From Vigna angularis (taxonomy: Eukaryota; Streptophyta; Magnoliopsida; Fabales; Fabaceae): a stretch of 64,000 nt of DNA. Shown piece by piece: positions 1 to 64,000 of the stretch. Numbering within the stretch: the first letter of the stretch is position 1; each line of letters begins with the position of its first letter. A program made the position numbers and the translations under genes. The DNA is taken from NCBI RefSeq assembly GCF_016808095.1, contig NC_068977.1, positions 25,383,364 to 25,447,363 of the forward strand, read 5' to 3'. Under the pieces are notes generated by a model. That model saw only the letters and a list, made by a program, of their open reading frames with translations, made no database searches and was not told the DNA's origin.

Positions 1-1550
1 CTGGATGTCTTTCTTTGCTGGGGAACGCGAAGATAGCTGGACGTGGAGGTGGTGTTGTTGCAGCTGTCCGAGAGCTTCTCTTCCGTGTGCGTGATGGTGC
101 TGGAGCTGGACCAGCTACTGCTTCTCCCATTGTGCTCCTCCTTCAAACGTTGCCGCCCTTGCTGCCAAGACCGTGAAGCACCTTGCTGCTGGATGCTTGA
201 AATTGCTGTCATGGCTTTGCTGGACCATGACACCTCTTCTCCTCCACATAGTGGACGTCAAAGTGCTAGCCCTTCATGTGTGCATGCAGCGGTTGCTTCC
301 CTTCTTCCAGCTCTACTCTCATGTGCTCACCAAAGCTACGTCTTAATTGATTCTCCATGCTCATAGTGCAGCCATGGGCTTCAAAAACTGCTGGACTGGG
401 AAACTGGGAGAGGCGGCTGGAGCTTGAAGCTTGCTGGACTACACCCAAGCGCTGCTGCTTCTGCTTCTTGCCATGACCGTGGCTGCTTCTGGATGAGAGG
501 TCGTTGCTGCCGGATTCCTTCAACGTGGCCCTTCTTCTTCATGAGAATATTATTTTCTAAGTGATGAACGGATCTTGGCCGTGAGCTTCCTGGTGGCTGC
601 TGGTAGATACTGGATTGGCTCCTTTGGACGTGCTGGACTTCAGGTGCTACTGGTCCGTGGATTTCTTTCTCTGTTGCCAGCTGCTGGATGCATTGAAGGA
701 CCGAAAACTGCTTCTATTTTTGGTGGACAATCCATTCACTTCTTCCCAGCTGGAGTAAGAACGTGCACACCAATACTTTTCATTTTTGGAAGACGTAACA
801 GTACCCCTTTTTTGAATGTAGATTGATTTCATTTAAGTGGTGGTTGTTGTTCTCTTTCCGTGTAGATGTTTCTCTTCTCAAATGAAAAAAAAATCATTTT
901 CCAAGTGATGGATGGACCCCATAGGTTGAAACATGTTCCTTGTGATTTTCTCCAATTGCTTAGTCACGTTCCAGCTGCCAAAATAAGTTGTCCTATGTGT
1001 AATGGAAAATCTGCACATTAGCCAAAGTGAATGGACTGTAACACCACTTTTATTAATTCAATAAAAATTTAGCACTTCATTTTGGAGTTCCTCCCAACTA
1101 AACCGTGACTTTCAATAGGTGGTGGCTCCCACTTTCTAAGAAATTTCTCCATTTTGTCTTAGGCCGTGAATATTTTTCCAGAACAGCCTCCACTATAATG
1201 TTGTCTCCACAATATTAAAATAAAGGAAACATTGGTTGCCACTTCCAACGTACACACTCAATCATGGCCGTGAGATGCATTAGGAAACCATCAAAGAATT
1301 AAGTTGCTCTCTTCTACTCATTTAGCCAATTCGGTGCTCTTTCAAGTGTTCCAAAATATTATTCAATATTTTCCCTGCAATTACTTATACAAATAATTAG
1401 CTCAGATAATTCAAATTAGTTAAAATAAGAATTACTGGTTAATTTAAGCACAATTAGTAAAAACGGGAAAATACTTGACAATTAAGCACAATTCCCTGAT
1501 TAATTTTAGCACAATAAACTAAGTGAAATGTAAAAAATATTGATTCATCA
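1..1550 (-). mobile_element. Element A 3' LTR (cut by window start)
   Basis: Matches 8232-9781 essentially base for base. The one difference I noticed is C at 579 versus T at 8810. It ends in ATTCATCA, with the terminal CA at 1549-1550. On the element strand it is the 3' LTR. The segment just inside it (1551-1580) reads on the minus strand as an AAGTGTGG-type tract, the usual position of the polypurine tract in Athila/Tat elements. Open frames inside it, such as 43-366 and 575-826, occur identically in both LTR copies and are not treated as genes. Confidence 0.93.
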
Positions 1551-2879
1551 AAATAGACCACACTTAGTCTTTTGCACTCCTGGGCAAAATTAAGACTGAA
1601 ATCAGGGAATGGTTCAAAGGACTTTCAGGTCGGTGACACAAAACTCAGCAGACAGAAAAATAAAAATTCGCAAGAAAAATAAAAAGAATTTACATAGTTC
1701 TCAAGAATTCTGGGTAACGAAAAGAAATAGAAATTATCCAACACAAATCAATTAAAGCAGATACTTATAGAAATCTTCCAAGCAATTCAATACACGGAAA
1801 AATAATCAATCAGCTTAAGAGGTGATTTAAAAATAACAAAACCTCACAGATGCACTCACAGTGTTTCTCTCAAGTGTTTAAGGTAAATCAATGTCACTCA
1901 ATGCACTCAAGAAAGCAAACACAAGTAGACTTGGCAAGCTTCTAATATCAATACTTAAAACATATGCATGTTCAGATCTAAAGGTCTTTCAGGGTTGTAA
2001 TGGGGCCAAGGACAGGGGAGGATAAATTTGGATAAGTAGCTATAGCTCAGAAGAAATAGAGGTGCACTAGGAAAAAATGTAAACACAGTGAAATCTCACC
2101 GAAACCTCTAATTCAATCCTCTTCTCGACTCCATTATTCACAAAAATTATTTTTCAATTTTTTTTTCTTTTTCTCATCATTTTTTCTCATCCTGTCTTCT
2201 TGCTTTTTTTTTTTTTTTTATCACACAACAGGATATAAATTATCATTTCAAAACATGATGAGGAACCAACTAGCCAATTCATCAGAATTCCCAAGGAGAC
2301 CACACTTATTCACAAAATACTTCTATAGCTCCAGACTTTCCTAAGGTTAAGGTAATCATTTATTTTTCACTTAGGATCAGTGTACGAGCTTCAACACAAA
2401 GAAATATATACAGTATAGGCTCAAAGGGGTTATCAAAGGATAATAACAAGGTAGGCTTATTTGGCTAAAGAGGCTCAAGAACAAAAATGCCTTTATCACG
2501 TCTGAACATGCATATCAATCAAGTATATCAAAAAGAATCAAGCCAAGGCATATGTGCAAGCAATCAAGATACATATCACACACAAGAAAGAAAATTAAGT
2601 GGCTCAAATCTCACACAGGGTATTCGTCACAATCAAATCAACCTCTCAAACGTATAATCATCTTTCCAGGTAGAGAAAAGCAAGGATTACAATCTATAAG
2701 TAGTAAGTAAGTGAAGGAAAAATCTACAACTTAGATAATCCAGAAATCAAGAGAAAAATGTAAAATTTATTGCACACAAAACTGGATAAAAATAACTTAA
2801 AATAGAAAAAATTTAACACTCAAAAACAAAAAATGTAACACACAAACAAAACAAAGAAAATTCAGAATCTCTCCCAATA
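1551..2879 (-). other. Non-coding 3' region of element A
   Basis: 1.3 kb between the internal repeat copy and the 3' LTR. It is AT-rich, with T-rich stretches at 2155-2220, and has no open frame or protein similarity that I recognise on either strand. Confidence 0.6.
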
Positions 2880-3000
2880 AATAGACCACACTTAAATCAC
2901 ACAATGTCCTCAGTGTGTTACAAACATGTCATCAGCAATCAAAACAGTAAACATATCATGGACAAGTGCAATAAAAGTAAGAAAAATGGAAGAAATTTTC
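2880..3000. repeat. Post-gag module, copy 2 of an internal direct repeat
   Basis: AATAGACCACACTTAAATC, then AATGTCCTCAGTGTGTT and GCAATAAAAGTAAGAAAAA. It pairs with 5296-5415. Its first 16 bases also match the sequence just inside the 3' LTR (1552-1567, AATAGACCACACTTAG), so three related modules occur in the element. Confidence 0.65.
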
Positions 3001-3002
3001 AG

Positions 3003-3080
3003 TAACATCCATCAATAGATGTTATCAATGACATCCATCAGCAGATGTCTAAATCACCTAGCATCCATCAGTAGATGCTA
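3003..3080. repeat. Three tandem short hairpins with compensating base changes
   Basis: Three inverted repeats share the plan stem, 8-nt CATCAnnA loop, stem. The stems are TAACATC/GATGTTA (3003-3009/3018-3024), GACATC/GATGTC (3030-3035/3044-3049) and TAGCATC/GATGCTA (3059-3065/3074-3080). Where the 5' arm differs between copies, the 3' arm changes to keep pairing. Confidence 0.8.
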
Positions 3081-3091
3081 AATTTTATTTC

Positions 3092-3093
<2 letters not shown>

Positions 3094-3132
<39 letters not shown>
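3094..3132. repeat. Poly-T tract, 39 bases
   Basis: Uninterrupted T-run just after the hairpins and 80 bp before the antisense promoter. On the element strand it is poly-A. It could be a relic of a retrotransposed 3' end or slippage; no target duplication seen. The apparent lysine-rich frame across it is an artefact. Confidence 0.9.
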
Positions 3133-3133
<1 letters not shown>

Positions 3134-3213
3134 AAAAAGGAGAAGACCGGCACTGTGACAATAGTTTCGGTGGCAATGACCGGAACTGTTGCTACAGTGG
3201 AAAGAAATCTGGC

Positions 3214-3221
3214 TATAAATA
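3214..3221 (+). promoter_or_regulatory. TATA box of the antisense homeodomain gene
   Basis: GGCTATAAATAGGCC sits on the + strand, opposite to element transcription. About 25-35 bp downstream begins a CT-rich leader (3250-3330), typical of plant mRNA 5' ends. The preceding ~80 bp (3135-3210) is less AT-rich than the surroundings. Confidence 0.65.
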
Positions 3222-3417
3222 GGCCGCTCCTCCGCGTCGAGCGCCATTTCTAACTTCCCCACTCTCTCCCTAACTCTCTCTCTACTCCTCTCTACTCCTC
3301 TCTCTACTCCTCTCTCTTCTCCTCTGAGCGTCTGGAGCCTGCGCGGAGCCTCTGCCACCGCGCCTTCTGAAGAGTCTGAGATCAGCGAGGAGCTCCTCTG
3401 CCAGCCTACTACTCCAG

Positions 3418-4037
3418 GTAAGTCATCTGCACCTAGATCTACCTTTCTTTCTGCTTTCATTTACATTTTTCTTTCTTCTTGCACTTTCTCAGCTTTTCTC
3501 ACCCTCTCCCTTTTCCTGCTTTCTTGTATATTTTTTTTTCTTTCTTTTCTGCAATACTTGTCCTCTCCCCCTGCCCGATCTATCTTCTTTCTTCTCCTTT
3601 TCAATTTTTTTTTTCATTTTTCTGAAACTTAAAACACTTAAACGCATAAAACATAACTGTCAAAAACGTAAGGGGTATATAGGCTGGAAACCAGACGTTA
3701 ATCTCCCTTCGATTGAAGGTATTGCAGAGACAATCGGGTAGAACAACGCCACGTACCCCACTAAAAAAAAATAAAACACAGAAACTTAATATACAAGAAC
3801 AATATGGACAAGGACAACTGGACAACTGGACGTAGATCCGTTTAGGACCCTTTTGCAAGGACCGTGAAACAGATCTGAGACCAAATACAGAAACAATCAA
3901 AGACAGACAGGACAAATAAATCTATAAGGAAACAAGAACAAATAAAGAAAACACTCAACTAAGAATCTAATTTATTTATGCTTTTTTGCTTTTTTTTTCT
4001 TTTTATATTTTTTTTTTATGTTTAAGAAAACTAGCAG
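3418..4037 (+). other. Predicted 5'UTR intron of the antisense homeodomain gene
   Basis: The donor CCAG|GTAAGT at 3417/3418 is a full plant consensus. The acceptor is CTAGCAG ending at 4037 (or CTAG ending at 4034), preceded by a long T-rich tract. The first exon, about 3246-3417, contains no ATG that I can see, so it would be leader only. A leader intron would separate the promoter from the coding exons by ~0.6 kb. Confidence 0.55.
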
Positions 4038-4044
4038 AGGAAAG

Positions 4045-4592
4045 ATGACGAGCGAGATGGAATCAGAGAGATACACCAGTCAGCGGTGGCGTCCTACCGA
4101 AGATCAGACCCAGATGATGACCAGAATCTACAACTTTGGGGTCACACACCCAAGCCGAGCGCAAGTCGTCGAGATCACGTCTCGACTAAGGACCTTCGGA
4201 GATGCCAGCGAATACAACGTGCACTGGTGGTTCAACAACCACGGCAATCGGGTCAGGCGCTGGCAAGCAGAGATAGACCCCACTGGCACTCAGTTTTCAC
4301 AACTGCCGCTATATATGTACGGTAAGACTCTGATCAAATCTCCATTTTTATTGATTTTTTCCTTTCCTCTACTATTATTAACACAATTTTTTTTTTGTTG
4401 AAAGAATACGACTGGGTGATAATGAGGGCACCGAGGCTGCTGAATCTGTTTCCCGTTCCGATCATCATTGACGATGATAGAGATGAGAGACAAATCCCTC
4501 CACCCATGCTTCTCACATTCCGAACCAGAGCTCCCTCAACGGAGCTCTCCCTTAGACCACCACAACCAGCTCGAGAATTCTTCCAGTTTTAG
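4045..4592 (+). CDS. Antisense WUSCHEL-type (WOX) homeodomain protein inside element A, 2 coding exons
   Basis: Predicted DNA-binding transcription regulator of 154 aa, exons 4045-4321 and 4405-4592. The intron of 83 bp starts GTAAG and ends GAAAG, and joins a split codon in frame. Residues 12-76 align with the WOX homeodomain: TSQRWRPT at the start, HPSRAQVVEITSRLRTFG over helices 1-2, and NVHWWFNNHGNRVRR for helix 3, where WF and N (homeobox positions 48, 49, 51) are kept. WOX family members usually read NVFYWFQNHKARER here. Residues 104-111 read LLNLFPVP, close to the WUS box (TLxLFPxx). TELSL at 138-142 resembles an EAR repressor motif. The ATG at 4018 is in frame but lies before a plausible splice acceptor, so 4045 is chosen. 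It runs antisense to gag and is not part of the retrotransposon polyprotein. Homology is read by eye; expression is unknown. Confidence 0.75.
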
Positions 4593-4822
4593 TGTTTTAT
4601 GTTTTTTTTTTTTTATATGTTTTTGCTGGCCGAGTGTGGCCAGAATAAGGGCTGTAATATGAACACTTATATTTTTGTTGTTTTTGTTTTTTATGTTTTT
4701 ATTTATTATGGTGTGTAATATTAACGATCAGAAATGATCGAACAACTTTATTTATGTTTTTATGTATTTTATTTTAATTATCAATGTAAGACAGAATGTT
4801 TTCTGCAAATTTGGTAAGTTTC

Positions 4823-4828
4823 AATAAA
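4823..4828 (+). terminator. AATAAA poly(A) signal downstream of the homeodomain gene
   Basis: TTTCAATAAATGC lies 230 bp past the stop codon, after T-rich and TGTA-containing 3' UTR-like sequence. Weaker AATAAG (4644) is an alternative. Confidence 0.4.
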
Positions 4829-5295
4829 TGCACTCAGATAGTTTCTCTGCTCAAACTTCACCTCTGCCCCATTACTACAACTTGTATTTTTATTTTTTTT
4901 ATATTTTTTTTTATTTTTTAACAAAAACTAAATAAATAAATAAAAAAAACAGAACACACATTAACGAAACAAAAGACCTAATACATAATTAAACTATAAA
5001 AGCGGATAAAACACATATGTCAAAAACAGCAAACAAAGAACATATTTACAAAACATACATTAACAAAATAACAGACTTGAAACAAAACACAAATTTTTTT
5101 TTTTTTTTAAAGATAATAATTCGTAAACTAAGAAATAAATACACATATTAGAATAAAGATTTGATACGCTTAAAACAAAATATTTTATCACAAAGATTTT
5201 TTTTTTTTTTTAAATTTTTTTTTTTTTAAGATAACAATTCGAAAACTAAAAAGAAAAGGTAAAACAAACTTAAAAGAAAAACAAAATGCAGACTC

Positions 5296-5415
5296 TTCCC
5301 CAGACCACACTTAAACTACAATGTCCTAAACGTGTTCTAAGCATAAGATCATCAATTAAAACACTAAACAGATAAAGGACAAATGCAATAAAAGTAGGAA
5401 AACGGGGAAGAAAGA
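5296..5415. repeat. Post-gag module, copy 1 of an internal direct repeat
   Basis: CAGACCACACTTAAACTAC is followed by AATGTCCTAAACGTGTTC and, further on, GCAATAAAAGTAGGAAAA. It resembles 2882-2995 over roughly 110 bp at my eye estimate of about 70 percent. On the element strand both copies contain TTTAAGTGTGGTCT, the kind of sequence that normally precedes the polypurine tract in Athila-like elements. The two copies bracket the antisense homeodomain gene. Confidence 0.65.
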
Positions 5416-5433
5416 AAAAGAAAACTCCTCTGG

Positions 5434-6966
5434 TCAGGGTGGCAGTTGCCAATTTTGGATTTGTAGGGAGATGTTCTTCTCTTCAGGATCCAGCATTAAA
5501 TTGTTGAGGACGAACTGCTTCATCCTCCAAATCTGATCAAGCAGGGAAATATCCTCCACCGCCGGATCTAAGCAGCAAATATTGTTTCTGAGCAGATTCA
5601 GTAGGTGCCTTTTGATCTTCGAACTGTTGTATGTACTGGCACCTTTGTCTTCCAGCGTGGGTGCATGCTGATCAAATTTATATGTACCTCCTGCAATATG
5701 GTTAGTGCAAAATGGTTCCACAGAAATATCATGCAGGGGTATAACACCCAATCCCAATTCATCATACTGAGCCTTAGATACAACCTCATAACATGAATCC
5801 GTTTCAAATGTACAAACAATATCTATAACAGGTTCAGATTCATGTTCAGTGCATGGAGAACAAATATTTGGATCTGATAACACAAAATTATTCTCATCAT
5901 GCATAGAGGGAAAATTAAAATCATGCTCAGCAACAATATAATTATCCGCATACATATCAACAGCATAATTATTAACATAATCATGAATAGCATAATCATA
6001 CTGAGGTATGCTTACCTCCACTTCCTTGAAGATTGGTAAAGTAGTGGAGGATGAAAGTAGTCTACGTGTCTCAACATTACTGCTTATTCTTGCCTGGGTC
6101 TCAAAATGTTCGTCAGCCTCTTCAGGTGCAAGAGTGGGAACATAAGATGATGTGAAAGTAGGTGGTGTAGTGAACACGTGACTCTGGTTCTCATCTCCTA
6201 TGTTGATGGCCATCTGCCCCATTTGATCACTCAAAATCTGCATGGCAGCTTGAGTTTCCTGTTGAATCTTCATGCTTTCTTGCTTGAACTGAATGCTCTG
6301 CATGGTCATCTGCTCTAATAACTCCTTCAATGTAGGTTCAGAAGTTGAAGGCTGAGGAGTTGTTTGGGCAGAAGCATTATACTGCTGACTCTGATATTGC
6401 TGGACTGGTGGAGGCATGAAAGGACTCTGGAATGGTGGTTCTTGATAATGATCTTGTGGGGCATCGTACCATTCGTTGTTAAGATTGTTCCACTCAGGAT
6501 CGTTGATGTATCCATACTGCTCAGGGGAGAATTTGCTCACAAACTGAAGCTCAAGATATCCCCAATCGGTAACGGATCCTAGAGGAAGAGAGTCTTGCCA
6601 ATCCTTAGCTGCTCCTTGTAATGAGTGCGGAAATGCCCTCAAGAAAATGTGATCAAGAGGGACATGTGGAGGCTTCATTGAAGAGCAAATGTTGTGGAAC
6701 TCCTCCAAATGTCTATGTGGGCATTCTCCAGCAAAACCATGAAACTTAGGGAGCAGATATATCAGTCCAGTGCTAAGAACACAATAAAAATCATCCTTTG
6801 TAGGTGGGACCGGCTCACGAGGAGTGAGCTCAAGAAATTGAGGATGATCCATATTTTTCTCAGTATTAAAATCAGCACAAAAATCAGAGTAATATGCAGA
6901 AAGAGAATCATAATTACAGGCACTCGCAGAATAAGCACTATTCACATAATTAAAATAGGTAGACAT
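5434..6966 (-). CDS. Gag-like protein of element A (510 aa, intact)
   Basis: Structural protein expected to package the element RNA. The N-terminal third (about residues 70-150) has the Athila/Tat gag signature: FAGECPHRHLEEFHNICSS, then a valine-proline segment, an AFPHSL-type motif and AAKDWQDSLP. The usual central gag block is missing. The frame jumps from FSPEQYG to a Q/P-rich stretch and a QMTMQSIQFKQ / QILSDQMGQM helix, which in relatives lies near the gag C-terminus. The remaining ~230 residues are acidic and I do not recognise them. No zinc knuckle and no DSG/DTG protease motif are present. Start is the first ATG of the frame. An uninterrupted 510-codon frame fits the near-identical LTRs and a recent transposition. 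Confidence 0.85.
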   Translation of the reverse strand: MSTYFNYVNSAYSASACNYDSLSAYYSDFCADFNTEKNMDHPQFLELTPREPVPPTKDDFYCVLSTGLIYLLPKFHGFAGECPHRHLEEFHNICSSMKPPHVPLDHIFLRAFPHSLQGAAKDWQDSLPLGSVTDWGYLELQFVSKFSPEQYGYINDPEWNNLNNEWYDAPQDHYQEPPFQSPFMPPPVQQYQSQQYNASAQTTPQPSTSEPTLKELLEQMTMQSIQFKQESMKIQQETQAAMQILSDQMGQMAINIGDENQSHVFTTPPTFTSSYVPTLAPEEADEHFETQARISSNVETRRLLSSSTTLPIFKEVEVSIPQYDYAIHDYVNNYAVDMYADNYIVAEHDFNFPSMHDENNFVLSDPNICSPCTEHESEPVIDIVCTFETDSCYEVVSKAQYDELGLGVIPLHDISVEPFCTNHIAGGTYKFDQHAPTLEDKGASTYNSSKIKRHLLNLLRNNICCLDPAVEDISLLDQIWRMKQFVLNNLMLDPEEKNISLQIQNWQLPP

Positions 6967-7373
6967 GAAAAATAAAAATAAAAACTAAAAACTAAAAATT
7001 ACGAAACAGATAGAACAAAACACATTTATACATGCTACAAGCACACACAAGACAGAACATCAATAGTAAAAAATTTTAATTAAAATTTTTCTTTTTGTTT
7101 TTTTTAATTTTTTTTTTAATAATTTTTTTTTAATTACAACTAAATACAGCACATAGCACAATTAAACACATATATACACAATATATATTAACACAATAAA
7201 AATCTAAAAAAAAAAAAAAAAAAAAAAACCTAGAACTGAAGTGACAACGCCGCCAAAATTTGCTGAAGGTGTCGTTGTCGCCTACAAAAATATACAAGAC
7301 AAAACACACAAAACAAACATATTAACAGAACAAAACTTTATACAACAAAAATCTAAAACCAAACCTCCATTGG
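6967..7373 (-). other. Untranslated leader of element A
   Basis: Lies between the primer site and the gag start. It is AT-rich with an A-run at 7207-7228 on the + strand and no open frame of note. Its first ~150 bp (7229-7373) match 13803-13950 in element C, which marks both as one family. Confidence 0.7.
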
Positions 7374-7391
7374 TCCCCGGCAATGGCGCCA
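7374..7391 (-). other. Primer binding site, tRNA-Asp type (element A)
   Basis: The minus strand reads TGGCGCCATTGCCGGGGA. This is complementary to the 3' end of plant tRNA-Asp apart from one base (ATT where the tRNA complement has GTT). Its place immediately inside the LTR fixes the element as minus-strand. Confidence 0.9.
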
Positions 7392-7396
7392 AAATT

Positions 7397-9781
7397 TGAT
7401 ACGACTGTCGCGGTCATACAAATTTTATACAACAAAATTAATGCAGTACAGTGCTAGGAAGTGACTCCTAGGTCGTCTCTCGAGGACCAAATTTGGTGGT
7501 TCAGTCTCAGATCTAACACGCAGGGGGGGTTGTGGATGTTTTGTGCGGTAATTAAAATTAAAAGTGAAAATTAAACACAACTGAATTTAAAAACACTGAA
7601 ATAAATTTCAAAGACTATAAAACCAAACGGTAAATATGCAGAAACGGTAAAATTTAACAGTAAAAATAACAGCATTTTCAAAATAAAATTTATCAAACAT
7701 TCAACATTAAATTAAAATGACTGGAAAGTGAAGATAAAAATCAAATGATAAAACTGTTTCAATAACACAATACACCTTCAGAAATAAAAAAAACTACATT
7801 GCACTGTTGGAAAATAAAAATTAAGAGAGTTTGCTACTAGAAATGGAAAAGGAAAAAAAAAGCCTCTTCCAAACCGTGAGTTTTACTAACTACTCCTGAA
7901 ATCTAATACTAAATTCTACTCGGGGTTGTTCCTTGTTCCTTCTCTGCCTGCTGCTTCATTTTATAGCCAAAGCTCAGAACAACTCCCATAGGATGCTCTC
8001 TCATTCAACTTGGTTCCTTGCACAAATTTCTGAGCAATAGCTTCTTGCCCGTGAGAAAAAAAGGTGAGGGCCCCTTCATTTTTTTTGCACCTACTCTTGT
8101 CATCTTGTTCACCACTTTGCCGTGAACATTCTTCTTTTACGAAAATGGTTTTCATGGCTCCCATTCCAAGTTGTGGGCTCCTTTCTCCATTCATTCTACT
8201 TCCATCAGATCGTGTTTGTGGCTGCTCAAAGCTGGATGTCTTTCTTTGCTGGGGAACGCGAAGATAGCTGGACGTGGAGGTGGTGTTGTTGCAGCTGTCC
8301 GAGAGCTTCTCTTCCGTGTGCGTGATGGTGCTGGAGCTGGACCAGCTACTGCTTCTCCCATTGTGCTCCTCCTTCAAACGTTGCCGCCCTTGCTGCCAAG
8401 ACCGTGAAGCACCTTGCTGCTGGATGCTTGAAATTGCTGTCATGGCTTTGCTGGACCATGACACCTCTTCTCCTCCACATAGTGGACGTCAAAGTGCTAG
8501 CCCTTCATGTGTGCATGCAGCGGTTGCTTCCCTTCTTCCAGCTCTACTCTCATGTGCTCACCAAAGCTACGTCTTAATTGATTCTCCATGCTCATAGTGC
8601 AGCCATGGGCTTCAAAAACTGCTGGACTGGGAAACTGGGAGAGGCGGCTGGAGCTTGAAGCTTGCTGGACTACACCCAAGCGCTGCTGCTTCTGCTTCTT
8701 GCCATGACCGTGGCTGCTTCTGGATGAGAGGTCGTTGCTGCCGGATTCCTTCAACGTGGCCCTTCTTCTTCATGAGAATATTATTTTCTAAGTGATGAAC
8801 GGATCTTGGTCGTGAGCTTCCTGGTGGCTGCTGGTAGATACTGGATTGGCTCCTTTGGACGTGCTGGACTTCAGGTGCTACTGGTCCGTGGATTTCTTTC
8901 TCTGTTGCCAGCTGCTGGATGCATTGAAGGACCGAAAACTGCTTCTATTTTTGGTGGACAATCCATTCACTTCTTCCCAGCTGGAGTAAGAACGTGCACA
9001 CCAATACTTTTCATTTTTGGAAGACGTAACAGTACCCCTTTTTTGAATGTAGATTGATTTCATTTAAGTGGTGGTTGTTGTTCTCTTTCCGTGTAGATGT
9101 TTCTCTTCTCAAATGAAAAAAAAATCATTTTCCAAGTGATGGATGGACCCCATAGGTTGAAACATGTTCCTTGTGATTTTCTCCAATTGCTTAGTCACGT
9201 TCCAGCTGCCAAAATAAGTTGTCCTATGTGTAATGGAAAATCTGCACATTAGCCAAAGTGAATGGACTGTAACACCACTTTTATTAATTCAATAAAAATT
9301 TAGCACTTCATTTTGGAGTTCCTCCCAACTAAACCGTGACTTTCAATAGGTGGTGGCTCCCACTTTCTAAGAAATTTCTCCATTTTGTCTTAGGCCGTGA
9401 ATATTTTTCCAGAACAGCCTCCACTATAATGTTGTCTCCACAATATTAAAATAAAGGAAACATTGGTTGCCACTTCCAACGTACACACTCAATCATGGCC
9501 GTGAGATGCATTAGGAAACCATCAAAGAATTAAGTTGCTCTCTTCTACTCATTTAGCCAATTCGGTGCTCTTTCAAGTGTTCCAAAATATTATTCAATAT
9601 TTTCCCTGCAATTACTTATACAAATAATTAGCTCAGATAATTCAAATTAGTTAAAATAAGAATTACTGGTTAATTTAAGCACAATTAGTAAAAACGGGAA
9701 AATACTTGACAATTAAGCACAATTCCCTGATTAATTTTAGCACAATAAACTAAGTGAAATGTAAAAAATATTGATTCATCA
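7397..9781 (-). mobile_element. Element A 5' LTR (complete, 2385 bp)
   Basis: Starts TGATACGAC and ends TTCATCA on the + strand, with TG/CA termini and a 4-bp TGAT/ATCA inverted repeat. The primer site lies 5 bp inside its left edge. A TATA box for the minus strand sits at 7959-7965, so most of the LTR to its right is U3. The U3 contains repeated CCGTGA motifs, all on the + strand. Confidence 0.95.
7957..7966 (-). promoter_or_regulatory. TATA box of element A LTR
   Basis: The minus strand reads CTATAAAATG. It lies about 560 bp from the inner LTR end. The equivalent motif is present in related LTR C at 14572-14578, in the same sequence context (GGCTATAAAATG). Confidence 0.7.
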
Positions 9782-11514
9782 TCCAGCAAGGATCTATATG
9801 CTAGACCAGATTCAAAACACAAAGAAAATAGACTCAAGCAAAGTAATGCAGATCAACCAATTGCAAATGAGACTCTATTGGAGTTTTCTTAGTACAATCA
9901 AGCTTTGCCAAAGCAATTCATTGCTTATATGGTTTGCACATGGTATTGGCTCAATGAATAAGATGCATCTCAATACCAAATTCTCAGTCAAGTGCAGAAA
10001 TAACCAGAAACAAATTAGGCACCAAATTAGTGTTGTAAACCAATGCAAAGCTACATCTGATGTCAAATACCAAGCACCCGAGCTCTTAATGAATTTTTCA
10101 TTGCTCATATGGTGTGCTAATTTTGATCAAATAGCCAAAATGCAACAAAAACCTTAAGAACATATTACAATTGAATTAAAGGACAAAATAAGCAAATTAA
10201 AAAAATGACTCAACACAACAAAAATAGATTTAAAAATTAAAAGACTCAAACAACAGAAATCACCGAATAAAAATGAAATAAGACTCAATATAATGACTCA
10301 AAGTCACTGAACAAGCACACACAATTATAGAATCCTAAACACTGAGATTTGAATCTCAAAGTGAGAAGACAGAATCAATAACTCGAACAGAGAAGACGAA
10401 ACTAACAAAAACAAGGAAAATAGATAACGTGATATTAATCGAAACAATGCGGAAATGAAAAGAAACATCACAAGATACTCAGAGTCAAAATCAAAACAAA
10501 ATGAATAGAAGATGACATAAAACAGAAACGCCAATCAAATGAAAACAAAAATCGAAACAGAAAGATACTTATCTTTGAAGTGTGCTCGACCTTGCTTTGA
10601 ATACCAACTGATGGAAGAGCGGCTCTGAGAAGTGACCACAGCCGCGATGCGTACTCCTTGAAGCTTCCTCGACGAAGAAAGACACAGTGGAATGATGAAA
10701 ATGACAACGAGAACACGAGATTGAAGACTGATTTGAAGGAAACCGAGAGAAAAGCTCGAAACAGACAATAAACTCGATAGAAACCCTAGAAGAAGAAGGA
10801 ATCCTATTCTTGACCGATTGATCGGTGTAAATCAAAGTTGAATTCAGTGGAAAAGATTTCTAGTGATGAAAATATGGTTTTAATTAGTGAAATTCAAAGG
10901 AAAAGGCAAAGGATGGAAGATGTGAGGAGAAACGCGAGATCGAGTGGCTAGAAAGGATGAAACAAATTAGATCTGTGATGGACATTGGCTAGCGACGAGG
11001 CGTTTAGAGAGATATGCTCTCGATTGCGCGAAGTAGGAATGAGATGTGGTTTCTGATGTGCGAGATGGAGAAATCAAATGAAGATGTAGCATAGCGGTGC
11101 ACGAGACAAAGGAGGAGCGTGGCAAAGAAGTGTTGACGCCCCTATGCTGAAGAGGATTGGAGTAGTGGTGATGGTGTGTGATGAGAGAGAAGCACAGTGG
11201 AATGGAAAACGAAACTGAGAGAGTATGCTTGGAAGGGGGCTAGAGGAGGTCTCTTGGAGTCTCTAACCTGACTTTAGAGAATTATTTCTGAAGGTCAGGA
11301 AATAAAAATTCTTATTAAGCTCAAAAGTCCCAAATATATTAGTAGAGATGGGTATTTATAGTAACTCATGCTCCAAAAAAGCTAAAATACATATACAATA
11401 AAATGTAAAAATACAAAAAGAAAACACTGAAGAAGGTACATGAGGCAGGATTCTATCAAATATCTTGTCAAATGACTGTAAGCAATTGATTACATGAAAT
11501 TTTTTGTAGTAACT
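9782..11514. other. Unassigned region with copia-LTR-like features
   Basis: No convincing gene. On the minus strand TTGGTATTCAAAGC (10594-10607) resembles an initiator-Met primer site with one inserted base. The sequence to its right (from 10609, TGATGGAAG) continues to a minus-strand TATA-like motif (CTATAAATACCC, 11350-11361). This arrangement suggests the inner end of an old copia LTR, but no partner LTR or TSD is present in the window. Frames such as 10569-10835 (-) give no recognisable protein. Confidence 0.3.
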
Positions 11515-12643
11515 GATCTTGGATGTGGCAGTTTGTCCCATGGATTGAGTCTGTTACAGGAAGGCAAGAGTAGTGGGAATCTGAAGACTAATGAATCTAA
11601 CAAGGTATGCTTTTTTATAGTTATTTATGGCAGCAAGAATAGCAGGAAAATCTAAGGAAAAAATAATGATAGTTAGTGAGTACCATTGTATATATTCAGT
11701 TTTTTTAAAATTTTATTTTATTTTATTTTATTGTCGTATTTCTCTGTAACATTAGGAAAATGTTGGGGAAGATGTTGTTGGTGCAAAGAATGAAGTTAAG
11801 AGTGACAATCAAGCACCTGAAAACAAGAGAGAGACAGAGAAATCCATCCCGGTAACAAAGAAAGAAGATGAAAATCCTACACCTTCAAAGGCGGTAAGAT
11901 CAATTTTCTGAGCACCTTAAGCTGAAAAAAACTTCTCACCCTATCAAATCCTACTCATGTAATAGAAAAAAAGAACAAGAAATGAATAGGATCCTTATAC
12001 ATGACTATAGTCATTTGATGGTTTCAACATGGACAATTGATACACTATAATCAACAATTTACTAGTCATCTAGATGGAGGCTGGTTATCTAACTTCTAAA
12101 AATAGTATCTTCTTCAAGTCTATTTTCTTTTACTCCCTATATGATTTTGTGTTCTTATATACTAATTGCTTGTTTGCAGGAAGCTCCTGACAACGAGTTC
12201 GAGAAGCGCATAAGACCAGAGATTATCCGAGCAAATGAAATAGGGGTTACATTTGCAGATATTGGTGCATTGGATGAGATCAAAGAATCACTTCAAGAGC
12301 TGGTAATGCTTCCCCTTAGAAGGCCTGACCTCTTCAAAGGTGGACTTCTAAAGCCGTGTAGAGGTATAATATTGCTTTTTGGGCCTCCTGGTACTGGGAA
12401 AACAATGCTAGCAAAAGCCATTGCAAATGAAGCTGGTGCAAGTTTCAGTAATGTCTCAATGTCCACTATTACATCAAAAAGGTTGGAGAAGATGAAAAAA
12501 ATGTCCGAGCTCTATTCACACTAGCAGCTAAGGTTGCCCCAACAATCATCTTTGTTGACGAGGTCGACAGCATGCTTGGACAGAGGACTAGAGTGGGAGA
12601 GCATGAGGCCATGAGGAATAGGAATATTTTACACCAAACCTTT
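11515..12643 (+). pseudogene. Truncated AAA-ATPase gene fragment (3 exons, frameshifted)
   Basis: Exon pieces at about 11515-11604 (LSHGLSLLQEGKSSG), 11756-11893 and 12180-12643 have good GT/AG borders. They encode the linker and first half of an AAA domain of the plant microtubule-severing/spastin-like ATPase family: EFEKRIRPE, then GVTFADIGAL, Walker A GPPGTGKTMLAKAIA, and Walker [14 protein letters not shown]. An indel near 12478 breaks the frame where relatives read SKWFGEDEKN; the downstream frame resumes as [11 protein letters not shown]. The segment after EHEAMR diverges into a stop (HQTF*) instead of continuing into the second half of the ATPase domain. Both ends are missing, so it is a non-functional fragment. 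Whether it is a decayed resident gene or a transposon-captured piece cannot be told from this window. Confidence 0.8.
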
Positions 12644-13068
12644 TAGGTATGTTGTATCATATATGATAAGAATTTTAAGACATTAGAATTTTGTAAATTG
12701 GTTGTGAAACTGTATTGCTCATATAGTTTGGTTCAATTATTTATGTGAATTGTGTCTTAGTGAATGTTTCATATTTACGTGAATTGTCTATGGGAATTCT
12801 GGGATGATGTCACAAAAATCATAGAACCTATTACTATACTCTTAGTATACTACATTAGAAATGATTGTCCTTTCTTCCTAAAGATTTGAATGTATAAAGA
12901 TAAAATCCATTAAAGTTATTTGTTGTAACTTTCTCCTTAAAGATTTAAATATATAAAGATGTTTCAGTTGATGGAATTGAGGTTATAAATCTTCTAATTT
13001 ATGTTCGTCTAACTGTTTGTCTTGATACTATTAGTCATTCACTCTATTTGATTGTATTGGGATGTTAC
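12644..13068. other. Intergenic, no gene seen
   Basis: AT-rich sequence between the ATPase fragment and element B. It ends in GTTAC, the left target duplication of element B. Confidence 0.6.
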
Positions 13069-13249
13069 TGTTAACACTTCTTAGTATTTGAAGGAATGCA
13101 ACAGAGAAATGTAGCAAAGTATATGTAACAAGAGAAGGAGAGAAACGAGCATTCTTTTCTCATTAACAAACAAAGTATATATGTACAATAGAAACACAGT
13201 TACAAAACAGTTAATACCGTTTTAGAGAGTTTTGCTTTTATCTACAACA
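13069..13249 (-). mobile_element. Element B 3' LTR
   Basis: Begins TGTTAACACTTCTTAG and ends TTTTATCTACAACA. Just inside (13250-13262) the minus strand reads TTAGAGGGGTG, a good polypurine tract. At 181 bp it is short for a copia LTR. Confidence 0.93.
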
Positions 13250-13440
13250 CACCCCTCTAAAACTAAACTCTCTAAAGATTTAATTCCAAGAGAATCCTCA
13301 ACTTCTCAAACTTGTTTTGCCTTAAAGCCTTGGTAAAAATGTCTGCAACCTGTTCTTCTATGGGACAATACACCAATTCCAACTTCCCTTTGCTAACTTG
13401 ATCTCTTAAATAGTGAAACTTGGTCTCTATATGCTTGCTT

Positions 13441-13790
13441 CTACCGTGAGAGACAGTTTTTTGATAAGCTGATTGTTGATCTGTTGTCCACCAATAACCG
13501 TAATGGCTTACTGTATTCGATTTTCAATTCATCTAGAATCACTTCAAGCCATGCGCATTGGCAGGCAGTCTCTGCAGAGGCTATGTATTCCGCTTCATAG
13601 GATGAGAGTGCAACAACGTTTTGCTTCTTTGAGCACCAAGAAATCGATGCCCCCATATACTTAAACAAGTAACCATAAGTGCTCTTCCTATCCACCTGAT
13701 CACCACTCCAATTTGAGTCACGCCATGCTTTCAAAATTCCACCTGTGTTGTTAGTCTTCTTAGGAAAGAGAAGACTGAAATTTGGAGTGA
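13441..13790 (-). pseudogene. Element B RNase H fragment
   Basis: C-terminal end of a copia polyprotein: SNWSGDQVDRKSTYGY, then ALSSYEAEYIASAE with the catalytic E, then [14 protein letters not shown] with the next catalytic D. It stops at 13441 by a stop codon before the usual histidine-containing end. It is preceded directly by truncated element C instead of reverse transcriptase. Confidence 0.85.
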
Positions 13791-13950
13791 CAACTCTGAC
13801 AAGAACCTGGAACTGAAGTGACAACTCCGCCAAAATTTGCTGAAGGTGTCGTTGTCGCCTACAAAAATATGAAACACGAAACACACAAAACACACATATT
13901 AACAGAACAAATATTAACAGAACAAAAATCTAAAACTAAACCTCCATTGG

Positions 13951-13968
13951 TCCCCGGCAGCGGCGCCA
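13951..13968 (-). other. Primer binding site, tRNA-Asp type (element C)
   Basis: The minus strand reads TGGCGCCGCTGCCGGGGA, one mismatch to the plant tRNA-Asp complement. Confidence 0.88.
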
Positions 13969-13973
13969 TTTTT

Positions 13974-16369
13974 TGATGAGAGGGTCGCACCTCACACAAA
14001 ATTTGAGCAGAAAAGAATGCAGTATAGACTAGGAAGTGACTCCTAGGTCCTCTCTCAAGGACCAAATTGTGTGGTTCAGTCTCAGATTTTTTTACACGAA
14101 GGGGGGGGTTGTTTGTGATTTTTGGTTTTGTGCGGAAAATAAAATTTACAACTGGAATTTAAATAAAACAGAATTAAAAATACTGAAATAAATTTTAATG
14201 GTGGTAAAAACTGAACGGTAAAAGACGGTAAAAATGGAACAGTAAATATGCAGAAACGGTAAAATTTATCGATGCATAAAACAATAAACGGTAAAATAAA
14301 AGAGACAGTAAAAATAAAAGCACTTGACTGAAAATGAAATTTATCAAAGATTCAATACTTGAAATTAAATTCCTGGACAGTGAAAATAAAAATTATAGTA
14401 ACACACTACATGCTTCAGAAATTAAAACGCGCACTGTTTAAAATGGAAATGAAAGAGCTTGCTACTGGAAAAGAAAAGGAAGAGGCAGAAGCCTCTCCCA
14501 GACCGTGAGTTTCTTACACTACACCTAAACTAGACTAAAATCTCCTCCTCAAATCTCTGCTGCTGCTTGCATTTTATAGCCAATTCTCTGTGACACATTC
14601 CCGTAGGAATTAGTCTGCTGCCTAGTCTACTGCCCGTTTTGGTTTGTAGCAGGTTTTGTTTTTGTCTCCCATAGCTTGAAGACTTTCTTCACCAATTTGC
14701 TCCTAGTTGTGCCAGCAGAAAATATAAGGTAGGACCCTCCATTCTTCACCTAAGCTTGTCCTCTTCTTCACTTGTGCCGAGACATGCTCACCCTTCTCCA
14801 AGACCATTCCAACGTTTCACTTCTTCTCCCTTCACACATTGCAGCTGCTGGATTCTTCTCTCCAAGCTTCAACCGTATGGCATCAACACATGGAGACTTC
14901 TTCTTTGATGGACCTTGAGCTGCTGGACTGTACTGGACTGGATGCTCTCTACAGCCAAATTTAATGAGCCGTGTGCAGCTGCTGGATGTGAATAACCGAG
15001 AGCTCTCTATCTCTTCTCCTTATTTACGTGAAGCTTTTCCCAGCTGGACCGTGAAGGCCTTCTTCAAGGTGCTGGACGTGTGGAGCTAAAGTAGAAAACC
15101 CGAGAGAAAACAAACGTGGTTGGCTGCACCTTCCAAGCTGCTGTCCCGTGAAGTCTGGATGTTTCTCATGGAATTGGCTGCTGCGTTTCTCCTCTCCTAG
15201 ATGGCCAATGCTGGAACGCTGCTGGTGTGAAGCTTCTTCCTCCCTTCTTTCAACGTTTGGTGGCTGCTCCAAGACCTTGTTGGATGTGAAGACCGTGAGC
15301 TTCTTCATCAAGGAGGTGGCTTCCCTTTAAAACTAAAAACCCATGTGCAGCTCCCCTCTTCAATCACCACATCTATGCCTAGCTTCCTCTTTTCCAAAGC
15401 CAAGGCCGTGAGCTCCTTAGTAAGCTATGCTTGTCTCTTTTGGAATGAAAGAACTCACTCCCATATGCTTTGCTGCTGGATGCTTTCTACGTATTTCACT
15501 AGAACACTCCATTATCAAATTAAAAATCCAAGGCCGTGGCACATCACTTTCTTCACCGTAGCTTCTCCACCATTTTCTTTCTTTCCAATTGAAAAGCCAA
15601 CAATAAAATGTGGTGGCCCTTTCTCCATCCTATTTCACGGTTTTATTCTTTCTAAGCCAAAGAAAAGTTATCCAAGGTGGTGGCTCCCATGTGTTGTCTA
15701 GCCAAGAATAAAATGGAGAAAACACATTTCATTTTTCCATGTGGGCCGTGACACCCCTTTCATATTTGCCTTGGACATAAGTTTTCCCATTCCACAAAAG
15801 CACAAAACCGTGAGCTGAAATATGTGGTCCCTCCATTCACATGTAATGAAATTCTTTGTAGCTTTCAACTATGCACACCATTTTCTCTATCACGTAAGTT
15901 TTCAAAAGTGGTGGCCTTCCATTATTCTTCATAATGCATGTGTTTATCTTATTATAAGCATTGTTCTTGCAAAAATTGTGAACTAAAATATAACTTGTGC
16001 CATCATGGGACCGTGTGCTTTTTATCAATTGAAGAATCAAAACCAATTGTGTGGAGTGGAATAGCGTGAAAAACAATCTGCACATCTCTCTGAATGCATC
16101 TCTTCTCTATGGAGCCGTGTGATGTGTATATTTTACAAACCAATTTTACTTCTTAAAATTTCCAAATGTCCTAAAATATTCTCAACATTTTCCCTGCACT
16201 CAATAATGTAAATAAATAGCTCAGATAATTCAAATTAAGTAAAATAAGAATTTCTGATCAAATTAAGCACAATCAGTAAAAACGGGAAAATACTGGACAT
16301 TTAAGCATAATTTCCTGATTAATTTTAGTACAATAAACTAAGTGAAGTGAAGAAAATAATGATTCATCA
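13974..16369 (-). mobile_element. Element C LTR
   Basis: TGATGAG to TTCATCA. It matches LTR A clearly at the outer ~180 bp and around the TATA box, and loosely elsewhere. TATA box for the minus strand at 14572-14578. CCGTGA is repeated at least seven times on the + strand. Confidence 0.88.
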
Positions 16370-16982
16370 CACCTGTCGGATGGTAGCCTACTAAGATGAG
16401 AGTCTCACTCTTGTCATCCAGCTTCTTCCTTCTTTAATCTGGGACGTGCTTGTAGCATACCGATCCAAAGATCCTCAAATGATGCACTTCAGGTTTGTTT
16501 CCCGACCAAGCCTCTTTTGGGGTGCAGTCTTGCAATGCTTTAGTCAGACTCCTGTTCAACAAGTAAGCTGCAATTGAAACCGTTTCTCCCCATAGATAAT
16601 GAGGTAGCTTCCTTCCCTTGATCATGCACCTGGTCATATCCAAGAGCATTTTGTTTCTTCTCTCTACTAACCCGTTGTGCTGGGGTGTGTAAGGAGCTAT
16701 AACTTCATGCACAATTCCTTTGTCATCACAGAATCTACCCATTTCACCAGAGTTAAATTCACCTTCACCATCAGTCTTGAAGATTTTGATTTGCAAGCCA
16801 TATTGCCTCTCCACCATAGAGCAGAATTTCACAAAGTAAGTATATACTTCTTTCTTTTCTTTTAACAGATAAAGCCAAATTTTTCTAGACCATTCATCTG
16901 CAAAAATTAAAAAATATCTATTACCTCCAAGGGATGACACGTCAAAAGGACCGCACACATCTGAATGCACAACATCCAACAA
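16370..16982 (-). pseudogene. Element B integrase core, interrupted
   Basis: Retroviral-type integrase core. The catalytic triad is readable as HSDVCGP (D), KTDGEGEF (D) and NGLVERRNK (E), with CTPKEAWSG downstream. A stop codon lies after KHVPD at 16434, but the same frame continues as RRKKLDDKSETLILVGY up to 16370, where the LTR of element C begins. The coding sequence resumes only at RNase H on the other side of the insertion. Confidence 0.88.
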
Positions 16983-17500
16983 TTATCTTGCTCTCTTGGG
17001 AGCGAATCTTTTACACTTCTTCCTGACTTGTTTCCCAATTGCACAACCTTCACAAACCTTGTTCGGTACAATGATCTAAGGAACTCCCTTCGCCAATCCT
17101 TTTCTTTTCAACTGACCCAAGCCTTTAAATTCAATGTCTGAATCTATAATGCCATAACCATCCTTCATCCTCATCATTGACAACAACAAAACACTACTGA
17201 ACGTTGATGGCATTTAGATTCACCTTGAATGTTCAGTTTCTGGCAAGAGGAGCCTTGATCACTAGACGTTGTCTTTCATCAAAAACTACTATGTGCCTTT
17301 GCTGCATCGACATTGTGTAGCCTTTCTCAAGTACATGTCCTAGGCTAAGCAAGTTACTCTTCATTGACGGTACATACATCACATTGTTTATGTACGCGGA
17401 TCTGCCATCTCTGCGTGTGATCAGGACCTTGCCCGCACCTTCTGCCATGATCACACTATTATCTGCAAATCTTACACTCTTTTTACACTCATAGCTAGAT
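16983..17500 (-). pseudogene. Element B protease remnant and pre-integrase region
   Basis: VRFADNSVIMAEGAGKV then SAYINNVMYVPSMKSNLLSL and the K-A-P-L-A turn are the conserved segment between protease and integrase of plant copia polyproteins. The protease catalytic D-S/T-G that should precede it is absent: gag's RGRG segment runs within about 50 codons into VRFADNS. The pre-integrase zinc-binding segment (CAIGKQVRKKCKRFAPKR) can be read at about 16985-17060 after stops. Confidence 0.75.
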
Positions 17501-17503
17501 CGA

Positions 17504-18250
17504 TCAATCAATCTTTCTACCTCTTGATCGTCCCCATCGTGATCGACCTCTACCTCTTCCAGCTCCACGACCCTTGTAGCTTTGATTATTTCTGGCTTGA
17601 AAGGCTTGATTTGTGCCTTGAACCACCACCTTTTCCGCATTTCTCCTTTCAACCAATCTTTGCTCATGTGCCTCCTGAGAATTCTGTAATTCCTCGACTC
17701 TCATATTCTCAAGATCTTTACATTCTTCTATGGCCAAGACTATATGGCAACACTATGGGGTTAACATTTTGAATATTTTCTCCACAATTTTCTTATCTTT
17801 CACGACTTTGTCACAGGCTCTCATGGTGTTCACCACTACTTGGATCCTTCCGATGTACTCAACAACTGATTCTTGCTCTCCCATGCCTAAGGGTTCATAC
17901 TGTCTCTGAAGAGATTGCAATCTGATCTTCTTGACTTTTTCAGAATTTGCATAGCCTTCTTGCAAGATATCCCAAACCTCCTTCGCCGTAACAACTTTCG
18001 AGACTTTTTGGGAGATAGCAGTTGACACACACTGGTGCAACAACATTCGAGCCTTGCAGTCCAACCTTGTATTCTCCTTGTGTTGTCTCTTTTCTTCTTC
18101 TGAATCTCCCTTCAACGGTTCTTTGAAGCCTTTCTTGACTATCTCGTCCACTTCTTGGAAACGTAGAATAGCATCCATCTTAACACACCAATCGTCGTAG
18201 CCTTTACCACCAAACACCGACAAATTACTGTGAACCATCCCAGCCATCAC
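17504..18250 (-). pseudogene. Element B gag (copia type), broken
   Basis: The first frame (18250-17753) has the copia gag N-terminus (LSVFGGKGYDDWCVKMDAI, then AKEVWDILQEGY and KKIRLQSLQRQYE), ending in an Arg-Arg-rich CDK-like helix. A stop and frameshift near 17755 separate it from the basic, glycine/arginine-rich C-terminal part at 17737-17504 (GRGAGRGRGRSRWGRSRG). A CCHC zinc knuckle is not visible and was probably lost with the deletion that also removed the protease active site. Confidence 0.85.
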
Positions 18251-18320
18251 TACTCCACGAGGTTTTCTTCTTGAGGCGTCTTCTTTGGCCTTTCAACTTC
18301 ACCAGGTTTCAAAACCTATA

Positions 18321-18333
18321 GCTCTTGATACCA
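18321..18333 (-). other. Primer binding site, initiator tRNA-Met type (element B)
   Basis: The minus strand reads TGGTATCAAGAGC, one base from the LTR. It matches the iMet primer site of plant copia elements (TGGTATCAGAGC) with one extra A. Confidence 0.85.
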
Positions 18334-18334
18334 C

Positions 18335-18515
18335 TGTTAACACTTCTTAGCGTTTGAAGGAATGCAACAGAGAAATGTAGCAGAGTGTATGTAACACGAG
18401 AAGGAGAGAAAACAAGCATTCTTTTATCATTAACAAACAAAGTATATATGTACAACAAAAACAAAATTATAAAAGGTTAATATCATTTTAGAGAGTTTTA
18501 CTTTTATCTACAACA
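18335..18515 (-). mobile_element. Element B 5' LTR
   Basis: The same 181-bp unit, with scattered substitutions relative to 13069-13249. Confidence 0.93.
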
Positions 18516-18999
18516 GTTACCTGTAGAAGGTACTCTGATACCAAACTCAACAAAGATTCAACAATCTTAGTAATAAATGTGTATTAAATGTAACTAATCT
18601 ATCATACTATCTCAAACCTGTATTTATAGATTTCAGAATGAGCTTTAGATTAGTGTCGGTCTAATTACGGTCCAATAGGAAATGATTGTGCTTTAACTTA
18701 AATTAATCACCATCAATCTTAATTCTTGTTTAAGGTTGACCACTTGATGCATACTATCTAACCGACTCTATGGGATATTACTGACTAGTTGGGTTGTATG
18801 GTCTTAAGCATATAGACGACCATATAGTACACATGCCTCACAAGCCTGAGCATATCTTGATACGAAAGGGTTTGTAGTGAAAGGGTTTTGTGTGTTTTGA
18901 CTCGTTTCGTAATTGATTGGTTTGTAGTGGGTGACGCAACAACGAGTATAAATATGAATAATGCCATTGATCAAGTCAACATGGGTGAGGTGACTACAA
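18516..18999. other. Possible older copia LTR edge, otherwise unassigned
   Basis: On the minus strand TTTGGTATCAGAGTA (18531-18545) is an initiator-Met-type primer site, preceded by a CTATAAATACAGG TATA-like motif (18616-18628). Element B sits 15 bp away, so it probably landed inside an older copia element. No boundaries can be set. Confidence 0.35.
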
Positions 19000-19089
19000 T
19001 TGAAGTGGATGCAGCCAGGGAATGGACTAGGTCTTGTGTGCCTGTCCCGCCCGTTCTAGGGCATGATTGGGCTCCTCATAAGGTTGGGG

Positions 19090-19450
19090 AGTAGTGTACT
19101 TCTTCATCATGGGACGTTCCTTGGAGGAATTCGCTGGTACGGTGGACTTAATTAAGGCAACATTAGACGCTGAACATTTCAAGTTTGTCATGTGCAAGAG
19201 GAATGTGCAGGTCTTCCACAGAAAGGAGGGTGTTGTGTAGGATTTCTTTTACCTATATTTAAGGATCGGCTCGTCCAGTTGCCCTTTAGCAAATTTTAGA
19301 TGGGCAACCTGAGGGAGTTAAACGTGACTCCCACCCAATAGCACTCGAATAGGTGAGCCTTCATTTAGGTATTCGAGATGATATGCAAAGCCTCGGACAT
19401 TACTCTTACCCCATTGCTTTCTCTTCCTCTTTCGGACTCGACCACGCACT
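19090..19450 (+). pseudogene. Antisense Transposase_28-like ORF remnant in element D
   Basis: With frameshifts and stops the + strand reads FKDRLVQLPFSKF, then LRELNVTPTQ, then AFI and VFEMICKA. This matches the pattern of the Transposase_28 (putative gypsy type transposon) family, which normally reads as a proline-leucine turn, a PxQLHPNSW motif and an AFxxxFxxLC helix. The frame at 18888-19094 (+) lies immediately upstream and may be its N-terminal part. It lies antisense, after integrase, where Tat elements keep accessory ORFs. Confidence 0.6.
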
Positions 19451-19779
19451 AATAGGGCTTGGGTATCCTCATATCTTAAAAAGGGAAGTGGTTGTTCACA
19501 TTTTTACATGCTTTCTTTAAAGGATTTAAAGCTAATTACTTAAAGATAGTAATAAAGGAAGTTGGTCGATCAAATTATTACATGGATAATGGCCAAAAAA
19601 AATTACATTCTATTGGATCGAGAACCCGAGGAGGTTGATTTTGTAGGCAAAGTCCATGATGACGCTCGAAGAGCCAGAGGCAATCAGCCTGATCGACCAA
19701 TTACCCCGTCGCCTCTCCTCCCGAAGTCTCATTTGTCTCATTGACTCTGACGCGCTCTATAATAAAGTTCACTTAGAAA

Positions 19780-20265
19780 GTTTCTTGTCAATCGGTCGAG
19801 TGTCGGGAGTTCACCAAGAACATTCCCCAAACTCACTTTTCGATGTGACAATAGTTCACTAAGAATGTTCCTTGTCGATCGATCGAGTGATACTAACAAC
19901 GTTCCCCAAACTCATTTTTACGATGCGACAAGAGTTCACTAAGAACACTCCTTACCGATTGGTTGATTATTGAGAGTATACTGAGAAAGTTCCCGTTTTG
20001 CGATATAACAAGAGTTCACAAAGAGTGTTCCTTGTTGATCGATTTAGAGGTTGGCGTTCACCAGGAACGTTCCCTAAATTTGCTTTTGCAATGCAACAAA
20101 AGTTCACTAAGAACGTTCCTTTTCGATTGATTGAGTATTAGGAGTTCACTAAGAACGTTTTCCAAACTCATCTTTGCGATGTAGCAAGAGTTCATTAAGA
20201 ACGTTCCTTGCCGATTGATTTAGAGGTTGTTGGGAGTTCATTGAGAACGTTTCCCAAGCAACCTT
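19780..20265. repeat. Degenerate ~85-bp tandem repeat rich in GAACGTTC
   Basis: About six copies of a unit containing AGTTCACTAAGAACGTTCC twice, in the contexts CCCCAAACTCATTTTTGCGATG and TTCCTTGTCGATTGATTGAG (split here for reading). The spacing between equivalent CCCAAACTC positions is about 80-90 bp. Located between integrase and the antisense ORF of element D. Confidence 0.75.
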
Positions 20266-20369
20266 TGTCGGATGGGCTTGACTCGATCATTTGGACATGA
20301 AAGAATAGTTGGAAATCCTGATTTTATTGATTATCATAAAAGAGATCACATGTAGGATTTCAACTAAAA

Positions 20370-21330
20370 TAAAATTTGATGTGGAAGCGTTACACGTGTT
20401 AGGGATGATTGTGTCGTCCAGATATGTCAATCGGTAAGCTCCATTCTTAAGATCTTCAACAACTCTAAATTATTCCTCCCAATTTGTTGCCAACTTTCCA
20501 TAGGCGAGTTTCTTATGAGCTTTACATGTCTTTCACCGTACCAAGTCCCCTTCATGAAAGTTCCTCGACTTTACTTTAGTGTTGTACCTTCTTGCAATTA
20601 CTTGTTTATACGCCTCTGCCTGCACGACTACTACCTATCTTCTTTCGTGTATGGTGTCTAACTCTGCTCTCAATTCAACTTCGTTGACATCCATGTCTTT
20701 TAATCAACGCTTAAGAAAAGTCTCGCTCACTTCAACCAGGAGCATGACATCAGTACCATATATGAGGTTGAAAGGTGTTTTGCTCGTAGTACCGTTCGGT
20801 GACTAGCGGTATCCATACATGTCCTTTGGGAGTTCATCTACCCAAGCTCACTTAGCATCCCTTAAACTACATTTGAGCTCGACCACGATGGTTTTGTTGA
20901 CAACTTTAACTTGATCGTTTGTTTAGGGGTGCTCCATCAAACTTGTCACATGTTTGATGCCTAAGTTTTTGTAAAACTTGACTAACTTATTGTCGATGAA
21001 TTGTTGGCCATTATCAGTAATAACCGTGCAGGGAGATCGAAAGAACATATAAGTTTCCACATGAACTTTTGCACTTGTTTCACTGTTATCGTTGCTAAAG
21101 GTCTCGCCTCCACCCATTTGATGAAATAATCTATGGCCATAAGGAGAAACTTCTTTTACACCCAACCAACCGGAAAGGGACCCACGATGTCCATTCGCCA
21201 CTAAACAAACAGCCACAACGAGATGATGTTATGTAGCTCGGATGAGGGCACCTTGATGTTGTTTCCGTGCACTTGGCAACTTTTTCACGTTTGGACAAAG
21301 TTTTTTCAATCTTCATCCATTGTTGGCTAG
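20370..21330 (-). pseudogene. Element D integrase
   Basis: VITDNGQQFIDNKLVKFYK (second catalytic D) followed by LGIKHVTSLMEHP is a clear gypsy integrase core. The first D region near 21190 (relatives: GMDIVGPF) is frameshifted. Past 20923, the last-E region and C-terminal part can be followed with stops to about 20370, including the FNLIYGTDVMLLVE motif and a KLAYGKLATNWEE segment. Confidence 0.78.
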
Positions 21331-21445
21331 TAATACCTAACTCGTAGGGCTCAGGACTTCAGCGTTTGTTGCCTGGTATGTAAATCGCACACACCGTTGT
21401 GGAGTTCATTCAACATGTACTCAGCTTCTTCGAAAGATACACACT

Positions 21446-22330
21446 TCAAAAGAGGGGTGGAGAAGCCCCTCTTGTTCCTACAAAAACATATCGAACGATC
21501 TTCTTGCTTTCGGCAAAACTAAACTCTTTCCCACTGTCTTGCTTCTTCATAAGTAGCTTGATTTCCTCGCTCTCGTCTTTGCTTCTAGTTGATGAGGTGG
21601 ATAGACACTCTACAAAGGGTTTGTCAAGCACTTTTCTAATTATGGTAGACATAGAGCCCTTCTCCTTTGCACTCGCTAGCTTAGATAGTATGTCCAACCG
21701 AGTGTTCTCCTCGTGCGGGATATGCTTGATGTCTACCTTCTCAAAGCCATCTATCAGCGTTGCCGCTTTATGAAAATACTGGAGAAGATGATCGTTTTTA
21801 ATTTAGAATTCCTTACTTATTTGCCTAACCACGAGATGTCAACCTGTTTGACATTTTACCCATCGAGCACCTAAATCCTTTGCAAGGGATATTCCTGCCA
21901 CCAAGGCCTCATACTCAGCCTGATTATTGGACACTTTGAATTTGAACACCAGAGAGTGTTCAATCAGTCCTTCCAATACGATTCCAGCTCCTCCACCTCT
22001 TTTATCCGAAGACCCATCTACAAAATGCTTCCATGAATGGACCTGGAGTAGCTCTGCAACAAAGTTCGCAAGATGTTGCCCGCGCACTAAACCACGTGGC
22101 TCGTACTGAAGACCGAACTCTGACAACTCCACTGACCAACTAACCATCCTTCCTGTTAGATCAGGTTTCTTCATAATCTTGGCGACCGGATGGTCAATAC
22201 GAACGACCACCTAATGACTTTGGAAGTATGCCCTTAGTCAATGGGTGACTGTGAGCAACACCAAGGCTACCTTTTCGATCTGTTAATAACGCGTCTCCGG
22301 AAGTCCTACAAAACACGACTTATTAAATAA
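21446..22330 (-). pseudogene. Element D RNase H, archaeal-type RNase H and linker
   Basis: The frame at 22210-21839 begins VVRIDHPVAKIMKKPDLTGR, the typical end of the gypsy RNase H. It then enters the second RNase H with FVDGSSD (first catalytic D), GGGAGIVLEG and SNNQAEYEALVAG (catalytic E). A separate frame at 21697-21446 continues with LDILSKLASAKEKGS, the conserved linker before integrase. Frameshifts separate the pieces. Confidence 0.78.
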
Positions 22331-22741
22331 ATCCATTTTAGTTTCAAAGCCTCTTGGACGAGAGCCACGCTGATCGATCCTTCATACACGGTCAGGTAAA
22401 GTTGTACCTCTTTGCCCTAGGCTGGTCAGACCATGACAAGTGGACTGGGCAAGATAACCTTCACATCCGCAAATGCGGCTTCCAACTGCTTGTCCAATTT
22501 AACGGTAGTGTTCTACTTCATTACCTTCAAAATTGGTCATATCCTTTTGACCAACTTAGGGATGAATCAGATTGAGGAAGTCAAACGTCATATCCTTCAA
22601 GTTATGGGGGCTACTCATCTCCATGATAGTCGTGCATTTATTAAGGTTGACTTGAATGCCCTATACGGTGAGCAAGAAACTGAAGAATTTACCTACATCC
22701 GTGTTAAACGTGTACTTGATGGGGTTCAAACATTTGACTAA
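22331..22741 (-). pseudogene. Element D reverse transcriptase/RNase H remnant
   Basis: Degenerate frames show the end of RT and the connection to RNase H: a RGIQVNLNKC motif, then the short SPHNLKDM segment where relatives read SPxNVKEVQ. ISVALVQEA and ETRYQQIEKVALVLL can be read only after ignoring stops and frameshifts. Confidence 0.6.
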
Positions 22742-24557
22742 AAATCTTCTCTATATATTTGACGTACCACCATGAAAAAAAAATTTAAAATGAATTAGTT
22801 TGGAATTAATATTTAGTTTATTTTTTATTTGTTATAACATTTTTATAATTAAATTAAAATGAAAATTAATTAGAAGTTGAAATTTTATATTGAATTATTT
22901 GAAAGATATCAATATATAATAAAAATATAATTTAGATTAGAAATACATAGATATTAAGTTTTAATTAAACAATTTAACATGTAAAATTAGTAATTTTCTC
23001 AGTTTATCAAATTAGAAACTTTAGTTAACTTGTTAAAAACTTAAAATATGTTTATATGGTTAAGTTTGCTTGTATTATATATATATATATATATATATTA
23101 AAACATAAAAAAAAGTCAAAATAATAGTCCATTAAGTCATTCTTTTATTGGATAAATTTCGATCCATTGTGAGTATGACGAATAAATTGCGATGACAATA
23201 AAATATTATTTATTGAGGAGAAAATTTGACACCTCATTGGAATGATATTTAAAATTGCAGATGAATTTATGAAATTAAAATTTGAATATAAATTTAATTG
23301 TAAAATGAATTAAGAAATTTAATAGTTGATATTGATTATTTAACAAATGACAAAATAAATTCAAGGGGTTTTTTTATAAATTTTTCACTTATAATCTATC
23401 GTCACTTTCATGTAATTGAAACCACTTTACTCTATTTGAGGTAAAGTTTTACTAAAATAATTCACATTAAATTAATTAACATATGAACCCTTTTAATTAC
23501 ATAGAAGAGATCAAGACAGAAAGGAACAAATCCAAGAACCCATTACAAAATAAAAATGCACAAAAAATAATTTGTTTTAAAAGAAAATAAATGTGTAGAA
23601 AAACCTTCCTCAGTTCTGTCTGCTCTTTTCTTTGATTTCCTTTCTACATTGCTACCCTTTCAACCACATTTCTATTTTTCCACATGCTACTTCACAATCA
23701 TAATCCAGATTTTGAGAGATGAGCCAAAATGGGAGGCGATGAACAAAAACAAGAAGAGACTGAAAAAAAAATATACTAAAGATTTTTAATTGTTTTACTA
23801 TTCTTAGACATTAATTATTATCTTAGTAATATTCTTATTTATTAGCATCTCAATTCAAAATGTTGTAATTTACAATTATATCCTTACTCTTTTAATAGGA
23901 TTTTTTTATCTATTAAAACAATGAATCTAGGTATAATTGTTATTCTCTTAAGAAATATGATAATAAACAGTGAATGCCATGTTAAAATTCGATATTTTTT
24001 ATTCATTTATTTATTTTAGCTAAATAATATCTTGAAAATCAACAACGATCGTTATAATATATTAATATAAAAAGTATTTGCGTGTTACGTCTATACGAAT
24101 TTTGGCTTTAGATGTTTTTTTTTTTTCATCTTCAATACGTTATGATTTTCACTTGGTCTCTACTACAAAAATCACTTTTATTTTCTGAAATTTTATTTAA
24201 ATTATTTTTTATAGGTTTTTTTGCTAAGTTATTTCTAAAATATTTATGGATTTTTGATTAAAATATTTAAAAACTTTATTTTTGTTCATGAAATTCTTTA
24301 TCACATAAAACATGTTTGCTCTTATATGGATATTTCAAGTCAACAAAGTTAATCTAACAAGCAAGATGAACTGAAAATAAAAATTAGAAATATAAAATAA
24401 GGATTAAAAGAAAACTTTGAATATACTTTGAGACATAAACAAATTTAAATCTAAAATCTTTGAATTATTCCTTGTGTTTTTGTATTTTTTTTTACAATTT
24501 TAATTTGATTGATAAATTTGTTTACGTTAAAATAATTTTAAAATAAAAACACTAAAG
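22742..24557. other. AT-rich intergenic with a relic of RLP-gene 3' flank
   Basis: No gene. The segment 23160-23700 resembles 31440-31900 and, in part, 46680-46860 (shared strings include ATTAATTAACA-ATGAAC, ACAAAATAAAAATGCA and AAATAAATGTGTAGAAA). This points to a distal copy of the RLP downstream flank. A TA microsatellite lies at about 23078-23099. Confidence 0.55.
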
Positions 24558-24830
24558 TGATGGAAACCTAACTAGGGAAGCCATTTAAAGAAGTAGCAAC
24601 TCAAGCTAAGACCAAGAAAGGGAAGTTGAAAAAGAATTTTTAAAGGCTTTCTTGATTTTCTTTCTATAAGTCTTAGAAGGATTATCTTTTAATATGTTCA
24701 TATGTTGTTTTGTAGGGTCTAAATAAAGCTTGGAGACCATGGTTGAGCCATCCAAGAAGCTAAATAAGCCAAGGAAAGTAAAGGAGCTAAAAAAGGGAGA
24801 AAACGAAGTAAAATCCAGTGATAAAAAACA
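24558..24830 (+). mobile_element. Element E 5' LTR, truncated
   Basis: Matches 27986-28255 closely (TGATGGAAACCTAACTAGG onward) and then diverges after GGGAGAAAA. The promoter half of the LTR and the primer site are not found before gag, so a deletion or recombination removed them. Confidence 0.85.
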
Positions 24831-26014
24831 TATAGAACCTTGCAATCCAGATTAGAAGCCCAAAAACTCAAAAACTCAAAATCTCAATCTCAAAATCTGA
24901 AATTCGTTGGGGCATTTAATCAAACACTTTGGTAAAATATCAAAGAGTTTGGTCTGAATGAGTTTGTGATCTGCGATTTCGTTTTTTATTGCTTTCTTAA
25001 TCTGTTCTAGTTCCATTATTAGGTTCCTTTTGAGTGCTTGTTGTTATTCCATCCTTGTTTCCATTTGATTTCCTCATTCTTAGCTTCCAAGTTGTCAAAA
25101 AAATTCAGAAAACTAGTTTGAAATTCTGGTGTAGTTTGCTAATTCTGTTTGGTGTGTTTTGAGTTGAATCTTGAAGTGCTGTGTTAGCTATTGTGAGGCA
25201 TCCAGAAACAGAAACCTTCACCTACTGAGGTAGCATGTTAGGAAGTGGAAAGGGGGCTAAAGTGGAAACAGAAAGGTTGCTTTTGAGCAGCTGCAATCAT
25301 GCTGTTCCAACAGCTAAAATACACCAGAAAAGCTTACTTTGCAACCTGATTTGGAGTGGCAAACAACAACAGCCAAAGATTGAAGTTTCATTAGTTTTAG
25401 ACATTATTTTAAGCTTGTTTAAGTCACATATCACGAAATCTTTGCTGTTTAAAGTTGATTTTTGGTTTTTGGTTAAGTGACTTGGGAAAATGCTCTTGAA
25501 GCAATTCCAAGATCACATTTGAACCTTGTAATAGTGTAATTTCGTTTCCTTAGTGTAAAAGTGTGTCAAGGGGCTTCAAGTGTCACTTGCACTTTCACTT
25601 AGGACCGTCTAGCATTTACATTTTGCATCTTTATTGCTTTCTTTAAATTGCTTGTTTGATCTTTTTGTTTTAAGTCTCCGTGGTATATAGGATAACATAG
25701 CATCTAGCTAAACCTTCTTTTGGCTTTTAGGAGCATTTCATTAACATTTGAAAATATTTTGAAAGATTTCTACCTAGAAACTAAGGTAAAAGATAAATCT
25801 AAGGAAACTCTGGCTAGGAAGAACTTGGTTTTTAAGCTTGTCCAATTGTGACTCACCTCTTCTTCTTGGGAGCTACTTGGAAACAGTTTTTGCCTCTATA
25901 ATATCTTTAGAAATCTTTCACCAAAAACAAAAAAAGTTTGTGAAAATCTTTTCACTCATTACTTGTCAAATTTTTGAAAACCTTGTGAAAACCTTTTCTC
26001 CATACTTGACAAGG
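24831..26014 (+). other. Leader region of element E
   Basis: 1.2 kb without a recognisable gene, between the truncated LTR and gag. The frame 25235-25480 shows no known domain. Candidate 5' UTR of the element. Confidence 0.5.
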
Positions 26015-26815
26015 ATGAGTCAATCTAGTGTCCAAGGGAGTATGCAACCCAACAATGAGAGCTCACAACTAAGAGAGGAATTTGAGCAAAAGTTCCAACA
26101 AAGGGATAGAGAGATTAGTGAGCTCAAAGAAATGATTGGTCAACTTTGGTCAATCAAAACAAAGGTAAAAAGAAAGAAGGGACTTCACATAGAAGAATAG
26201 AATATCATGGAGATACATCCTCTCCACCTAGTGAGCATGAGCAATATAGTAGTCATCACAATGATGACCACTATCAAATACCTCCTAGGAGAAATCATAG
26301 AGAGAGAGAACATTACCCAAGGGAAACTAGAATAGATCTTCCTCCCTTCCATGGTAAAGATGATATTGAAGAATATTTGGAATGGGAGATGGAAGTTAAG
26401 CAGTTGTTTGAATGTCACCAAATAGATGATGAGAGGAGAGTAACAATGGCCTCTTTGAGCTTTCAAGGCTATGCCTTATATTGGTGGACTGCCTTGGTAA
26501 AAGACCTGAGATTGAGACACCTACCTTCCATTAGGTATTGGAATGAGTTGAGGTCTGCCTTAAGAAGAAGGCATGTACCAGCATATTATGATAGGGAGTT
26601 AATGGACAAACTCCATAAACTCTAACAGAAAAACATGAGTGTTGAGGAATATAGGCAAAAAATGGAATTACTCATCTTGAGAGTTGGTATAAGAGAAGAG
26701 CCAATCATAACAATTGCTAGGTTCCAAAGTGAACTCAACTATGACATAAGAGATAAGGTAGAACTTTTACCTTATAATGATCTAAATGAGTTATCCAACT
26801 TTGTGTCAGAGTAGA
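26015..26815 (+). pseudogene. Element E gag, broken
   Basis: Starts MSQSSVQGSMQ at 26015, with a coiled-coil-like QLREEFEQKFQQRDREISEL segment, then a frameshift near 26170. The next frame holds the retrotransposon gag core: RIDLPPFHGKDDIEEYLEWE, then ALYWWTAL and YWNELRSALRRRHVP. A stop follows HKL at 26625, after which NMSVEEYRQKMELLILRVGI continues in frame. A basic serine/lysine-rich tail follows at 26823-27005. No zinc knuckle is seen. Confidence 0.82.
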
Positions 26816-27005
26816 GCAACAATTGAAGAGGAAAACTTCCTCTAAAAGAGACTACTCTGATTCTTCCTACCCTAGGAAAGATTCCAAGAGGGAGGGTGAA
26901 CCCTCCAAATCAAAAGAAGAGGGACCTAGGGAAAAGGAAAAGAAAAAATATCCCTCTAAAGAATCTTCTAAAAATGATAGGGTAAAAGAGACCAAAGTGT
27001 TTTAG

Positions 27006-27595
27006 ATGTCTACTTATATCCTAGAACATCAAAATGAAGATGAAGATTCTTCTAATTATTCAAATACTTCCATATCTGAGGAAGAAGCCTTACCTTGTGA
27101 AGGAGAGTTGTTATTGGTAAGAAGACTTCTTGGGAGTCAACATATAGAACTAGAACAATCACAAAGGGAGAATCTATTCCGCACAAGATGCAAAGTTTTT
27201 GAAAATACTTGTTCATTGATTGTGGATAGTGGGTCCTCTTGTAATTGTTGTAGTTCTAGAATGGTGGAAAAGTTGGCCTTAACTACTACTCCTCATCCCA
27301 AGCCTTACAAGCTTCAATGGATAAAAGAGGATGAAAAATAGTAGTCAAAACACAAGTAAACATACCTATCTCCATTGGAAACTATGAAGAAACAATTTTA
27401 TGTGATGTTGTGCCAATGGATGTTGGGCATGTTCTACTAGGTAGGCCATGGAAATATGATCGTAACTCCACTCATGATGGCTACACCAATAAGATAACTT
27501 TTCTCCACAAAGGAAATAAAATAACTTTGATTCCTCTTACACCTCAACAAGTGAAAGAGGATGAAATAAAAATAAAAATGAAAATTGAAAAATAA
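27006..27595 (+). pseudogene. Element E aspartic protease
   Basis: SLIVDSGSSCNCCS carries the catalytic D-S-G. It is followed by the conserved HPKPYKLQWIKED and, after a stop at 27339, by IPISIGNYEETILCDVVPMD and GHVLLGRPWKYDRNSTHDG, which ends the retropepsin fold. The polyprotein ends in a lysine-rich run at 27595 with no RT. Confidence 0.82.
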
Positions 27596-27985
27596 AGAAA
27601 AGAAGAAGAAAGGTTGGATAAGCAACCTTCTAAAGGATAAAAGAGAAAGGAGAAGGAGGTATGCATGCTTTTAAATTCTTCCAACAAAGGTAAATACCTT
27701 GAATCTTCTTCTTAGAAAAATCACTTTGTTTCATCATATAATGAAGGGGAATGCTCAAAACAAAGTGAAAAAAAAAATTAAGGCCAAAGATGCTTATAAG
27801 AAAATCTTTTTCAAAGATAAACAGCCTTCATTTTCTATTATTTTCCTTGCATACATCCTTTTAATAATATTCATCTTTGTTTGTTGTAGATATACTTTTG
27901 ATCCAGGAGGGAAGAAATAGCTCCTAAGTTGTTCTTCTTTATACCTTCTGATTTGAGGACAAATCATTTTTCAAGAGGGAGGGTA

Positions 27986-28789
27986 TGATGGAAACCTAAC
28001 TAGGGAAGCCATTCAAAGAAGTAGCAACTCAAGCTAAGGCCAAGAAAGGGAAGTTGAAAAAGAACTTTTAAAGGCTTTCTTGATTTTCTTTCTATAAGTC
28101 TTAGAAGGATTATCTTTTAATATGTTCATATGTTGTTTTGTAGGGTCTAAATACAGCTTGGAGACCATGGTTGAGCCATCCAAGATGCTAAATAAGCCAA
28201 GGAAAGTAAAGGAGCTAAAAAAAGGGAGAAAAGGAAGTTGCTTACGGATTGGATAGTTTAGCTTCCGAAATGGAAACACAAAGCTTTTTGGCTTCCGGAT
28301 TGAAGCTCGCGCCCAACCCAAACCCTATGTGTCCCATCGTCTACGAGTGGGTTTCTTCCATGTGACTTGGCTGACTTGGAATGCGTCATGGATCTTGCTT
28401 GTTCGAATAGAGAGCACCTTCTACACGAGATAATTTGAATTTAGGAGGGAATTTGGGTCAGAAACATGGCTCATCTTCACCTATAAATAAGAGAGCCATG
28501 CCTATGTAAAACTTCACTTTTGAGCTTAGTGATATGCTGCTGAAATTGTTTTCCAGCTCTATTGCTCTTAAGTCACTCTTGATTTTCGACTTCTTCACCC
28601 TTCCTCTAGCTTCCTTCCTCCATAGGAAGGCCCTCTAAGCTATGAGGCCTCACCCACACACTTCTCTTCACCTTAAGCACTTCAAACACCTCATTATCTT
28701 CACTATTCCGATGCACCTACCTTCATTGTTGTACTACTTTGGTTTGGAGCTTCTGCTTGCGTGAGTCCATTTGGGAGTAGTTTCCATCA
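27986..28789 (+). mobile_element. Element E 3' LTR (804 bp)
   Basis: TGATGGAAAC at the start and GTTTCCATCA at the end form a perfect 10-bp terminal inverted repeat. The purine tract AAGAGGGAGGG (27973-27983) lies just upstream. TATA-type CTATAAATAAGAG at about 28480-28492 supports + orientation. Confidence 0.93.
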
Positions 28790-31700
28790 TAAGGATTCTT
28801 AGAAACAAATTTTCAAACTTCAACTACTAAAACCATTCTATATCTTCAAAGAAAGAGAAAAAAAATTCATAAAATATTTTGTTAAGAGGAATTGTTTTGC
28901 ATTTATCCAAATGTTTCCAAGCAATGACAAGATTCTTACAAAGATGTAAATGCATTAGAGATTTATTTATTTTTGTTAGGAAAATACGCCTATACAAATG
29001 ATTTTTGCACTCCTTTAGATCAATAAGATAAATTTCTTTAGTAATTTGCAAGGGCTGTTAATGAAATCATTGCGAAGAACTCTACGAAATCCACCAATCG
29101 AAACTTAAAACAAAGTAAGTTTCTCTTCTACCTCTTCTTCTAGAGTCAAATTGTAACTTTTTTCCTTGGGTGTTTTGAGTTGCATGTAGTCCAACTCCAT
29201 CCCAATTCAGTTCTTGCATGTAGATCATTTCAGTGTAGTCCTTAGATCATTAATTTGATCTTTTGTGGGTGTAGTTAGGTTTTCTTATGAGTGGAAGTTG
29301 TGGAAAAGTGTGGAAGAATTTAAGGTCTCATTTTGAGGTGAGAGAAGCTGATTTAACTATCTTATAATTTCTATAATTCTATTTCCTAAGTGTTGATTGA
29401 TTTTAGAATGCAAACTTATCTGAGAATTTGAAAATTCTCTGTTGTATAATTTGTGATTGTGGATTGAGATGATTGGAATTGGTGAACTCAATTGTTTGAA
29501 ATTGAGGGTTGTCGTAAATTGTGTATAAACATGATGATTAGTTTGTGTTGATATTTATTTGTGGATTGTTGAGAATTTGGTAATTGGGTTAAGCAATTGG
29601 CTGATAATCAAGTCTTAAAGTGGTTAAATTTAATTAGAATAAATTACAAAAAAAAAATAGATTGAGTCATAGCGCAAACCAATCATCACATTTTTTTTGA
29701 ACTAGTATGACAGTAAGCATCAAGTAGATACCCTTGGGTGCCACCTTTAATAGAGTCAAGTCAGAGAGCTCCAATGACTAGTGCGTTGGGCGTCACTAGG
29801 CATTGTTGGGCGCTATTTTAGAATTTAAATTTTAGAGAGCTCTAGGGCTTGGGAAGCTAAGTACAAAAGCTCACTGCTGGGCAGATGCTTTAAACCGCTA
29901 GTCACAAGTTTGAACTTTCTCCTAGGGGGCTTTTGCCATGATTTCGTTGTGCGGTGTTGCTTGGCTTTGGGTAGTATAAGCTGAGCAATTTTTGGTTTTT
30001 GAAATCTTTGAATGGAATTGAAATGTTTGATGATGAGAATTGTGATTTATAGAAATGTGACATGTTTAAGAGTATCAAAGGGATTCAATGTTTTGGAGAA
30101 ATGAAAGTTAATGGAATTGTATGTTTGTTTGAGGGATGTGGTTCTAAGGAAGAGGTACAAACATTTATAGTGTAGTGTTATGCATTAACTAGAGATAAGT
30201 GTTGGTGAGAGTTAAAGAAGGTTCTTATGGCAAGATTAGGGGTGAGACCACTAATCTGGAAATGTCATAAGTAACTTACCATGTCCAAAGGAAATTGATT
30301 TATGATTGGTTAAGCCAAGTAGAGCGAGGGCCTTTGCGTCAATCCACTTATAACAAGGCTTTTTTGTCTAAGTCAATGCATGGATCCAAAATAATTTAGT
30401 CTAAAGATCCAAAATAATTTAGTCTAAAGTTATCTATGTATGAATGTGACTTAATTAACTACAAAATATGTGCTTGATTATATTATTATTGAACTCATTT
30501 AATTTTATAATTTCTCAAAATTTTCTTTTACTTACCCGGGTGTTAATTGTCATGTTTCTTTTGCTATAATTGCTTCTATAGCGTGAACAAATGGGGTTAC
30601 AGGTGATGATTTGACTTGCCATTTGGTTAAAGGTCGTCTTTGAAACTCTTTTAAAGAAATATATGGAATGGTATAGTCATTAGTTCTTAAGTGTTTTTTA
30701 AAAAAACTTTTAGTAGCTTGGTTAAATCTAGATGAGTGTAAAGTGTAGTTGTACCTTGGTTAAATCTAACAATTAAGTTTTTTTTGCACAATTTGTATTT
30801 TTTAGATTATAATAACCTCACTATCATTCTAAAGTTATGATAGGATTTGGGAAAAAATATATATGAATAAATAATTACTATATTTGTTTAATAAGACCAT
30901 CTGAGAAACAGGAATGACAGTAGATCGGACTGGTCCGTCCGTTTTGAAAATGTGGATTGAAGAACGATAAATGTATTCTTGTTGATTTCATGGTATGTGG
31001 CTCATATAATGTGACTAAATTAATTTACTTTTTGTATAATTCATATTATATTTTTTCAACATGGAGTCAATTTTTTTCCTTAGATTCTTTTAATGAATTG
31101 TGAGATAATATAGAAAATGATTTTTCATTATATTACATTGAAATTTTTAAAATTATTAGTTTATCCCTTAATAATATAAATTTAGAAGTTATATTTTTCA
31201 ATGAGGATAAATATAGAAGTTAAACATGATCATTTACATAATATTTTTCGAATATTCCTTTATATATGTGTGATGTTTTCTGTTTTATATTTTTCAATTT
31301 AGACATATATTTATTTTTGTAATAGGATCGTATTGTGAGACAAAATCTGAAATGCTATTCCACCAACCTGTTATCTGGTAAGATAAATTAGGACTTTCAG
31401 TCTGCCACGGCTATGTAGAATCAATTGAGACAAGTTGGAACGAAATAGATAAATAATGTATAAAATATTATTTAAAAAGAGTAAATTTGACACCTAAATC
31501 AAATGCTACTTAAATTATAAAATGACTTTATGAAATTAAAAATTGTATTTAACTTTCTAATATTAAAATGAATTATCAAGAAAATTAATAATTAATAGAT
31601 TATTTGGCAAATGACAAAAGAAATTCATGAGTGCTTCTATAAATTCTTCAACTTAAAATCAAATTTCAATTTCATGTAATTCATACCATCTTACGCTGCT

Positions 31701-32530
31701 TAAGTTTAGGGTAAAATTTTACTAAAGTAATTCACGTAAAATTTTAGTAAAATTAATTAACACATGAACTCTCTTAATCACATGAAAGAAATGAAGGTAG
31801 AAGGGAAGAAAAACACATAATTTATTAGTTTTACATAATCAAAGAACATGACTAAAAAATCAATAACTAACTATTATTGCTTATCAATTTAAGAAAAAAT
31901 AAGGACTTTCTTTTACCTTCAAGTTTTACCGTGAAGATAAATTTAACTTTTGTAAATATACATATATAAAATAAAAAATAAATTAGATAAATAGTAATTA
32001 TTTCATATCAAATATATTTATTGTGGTGTCTATGTTTACTAAACCACCATTCATCCCCAAGTCATTTTTGAACGCATTTTTTCTTGTCTATCGTCTTTTT
32101 CCGTTTTTTTCTTCGTTTAAGAGTCTTACTTCATTTTGCTTTTATTTTATCTGCGTTTTTTAAGTTTGGTTTGAAATTTTATATTTATTTCATTTAAAAA
32201 CTTTATATTTATTTTTATTATATTTTATATTAATTGGATTTTGAAGTTTGATTTAGGAAATTCATCGGATATCGAAATCTAATTTTAAAATTCAGTTAAG
32301 ATTCTTTTTATTTCAAAATTTAATGTTTATTTCTTCTGGATTTCGAAGCCCAGTATTGATTTTTTTTATTATTTTTTTTCTTTCTTATATTTTTAATTTT
32401 TATTTTTTTTTAAATTGTTTTACTAGTTTTGTTTAAATAATTTCTTCGAACTTTCTCAACACCCAATTTTGTATGGATAAATAAAATACATCACAAAAAT
32501 AAATAGATAAAAATAAAAGTAAAAAAAAAA
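28790..32530. other. AT-rich intergenic; no gene seen
   Basis: No open frame of note. 31440-31900 is a diverged copy of 23160-23700 (RLP-type 3' flank). 30383-30405 is repeated immediately at 30406-30428 (23-bp unit). The stretch 29100-30640 has the composition of a decayed LTR, but I could not define ends. Confidence 0.5.
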
Positions 32531-32539
32531 TACTATTTG

Positions 32540-33300
32540 TTTTACTACCACCAAATTCCATTTTTAACCCTTAGTCCAATGATCCAAAATAATCTAACAG
32601 TTTTTTACTTTCTCACCATCCTATTTTTCTTCTCACACCCGACTTTCCATATCACCTTCCATGTCATCTACTCTTTTTACTCCAATTTTATATTAATTTT
32701 TCTTACTAACTTTTATTTATTCCATTTAACTTTTTAAATTATATTTTATCCATCACATTCTCCACCAATCTTTTTTATTATTTCCTTCATCCACTTTTTC
32801 CATCTACTTTTTCATCCCACTTTTATATTAATTTCTCACGCTAACTTTTTTTATTTCATTCACTTTTCTAAATCATATTTTATCCACCATCTTCTCCACC
32901 AACATTTTTTGTATTTTTTCCTTCATCTATGTTCTTACTCTACTTTTTCCACTCACATTTTATATTATTTTTCTTCACCAACTTTCTCCACCTAATTTCT
33001 CCATTAACATTTTTTATTATTTCCTTCATTCACTTTCTTCATCTAATTTCTTCACTCACTTTTTTATATTAATTCTTTCACTTATTTTTCACACTAACTT
33101 TTTCTATTAACTTTATTTATTATATTTTATTTCACCTAATTTCTCCATTCACTTTTTATATTATTTCTTTCACTTACTTTCCACACTAACCTTTACTATT
33201 TACTTTTTTTATTATATTTTATTTCATCTAATTTTTCCACCCACTTATTATATTATTTTTATTCATCTACTTTCTCTATCCATAACTATATAAATACACA
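32540..33300. repeat. Pyrimidine-rich degenerate tandem repeat
   Basis: A unit of roughly 100-130 bp recurs: ATTTCCTTCAT, CCACTTTTTCCA, TTTTATATTAATTTTTCT, ACTAACTTTTT. At least six recurrences of TATATTA-TTT with a following CTAACTTT are visible. The + strand is almost free of G over 700 bp. Confidence 0.65.
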
Positions 33301-33750
33301 TATACTCTTCACTCGATTTTTACACACATCATATCTTCACATACATTTATTTTCTCCCACTCCATCATTCTTCAACAACATATCCCTTTTCCTTCACACC
33401 ATTATTATCTTCTATTCTCACCTTACTTTCATCACTCTTACCATATTATCCTCATTCCTATTTTCCTTCTTCATACTCCACAATCATCAAACACTTCAAC
33501 ACATCTCTTCCCCTCCATATCACCATCTTCATATCTTAAAGCTTCTATTTTTCACCTACATCTCACTTGGACTATTTTTGTTTTCTCCATCCACGTTTTT
33601 ATTCCCCCACCATTATTTTTCTTAATATTGAATTATCTTGTTAAATTTTTTTTATACTTCTACATTTTCTTAATTGTTTTACTGTATTTTATTCTACATT
33701 TTCACTTATAGCCCATTTTATTCTTTTTAATAAAAAATCACAATAATTTC
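33301..33750. other. C/T-rich tail of the repeat block; no gene seen
   Basis: Continues the G-poor composition (many CATCTTC and CACC strings) without clear periodicity or coding potential. Confidence 0.5.
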
Positions 33751-33759
33751 AATTGTCAT

Positions 33760-33985
33760 ATCAAATATCAAATTTGTTTGATAATTGAATTTGTTTCACA
33801 ATAATAATTTTGATTGTCATGTCAAATCTCGGACTTGCTTGATAATTACATAATTTATAATTATTTTGAGTGTCATGTAAAGTCTCGGATTTGCTTGATA
33901 ATTAAATTTTTTTTATAATAATTAAAAATGTTGATTATCATGTCAAGTCTCGAATTTACTTGATAATTAAATAAAAAAATGAAAA
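33760..33985. repeat. Four copies of a ~65-bp tandem repeat
   Basis: The unit includes TGTCATGTCAAATCTCGGA, then TTTGCTTGATAATT and an AT-rich spacer. Copies start near 33757, 33815, 33870 and 33937. Confidence 0.75.
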
Positions 33986-34609
33986 GATAATTATCTTGCA
34001 AATAAGTGCAAAATATTTGTGTGATTGTCTTTTGTCATCTTAAATTTTCATAATCAAGTCAAAGATCATAAAAAATACAAAACTCTTCAAAAATCACAAA
34101 AATAATTTTATCTTTCACTTGTTTCGTATCTAGCTTATTGTTTATGTCATGACACTTTTTGTACGTAATTCAAAAATACTAAAAAAATCATAAAATCTCA
34201 ATTATATTGTATTGTGTTTTTTTTCGGAAAAAAAATCATTTCGAAAACCACATTAACTTTGCACATTTGATTAAAGGTATTGCCATTTGACAGACGTTGT
34301 AGGGTGCTAATACCTTCCCTAAGCGTAACTGACTCTCGGATCCGTAATCCAATTTTCATACCCTTAAAGAAAATAATGAGTGTAATGTGACAACATTCAA
34401 GCAACTATATAGTGCAAGATACATTACAGATGATCATTAAGAGGTTCAGGAACTGAATTACAGTGACAAATAATGATGTTAGAACGTGATAAATACATCT
34501 ATTAGAGTATATGTGTTGATGAGTTTGAGGTGGTAGTGACCTCTTTTAATGACATCTTAATGCAATAAAATTGTTGAATGCATGTAATATTATTTTCCTC
34601 ATGGATTAC

Positions 34610-35167
34610 TGTTGGGATGATACAATACAATCGACAAGTGTACCAAATCATTTCAAGTAATATAAAATGGTAAGGCCAAGTATCGTTTTCCCAAGAGACT
34701 CGTAATACTAAAGAATTGTGCAATTAACAAATCATCTAGAATCAAGAACATAACATCAATTTACAAACAAGTGTAGAAAGCTAAAATTACACATAGTTAC
34801 ATGGTTGAACTTTGGTATTTAAGGCATATAGATATGACATAGACTAGAAATTATATGAAATGACATTGTTAAGGTTATTTTTCACCTATTTCACTCTTGT
34901 GCTTACACAATTTCATCTCCTTTCCATCAATTATCTAAAGTCAACCCACAAATTTACTCAATCCCCAATTTCTTAGGTAAAAGAGCTTTTTCCTATTAAA
35001 CCCTAATTTCTTGGACAATCTAACAAGGACTCCTGTTTTAGTTCTAGATCATGCAAAATATGTTTCCATACCCATGAATAACAGATCAAGCCATGAAATA
35101 TTCCTATTACATGCAAGCTTTAAGATTGGAAACAAGAATACTAGCAATTGATAGCAAAGACAGACAG

Positions 35168-35205
<38 letters not shown>

Positions 35206-35799
35206 TCAAATCAATCATCCATTACACAAGAATTCATAGGCTACAACAATCCCTAACAATATGAATCTAGTTCTCCACTTTCATGGAGAACGTTAAGCTT
35301 ACAAACATGGTGGATGAAAGAAGAAGGATACCCAAGGAGGAGAAAAGAGATGTTCCCACAAGCTTCAAGTGGCCTTCATGAAATCGTGCCTCCACACCTT
35401 CGTCCTTGTGTTTTGGGAGCGTTTCCCCTTCCAAAACTACCTTCTGTTTGCGTTTGAGGCTATTAAATGAGCTCTGCAATAAGTCAACTCGCTCGAGCGA
35501 CTTTTGGGACTCGTTGGAGCGAGTTCTCGCTCAAGCAAAAAAGTCAATACGTGAACAGTAAAGTCAAGGTGTGAACAGTACCTGGTTAACAGATGAATAG
35601 TTTCGGTCAACGGATGAATAATGCACAGTGAAATTTTTATGGAGTTTTTTTTTATCTTCTCCAATCTTTATTCATCTGCAAAATAAACACACAAAAACAA
35701 TTAAACTAATCTATGAACAATAAACCACAATTTTTACATCTTTTCGTGAGACAAATTACACAAACACATGAAAAAGAGATTAAATTATCACACTTATCA
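34610..35799. mobile_element. Solo LTR with TSD ATTAC (1190 bp)
   Basis: Starts TGTTGGGATGATACAATAC and ends CACACTTATCA. It is flanked by ATTAC at 34605-34609 and 35800-35804. No internal retrotransposon sequence adjoins. It includes an (AC)n-(AT)n microsatellite at about 35165-35206. Orientation is uncertain. Confidence 0.85.
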
Positions 35800-36077
35800 A
35801 TTACACATACAAAATCAACAAAAATATTGGTTGCCATTGCTTGAGATAGTTTGGGTCATATCAACAAGATTGATATCTTATTAAGTAAACCGAAAAATAA
35901 TTTCACTTGAGCTCCAAAAAGGCTAAAAGAATTATGTTTTATTTCACTTAAGTATTCCTTGAATTTTATCATCTCCTATGTCATTTCTACATTCAGAAAA
36001 ATGTACAAGCCAAGTGCAAAATGTTAGTCAATTCTGTTGAGGCATAAAATGTGGTTATGGAAGCATGAGAAAATGTC

Positions 36078-36600
36078 ATGGATTGTGAACATGAGTCAAT
36101 GTTGATTGATTGTATTGATCGCCTTTATCATGCTTGTATTTCATGGCCTTTATTCATTAAATATTTCATTGACTCTTGGATAATTTTGTATAAGAAATAT
36201 TTTGTAAAGTGGACAAGTCGAGTACTGCATTTAGGAAATTCAACATCAAACAAGTATGCTTTAATCTTATTTTATTTAGTTGTTTTCATTAGATATTTTA
36301 TCATTTTGTTTGTGGGATTTATGTTAGGGTTGAGTTTGTTCACTAGAGCCTAAAAAAGGTATTGGAAAGCAATATGGAGATCTTTGTTCGTGTTGGGATA
36401 CAATTCATGACGTTATCATTCTGCAACATAATGAAATAAAGACATCCTTTGATAAAAGTCTAATTCTTCTAAGTGATGCTTTTAAACCAATCATACGTAA
36501 AAGATTAATTGGATGTGTATCAAAATATGCTTTGAGACTTATTACTAAGAGTTCGATTGAGTTTAACATGATATGGCCTTGGGGGGATTCCTCTATCTAA
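36078..36600 (+). pseudogene. Mutator-like (MULE) transposase remnant
   Basis: Short segments in shifting frames match the C-terminal half of MULE/FAR1-type transposases: WTSRVLHLGNSTSN (relatives WTNKVLHFGNTTTNRVE), then SCWDTIHDVIILQHNEIKTS and FKPIIRKRL, GCVSKYALRLI. A GT-to-AG-like or deletion gap separates the two halves near 36250-36380. No full frame survives. Confidence 0.65.
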
Positions 36601-36949
36601 AATTTATATCATGTGGACTAGATTGAACTTTTCAAATATTTCATCAAATGAATCACATGCATTCAAAAGGAATTTGATTTGGTGCTCAATTGTTTCAAAG
36701 AAGTTGACATTAAAGGAAAAATGACAACAAATAGAAGTTACTTGAAATTGTTTGTCCTGCTATGAATCAATGGTACTTTCAATGCATAAATTTAAATTGA
36801 AGGTTGAACAAAAGACAAAAGTTCATCGATCTCAAAGGTTTAGAAATTGTAAACTCTTCTATTTTGAGCATGTAGACACCTTGCACTCATGAGAGTTCTT
36901 CACCAAAAAAAGAAATGTAATCTAAGGCTAAATCATTTATAACAAAGGA

Positions 36950-37440
36950 TACCCATGTTAGATCAGTTCTATCCGATTTGTCACTCGTAGATTGTCGATG
37001 TTGTTGATGTCGTTGTTGATGCTCATTGTGGGTATATATGCATCTTTCTTTGTTAGGGATAACTGAGAAGTCATGGTCCCTTATACAACATGATTTGTGT
37101 AAAAACTTAGTTAGTGACATGATGAATACACAAGATTAGTTGGAAGCTATGATCGACTAGAACAACTAAGGAAGTCTTTTCTAGTTGAATCATAATCAGG
37201 GGTATGTGTTGCCATACTTTACACTTTACCTACTATGTCTTACCTTTTTCTTTCATAATAACTTTTTTCATTAATTACAAGTTAATATGGACAAGTGAAT
37301 GACTGTAGTAGACATTGGCTATGTGATTACTAATCGATATAATCGTCAAAATATTATAATCTTCCTATTATGTACTACACCACCTTCTGATGTAAGACAA
37401 CATCGACTAATATGTATAGGACATAAGTTCATGAATCCCA
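36950..37440 (+). pseudogene. OTU-type cysteine protease remnant next to the MULE
   Basis: IVDVVDVVVDAHCGY, with a Cys at the catalytic position (relatives ADGNCGFRA), is followed after a frameshift by SLLGITEKSWSLIQHDL. After a gap, DKWMTVVDIGYVITNRYN and QHRLICIGHKF follow, matching the rest of the OTU-like domain carried by some plant MULEs. The catalytic G-N before Cys is changed to A-H. Assignment is from memory of the family pattern. Confidence 0.55.
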
Positions 37441-38099
37441 TTTTGAGTAGATAAAGTGATTATTATTTTCTACCATTATAAAATAAGTTAAATCTACTAG
37501 TTTTATCTTTATAGGTTCACCTACAATGCTTGATCATCTTTTTATGTCAGTAGGATGCAAATATTTATAGAGTTGATGAACGTTAATAGTAGTTATGTAG
37601 ACTTGCATCAGGACTGATATTTGTGTCATGTAAATAAATTATACAAATGAAAATACAAAGTTGTTTAATTATATAAAAACGAAGTTGTTTAATTACAAAT
37701 ATCACTTCCAAGTTCAAAAAAACCAAATACATTGTGGCCTCCTCTATTGTTGGGTGCATGTTCTTTAGACATTGCATCTATTTGTAATGCCTCATCGGTC
37801 CAGTCCCAATCTACAGTGCCTTATTGATATTGCGACAATCAATCATCGTTTATAACATTCTTTTATAGAGCCTTGTAATGACGGTAAGAACAAATTAATT
37901 AAAATTCTTTGATAGCATAAAGACATAACATTGTATGGTTACATACCAAAAACCAGATTATGACTTCAATCTCTTATGAACTAAAATGTCATTTTGGAGA
38001 TGTCAACAAATTCGAGGTATGAGACTCGACCGATCATCCTCGACAACATGAATAACATAGGGATGTGATATCCTTCTTAACCACTTGAGCTATCCCTCA

Positions 38100-39620
38100 A
38101 TGCATGAAGATAGAGAGGACACCACTGTGACATTCATCAACACGTGCTTGAGAAAGTGCAACCAACGATTATAAGAGTTCCTATGTCAGCCTCTAGAACA
38201 ATGTTTAGTAACCACGAGTTCAATTGCTCATATCCAAATTGCCTTAATATGTGTTCATGCAGATGTTAGTGTACAATCAGATCCACTCTGATCCAACTAG
38301 AGAACATGCTAATTGACAGATGTAAATGATTAATTTGATGTGCTTCATATGAGGCCTAGATCATCCCATCATATATCAAGGCATCCGATTGTGCCATAGT
38401 GTCACGTAGACTGAAAATATTCCTCCTCATCACCTAACGTGCGGCCTAAGGTGTATCTTCATCATAACTAGGAAAGTGGTCATATATCTAACTCTAAAAA
38501 AAAGTAAAAATGTTTTTCAATAATGAAACAATAAAGGAATCAAAGATTAATATATATATACACACACACACACACACCTCTAAAATGCTTTGTCTCTACA
38601 AAGTTGGCACCAAACTGCTTGTATAGTACAAATGAGCCAATTTAACAACTCCCTAGACATATCTACCACATGATAGTAGGTCTTTGAAGAACATCAAGTA
38701 TGATATACGGATGAAAGTGGAGTTCTTATCTATAAAAATAGTGCATCCACAAGATGAAACAAGTAGGCCAGTGCGTCACATTGCCATTGCTAGTTGTCAT
38801 AATAGTCGTTATATAGGTCTCTCAATCAGCCCAGTCTTACTTGGGGACCATGATATTACCTCAGCTCATATGTATCCCTTGTGTAGTCCATGCCCAATAG
38901 GTCCATGAGAGTTTCCAAAGCCACTTCAAAGTCTAAGACTTCATTCAGACAAAATGGTCTTACTATAGACAAATGTAGCAATGTGGACATGTTATCTAAT
39001 GTGACAGTCATCTCACTAACAAGGACATGAAAAATGTTTGTCTCTCTATTCCATCTCTCAATGAACTCCAATCTCAACCTCTTATTGGTATAATCATAAT
39101 AAATATTGCATAGAGGCATCAAACTAAAAATCATGACAAAAATTTGAACAGCCAAATGACATGCTTCATATTTATTTACTTTTTTTTTCGTGGAAGACCA
39201 ACTTTTATCTCTCCTCGGTCATAGATAAAACAATTGCGTATAAAATTGAAACAACTAAACAATCATCAAAAGGAAAAAAATTCAACTACTTTATTAACTT
39301 GACCCTACCACAAACCGAAAATGTAACATGATCAACATAACTTGTCAACAATGATGTATCATGTGGACCTCCAAGAAATCTACCTACTTCATGTTTTTCT
39401 TAAACAATATCTATGTGTTACTCAACAACATTATACTGATCTGCATTAACATCCTCTTACTGCTTATCAAGATAAGAATGAGAAATGGCGTCGCTTCTCC
39501 TACCCCTTTGACGAGCAAATGATGTAGATCTCCTTTTGTTTTTACCTTGTATAGAACTCTCACCAGAGTATGTAGAGACACCTCGAGTTATTGTCATTTT
39601 GATAACAAACAAATTAAGAA
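38100..39620 (-). pseudogene. Plant mobile domain (PMD) protein remnant
   Basis: The minus strand shows an N-terminal basic segment (SSIQGKNKRRSTSFARQRGR, 39500-39600), then the PMD core at 39155-38856: FIERWNRETNIFHVLVSEMT, LDNMSTLLHLSI, ALETLMDLLGMD. After a stop it continues as VRLGWLRDLYNDYY near 38800 and LRQFGYEQ near 38220. These match the order of the plant mobile domain (aminotransferase-like PMD), which is common in MULE and gypsy elements. Stops and shifts are frequent. Confidence 0.7.
38548..38578. repeat. (TA)n(CA)n microsatellite
   Basis: Alternating TA then CA dinucleotides. Confidence 0.9.
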
Positions 39621-40003
39621 AAAAAATTAAAATCAATACGCATAACAAATAACTAAATTTAAAGAGAATAAATAAGAAAACAACAACCCATATAAATCCT
39701 AAAACCATAACAAATAAACAAACCCTAAACCCTAAAGTATAAACTCTAACGAAGAACATACAAAATCCATAAAATTAAAATAAATTAATAAAACCATAAG
39801 CCATTAAAAATAAATTAAAACAAATTTTTTAAAAAAATATTAAAATAAAAATTATATATATATATATATATATTTATTTATTTAAATCCTTAACCCATCC
39901 CAAACTCTAAACAACGACCTATAAAATAAATAAAATTAAAAATTTAACAAAACCATAAGCAATTAAAAATAAATAAAAAAATTAAAGAAAAATTAAAATA
40001 AAG

Positions 40004-40110
<107 letters not shown>

Positions 40111-40561
40111 GACTTTGAAATTTAGTCTAATTATTATCGAATTTAGAGATAATATCAGATTTTAAAACTTGGTTAAGGAGTTCATTGGTTCTCAATGAAA
40201 ATTTACAAATTTAGATAATAGTTTAGGAAACGAAGGTACCTTATATAGTTTGGTGGCTCGAAATGCTTGAAGGTTGATTGTGGGAGTGTATGAAGATGTG
40301 CTATGCAGTGATGTAAGTGAAAGAAGTGATGAAGAGGAAGTAGGTGATGCGACACTAGAATTTAGGAGAAAAGATGAGTAAATAAAAGTGAATGGGTGAA
40401 GGTAAATATAGAAGAGAAAAATAAATTGCCTCTGTAAAAAGGACAATTTAAATATTTCAAAAAGTTTGAAAGTATATGAAAAACAACTTCGAAGTACACA
40501 AAGAAAGTCCCAGAAAATAAATGTGTAGAAACCTTTCTATCTTCAAATCCAACTGGCTTTT

Positions 40562-43116
40562 TGTAACATCCCAAAATATAGTAAACACCATAATTTAGAA
40601 TTAATCATCATTAACAGTAATCAATGCAGTCTTTACAAAAATAACAGGGCTCAAAAAGCCGAACGGCATAAGTTGCAGCGTTTCAATATACAGATCAAAA
40701 TAACGAACGCTAAACGACGAGCGGTTTTACAAAATACTAAACCGAACGTCTCAAAATAATTAAACATTTACAATCTAAACCAACGAGCACTCTAAGGCTC
40801 AGCTTTAACTTCAACTTCCACCAGATTGGCGTCATCCAAATTTTCTTCTTCCAGCATTTCTTCAAGGGATGCACCACCATCTGCTCACATCCACAACAGA
40901 TGATCATTGCAAGACAGGACGAACGTACATGGACAATTGACAACACAAGGAAAACGAAAGGGTAAGCTTACGTAATTTAAATTCATACTTCAACATTTTT
41001 GTTCAAACCATCACACAATCAACTCATATATGCATAACATCAATCAAACATAAATATACTACTGCTAGACCGACCGTCCGGACTGTATGAATCTGTGTAG
41101 TTACAAGCGTCCTTGCGCCCGAGTGATGTAGTAACTGGGATACACCAAACAGCTGCCACTCGAGGTAAGTCCGTTCTTACGTCGCCCATGTTAACTTATG
41201 GACTAAGGACCTCCTGCCGTTCCCACACATGAATACCCTCTTCTACTTGAAGAGGCGTATCACGGAACATCAGGATGGACAGCGAGTCTTAACTTATCCA
41301 CAGTCATACTTTACCAAATTTAATATCCAATATAGATCAGAGTCGTTCCTCCTTGGAACGCTCGTTCAAATATCAATATCATAACTTCATTTCTTAAATC
41401 GTTCGCACACCTTAACTCTTTCATTAATTCACATTTTTATTCTATGTTCCACTTTTATAAAAAGACGAACGTCAATTAACTGTATGGACGAACGTTAATT
41501 GATATCAGGACGTACGCTATTTAGAAATCAGAACGAACGCTATTTAATAATCAAGACGACCGCTATTTTAATCAAGTAATTATTCAATTGTACGAGCGCT
41601 TGGTAGAAGTCCTTGCGCGATTTAGAATGAACGTTCGATACAAGGCCGAACGATATCAAAGGCGAACGCTCGACATGAGGCCGAACGCTATCGGAGACGA
41701 ACGCTCGACATAAGGTCGAACGATATCAAAGACGAACGCTCGACATAAGGTCGAACGATATCAAAGACGAACGCTCGACATAAGGTCGAACGCTATCGGA
41801 GACGAACGCTCGACATAAGGTCGAACGCTATCGGAGACGAACGCTCGACATAAGGTCGAACGCTACCAATCATTTACCTTTTTGAACGAGCGTTTGGTCT
41901 AAGACCGAACGCCACTTAGGACGAACACTCAATTAGCGTTTCAAATGGGGACGCTCGTTTTCAAGACGGAATCCTTTCCAAATGAAAGAATTTCACTCTA
42001 ATTCAAATTTAGAGAAAACGAACGGTATATGACCGTACGAGGACGAGCGTAATTGATCAATCAGAGAAAATGATATTTTTCCAGACTTTTCAGTTTACAA
42101 TGACTTTACAGATTTTTATACGATCCCTAACTTATGATTTCTCTCCACCATAAATTTCATACATTACAGAATTCATATTATCATTTCATCTCATACAGAA
42201 TTTAATCACATTCAAGATCATACGTTTCATTCTCAACATACAGTGCAACCAATCTTACAAATATACATTTAATACAACAACAGAGTTCGTTCACGCATGC
42301 TTAAACCATCAAACATTTCATACATTTCATACATTTCATACATCCAGTATACTTCAGGCATTTCATAAACATCACACAAGTATTACATTAAATTACTAAA
42401 GCTTCCCTTACCTGGTCTAGTAGTGAACTTCCAAATGCTAGGGTTTCACTCTTGCTCTCACAGCTTCCTATCCAGAAGTTTACTTCACAACTTCCACTTA
42501 ATCTAATACACCAAAATCGTAGACAGATCAGACCCCTAACCCACGCATGCAACCAGAATTTTGGTTCGCATGAACTGAATGGACGAAGTGCAGAGATGAG
42601 AACTTACCAGTTACGGAACTCTAACGTGTTCGGTTCGATCGAAAGCTCCAGACACCGTGAACGATCCTACGGTTTCTGAAATGGAAGCAGAGGTGCTGGT
42701 GGTGAGTGATCTTAGAGAGAAGATGCAGAGTTTAGAGAGAAACTGGAGAAAAGAAATGGCTAGAGTTTCGTAAGGAAGAAGATGAGTGCAGAAATGAGAG
42801 AAAGTGTTTTTCAGAGAAATCATTTCTCTCCCACGTCAAACGGCCATGCAACTCACGTCCTGCCACCTGGTTTCCACTACCGCTTTTAGAGGCTTCTGAC
42901 GTGACAGAAGGCGTCAGCGCATGCAGAGGGTGAATTTCCCTTCCCGCGCAGGACGAACGTCCAACCTCTGCACGCCACTTGTTTTCCACCAACGTTCTTT
43001 GGAACGTTCCCTCAGTGACACATGGCAGGCGCATGCAGATTGGGTTTGACGTGTCAAAATGGGTTTAATGGTAATTAAAGAGTGGATTTAGGTGCCTAAT
43101 TATTCAGGGTCTCACA
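40562..43116. mobile_element. Solo LTR with TSD CTTTT (2555 bp)
   Basis: Begins TGTAACATCCCAAAATATAG and ends CAGGGTCTCACA. It is flanked by CTTTT at 40557-40561 and 43117-43121. It is rich in CGAACG strings and contains a 35-bp tandem array. On the minus strand it starts TGTGAGACCCTGAATAAT, a style common among legume gypsy LTRs; the minus strand near 42410 also has a splice-donor-like CAGGTAAGGGAAGC. No internal domain remains, so it arose by LTR-LTR recombination. Confidence 0.88.
41643..41866. repeat. Six 35-bp tandem units inside the solo LTR
   Basis: Units start at 41643, 41678, 41713, 41748, 41783 and 41818, with a partial seventh at 41853. Each is AGG(C/T)CGAACG, then one of two cores (ATATCAAAG or CTATCGGAG), then (A/G)CGAACGCTCGACAT. 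Core order is 1,2,1,1,2,2. Confidence 0.93.
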
Positions 43117-43121
43117 CTTTT

Positions 43122-43560
43122 CATCTCAGAATACCTCTTTCCTCTGTTTTTTTTTCACGTCCTTTGATCATGGTACCCACACAATTCTTCTAATTTTCAA
43201 CAACAATTCCATTTTTGCACGTACACTCCTTCAGACCTATCATTCATATTTCCTCTGCCAAAAATCAAACAAATAATTAATTTGACCAAAAATAGAAACC
43301 ATAAAAAGATAACGTAAAAAAAACAGAAATTCAAAGAAAACTCATGTTAAAAGGCAAAGAATAGAAAACTCCAATGCAACAACAAAATTTTTTCATAAGA
43401 ATTATCTTATATCATTAAAAAAGAAAATAAAAAAGTATTTTTACAAGCAAAATTAAGACTAGAAATCATCAAATTCATATCGGAGATTTTTATTTGAATT
43501 ACAACTTACCATTTACTATAAAAATGTATTTATAGAAAAAAAACAAACATACATGATTTA
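43122..43560. repeat. Duplicated RLP 3' flank, part 1
   Basis: 43250-43545 matches 46910-47245 (CCTCTGCCAAAAAT, AAAGATAACGTAAAAAA, TTAAAAGGCAAAG, TTACAACTTACCATTTA). It is the outer part of a second RLP downstream flank. No gene in it. Confidence 0.75.
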
Positions 43561-45539
43561 TCACACATCACATTTCATACAATAGTTAAACAAATATCCT
43601 AAACATACCATGAACCTAAACCCAACCATCCGGATATATGTATTGATGTTAAACTATGATAAGTTTTTGCACTTGTAGTAGTGGAACAACTGCCCCCCTC
43701 CCCCAAGCTACCACACAAGGCTAATGTGTTTACCACCTATGGACAAAGAATACCACACCATAAACTAGGACCTTCTGCTACTCCTCATCACATAATCCCC
43801 TTCTCTATCTGAGATGGAGCGATTAATATTAGAGTGTTAGGATAAATTTCAAAGCTAAGTCCCTACATCAATACATCACTTTACTTGAAACCACCACCAA
43901 CCATTTCACCCTACAATTCTTGTCCAATCACTCCTCAATTGCATACTCAACATCAAGTATAAAACATCATACAATTCCATAATTACTTTTAAACAAACTT
44001 AAGTCCATACTATAGTTCATAATTACAAGAAATTAAAAGAAATAAAACTTCGAATCCACTTCTAAACAAGTTGCTCATTGTATGCATCACCCATTAAGAC
44101 CAATTCCCCCTTGCTCAACGAGCCATCACTCGAACTTCTCATTGTATACTCATATTTTTCACCCAAACCAACTCGCCCAATCATATGGCGCGCTCTATGA
44201 ATGCAGAAATAGAGAGAGTTGCTCGCTCAACGAGCCTAGACTCGCTTAGCGAGTTTGCAGAATTATGCAGAACCTGCACTCCCTAAACCTCACATATCCT
44301 AACTTATACACTTCTACAAACATCTACAACTTCCATATGATATTTTAAACCTCAATTGACCTATCCAAATGTGCATTATCCAACTTAAACCTTATTAAAC
44401 TCATTTTACCATGAATTTCCAAACTCACTCCAACTAAAACACCACTCTATAGTCCATAAATCAATCCCACTCATCTATCATCATAATTTGTTAGTTCAGA
44501 CTCTAGAAAAGTCACAATTGACCCAAACCAGATCCTAAACCCTCACTTTCATCACAAACCCTGTACTTTAAAATCTCACTAGTCAAAACCCCTAAAATGA
44601 GCCAAAAACCATACAAAATCACACCCTATTAACCACCAACCAATTCGACGTCAGATTTCTACTAATTTAAAGCTAGAACAAGCTTTAAATGACCCTAGAA
44701 CAAACCCAAAAACTCAATTCTTCCTATTCGACCCTTACTTCAAAATCTCACCTATCAAAACCTCCTCTTAAGGTTCAAAATCAAACTACAATTTAGCCTA
44801 CTCTTTACTTCTCAATACAACATCAAATTTTTAACATTGCTCTTCAAAACCGATAGACGCACAAGATTAATCAAGTATAAATCAACATCATCCATGGCAT
44901 CAAACATCAAATAACCAAGTACTATCATTAAAGAACCAATGACACTAAAACAATCATTGTAATTAAAACCAAATTAACATAACATCGTATCAACCACCAC
45001 TCATACCTGTAAATTAAATTTATAAAAATCACTAGCTTCCCTCACCTGATTGGGAAAACTGTCACAACTCTATACAACGTACTACCCCTACCTTAGCTCA
45101 AGAAACTCTACAAATACCTACAAACCATATAATCATGATTAGAGCAAGTCCTTAGGACGTTTGATCGATAAGGAGCTAGAAATAGAGATAAGATGACACA
45201 TGCGTTCAAACTATTTGATATGCGTTAAACATAAAAATTAAAGAAAAAAGGAGTAGAAACTAACTTACTCAATAAGAAAAACTTATTAGTAGATAATAGA
45301 GAACTCAATGTTGTGATCTCCTAGACATTTTATGATCATCAAATAAATGTCTCAGAAAGCTTATAGAGAAGGGAAAATAAATTCAAAGAATGAGTTAGAG
45401 AGACAACAGGTATTTCAGATAATGACACGCGTTTATGAAATCTTATTTATATTATTGAATTATTTTAACATTAAAATGTCCGGTCTCATTATTTTAAGAT
45501 ACCTATAAATTTTAATACTCTATTTTCTAGGTTCTTACA
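43561..45539. mobile_element. LTR-like insertion splitting the duplicated RLP flank
   Basis: The flank duplication is interrupted here. The right end is GGTTCTTACA (45530-45539). On the minus strand this begins TGTAAGAACC, an LTR-like start. A splice-like CTTCCCTCACCTG segment at about 45036-45050 parallels the one in the solo LTR at 42400. The left boundary and a TSD were not found. No coding sequence seen. Confidence 0.45.
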
Positions 45540-46489
45540 AAAGTAAAGTAAAGAGACTAAAAATATGTCTTGTACTAACGATTTTTTATTATATTATTGT
45601 ATCCATAGACACTAGTTATTATGTTTAAATATTCTTATTTATAATTACATTAATAATCTTTCAATAAGTTTCTTTTTGTCCAAAAAAAAATCGATTTAAC
45701 CATGATATTTTTGTAATTGTTATTATATGGAAATGTGAACCATTTATGACAAGAAAATTATTAAATCAAATTTAGAAATCCAAATAATTAGTCACTATAT
45801 TAATTATGTAAATATTAATTAAAAATTTTTGGTGTGTAAAATAGTCTTTTTTATAAATAAAAAATTATAATTAGTTTGTTAATTAGACTTTAAATTGGTT
45901 ATTGTCATCAGTTTTAAAAGTTTTAGATATTTAATATTATTGATTTTAAATTAGTCTCAAATTTTAAATTAAAAACTAATTTAGTGACAAAAAAATGTAA
46001 TAATATTAGAAACCAATTTACACTCTAATTATTATGAATAATAATAATTTTTTTAGTTTATAAAATAGTATTTAAATTTTTTTCTTTACGCTCCTAAAAT
46101 TTTGTTTTCTATGTCATATATTTTCTATTAAATGGTGATATGCTGAATTAGAAAAATCACTAAGCCATCACGAAATACAGAATAATAAGAAAAATAAAGG
46201 ATAAGGAAAAAGAATATGGATGAATACACCGGAGAGAAAAAACATATTTTAATCTAAAATCTTTAGTTACTTTTTTTTTTTTTGAGATTCCATTTACAAG
46301 AATTATTTCTATATTGAAAAAAGTATACGAATATTGAAATTTACCATAAGAATGGTCAATATTGATCTTAATATCACAGGAAAGTAATTCCTATTATAAG
46401 GAATATGAAAATTATTTATTTAAAATAATAATAATAATAATCATAATAATAATAAGAAAAAAAAATCAAAATTTAAACACAAGTTTAAA
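45540..46489. repeat. Duplicated RLP 3' flank, part 2
   Basis: 45545-46010 matches 47365-47815 over long strings (AAAGAGACT-AAAATATGTCTT, CTAACGATTTTTTATTAT, TTTTTGTAATTGTTATTAT). It is the proximal downstream flank of a lost RLP copy. 46020-46489 is AT-rich filler. Confidence 0.8.
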
Positions 46490-46648
46490 ATAATGTTACC
46501 TGCTTTAGTTTGTACCAGATCTTGAAAACTTTCACTATTGTCATGTCATAAAGAGCGTCTCCCAAATTATTTAAGAAGTTGAAATATGCATCACGCCAAA
46601 AATGTCTTATTAAGATTGAGCCAAACACTCCCCAAAAGCTTATATTAT
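46490..46648 (-). pseudogene. C-terminal scrap of a second RLP gene
   Basis: Matches 47855-48018 of the intact RLP, covering the last ~50 codons (the end of the membrane segment, the YFKF/FNF region and the TVKVFKI-type tail). Differences include the codons near the stop. It ends abruptly inside the membrane-segment codons at the palindrome 46630-46676. The rest of the gene is absent. Confidence 0.85.
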
Positions 46649-46676
46649 GTCATTAATATAATATAAGCTTTTGGGG
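46630..46676. repeat. Perfect palindrome, 19-bp arms, 9-nt loop
   Basis: The left arm CCCCAAAAGCTTATATTAT (46630-46648) and its exact reverse complement (46658-46676) surround GTCATTAAT. The left arm lies in the RLP C-terminal scrap; the right arm is its inverted copy. Confidence 0.97.
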
Positions 46677-47871
46677 AAGATTCATTAATCACATGCAAGA
46701 GAGGAAGGTAGTAGAAAGGAAAAAAACACATAATGTATTAATACAGAACATGACTCAAAAATCAATAATTTTGTCATTTCCAACGTTTTGAAGATGCATT
46801 ACAAAATAAAAATGCAGAAGAAAGAAACATTTAAAGAAAATAAATGTTTAGAAATCTTCCTCAGTTATCGATATCCAGGTACCCTCACAATCATTCTAAT
46901 CTTCAAATTCCATTTCCTCTGCCAAAAATTAAGCAAATTATATTAATTTTGCCAGAAATAGAAACAATAAAAAGATAACGTAAAAAAACAAATTAAAAAG
47001 CAAACTTATATTAAAAGGCAAAGGAATAAAAAACTCCAATAATTTAAGTTACTACTAATTAAAATTCTTTCAATTTATTTTATACTTTGTAAAAAAAATC
47101 ATTTGTCATAAAAGAATTATCTTGTATGATTATCAAGGCAAATAAAAAAGTGTTTGTAGAAGCCAAATTAAAACTAGAAATCTTCAAATTCATATTGCAG
47201 ATCTTTACTTGAATTACAACTTACCATTTATTATAAAAAATGTATTTATAGAAATAATTATATCTATCATCCATGAAACTAATATTGCAATGTTTAAACA
47301 TACAAAAGAAAAACCAACTTATTATGAGAATGTCAACAATTTTGAGACAAGATTGAAAGAGATAAAAATAAAGAGACTGAAAATATGTCTTATGCTAACG
47401 ATTTTTTATTATTTTATTCTATCCATAGACATTAGTTATTATCTTTAAGTAATATTCTTATTTTCAATTACATTGTTAATCTTTCATTAAATTTCTTTTT
47501 ATCTAATAAAAAATCGATTTAATCATAATATTTTTGTAATTGTTATTATTTGGAAATGTGAATCATTTATGACAAGAAACTCATTAATCAAATTTAGAAA
47601 TCAAAATAATTAATTATGTGGATATCAATTAGAAATTATTAGTATGTAAAATAGTCTTTTTTTATAAATAAAAAATTATAATTAATTTTTTAATTAGATT
47701 TTAAATTGATCATTGTCATTAGCTATCAAAGTTTTACATATTTAATATTATTAATTTTAAATTAGTCTCTAATTTTAAATTAAAAACTAATTTAATGAAA
47801 AAAAACTTAATAATTATAATAATAAAAAAAATCAAAATTTTAACACAAGGTTAAAATAATGTTACCTGTAG
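46677..47871. other. Downstream flank of the RLP gene
   Basis: AT-rich and non-coding. It contains the sequences duplicated at 43250-43545 and 45545-46010, and near 46680-46860 strings shared with 23490-23640 and 31760-31870. Confidence 0.7.
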
Positions 47872-50800
47872 CTATGTTTTGTAGCAGATTTTGAAAACTT
47901 TCACTGTTGTCATGACATAAATAGTGTCTCCTAAATTATTTAAGAACTTGAAATATGCATGACGCCAAGAATGTACTATTAAGATTGAGCCAAACACTCC
48001 CCAAAAGCTTATAGCAAATCCAATTGTCATACTTATATAATATTCACGATTGAAAATCAAATTGTCATCCTCTTGAAATTTAATAATTGGTCCTTGTCTT
48101 GCTACTCCATCAATGCACAATTCCTTTAATGGTGGTCCACAGAGATCAACATTATCTTCATATTTCGATGCATCGAAACTCTGTAATTGTGTGCCAGTTG
48201 GAATTTTTCCAGATAAATTATTATGTGACAAATCTAACAGAGTGAGTCGATCAATTTGAGCAAGACTTGAAGGAATAGAACCAACAAGTTGGTTTTGTGA
48301 CAAATCAAGAAATTCAAGTGATGTTAACTTTCCAACATTTGAAGGAATTTTTCCTGTCAATTGGTTTCTTGATAAATTCAATGACACCAGTCCAAATAAA
48401 CCCTCTATTTCTTTTGGAATTTCTCCTGATAATTGATTGCTTGAGAGATCAATGCTTTTTAAAAGTGATAATCCCATGTCTGTGAACATTTGTTCTGAAC
48501 CTTTCCACATCAAGATTGCATTCAAATCATATGAATAGTCACCTGCGATTGAGGAAAAACTAGTGTTGACCAAATAATAATGACTTTGATAATCTCTCAA
48601 AGAAGTCATTTGAGCCATTGAGGAAAAGTTTTTTATGCATGTAGGAATTTCTCCAGATAGATTGTTTTGCGAGAGATCTAAGAGTTGAATGCTTTTTAGA
48701 TAACAAATTTGTAACGGTAAACTCCCACGGAAATAGTTGCTTCTTAAGCTTAAAAATTGCAACTGCGATAATTCGTTCCCGATCCAATTTGGGATAGATC
48801 CTGATAATCTATTTTCTGCTATGTCTACCATCACTAACTTTGTACAATTCTTCAAGATAGAAGGGATCATACCTGTTAAGTTATTGCTTCTCAATAACAA
48901 AACTTGGAGTTCAAGGAGTGATCCCATTGAAAAAGGAATCTCTCCTGAAAACTTGTTTTGACTCATATTTAAGTAAACCAATGACTTCAAATGGGTCCAA
49001 CAGTCCGGAATTTGTCCAGAAAACTTATTATTTGAAAGGTCTAATTGGTATAAAGATTCAGCTACACCATTAGAACATAAAAATGAAAAAGAATTTGTGA
49101 ATTTATTGTTTGATAGATCAAGAGATATTGAGCCTCGTAAAAATGGCGGAACATGACCTTCAAATTGATTTGAGGCAAGACTAATAACAGAATAATAATG
49201 ATTCTCTATTGGCAAATTTGGAATCGTACCTTGTAAATTATTAGATGAAATATCAATACTCATCCAAAATTTGGTCCAAAACCATTCTGGAACCGTACCT
49301 GATATTCCAGTATTTGAAATGTCAAGGGATCCAAATACATTTTGTTTCTCGAGCCATTTGGGAAATAATGAACCAAGCTTGCAAGACCTCAATTCAATAG
49401 TATTTAATTGAAAAGTTGAAGCCCAATTTTGACTAACTTCTAACGTCAATGAGTTATCTGACAACGTCAATATCCTTAACTTTGTCATATTATAAAAATG
49501 AGAGTCAGTTAACACACCTTTCAAAGAGTTTGACTTCAAGGATAATTCCTCAAGTTGTGTTGGAAATCGAAGATCTTCAGAAATTGTCCCATTTAGCTTG
49601 TTATTATCAAGGTACAATTTTTTTAATGATGGCAACAATTTGAGGGTGTTAGGCAAAGTACCGCTAATTTGATTGATACTGAGATCCAACGTTTCCAACT
49701 TTGCAAATATTGAGAAATCAGGTAATGTGCCATTGATTTTATTTTGACCGAGATTTAGTTCTCGCAATGAGTATCTAGAACATCCAGACAAATGATTAAA
49801 TATCACTGTGAGATCTTCACTCAACTTATTATTAGACAAATCCAATAACTCCAAAGTACATATGCTCCCAAATGATTTTGGAACACCACCTTCTAAAGAG
49901 TTAGATCCAATTGACAACTGCTCCAAATGAGATGGCAATCCAGTGCCTTCAGGTATCTTCCCACTCAATTGATTGTCAAAAAGATCCAACTTTTTTAAAT
50001 TTGAAAATGCTGAAAAGTCAGGTACGGAGCCTCTGATTTGATTGTATGCCAAACTCAACTCTTGTAGTGAGTATCTAACACAACCACTGGAGAAATTATG
50101 AAGAATTGACGAAAGGTTTTCGATCATATTGTTTTCAGATATGTATAATGAACGTAGGGTGCATATATTCATTAATGATTTCAAATCCTCACCCTTGAAC
50201 CCATTATCGGAGAGGTCAAGGCGCTCAAGCAAATTCATGGTCAAGCCAAAGTAATATGACTTTGTACACTCCAAGAGGTTCGAGCTAAGGTCAAGCTCAA
50301 CAAGATTGGAAGTGGTGTTTGACAGCCACTGAAATATCATCGGTTTGGTGAAGGAGTTTTCAGAAAGTCTAAGGACAGAAAGGGAAGTAGAAAAATTGAA
50401 GTTGGAAGGGTTGAATGAAAGGAGAAAATGATCGGAAAGGCCACATTCAATTAAACTCAGTTCTCTTAGTATTGGTAGCTTGGCAATGGTTCGAAGCCAG
50501 CTAGGAGAAGTGTTAAAATTAGATATGGAAATGAAGGAAAGATGGGTTAAAGAATTAAGATTAGATAACCATTGATCACTACTGACAATTTTGAGAGCAC
50601 TATCATCTCCTCCAAGATAGAGTTTATTCAAATTTGAAAGGTTTCCTAGTTGGAAAGGAATGTATCCTTCAAAAGAATTGTAGCTGAGATCAAGATACCG
50701 CAGCCGAGAGTGATTTCCGATCTGAGATGGCACACTTCCCTCAAAAGAATTGTAGCTTAGATCAAGATACTCCAACCGATAGAGATTTCCAAGTTCACGA

Positions 50801-51333
50801 GGTATTGAACCATTCAGATAATTATTATCAGCAAGATTCAAATATTTCAAATGAGAAAGAGAACTTATCTGAGTTGGAATTTGTCCGCTAAGATAAGATG
50901 AAGAGAGATCAAGATATCTCAAGTTGGTAAGAGAGCCAAGAAACTCTGGAATATTAGTGTCTCCAAAATCATTGAAACTGAGGTTCAAATACTGTAAGTG
51001 TCGGAACTCCATTAACGACTTGTGGATCTCTCCGCTGATGTAACGCTGAGCGACTTCATAATAACCACCAAGAGAAAGAGGTTCATTATATTGTCCAGGA
51101 AGGTGGAGGCTTATAATATGAGCGGTGAGGTTACTGCAGCGAATCCCCTCCCATTGGCAACAGTCGGGAGTGATCCAAGAAGAAAGCATGCCGTAGTCAT
51201 CGACGATGGCAGCCTTGAATTGAAGGAGTGCATCCCTCTCCTTTGGAAGGCATCGGATATGGTGTTGTCCATAAGCAACCTGCAACACCACACTCATCAC
51301 AAACATAAACATCTTCACTTTCAGATTCTTCAT
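47872..51333 (-). CDS. Leucine-rich-repeat receptor-like protein (RLP, Cf/EIX type), 1153 aa
   Basis: Plasma-membrane immune or developmental co-receptor. Family members bind extracellular ligands and signal through SOBIR1 and BAK1 kinases, because they lack a kinase domain. Seen here: signal peptide 1-22; LRR N-cap with CLPKERDALLQFK and CCQWEGIRC; about 30 plant-type LRRs (LxxLxLxxNxLxGxIP) with a non-LRR island around 905-950 ending ILMWKGSEQMF; four further LRRs; a C-cap with CGPPLKELC; an acidic stretch FQEDD; one membrane segment 1098-1120; and a 33-residue basic cytoplasmic tail. The tail contains YFKF and YVMT, possible YxxPhi sorting signals as discussed for EIX2. The membrane segment has GFAIS where many RLPs keep GxxxG. 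Single uninterrupted exon. The start is the first ATG, just before the signal peptide. Flanks are duplicated in the region, so it probably belonged to a tandem cluster. Confidence 0.95.
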   Translation of the reverse strand: MKNLKVKMFMFVMSVVLQVAYGQHHIRCLPKERDALLQFKAAIVDDYGMLSSWITPDCCQWEGIRCSNLTAHIISLHLPGQYNEPLSLGGYYEVAQRYISGEIHKSLMEFRHLQYLNLSFNDFGDTNIPEFLGSLTNLRYLDLSSSYLSGQIPTQISSLSHLKYLNLADNNYLNGSIPRELGNLYRLEYLDLSYNSFEGSVPSQIGNHSRLRYLDLSYNSFEGYIPFQLGNLSNLNKLYLGGDDSALKIVSSDQWLSNLNSLTHLSFISISNFNTSPSWLRTIAKLPILRELSLIECGLSDHFLLSFNPSNFNFSTSLSVLRLSENSFTKPMIFQWLSNTTSNLVELDLSSNLLECTKSYYFGLTMNLLERLDLSDNGFKGEDLKSLMNICTLRSLYISENNMIENLSSILHNFSSGCVRYSLQELSLAYNQIRGSVPDFSAFSNLKKLDLFDNQLSGKIPEGTGLPSHLEQLSIGSNSLEGGVPKSFGSICTLELLDLSNNKLSEDLTVIFNHLSGCSRYSLRELNLGQNKINGTLPDFSIFAKLETLDLSINQISGTLPNTLKLLPSLKKLYLDNNKLNGTISEDLRFPTQLEELSLKSNSLKGVLTDSHFYNMTKLRILTLSDNSLTLEVSQNWASTFQLNTIELRSCKLGSLFPKWLEKQNVFGSLDISNTGISGTVPEWFWTKFWMSIDISSNNLQGTIPNLPIENHYYSVISLASNQFEGHVPPFLRGSISLDLSNNKFTNSFSFLCSNGVAESLYQLDLSNNKFSGQIPDCWTHLKSLVYLNMSQNKFSGEIPFSMGSLLELQVLLLRSNNLTGMIPSILKNCTKLVMVDIAENRLSGSIPNWIGNELSQLQFLSLRSNYFRGSLPLQICYLKSIQLLDLSQNNLSGEIPTCIKNFSSMAQMTSLRDYQSHYYLVNTSFSSIAGDYSYDLNAILMWKGSEQMFTDMGLSLLKSIDLSSNQLSGEIPKEIEGLFGLVSLNLSRNQLTGKIPSNVGKLTSLEFLDLSQNQLVGSIPSSLAQIDRLTLLDLSHNNLSGKIPTGTQLQSFDASKYEDNVDLCGPPLKELCIDGVARQGPIIKFQEDDNLIFNREYYISMTIGFAISFWGVFGSILIVHSWRHAYFKFLNNLGDTIYVMTTVKVFKICYKT

Positions 51334-51402
51334 GATGATGAAATAGAGAGAGTATAGAATTGGATTGATATGTGTTGTGAATTAAGCACTCCCAATACCC
51401 AC

Positions 51403-51409
51403 ATTTATA
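51403..51409 (-). promoter_or_regulatory. TATA box of the RLP gene
   Basis: The minus strand reads GAGTATAAATGTGGG, 70 bp upstream of the ATG. This leaves a ~40-nt leader, a normal spacing. Confidence 0.65.
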
Positions 51410-51439
51410 CTCACCAACTCCTTCATTACCTATTCTTCT

Positions 51440-51540
51440 CACTCTTCTGCATTTCAATAATATCAATTGACTTCGAAGAAGACTTGTGTATTTTCATTTT
51501 AAACGACAATATTATATGAAAATCAAAACATCAAACTCGT
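51440..51540. repeat. RLP upstream flank, copy 1
   Basis: ATCAATTGACTTCGAAGAAG, then ACTTGTG, AAACGACAATATTATATGAAA. Related copies lie at 55395-55530 and 56585-56710 in the same orientation. Confidence 0.65.
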
Positions 51541-51783
51541 CCTCACAAATAATTAATGAATTGGAAGTTAATATTTGAAAATAAAATTAAGAAAGTGCTC
51601 TCAAAATTAAAAAAATTGTAAGTTCCTCTAAATACTAAGAAAATATTTTAACAGTGAAAGCTTATGTCACCATTGTTATAAAATTTGAATATAATATTAC
51701 AAAATATCTTGTACAGAGGACGTTGATGTTGTTCGGCAATATTTTCATTCAGTTTCTTTCGCAAGGATTGCATTTTTATTTTT

Positions 51784-52068
51784 GGGTTAAATATGTTTTT
51801 AGTCCCTAAACTATTGGTCGTTTCTGGTTTTCGTCCCTCTTTCAAAGTAAGGTCTCATTCTTTTCCAAACGTTCGTTTTAGTCCTCGGAGTTTTGGTTTT
51901 AGTCCTCATTTGTTGCTAAATGAGGACCAAATTTTTAAACAGTGTTTAGTTTTCGAGGACTAAAACGAACGTTTCGAAAAGAATGAGGACCAAATTGTAC
52001 CTTACTTTGAAAGAGGGACGAAAACCAGAAACGGCCAATAGTTTAGGGACTAAAAACATATTTAACCC
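51784..52068. mobile_element. Mutator-type MITE, 285 bp, 9-bp TSD
   Basis: Terminal inverted repeats of ~70 bp start GGGTTAAATATGTTTTTAGT and end in the complementary ACTAAAAACATATTTAACCC. Flanking TTTATTTTT occurs at 51775-51783 and 52069-52077. Even the interior is nearly inverted, so the element can fold on itself. It has no coding capacity. Confidence 0.93.
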
Positions 52069-52077
52069 TTTATTTTT

Positions 52078-52419
52078 CTGTTCCCGAAGGCTTGTGATTG
52101 AGTTGTTGAACTCTTCCTTAAGCCACGACGTATTTTCCTCGTTTAGTGAGTACGTTGACTCACTCCTAACTCTATAAATAAAGTCTTTCACTTTTAAAAC
52201 ATAATCAGAAATCATTTTTCTCTCATTTTCTCTTCTTTTAGTTTTATTTTTTTTTTCTTTTTTTAAAAATATTTTGGATTAATTTTTATTCTTTTTCTAG
52301 AGATTCTTCCTACGACTTTTGTTCGTAATCTTACTCTTTTTAATTTGGGGTATTGGGACAAAATGTAAAAAATATTGCCAAATTAAAAAGGAAACTTCAA
52401 TACATCTTGTCATTATTGG
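52078..52419. other. Intergenic, no gene seen
   Basis: T-rich sequence between the MITE and the repeat composite. Confidence 0.6.
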
Positions 52420-53439
52420 AAAAGGATCGCGATATTCTAACAACACAATTTTAACACATTTTTAACACATTTTTAACAACGATAAGTGTCAGTAGTGCAT
52501 TGGTCCAATTTTTTTTCTTTTATTTATGAAATTGTGACATTGAAATTGATGAAAGCTTCAGAAAATTTGGGATTTCAAATATACCCCTTGCCCTAATTCA
52601 TTAGAAATCATCGTTCTCTTTCTTCCTTCTCGTTCACCATCTTCGTTCTAGCTCTCCCTTTTGGTTTTCGGTCTCTCTCTTCCTTGTGGTTGTCGCTCTT
52701 CCTTGTGGTTACCCTTGTACGTTTTCATTACATCTCTTCGCTTTGGTCAATGTCGTCCTCTTTATTGAGTGTATTGTGCAAAATGGCAAGTTTCGGTAAC
52801 CATAGTCCTTCGACGAGCAAGGTAAATGCATTCTTCCTTCATTTTGTACATTGCGTTTTCGGTTTGGATTTTGGGTTTTCCTTGTTAAATTTTTTGTTGT
52901 TTTTGTTTTAGGGCTTTTATGTTTTGGTTATTTTGTTTGTTGTTGATGCAGTTGAGGGTTAGTCACTCCTTTTTAACAAAGTATATTTCTACTTTGAACG
53001 AGCATTTGACAGAGGAGCACCAGTCAATGATTGCGGAGATGGTGGACAAAGTGTTTTATGTAAAGAACCGTCCATGAACACTGGATTTGTTTCCCCGGGA
53101 GGCATGTCCACCAATCCACCTCCAATGAAGACTTATGTGAGGAGGGGTCACGAAGGCGTTACAAGAGCAGAGTGCTTAGGACTCCTTACACTCGATTTCT
53201 TAGAATAAAATATGAGTGATATTTGTATAGATTTCTTAAGAGGAAGTAATACAAAATTGTACATAGATGAACAAATGTTTGTAATTTGGAATATATTTTG
53301 TTCAATGTTAAGAGAAAGTAATACAAAATTGTACATATTATTAATGTTAACTGAATTTCCTTTGTTATTGTCATTGTGAAATGAGGTTTTGTTTGAATTG
53401 TTAATGAATAAAGTGGCCACTTTGATTAGTATTGATGTA

Positions 53440-54545
53440 TTTGATGGAGGAATGAAACAATGCTTGTGACATGATGAAGTTAGGTGAAGTCCTGGAACTT
53501 CTGCACCAAAAAACACAGTTGTAATCGATTACAACTCATTGGTAAACGATTACACGAACAAAAACCAAGATTTGTACAGAAACTTGTACTGTAGGAGTCA
53601 GTTGTGCTAACCTAGGTGACCATAGTCAAAATTTTTAATTTTTTGGCATAAATCCACTAGTTTTCACTTGATTTTGGTGTTTAAGTGTGAGTAAAGGCTG
53701 GAAAGTCATGTTTGGGCAACCCCATTATTGAGGAAAGGAACAATGTTTATGAGATGAACAACTTAGATGAAGTCTTAAAACTTCTGCACCAAAAAATACA
53801 CTTGTAATCGTTTACAGATGCTTGGTAAACGATTACACAAACAAAATCCAGGATTTGTACAGAAACTTCTACTGGAGGAAGTCAGTTGTGGTAACCTAGG
53901 TGACCATAGTCAAATTTTTTAATTTTTTGGCATAAATCCACTGGTTTTCACTTGATTTTAGTGTTTAAGTGTGAGTAGAGGCTGGAAAGTCATGTTTAGG
54001 CACCCCATGATTGAGGAAAGGAACAATGTTTGTGAGATGAACAACTTAGATGAAGTCTTGAAACTTCTGCACCAAAAAATACACTTGTAATCGTTTACAG
54101 ATGCTTGGTAAACGATTATACGAACAAAATGCAGGATTTGTACAAAAACTTGTACTGGAGGAGTCAGTTGTGGTAACCTAGGTGACCATAGTCAAAATTT
54201 TTAATTTTTTTGCATAAATCCACTGGTTTTCACTTGATTTTAGTGTTTAAGTGTGAGTAGAGGCTGAAAAGGAACAATGTTTATGAGATGAACAACTTAG
54301 ATGAAGTCTTGAAACTTCTGCACCAAAAAATACACTTGTAATCGTTTACAGATGCTTGGTAAACGATTACACGAACAAAATCCAAGATTTGTACAGAAAC
54401 TTGTACTCGAGGAGTAAGTTGTGGTAACCTAGGTGACCATAGTCAAAATTTTAATTTTTTGGCATAAATCCACTAGTTTTCACTTGATTTTAGTGTTTAA
54501 GTGTGAGTAGAGGCTGGAAAGTCATGTTTGGGCACCCCAGTATTC
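53440..54545. repeat. Four tandem copies of a ~281-bp unit
   Basis: Units start near 53442, 53732, 54013 and 54266. The third-to-fourth spacing is ~28 bp shorter because one end is missing. Each unit includes ACTTCTGCACCAAAAAATAC, GTAACCTAGGTGACCATAGT and GGCATAAATCCACTGGTTTT. Each also carries an inverted repeat GTAATCGTTTAC-N9-GTAAACGATTAC; in the first copy the left arm is GTAATCGATTAC. Confidence 0.9.
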
Positions 54546-54894
54546 ACAAAAGTAATAATGTTTTATAATTGGTTTTTTTTGTTCAAAAGTCTATTACAGA
54601 ACTTGGTTTATTCAAGTACGTATTTATCAACAATAATCCGCAAAAAGGTTGATGTATACATTCATGATGAGAACTTTAAATTTCCATAAAGCACTTGAGT
54701 ATTAAAAACATTACAATAGTAAAGTAGCAACATAGTAATCCATGTCTCGCCGGTGTGTGTGGAAAACCAACTTCCACCTCGCCGGTGTGTACGAAATTTT
54801 AAAACGTCGCCACCGACGAAACTTCAAATAGGGGAAAATGATAGAACTCAGACAATGCGAAAACACAATACGGGTGTTTCTGAATAATCTTTGA

Positions 54895-55140
54895 AAGTCG
54901 AAAGAGACTGACGAAGATTCTCAAGAGAGCGGAGAGCGAAGAGCGACTTCGCAAAAGTGCTCAACTTTGAGAGAAGAAAACTCAAACAGGAGATTCGAAA
55001 GAGTGGCAGAGAACGGAGACCGACTTCGCAAAAGTGCAAAACTTTGAAAGAAGAAGACTCACACTGGAGAATCGAAAGAGTGACAAAGAACGAAGACCGA
55101 GTTCACAAATGTATTAAACTTTGAAAGAATAAAACTCAAT
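54895..55140. repeat. Three tandem copies of a ~78-bp unit
   Basis: The unit contains GAGACCGACTTCGCAAAAGT then GC-AAACTTTGA-AGAAGA-ACTCA. Copies begin near 54915, 54993 and 55073, and the last is the most diverged. Confidence 0.75.
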
Positions 55141-55290
55141 CTACCAAAAAGGGTTTCTGAATATTGTTTCTTTCCAAAAACGCCCTCCTAGACAAGTCGG
55201 TTCCATTTAAAAATTAAGCCAATCATTTCGCGACATGTGGTGTTGTCAAATTATTGTCAAAAATTGGTTGTCAACATACCATTTTCCATT

Positions 55291-56848
55291 GGAAAATTAG
55301 ACATTGGTCTTTATTCAAATAAAATGACATGCATGGAAACGCCTCCACTTTTCCACCCTTGTCACTTTTCTCATTATCAATGGTGGGAAATTTTTTGGAA
55401 CAATAATTCTATTCCAATCGATTGACTTATCCGAAGACTTGTGAAAAAGAAAGGTAACTAACATGAACTTGGAATTTTTAAATTAAACGACAATTTTATG
55501 TGAAAAATAATCGATCAAATGTTTCCTTAGGTAATCGTCTTTTAACTTTTAGCAAGTTCTAATATTTGCAATAGCTTCTTTTATGAATAGCAAGATGGTT
55601 AATTTGACATAGAAAGAGTTCAAATTAACACAGTCCAACAGTTTACAAATGACTAAGAAAATAACTTTATTTATTTCCATGTAGAAATAAAACGTTATGT
55701 AAATACCATTAGGAAATTTATATTTTGTGTGATTTTTATTAAAATTTGTGAAATTATTTTTAACTTTTTTTATAAATTTTTTAAGTTCTACGAAAAAAAT
55801 TATTTAAATAAATAAAAAATCAGATAGTAAATTGTCTTAGTTACAAATTATAAAGAAATATTGACAAATAAAAAAGGAAACCTCCTTTTTTCTAAGACAA
55901 CAAAATATAAATTAATTAATATTTAAGACAACAACAACAATTCTTTGTTACTTTTTCAAATATGAAAATTTGTAAACCTTGTTAATTTCTACTGTAACAA
56001 TGATTTAAAAGTGATATTTCTAGACATTTTCTATTTTATTTTCATCATTTGTTTTACATGTAAAATTACTAATTAAACACGGGATGGTATATTTTTAATT
56101 TTAACTATTTTTACATTATATTTGAATATTTTAGTTTATAAGTGTTGTATTTCCCGTTCAAATGACAGTGTTTTTATTTTTTTAGTCATATAAATATGAG
56201 GGTCATTATACACTAATACTTTTCATTGTTTGTCATATCATACTTATGTGATGGGTTTACTTTAAAATTTTCCAAGTCCTCGCCATAAACGTCACTCCAA
56301 CTCCTAAATAATATTTAATTGGTTAAATATATGTATATCTATTATAATTAAAACTGGTAAACAGAAAATTTTCGGATAAAATTTATTGTGGATTAATGTT
56401 GTTTTAAAATCAAAATATCTATTCAATTGACATAAAGTAATAACTTAATCTGTGTGATACCTAAAATAAACTATAAATTACACGGCATCCACAATGAAAT
56501 TGCTATCAAATGAAACGGTATAGGTTTTATAGTATGAACACAAATTTGGTATTTGCAGAATAAATCAAATCGTGAAAAGGCTCAGACCAATAATTCTATT
56601 CCAACCAATGGACATATCCAAAGACTTGTGAAAAGAAAGATAACTTACACGAGCCAACTTAATTTTTTGATTAAATGACAATTTTATATAAAACATAATC
56701 CACAAAATATTTCCTTAAAAAAATAGTGATAAATATAAGTCAATATTTTAAAGTTAATAAAATTAAAAGACAACTCAAAATGTTAAAGGAAAAAAAATAT
56801 TTAAATCGTCTAATATCAAAACTGTTAAGCAATATAGAACTATAGAAC
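55291..56848. other. AT-rich intergenic with two copies of RLP upstream flank
   Basis: No gene. 55400-55530 and 56590-56715 share CAATAATTCTATTCCAA, CC-AAGACTTGTGAAAA, AAATGACAATTTTAT-type strings with each other and, more weakly, with 51440-51540 upstream of the RLP. Confidence 0.55.
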
Positions 56849-57300
56849 TGTTACTACCGAGGGCGGAGTAACCGACTCGGAATGATCAGACAATGCCGAG
56901 CAGGTAGAAACAAGCCCGATATGTCCGATCGGACAGGCCTCTGAAGCTGTGCTGGAGACAGCAGTTGAATGCTCATGAATGTATAGTTAATGAGGTAACG
57001 GTCGTTGTCGAGTATTTAAGATATACATTGAAAGCCATTAAAAGGTAAATTAATGGGTAATATTCTCTGAAATCATATAAATAGTAATCGAAGGAGAAGG
57101 TAAACTCTCTGTTTTTTGATAATTACATAGACTTGCAAAGACCAATTTTGACTTGAGCGTCGGAGTGTTTCTTGCAGGTCACCCCACTTATACTGAGAAC
57201 GAGCGTAGGGAAGGTGACAGGCAAAGGACCGATCGGTAGAGGAGGACTGTTTCCGAACGGAGGCAGTATGAGTTTTCCCCGGTCCCATTCAATAGAAACA
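56849..57300 (+). mobile_element. Element F 5' LTR (452 bp)
   Basis: TGTTACTACCGAGGGCGG to CAATAGAAACA. TATA box TATAAATAG at 57076-57084. It is followed after 3 bp by a primer-site-like TGGCGCCCACCGTGGGGCC (57304-57322). The 3' LTR is outside the window. GC content is higher than in the flanking DNA. Confidence 0.85.
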
Positions 57301-57303
57301 TTT

Positions 57304-57322
57304 TGGCGCCCACCGTGGGGCC
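57304..57322 (+). other. Primer binding site of element F
   Basis: TGGCGCCCACCGTGGGGCC, the tract commonly found just inside LTRs of RIRE2/Tat-type plant gypsy elements. I did not assign the primer tRNA. Confidence 0.7.
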
Positions 57323-57391
57323 GAGGATCATTGAAGACAGCCTTTTACGACCGTAAGGATGGAGCAAGACCCGACAGCGTTTTTATAGGAG

Positions 57392-58776
57392 ATGAGAAGG
57401 AGAATGGAGGCAATGCAGGCAGAGATTGAAACCCTTAGGGGCGAGCGTGATGCGACCAGAGGGGCGCAAGCTAATCGTCCATCCTCCGCACGCGCTCAAA
57501 CACCGCCAATTGTAGAGATGCCAGAAACCAAGCCAGACTCAAAAGAAGACACATATCCCATTCTTGATAGTTATTATCAGGGAGAGGGGCAGAGTGAAGC
57601 TGGCTCGCATCGGACCGCAAACCGTCCGGCCCCGGCCGGTCGAGCTAGAGCATTGCATCCGTTCACAGCTACAGTCATGGAAGAGCAGATTCCCGAGAGA
57701 GCATTTCCGGCCCTGGAGAAGTATGATGGGTCAGGGGACCCGGAGGAGCATTTGAGATCCTTTGTTGACGCCATGACCATTTACTCCCCCAGGGAAAATA
57801 TGTGGTGCAGAGTTTTTTCCTTGTCAATAAAGGGAGAAGCATTAGCATGGTTCCACTCGTTGAGACCTCGAACCATCAATAACTTTGCCACTTTGAAGGA
57901 GATGTTCGAGCGACAGTTTTCGGCTGGTAGAGCAAGAAATCTGACGTATCTTGAGTTAACAAACATAAAATAGGAGAAGGGAGAAAGTCTCAGGGACTTC
58001 ATGGATAGGTTCAATAGAACCGCTCGGCAAGTAAGGGGAGTAGGCAAGAAGTTTACTATAAGTACTCTGGCTACCGCGCTGAGGCCTTCCCCATTTGCCG
58101 ATAACTTGTTTACAGAACCCCCGTTAACCCTGGACGAATTGCAAGAGAGGGCCGCTCGGTTCATTAGAATAGAAGAAATGAGGGCGGTCCAAAGGTGACA
58201 GCAGGAGTAAAACTTGAGTTCAGGGCATGAGAAGAAAGAGGGTAAGAAACCGTTCGTACCGGGCGAGCGGTCGAAGGGCCAGAAGTATAGAGATGGCCAG
58301 AAGGGGGCTAGGTACGAAATGTACACCCCGTTGAACACGCCAACGGCTAGAGTGCTGGAAGAGGCCCTGAATGCAGATCTAATACGGGTAAGACCCTCTC
58401 GGTCATCACCCAAGGCGGATGGAACTAAACATTGCACCTATCATCTGAACATAGGGCATAACACCGAGGACTGCACGGTGTTGAACGATAAGGTGGAAGA
58501 ACTGATCCGAGCGGGTCATCTGAAGAAATTTGTTAAGGAGGAACGGAGGGCTAAGGTGGAGCGAAGTGATAGGAGAGAGGATAAGTGTCCCGACCGTAGG
58601 CGGAGTAGAAGTCGTAGCCATGACCGATCGTTGCGTGGAACGATAAACACCATTTCGGGAGGTTTCGCAGGAGGGTCATCGACGTCCGCAAGGAAGAGAA
58701 ACTTGAGGGAGCTAAAAAGCGTCCATAGGGTAGATGTGAGAAAGCGCTCTATGCCGCCAATCACGTTTACGGATGA
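57392..58776 (+). pseudogene. Element F gag, broken, split from pol by the CACTA
   Basis: Gag core at about 57680-57980: AFPALEKYDGSGDPEEHLRS, then FSLSIKGEALAWFHSL and LKEMFERQFSA. An in-frame stop after TNIK (57971) is followed by GESLRDFMDRFNRTARQVRG in the same frame, and a second stop follows EEMRAVQR. A third frame (58214-58776) holds the basic linker and the zinc-knuckle-like KHCTYHLNIGHNTEDC. It continues to PPITFTD, where the CACTA element begins. A C-x-x-H form instead of CCHC is usual for this family. Confidence 0.88.
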
Positions 58777-58781
58777 CACTA

Positions 58782-58950
58782 CAAGAAAACCGCGAATTAC
58801 CGAGGGTATTTTTCCGAAGGCCTGTCTACCGTCGGTAAAAGTGCTTTACCGAGGGGCAAAAAGTGAATCACCGACGGCCTAGACGAAATCACATTTCCGA
58901 CGGTCAAAAAGACCTTAGCGAGGGTTTTGAAACCTTCGGTAAGAGCGTCG
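58782..58950. repeat. Left subterminal repeats of the CACTA
   Basis: Scattered TACCGAGGG, TTCCGAAGG, TACCGTCGGTAA, TTTACCGAGGGG, ACCGACGG, TTCCGACGG and CCTTCGGTAA motifs in both orientations. Confidence 0.8.
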
Positions 58951-59250
58951 AGCAATTAAAATCAGTGATTGGGGTTCGTCCCCAATTTTTTCAAACAAAG
59001 CCCTCCTTCCCCTCTACCGGTAAGAGCTGCGATTTCGGCCCTCCCTTCCCATCGACCTTCCCATTCACTCCGTCTGCATTCCCTTTCGCTTGCTTTCGTT
59101 CATTCTCTCCCTATCACTCTCCCTGTTTGTTCTGTCCGGTGGCATTGTGTGCGTACGGTTCGTCGTGTCGTTGTGGGTCTTGCGGGTGGGGTGGTTGTTC
59201 GTGGTCGTGCGCGTCAGGCCTGAATTGGGTGTTCTGGAGTGCGAGGTAAG
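58951..59250 (+). other. GC-richer CACTA segment with a splice-donor-like end
   Basis: C/T-rich on the + strand (many CCCTTCC and CTCTCCC strings), ending in GTGCGAG|GTAAGTTC at 59248. It looks like a transcribed leader exon. The frames here give no recognisable domain. Confidence 0.4.
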
Positions 59251-60859
59251 TTCTCTGTTTTAGAATGCTACTTGAATAAATTGATTGCCTTGTTCTTCCC
59301 TAGTTGTGTGCAATGTGTCCATGTAATTGGTTGTTGCCCTATTCTTACGAATATGCGTGAACTTGTTTGCATTGTTGATATTTCTGTAAGGACAAGGTAC
59401 TTACACAGATATGGAACCCCATCTTTCCGAAAACGTAGACGTTTACTTCTCTGGCCATCCGAATCTGTTTTGTATCTAATGCAAGTCTGGCAAAAGATTT
59501 TTGTCTTCAGATATTGGCATCTTTTTCTGTTCCACGGGTGAATTAAAGAACTCAACAATAATTTTAGTCGCAAGATTTGGTCTCTTGCTTAATTTCCTAA
59601 TATTGAGTCGTAAAAGCGAGAGTTATAACTGGCTTTGTTGAGCAACTCTAATTCCTTACCTTTTTGGTTTCAACATTAATTCTAAAACCTATTTCTAACA
59701 GTATAGTTATCTCAGTTAGGCGTTGATTAACCTGCATTTGATAGTACTCGCGGAGAAACAGATTATACGTTGAAGTGTATGGATGTTCAACAGTCCCATT
59801 AGAGTCATATCTCAAATATTACCGGATTGACAATAAATTTGAATGTTTGACTCTCTAGCAAGCGGTGTCCCTTAGTTAAGCTCGTAATACATCTGGACTG
59901 GAATAAAACAAGTTTAAAAAATATAGGACCACTTAACAAAGTACATTGATTAAGTAAAAAGGGACATCAAAATCCTCTAAAACAAAGTAACACTGGAATA
60001 ATCACCTTGTACCAGAATCTGTTTTCCAATACTTTGACCCCAATAGTCACTTTCAGATGCTGTACTTGACTTGACCACAACAAAATTAAAATGATGGGTG
60101 ATTGGAGGGAACTCTTCTTTTCTGAAAGGATGATTTATCTCTGAAGTTTGAACCTTTAGGATTCTTGTCTGAACATTGTGTTTGGAAAGTGAATAATTGA
60201 TGTTTACAACGTTGGTTGCCCTAGTCAGATTGTTCAGACCAGTGTTCCAGTTGCTGTAAGAACCAATTTCAATTGCTTAGTTGCTAAGAACCAATGTCTT
60301 TTTCCTAATTGAGTTATTTCCAACGTGCCTTAATTGTTTTAGGACCTAAGTTATCAATTTTAGTTATTGTAAGGCCTTTGTACAATAGTTCAGTTCCTTT
60401 AATTGGAAGGGTGAGTATAGGGATGAGGAAGTGAGGGAGAAAGGGAACAAAGGGTGTTAATTTGTAGAGGAAAAAAACTGAACAGAGAGGAAGAGCAGAG
60501 AGTCAAAGACAGACATAAAGGATGAAAAAAAACATAAATAAAGCAGGTTGTTAGATTGTGTCAATGGAACTAGTCCTGGAGCATTTCTTCATGGATTTTA
60601 GTGAAACACAAGCAGAATCCACCAATTATGTTTGTGCCTTTCTCTTTCTAACAAGATCATATCTCCTAAAGATAAGGATCGAAATCCATATAATACTAAT
60701 CTATACAAATAATTTGTGGGTTGAAAAAAAAATTAACAAATCTAGTAATGAAATTGATGGCTAAGAAGAAGAAGAAGATGTTGATTCTATTATTAAAGGT
60801 TCACATGATATGGAAAAACTTGAACAGTGAACTGATGCTTTTGGATTCACAACCATGGC
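59251..60859. other. CACTA interior, no gene recognised
   Basis: AT-rich. Frames at 59239-59541 (+) and 60558-60764 (+) have no domain I recognise. It could hold introns of captured host DNA. Confidence 0.45.
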
Positions 60860-61115
60860 TATGTTTGTGGTGATGGATTCACGCAGAGGAGAGCCACTCC
60901 TAGAATTTGAAGCATCTCAGGTTCTTTTTCCACTTTGCAATACTAGTTGTTGATCAAGGATAGATGTAAATTCCCTTCTTTTCTCTCTGATTTCGTTGCT
61001 AACCCATGTGACAATGTGGGCACCCTCTGGAATACTGTTATCATTTGGTTCCATCCCCGTTAACATCTCAAGAAGTACAACACCCAAACTGTACACATCA
61101 CTGTATCTTCTTCTG
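60860..61115 (-). pseudogene. Captured LRR receptor-kinase fragment in the CACTA
   Basis: The minus strand reads YSDVYSLGVVLLEMLTGMEP, then IPEGAHIVTWVSNEIREKRR and SILDQQLVLQS. This is subdomains IX-X of a plant LRR-type receptor kinase (family pattern SDVYSYGVVLLELLTG). After a shift near 60950, EMLQILGVALLCVNPSP follows, the family's C-terminal lobe, then a stop. An AAAGCAG acceptor-like border precedes the fragment at 61116. The ATP-binding and catalytic loops are absent. Confidence 0.82.
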
Positions 61116-63480
61116 CTTTAGTTTTCAAAAGGGTTTCTTTTAGTCTTGTTTTTTAACGCAACTGATATATCAAATATTCATAGTGTATATGTTCTTAGTC
61201 CTCATTATATATATGTTGAACTATTTTTCTTAGTCATTGTAAGGGGAATGATTGTTTAAGCTTTATTTTGGGTAAGAACTGAGTGAGAGTAACTTTGTTC
61301 TGCTTCAACTTCAAGTTAGGGGATTCATTTTTGGTTCGTCAATTGCATTAGGCATTGGTGCCAAGTTTATTCCTTTATGCAAACCTGGAAAGCTGCCAGG
61401 TATATCTGTGTTGTGTTGAATATAATTGAGCACTACTATTAATCTTCATTAATTTGTTTTAATTTAAAACTAGAATGTACCAAACAGAGGATAAAAGAAA
61501 TGAAGAACATTTTGGGTGGATGGCAGGGTCTATTCTGAGTGGAAAGGCCTTGTCATAGTCATATATAGTTTGATCATTCATTATTACTTTGGGTCTGTTT
61601 TACTGTTAATGTTTGTAGGTTACTAGTTCATGACAACGAATTTGGCCCCACCTTTACCATTTTTTGAACTTTTTTCATTAACTTTTTGTGGCAAAGTCTT
61701 CTTTCAAACTGAGTTCTATACTATTCACAGATTCTCAGTACTCAGAGATTAAGATGTCCTTTTTTTGTACAGAAGTACGAAACAAAAAGAAATCAACAAA
61801 AACATATATAAAATATGATATATATATATATATATATGCATGAAATTCTCTACATATATATATGTTCCTTAATTAACCTGTCTCTTTCTTGCAAATTTAA
61901 TGTCTCTAACTCTGTAGGTGTAGCCTTTTATGTATGTGTGTGTATAGCTGAATTAAAAGTGAAAAAGGTACACCAACCAAGTAGCTTTTGTATTGGATGC
62001 TACACCAATCAATCACCCAGAATATATAAATATATATGCATGTTGTACCTTTCACAAATATTCAAAAAACCAGATTCAACCTTCTGATGAAGACTATAAT
62101 TTATAAGGCAAAGTTTCCAAATAAAAGTAGGAAAAGGCTATAGCTAACTAAGTACAGGTAGGTTTGATTGAAGAAATTAAGAAAATTAATTTGTTTATAT
62201 AGTTTTCTAATCTTAAATTTTGTGAAGTCGTTATCAGTGACAATTAATTTGTGGTTGATTAAGAGTGCAGAATTTTTATATTACCAACATGTAAATATTG
62301 AGAAGCAGACATTTGTTTATTTGTGTAACTTTTGTAAAATTAGTTTTAATTTTTAAATAATTAATCAATTGATTCTATCAAACATCACTTCAGGAAATGA
62401 GGGTTTAACATTAAACTTGTTCTAAAATTCTTATCCTCATTTTATATGTTAAATTTATATTAATTTTCCCCTACCATGTTCTTCTTTGCTTCCCAAATTA
62501 TTATGGTAATCACTAAGCAAGTAAGTACTAGAAAACCATTACGATTTAATCACAATTTTTTTCATTCAAAAAGAGAAATATATATATATATATATATATT
62601 CATAATCCATATCATAAGACATACCTAATTTATATATAAAATCATGATATAGTTATGCACTATATAGATTAAAGAAGTCATTCAAGTAAAAAGAGTTCTC
62701 TTTATGTTTACATACTATCAAAATTATTATCCAAAAATAAAAGGATCAACCATGTTGACATAACACAATTCATTCTGGTTAGGAAAACAAGATACTAAAT
62801 TAAACATGTTGCTCACTTTGAAACAATTCATTTTCTTGTAAGTTGAAAGTAATACTCACATGAACAAGATTCTTATAATCTTTCAGCTGTGTCTGTTAAT
62901 TTAAACTAGTACTTGTTCCAGTGCATTGATTTGGTTTGCAAAGTGATGCCTAACCTTCTTCTTCCATCTAGGACAACTTGCTGCAAACTATACAACATCT
63001 AGAGGAGGTACTCTGAAGCACCAACCTTCTTCTTCCATCACTACTCCTGACGAGGTCGTTCTCTGCCTCACGCAGTCCAACCCTCATCAGTCCAACCCAC
63101 ACCAGTCCCGCCATCTATAGAGGAGCAGGATGATGAGGATCATTCTGATGATAACTATGTACATTATTAGTTTCATTTTGTTATTAGTTGTTATAGAAAC
63201 ATTTGGATATTACAACATTTGGAGTTTACATCATTTCGATGTTAGATCAATTGGATGATTTGGATGTTAGAACATCATTATGTTACATTGTTATATGTTT
63301 TAAATATTAATGGATGTTCTATGGATTAATGGATGTTCTATGGATTTTGATCAATGATTGCATTATTCAGATGCACATTATGCAGGTCTGTATGTTCTTG
63401 AAAACTGTTATGCAGGTTTGTGTGTTGTGAACAGTTTGGTTTCATAAGAAATACAATTGTGAATTAGATCTGCCTCCAAC
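61116..63480. other. CACTA interior, right part
   Basis: AT-rich. (TA)n tracts at 61817-61837 and 62579-62599. 62960-63170 has weak coding look (Ser/Pro-rich, then Glu/Asp-rich DDEDHSDDNYV-like in the + strand), perhaps the end of a transposase-accessory gene. No confident gene. Confidence 0.4.
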
Positions 63481-63760
63481 TTACCGAAGGCTTTTGGCCT
63501 TCGGTAACTACCCACGTTAGGTTATTACCGAAGGCTTCCACCCTTCGGTAATTACTGAAGGCTTTCGCCCTTCGGTAATTACTGAAGGCTTCCACCCTTC
63601 GGTAATTACTGAAGGCTTTTGGCCCTCGGTAAATGTTAGCGACAAGAGATTTACCGAGGGCTCTTTGACCGTCGATAAGCCGTCTGTAATTACCTTTTAT
63701 CGACGGTTTTGGGCTGTTTCCGAGGGCTTCTGGCCTTCGGTAATGCCCTTCTTTTTTGTA
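63481..63760. repeat. Right subterminal hairpin array of the CACTA
   Basis: Five 27-bp hairpins with the form TTAC(C/T)GAAGG-N7-CC(T/C)TCGGTAA lie at 63481-63507, 63525-63551, 63552-63578, 63579-63605 and 63606-63632. The last four are directly abutting. Looser ones follow (TTTACCGAGGG, TCGACGG, TTCCGAGGG, CCTTCGGTAA). These are probably the binding sites of the transposition-helper protein. Confidence 0.93.
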
Positions 63761-63763
63761 GTG

Positions 63764-64000
63764 TGAGGATTTCCATGCTCCCGATCCAGATGAGGATGAC
63801 CCGATGGTAATAACAGCTGTTATTGCTTGATATAGCGTGGGAAAGGTGTTGGTGGACCAGGGAAGTTCTGTCAACATCCTGTATTGGAAAAGGTTCCAAC
63901 AGATGGACATCTCTGAGGACCTGATCGCCCCGTACAACGAACAGATAGTGGGATTTTCAGAGGAAAGGGTGGATACGAGAGGATATGTGGATCTGAGAGC
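63764..64000 (+). pseudogene. Element F protease, resuming after the CACTA
   Basis: Removing the CACTA and one TGA copy restores the frame from FTD to EDFHAPDPDEDDPMVI. A stop follows ITAVIA. The aspartic protease region then reads KVLVDQGSSVNILYWKRF, with D-Q-G-S-S, the variant active-site form typical of Tat-like elements, then GFSEERVDTRGYVDL. It runs off the window end. Confidence 0.88.

Follow-up and report, generated by a model that had tools for sequence, protein, structure and literature searches.

A gene with predicted introns lies antisense in a young, pol-less LTR element

The window analysed here is a 64,000-nucleotide stretch of Vigna angularis (C8:25383364-25447363), and genome searches covered the 448-Mb assembly from which it comes. 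Judged from its sequence, element A at the start of the window is a non-autonomous LTR retrotransposon on the minus strand, with gag and without pol. Its 3′ LTR, cut by the window start, occupies 1..1550 (minus strand) as a direct repeat of 8232-9781. The 5′ LTR (7397..9781, minus strand; 2385 bases, TG...CA) has its start set by the TG and by an adjoining stretch, read from the sequence, that resembles a primer binding site (PBS; 7372..7396, minus strand); a similar stretch is present in 18 of 20 10-kb copies. Between the two LTRs there is a single mismatch over the 1550 bases that they share in the window, so the insertion is young. A gag-like ORF of 516 aa (5434..6984, minus strand) matches PF03732 at E 7.1e-4 and 20.2 bits, under the Pfam cut-off of 24.1. 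We call element A pol-less because, besides gag, no minus-strand frame of its internal region exceeds 130 aa; a reverse transcriptase frame that would place it in the Tat/Retand lineage is likewise absent. A pol-bearing partner was looked for at one gag locus (L049, 2.5 kb, with no antisense ORF among the matches listed), which holds no gag-strand frame of at least 100 aa.

On the opposite, plus strand of element A lies a predicted gene with its own signals. A TATA box, TATAAATA (3214..3221), precedes a CT-rich leader; the leader exon ends at 3417 with the donor CAG/GTAAGT, and a predicted leader intron (3418..4037) closes with an acceptor AG before 4038. Coding exon 1 (4045..4321) opens with the ATG at 4045 and encodes a WOX homeodomain (residues 13-71), as identified by translation, Pfam and structure matches. 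After a predicted second intron (4322..4404), coding exon 2 (4405..4592) carries a WUS-box-like LLNLFPVP, an EAR-like APSTELSLRP and the stop codon, and an AATAAA poly(A)-type signal was read at 4823..4828 of the window copy. Joined, the exons encode 154 aa with zero internal stops. The first-pass annotation had described this layout, down to the two exon 2 motifs and the antisense placement in a young retrotransposon, and all of it is present as described.

Elsewhere in the window, another LTR related to those of element A lies at 13801-16369 (LTR part 13974-16369), together with ~170 bases of internal sequence from its PBS side. The minus-strand frame beside it (13272-13929) resembles a Ty1/copia RNase H remnant. 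Another frame (12093-12650), which resembles part of an AAA-type ATPase, has repeats on both sides. Tandem-like repeats at 41592-41869 and 53442-54522 have spacings of 35 bases and about 251-283 bases.

The antisense product is a WOX-type homeodomain protein

The homeodomain claimed in the first-pass annotation was borne out by the search of the 154-aa protein that it had suggested. Pfam returned PF00046 (E 4.2e-6; 26.9 bits, above the 22.9 cut-off) as the sole match at E up to 10. The TRP28 domain (PF04195) was absent at that threshold, which rules out a TRP28-type, Retand-like antisense ORF (aORF). The best solved-structure matches were STENOFOLIA (9.6e-12) and WUSCHEL (3.7e-11), with the third already at E 0.018; at the sequence level, this homeodomain similarity is far above chance. 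For a 95% identical relative (P0001), the predicted structure has pLDDT block means of 91-97 across residues 21-70 and low confidence outside them (overall mean pLDDT 67.7, pTM 0.45). Foldseek with this model placed STENOFOLIA at the top (E 6e-4), the only match below 0.001, with WUSCHEL homeodomains ranking after it. By its sequence and by the predicted fold of its close relative, the antisense product is a WOX-type homeodomain protein.

Residues that read DNA in host proteins are kept. WUS contacts bases through R38, N90 and R94, according to the available text of PMC7203112, and these match R14, N65 and R69 here; across 38 sequences N65 is invariant and R14 and R69 are at least 90% conserved. 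Both STENOFOLIA and WUS are described as favouring a TGA core (PMC7203112, PMC8329861), and the WUS box as recruiting TOPLESS (PMC8329861). Other positions differ from the WOX norm: clade I, the group that contains the window copy, carries Gly in place of Lys at homeodomain position 53, Asn in place of Ala at 54 and Asn in place of Gln at 50. The changes at 53 and 54 of the recognition helix (and, in clade I, at 50) could weaken DNA binding. At position 47 the window copy has Trp, unlike 24 of the 25 copies examined, in which this residue is Cys; the activity of the window copy may therefore be different.

In the WUS-box-like motif the L, F, P and P are invariant across the 38 sequences. Its leading Thr, with which we take the WUS box consensus to start, is confined to clade III among them. 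Most full-length family members keep both the LFP and ELSL motifs. A permutation analysis of 19 related sequences (the window protein and 18 database proteins) found the recognition helix to be the least variable of eight protein regions, at p 0.0026 before any correction for the other seven regions or for relatedness between the sequences; variability was not significantly low in the LFP (p 0.35) or ELSL (p 0.16) regions. Many database protein models are truncated or fused, and 38 of 74 are missing one or more of three motifs.

Kept WUS-clade motifs fit the idea that the protein acts on the plant, altering the state of the meristem, embryo or germline and so letting the element move at the point where inheritance is decided, and the protein class is one that controls stem cells (PMC7203112, available text). 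We consider this unlikely, however, as the recognition helix is unlike that of host WOX proteins.

The gene recurs opposite gag in a recently active family

An exon 1 query of the genome returned 620 candidates, and the matched frame was stop-free in 145 of the best 150, a fraction biased upward by ranking on similarity. The gag query returned 2851. We paired the best 150 exon 1 matches and the best 150 gag matches, together with 42 of 150 clade III and 25 of 150 clade II matches selected by identity. Among the 150 gag matches listed, 53 have a clade I aORF match within 8 kb; the two lie on opposite strands in all 53 pairs, and in 51 the aORF is 2.2-2.5 kb downstream of gag. For 89 of the 150 gag matches there is no aORF within 12 kb among the matches listed, and related elements may therefore do without one. 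LTR pairs of 99.07-100% identity are present in 13 of 20 10-kb loci, so the family has been recently active; the other 7 hold no such pair within the stretch taken. The unit is an LTR element with an aORF: an LTR pair, gag, and a gene antisense between gag and the 3′ LTR.

At three places (C6:890918-917659, C6:1947086-1972123 and C9:14399964-14416487) aORF matches are spaced regularly at ~8.1-8.8 kb. This spacing corresponds to the length of one LTR and an internal region together, as would be seen if tandem elements shared their LTRs.

In the protein database, 60 clusters with a summed 261 member sequences match, and the displayed NCBI name of each is Vigna angularis. Vigna annotations call element-type proteins WUSCHEL-related homeobox 1, 2, 4, 5, 6, 7 or 8-like (for example P0048, P0062, P0063, P0065-P0068, P0077 and P0078). 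Many Vigna proteins annotated as homeobox or WUSCHEL-related are thus likely to be element genes.

The coding sequence is under purifying selection

We compared 25 clade I copies (the window, L002-L008 and L032-L048, with L029-L031 left out as duplicates of L002-L004). Both exons are open and the GT and AG of the second intron are kept in 25 of 25, a fraction biased upward because the 24 non-window copies came from the best exon 1 matches. Exon 2 of two copies contains in-frame gaps, and the two exons are separated by 79 to 141 bases across the set. For exon 1 the pooled pN/pS is 0.091 (codon bootstrap 0.036-0.182); for exon 2 it is 0.148 (0.080-0.223). Dividing mean dN by mean dS gives 0.084 and 0.112, respectively. 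Exon 2, which played no part in the choice of copies, has a mean dS of 0.386 and a mean dN of 0.043, and its pN/pS is 0.155 when limited to 16 distinct sequences. The other plus-strand frames have pN/pS of 1.5-2.3 and many stops. Two minus-strand frames per exon have 1.1-3.2 and one has 0.21-0.25, which we read as a mirror of the coding frame. The coding sequence of the antisense gene is under purifying selection. A chance ORF is ruled out by this frame-specific constraint together with the homeodomain matches.

The comparison of copies had been set out beforehand in the first-pass annotation, for which disabled copies and a dN/dS near 1 would have counted against a functional gene; the copies turned out intact and the ratio about 0.1-0.15. 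That annotation had also allowed for simple passenger capture, in which a WOX gene was caught by chance and copied along without use. Frame-specific pN/pS of 0.09-0.15, at a mean exon 2 dS of 0.386, disfavours this; for a transduced passenger, pN/pS near 1 is expected. Amplification from a few master copies could give low values too, yet the masters would themselves have needed constraint. Although the 38 of 74 database models that lack a motif and the decay of clade III described below lean towards a passenger, we regard it as very improbable.

A role for the antisense RNA rather than the protein, regulating the element for example through double-stranded RNA, has been proposed for antisense aORFs in a review (PMC7264820, available text). 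Here 21 of 25 copies have a TATA-type box where one is expected, as such a role would have it, and 22 have a leader donor within the interval expected for it. Codon-level purifying selection in the coding frame is unexpected from RNA function alone, however, and makes this account distinctly unlikely.

Nor does service to the host fit well. A meeting report leaves open whether WOX amplification contributed to coastal adaptation (PMC10714607, available text), and a domesticated gene, with the copies as by-products, would accord with that suggestion. Hundreds of candidates and young LTR pairs fit selection at the level of the element better, and the host has WOX loci of its own, about 17 by identity (two are short), so we give host use very little weight.

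Diverged sister clades point to an old lineage

Two diverged groups encode proteins of similar length: clade II (P0055 and others), in V. angularis, V. radiata and V. umbellata, and clade III (P0072, P0077, P0078, P0091), in V. angularis and V. umbellata. Both are multi-copy in the V. angularis genome. Of the 31 clade III matches that reach 82% identity, 11 contain stops, and pooled pN/pS in this clade is 0.16 in exon 1 (mean dN/mean dS 0.31; 20 copies) and 0.63 in exon 2 (0.50; 18 copies); given the stops and the exon 2 value, clade III is partly decaying. Stops occur in 7 of 25 clade II matches at 75% identity or more. That these clades are element-borne is partly shown: among 20 clade III loci (flanks of 1.5 kb), 2 have a similar gag in antisense orientation beyond exon 1, and no gag/aORF pair was seen among the 25 clade II matches and the best 150 gag matches. 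Sequence divergence between the clades would point to an old lineage, contrary to the passenger account.

A 44-row tree that lacks most host classes places the element proteins in a series from clade III to II to I. A second tree included 15 host WOX homeodomains of the 16 sequences taken (L065 was left out as truncated). It joined the element proteins in one group (96/97) beside WOX13 (90/99), on long branches that make the placement unsafe; a WOX2 grouping was not rejected in it (p-AU 0.157). By pairwise score the nearest host gene is L050 (WOX2-like) for clade III, L061 (WOX13) for clade II and L056 (WOX2) for clade I, where the class names of the host genes L050-L065 are our assumption.

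Strand-biased CCGTGA sites mark the LTRs

The 5′ LTR of element A carries 11 dispersed CCGTG sites (7874..9503), all on the plus strand. In 14 LTRs taken together, one strand carries 98 copies of CCGTG and the other 8. These LTRs come from 12 loci (L030-L033, L036-L039, L043 and L046-L048; 13 have a pair, and L045, at 548 bases, was left out) and include two window LTRs (7397-9781, LTR A, and 13974-16369, LTR B), the second from an element that may or may not carry the gene. Roughly 700 bases at the LTR start, over which LTR A and LTR B align at 67%, are not part of the compared pieces. Over the remaining LTR alignment is poor: 10 loci align with the window LTRs for about 170-350 bases, mostly at the end; L039 and L043, whose LTR ends fall outside the loci, gave no alignment with them. 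In the 12 LTR bodies left when L039 and L043 are set aside, CCGTGA is the most over-represented strand-specific 6-mer, with 56 occurrences against 1.3 expected and 4 in reverse, and it is present in 12 of 12. The part of the window from 16370 to 64000 has 3 occurrences on both strands together. TAAT-type and TGAATGA sites number 0 or 1 each in LTR A, LTR B and the internal region.

CCGTGA (TCACGG in element sense) contains the TGA core that WOX homeodomains read, and CGTGA is half of the WUS G-box TCACGTGA (PMC7203112, available text). With the base-reading residues kept and the word enriched in all 12 LTR bodies, it is tempting to see the element-borne protein as a dedicated regulator of its own family that binds CCGTGA in its LTRs. 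We hold this only tentatively and think it doubtful: in L036 the bias runs the other way (1 to 3), and GCTGCT and CTTCT are strand-biased in the LTR bodies as well. Other plant factors, NAC among them, can also accommodate the CGTG core. The bias might equally well stem from a host factor or from a signal at the RNA level as from binding by the element's own homeodomain. Should self-regulation hold, a captured stem-cell homeodomain and an array of TGA-core sites would form a self-regulating circuit inside a parasite.

A proposed account: a captured WOX gene as antisense accessory

Starting from the observed homology, antisense arrangement, intact frame and splice sites, purifying selection and recent activity, we propose that a gag-bearing, pol-less LTR lineage of Vigna captured a WOX gene and kept it as an antisense accessory encoding a nuclear regulator that benefits the element (probability roughly 0.6). 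The gene would have been captured with its introns, in antisense orientation and probably in a single old event, and retained along with a TATA promoter, introns and a poly(A) signal that serve it alone. Running antisense, it would keep its introns in the genomic RNA and so survive retrotransposition. Presumably expressed, it would yield a DNA-binding protein whose homeodomain keeps the base-reading residues of WUS and whose LFP and ELSL motifs probably recruit TOPLESS-type corepressors. This product would most likely act in the nucleus to the element's benefit, on its own LTRs or on host chromatin. The interpretation in the first-pass annotation stands in part: a WUS-type homeodomain gene lies antisense in a family of recent activity and has retained its introns, but passenger capture is disfavoured.

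Comparison with known systems

Amplification of WOX genes within LTRs is already public for Vigna. A 2023 meeting report (K. Naito) describes it in V. marina and V. riukiuensis, with >1000 WOX copies in the latter (PMC10714607). As here, the genes are amplified in Vigna, and they are mostly flanked by identical LTRs with TSDs; the species are others, the available text does not mention orientation, exon structure, gag, selection or sister clades, and the likeness is one of description only. Novelty is therefore lower than first thought. The first-pass annotation had called a homeodomain in this position unusual, which holds for the antisense arrangement and less so for WOX genes within LTRs, given these two other Vigna species: in the open-access journal literature, we found no report of an antisense, spliced WOX architecture, of selection on it or of strand-biased CCGTGA sites.

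The closest architectural parallels are the antisense aORF-3R frames of Grande, RIRE2, Retand and PvRetro13 (PMC7264820, PMC11963269, PMC4093653), which likewise run antisense towards the 3′ LTR and are conserved across copies. The Grande aORF is described as having its own promoter and a nuclear protein. In those aORFs the domain is TRP28, SMC-like or not a known one, and the available texts report no likeness to host genes; here, in contrast, a homeodomain of a host family sits in an element without pol. With WUSCHEL and STENOFOLIA the element protein shares the homeodomain fold, the base-reading Arg/Asn/Arg, the LFP box and ELSL. It differs from them in being element-borne and multi-copy, in its homeodomain (38-50% identical to that of WUS) and in its clade I recognition helix, NVHCWFNNHGNRVRR as against NVFYWFQNHKARERQ. 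Although aORFs are widespread in plant LTR elements, their origin and function are called unknown (PMC7264820, PMC11963269, available texts). The protein described here comes from a host family of regulators whose structure and biochemistry are known, and the selection on it shows that its sequence is in use. Existing WUS and TOPLESS assays therefore offer a way to test what an antisense accessory protein does.
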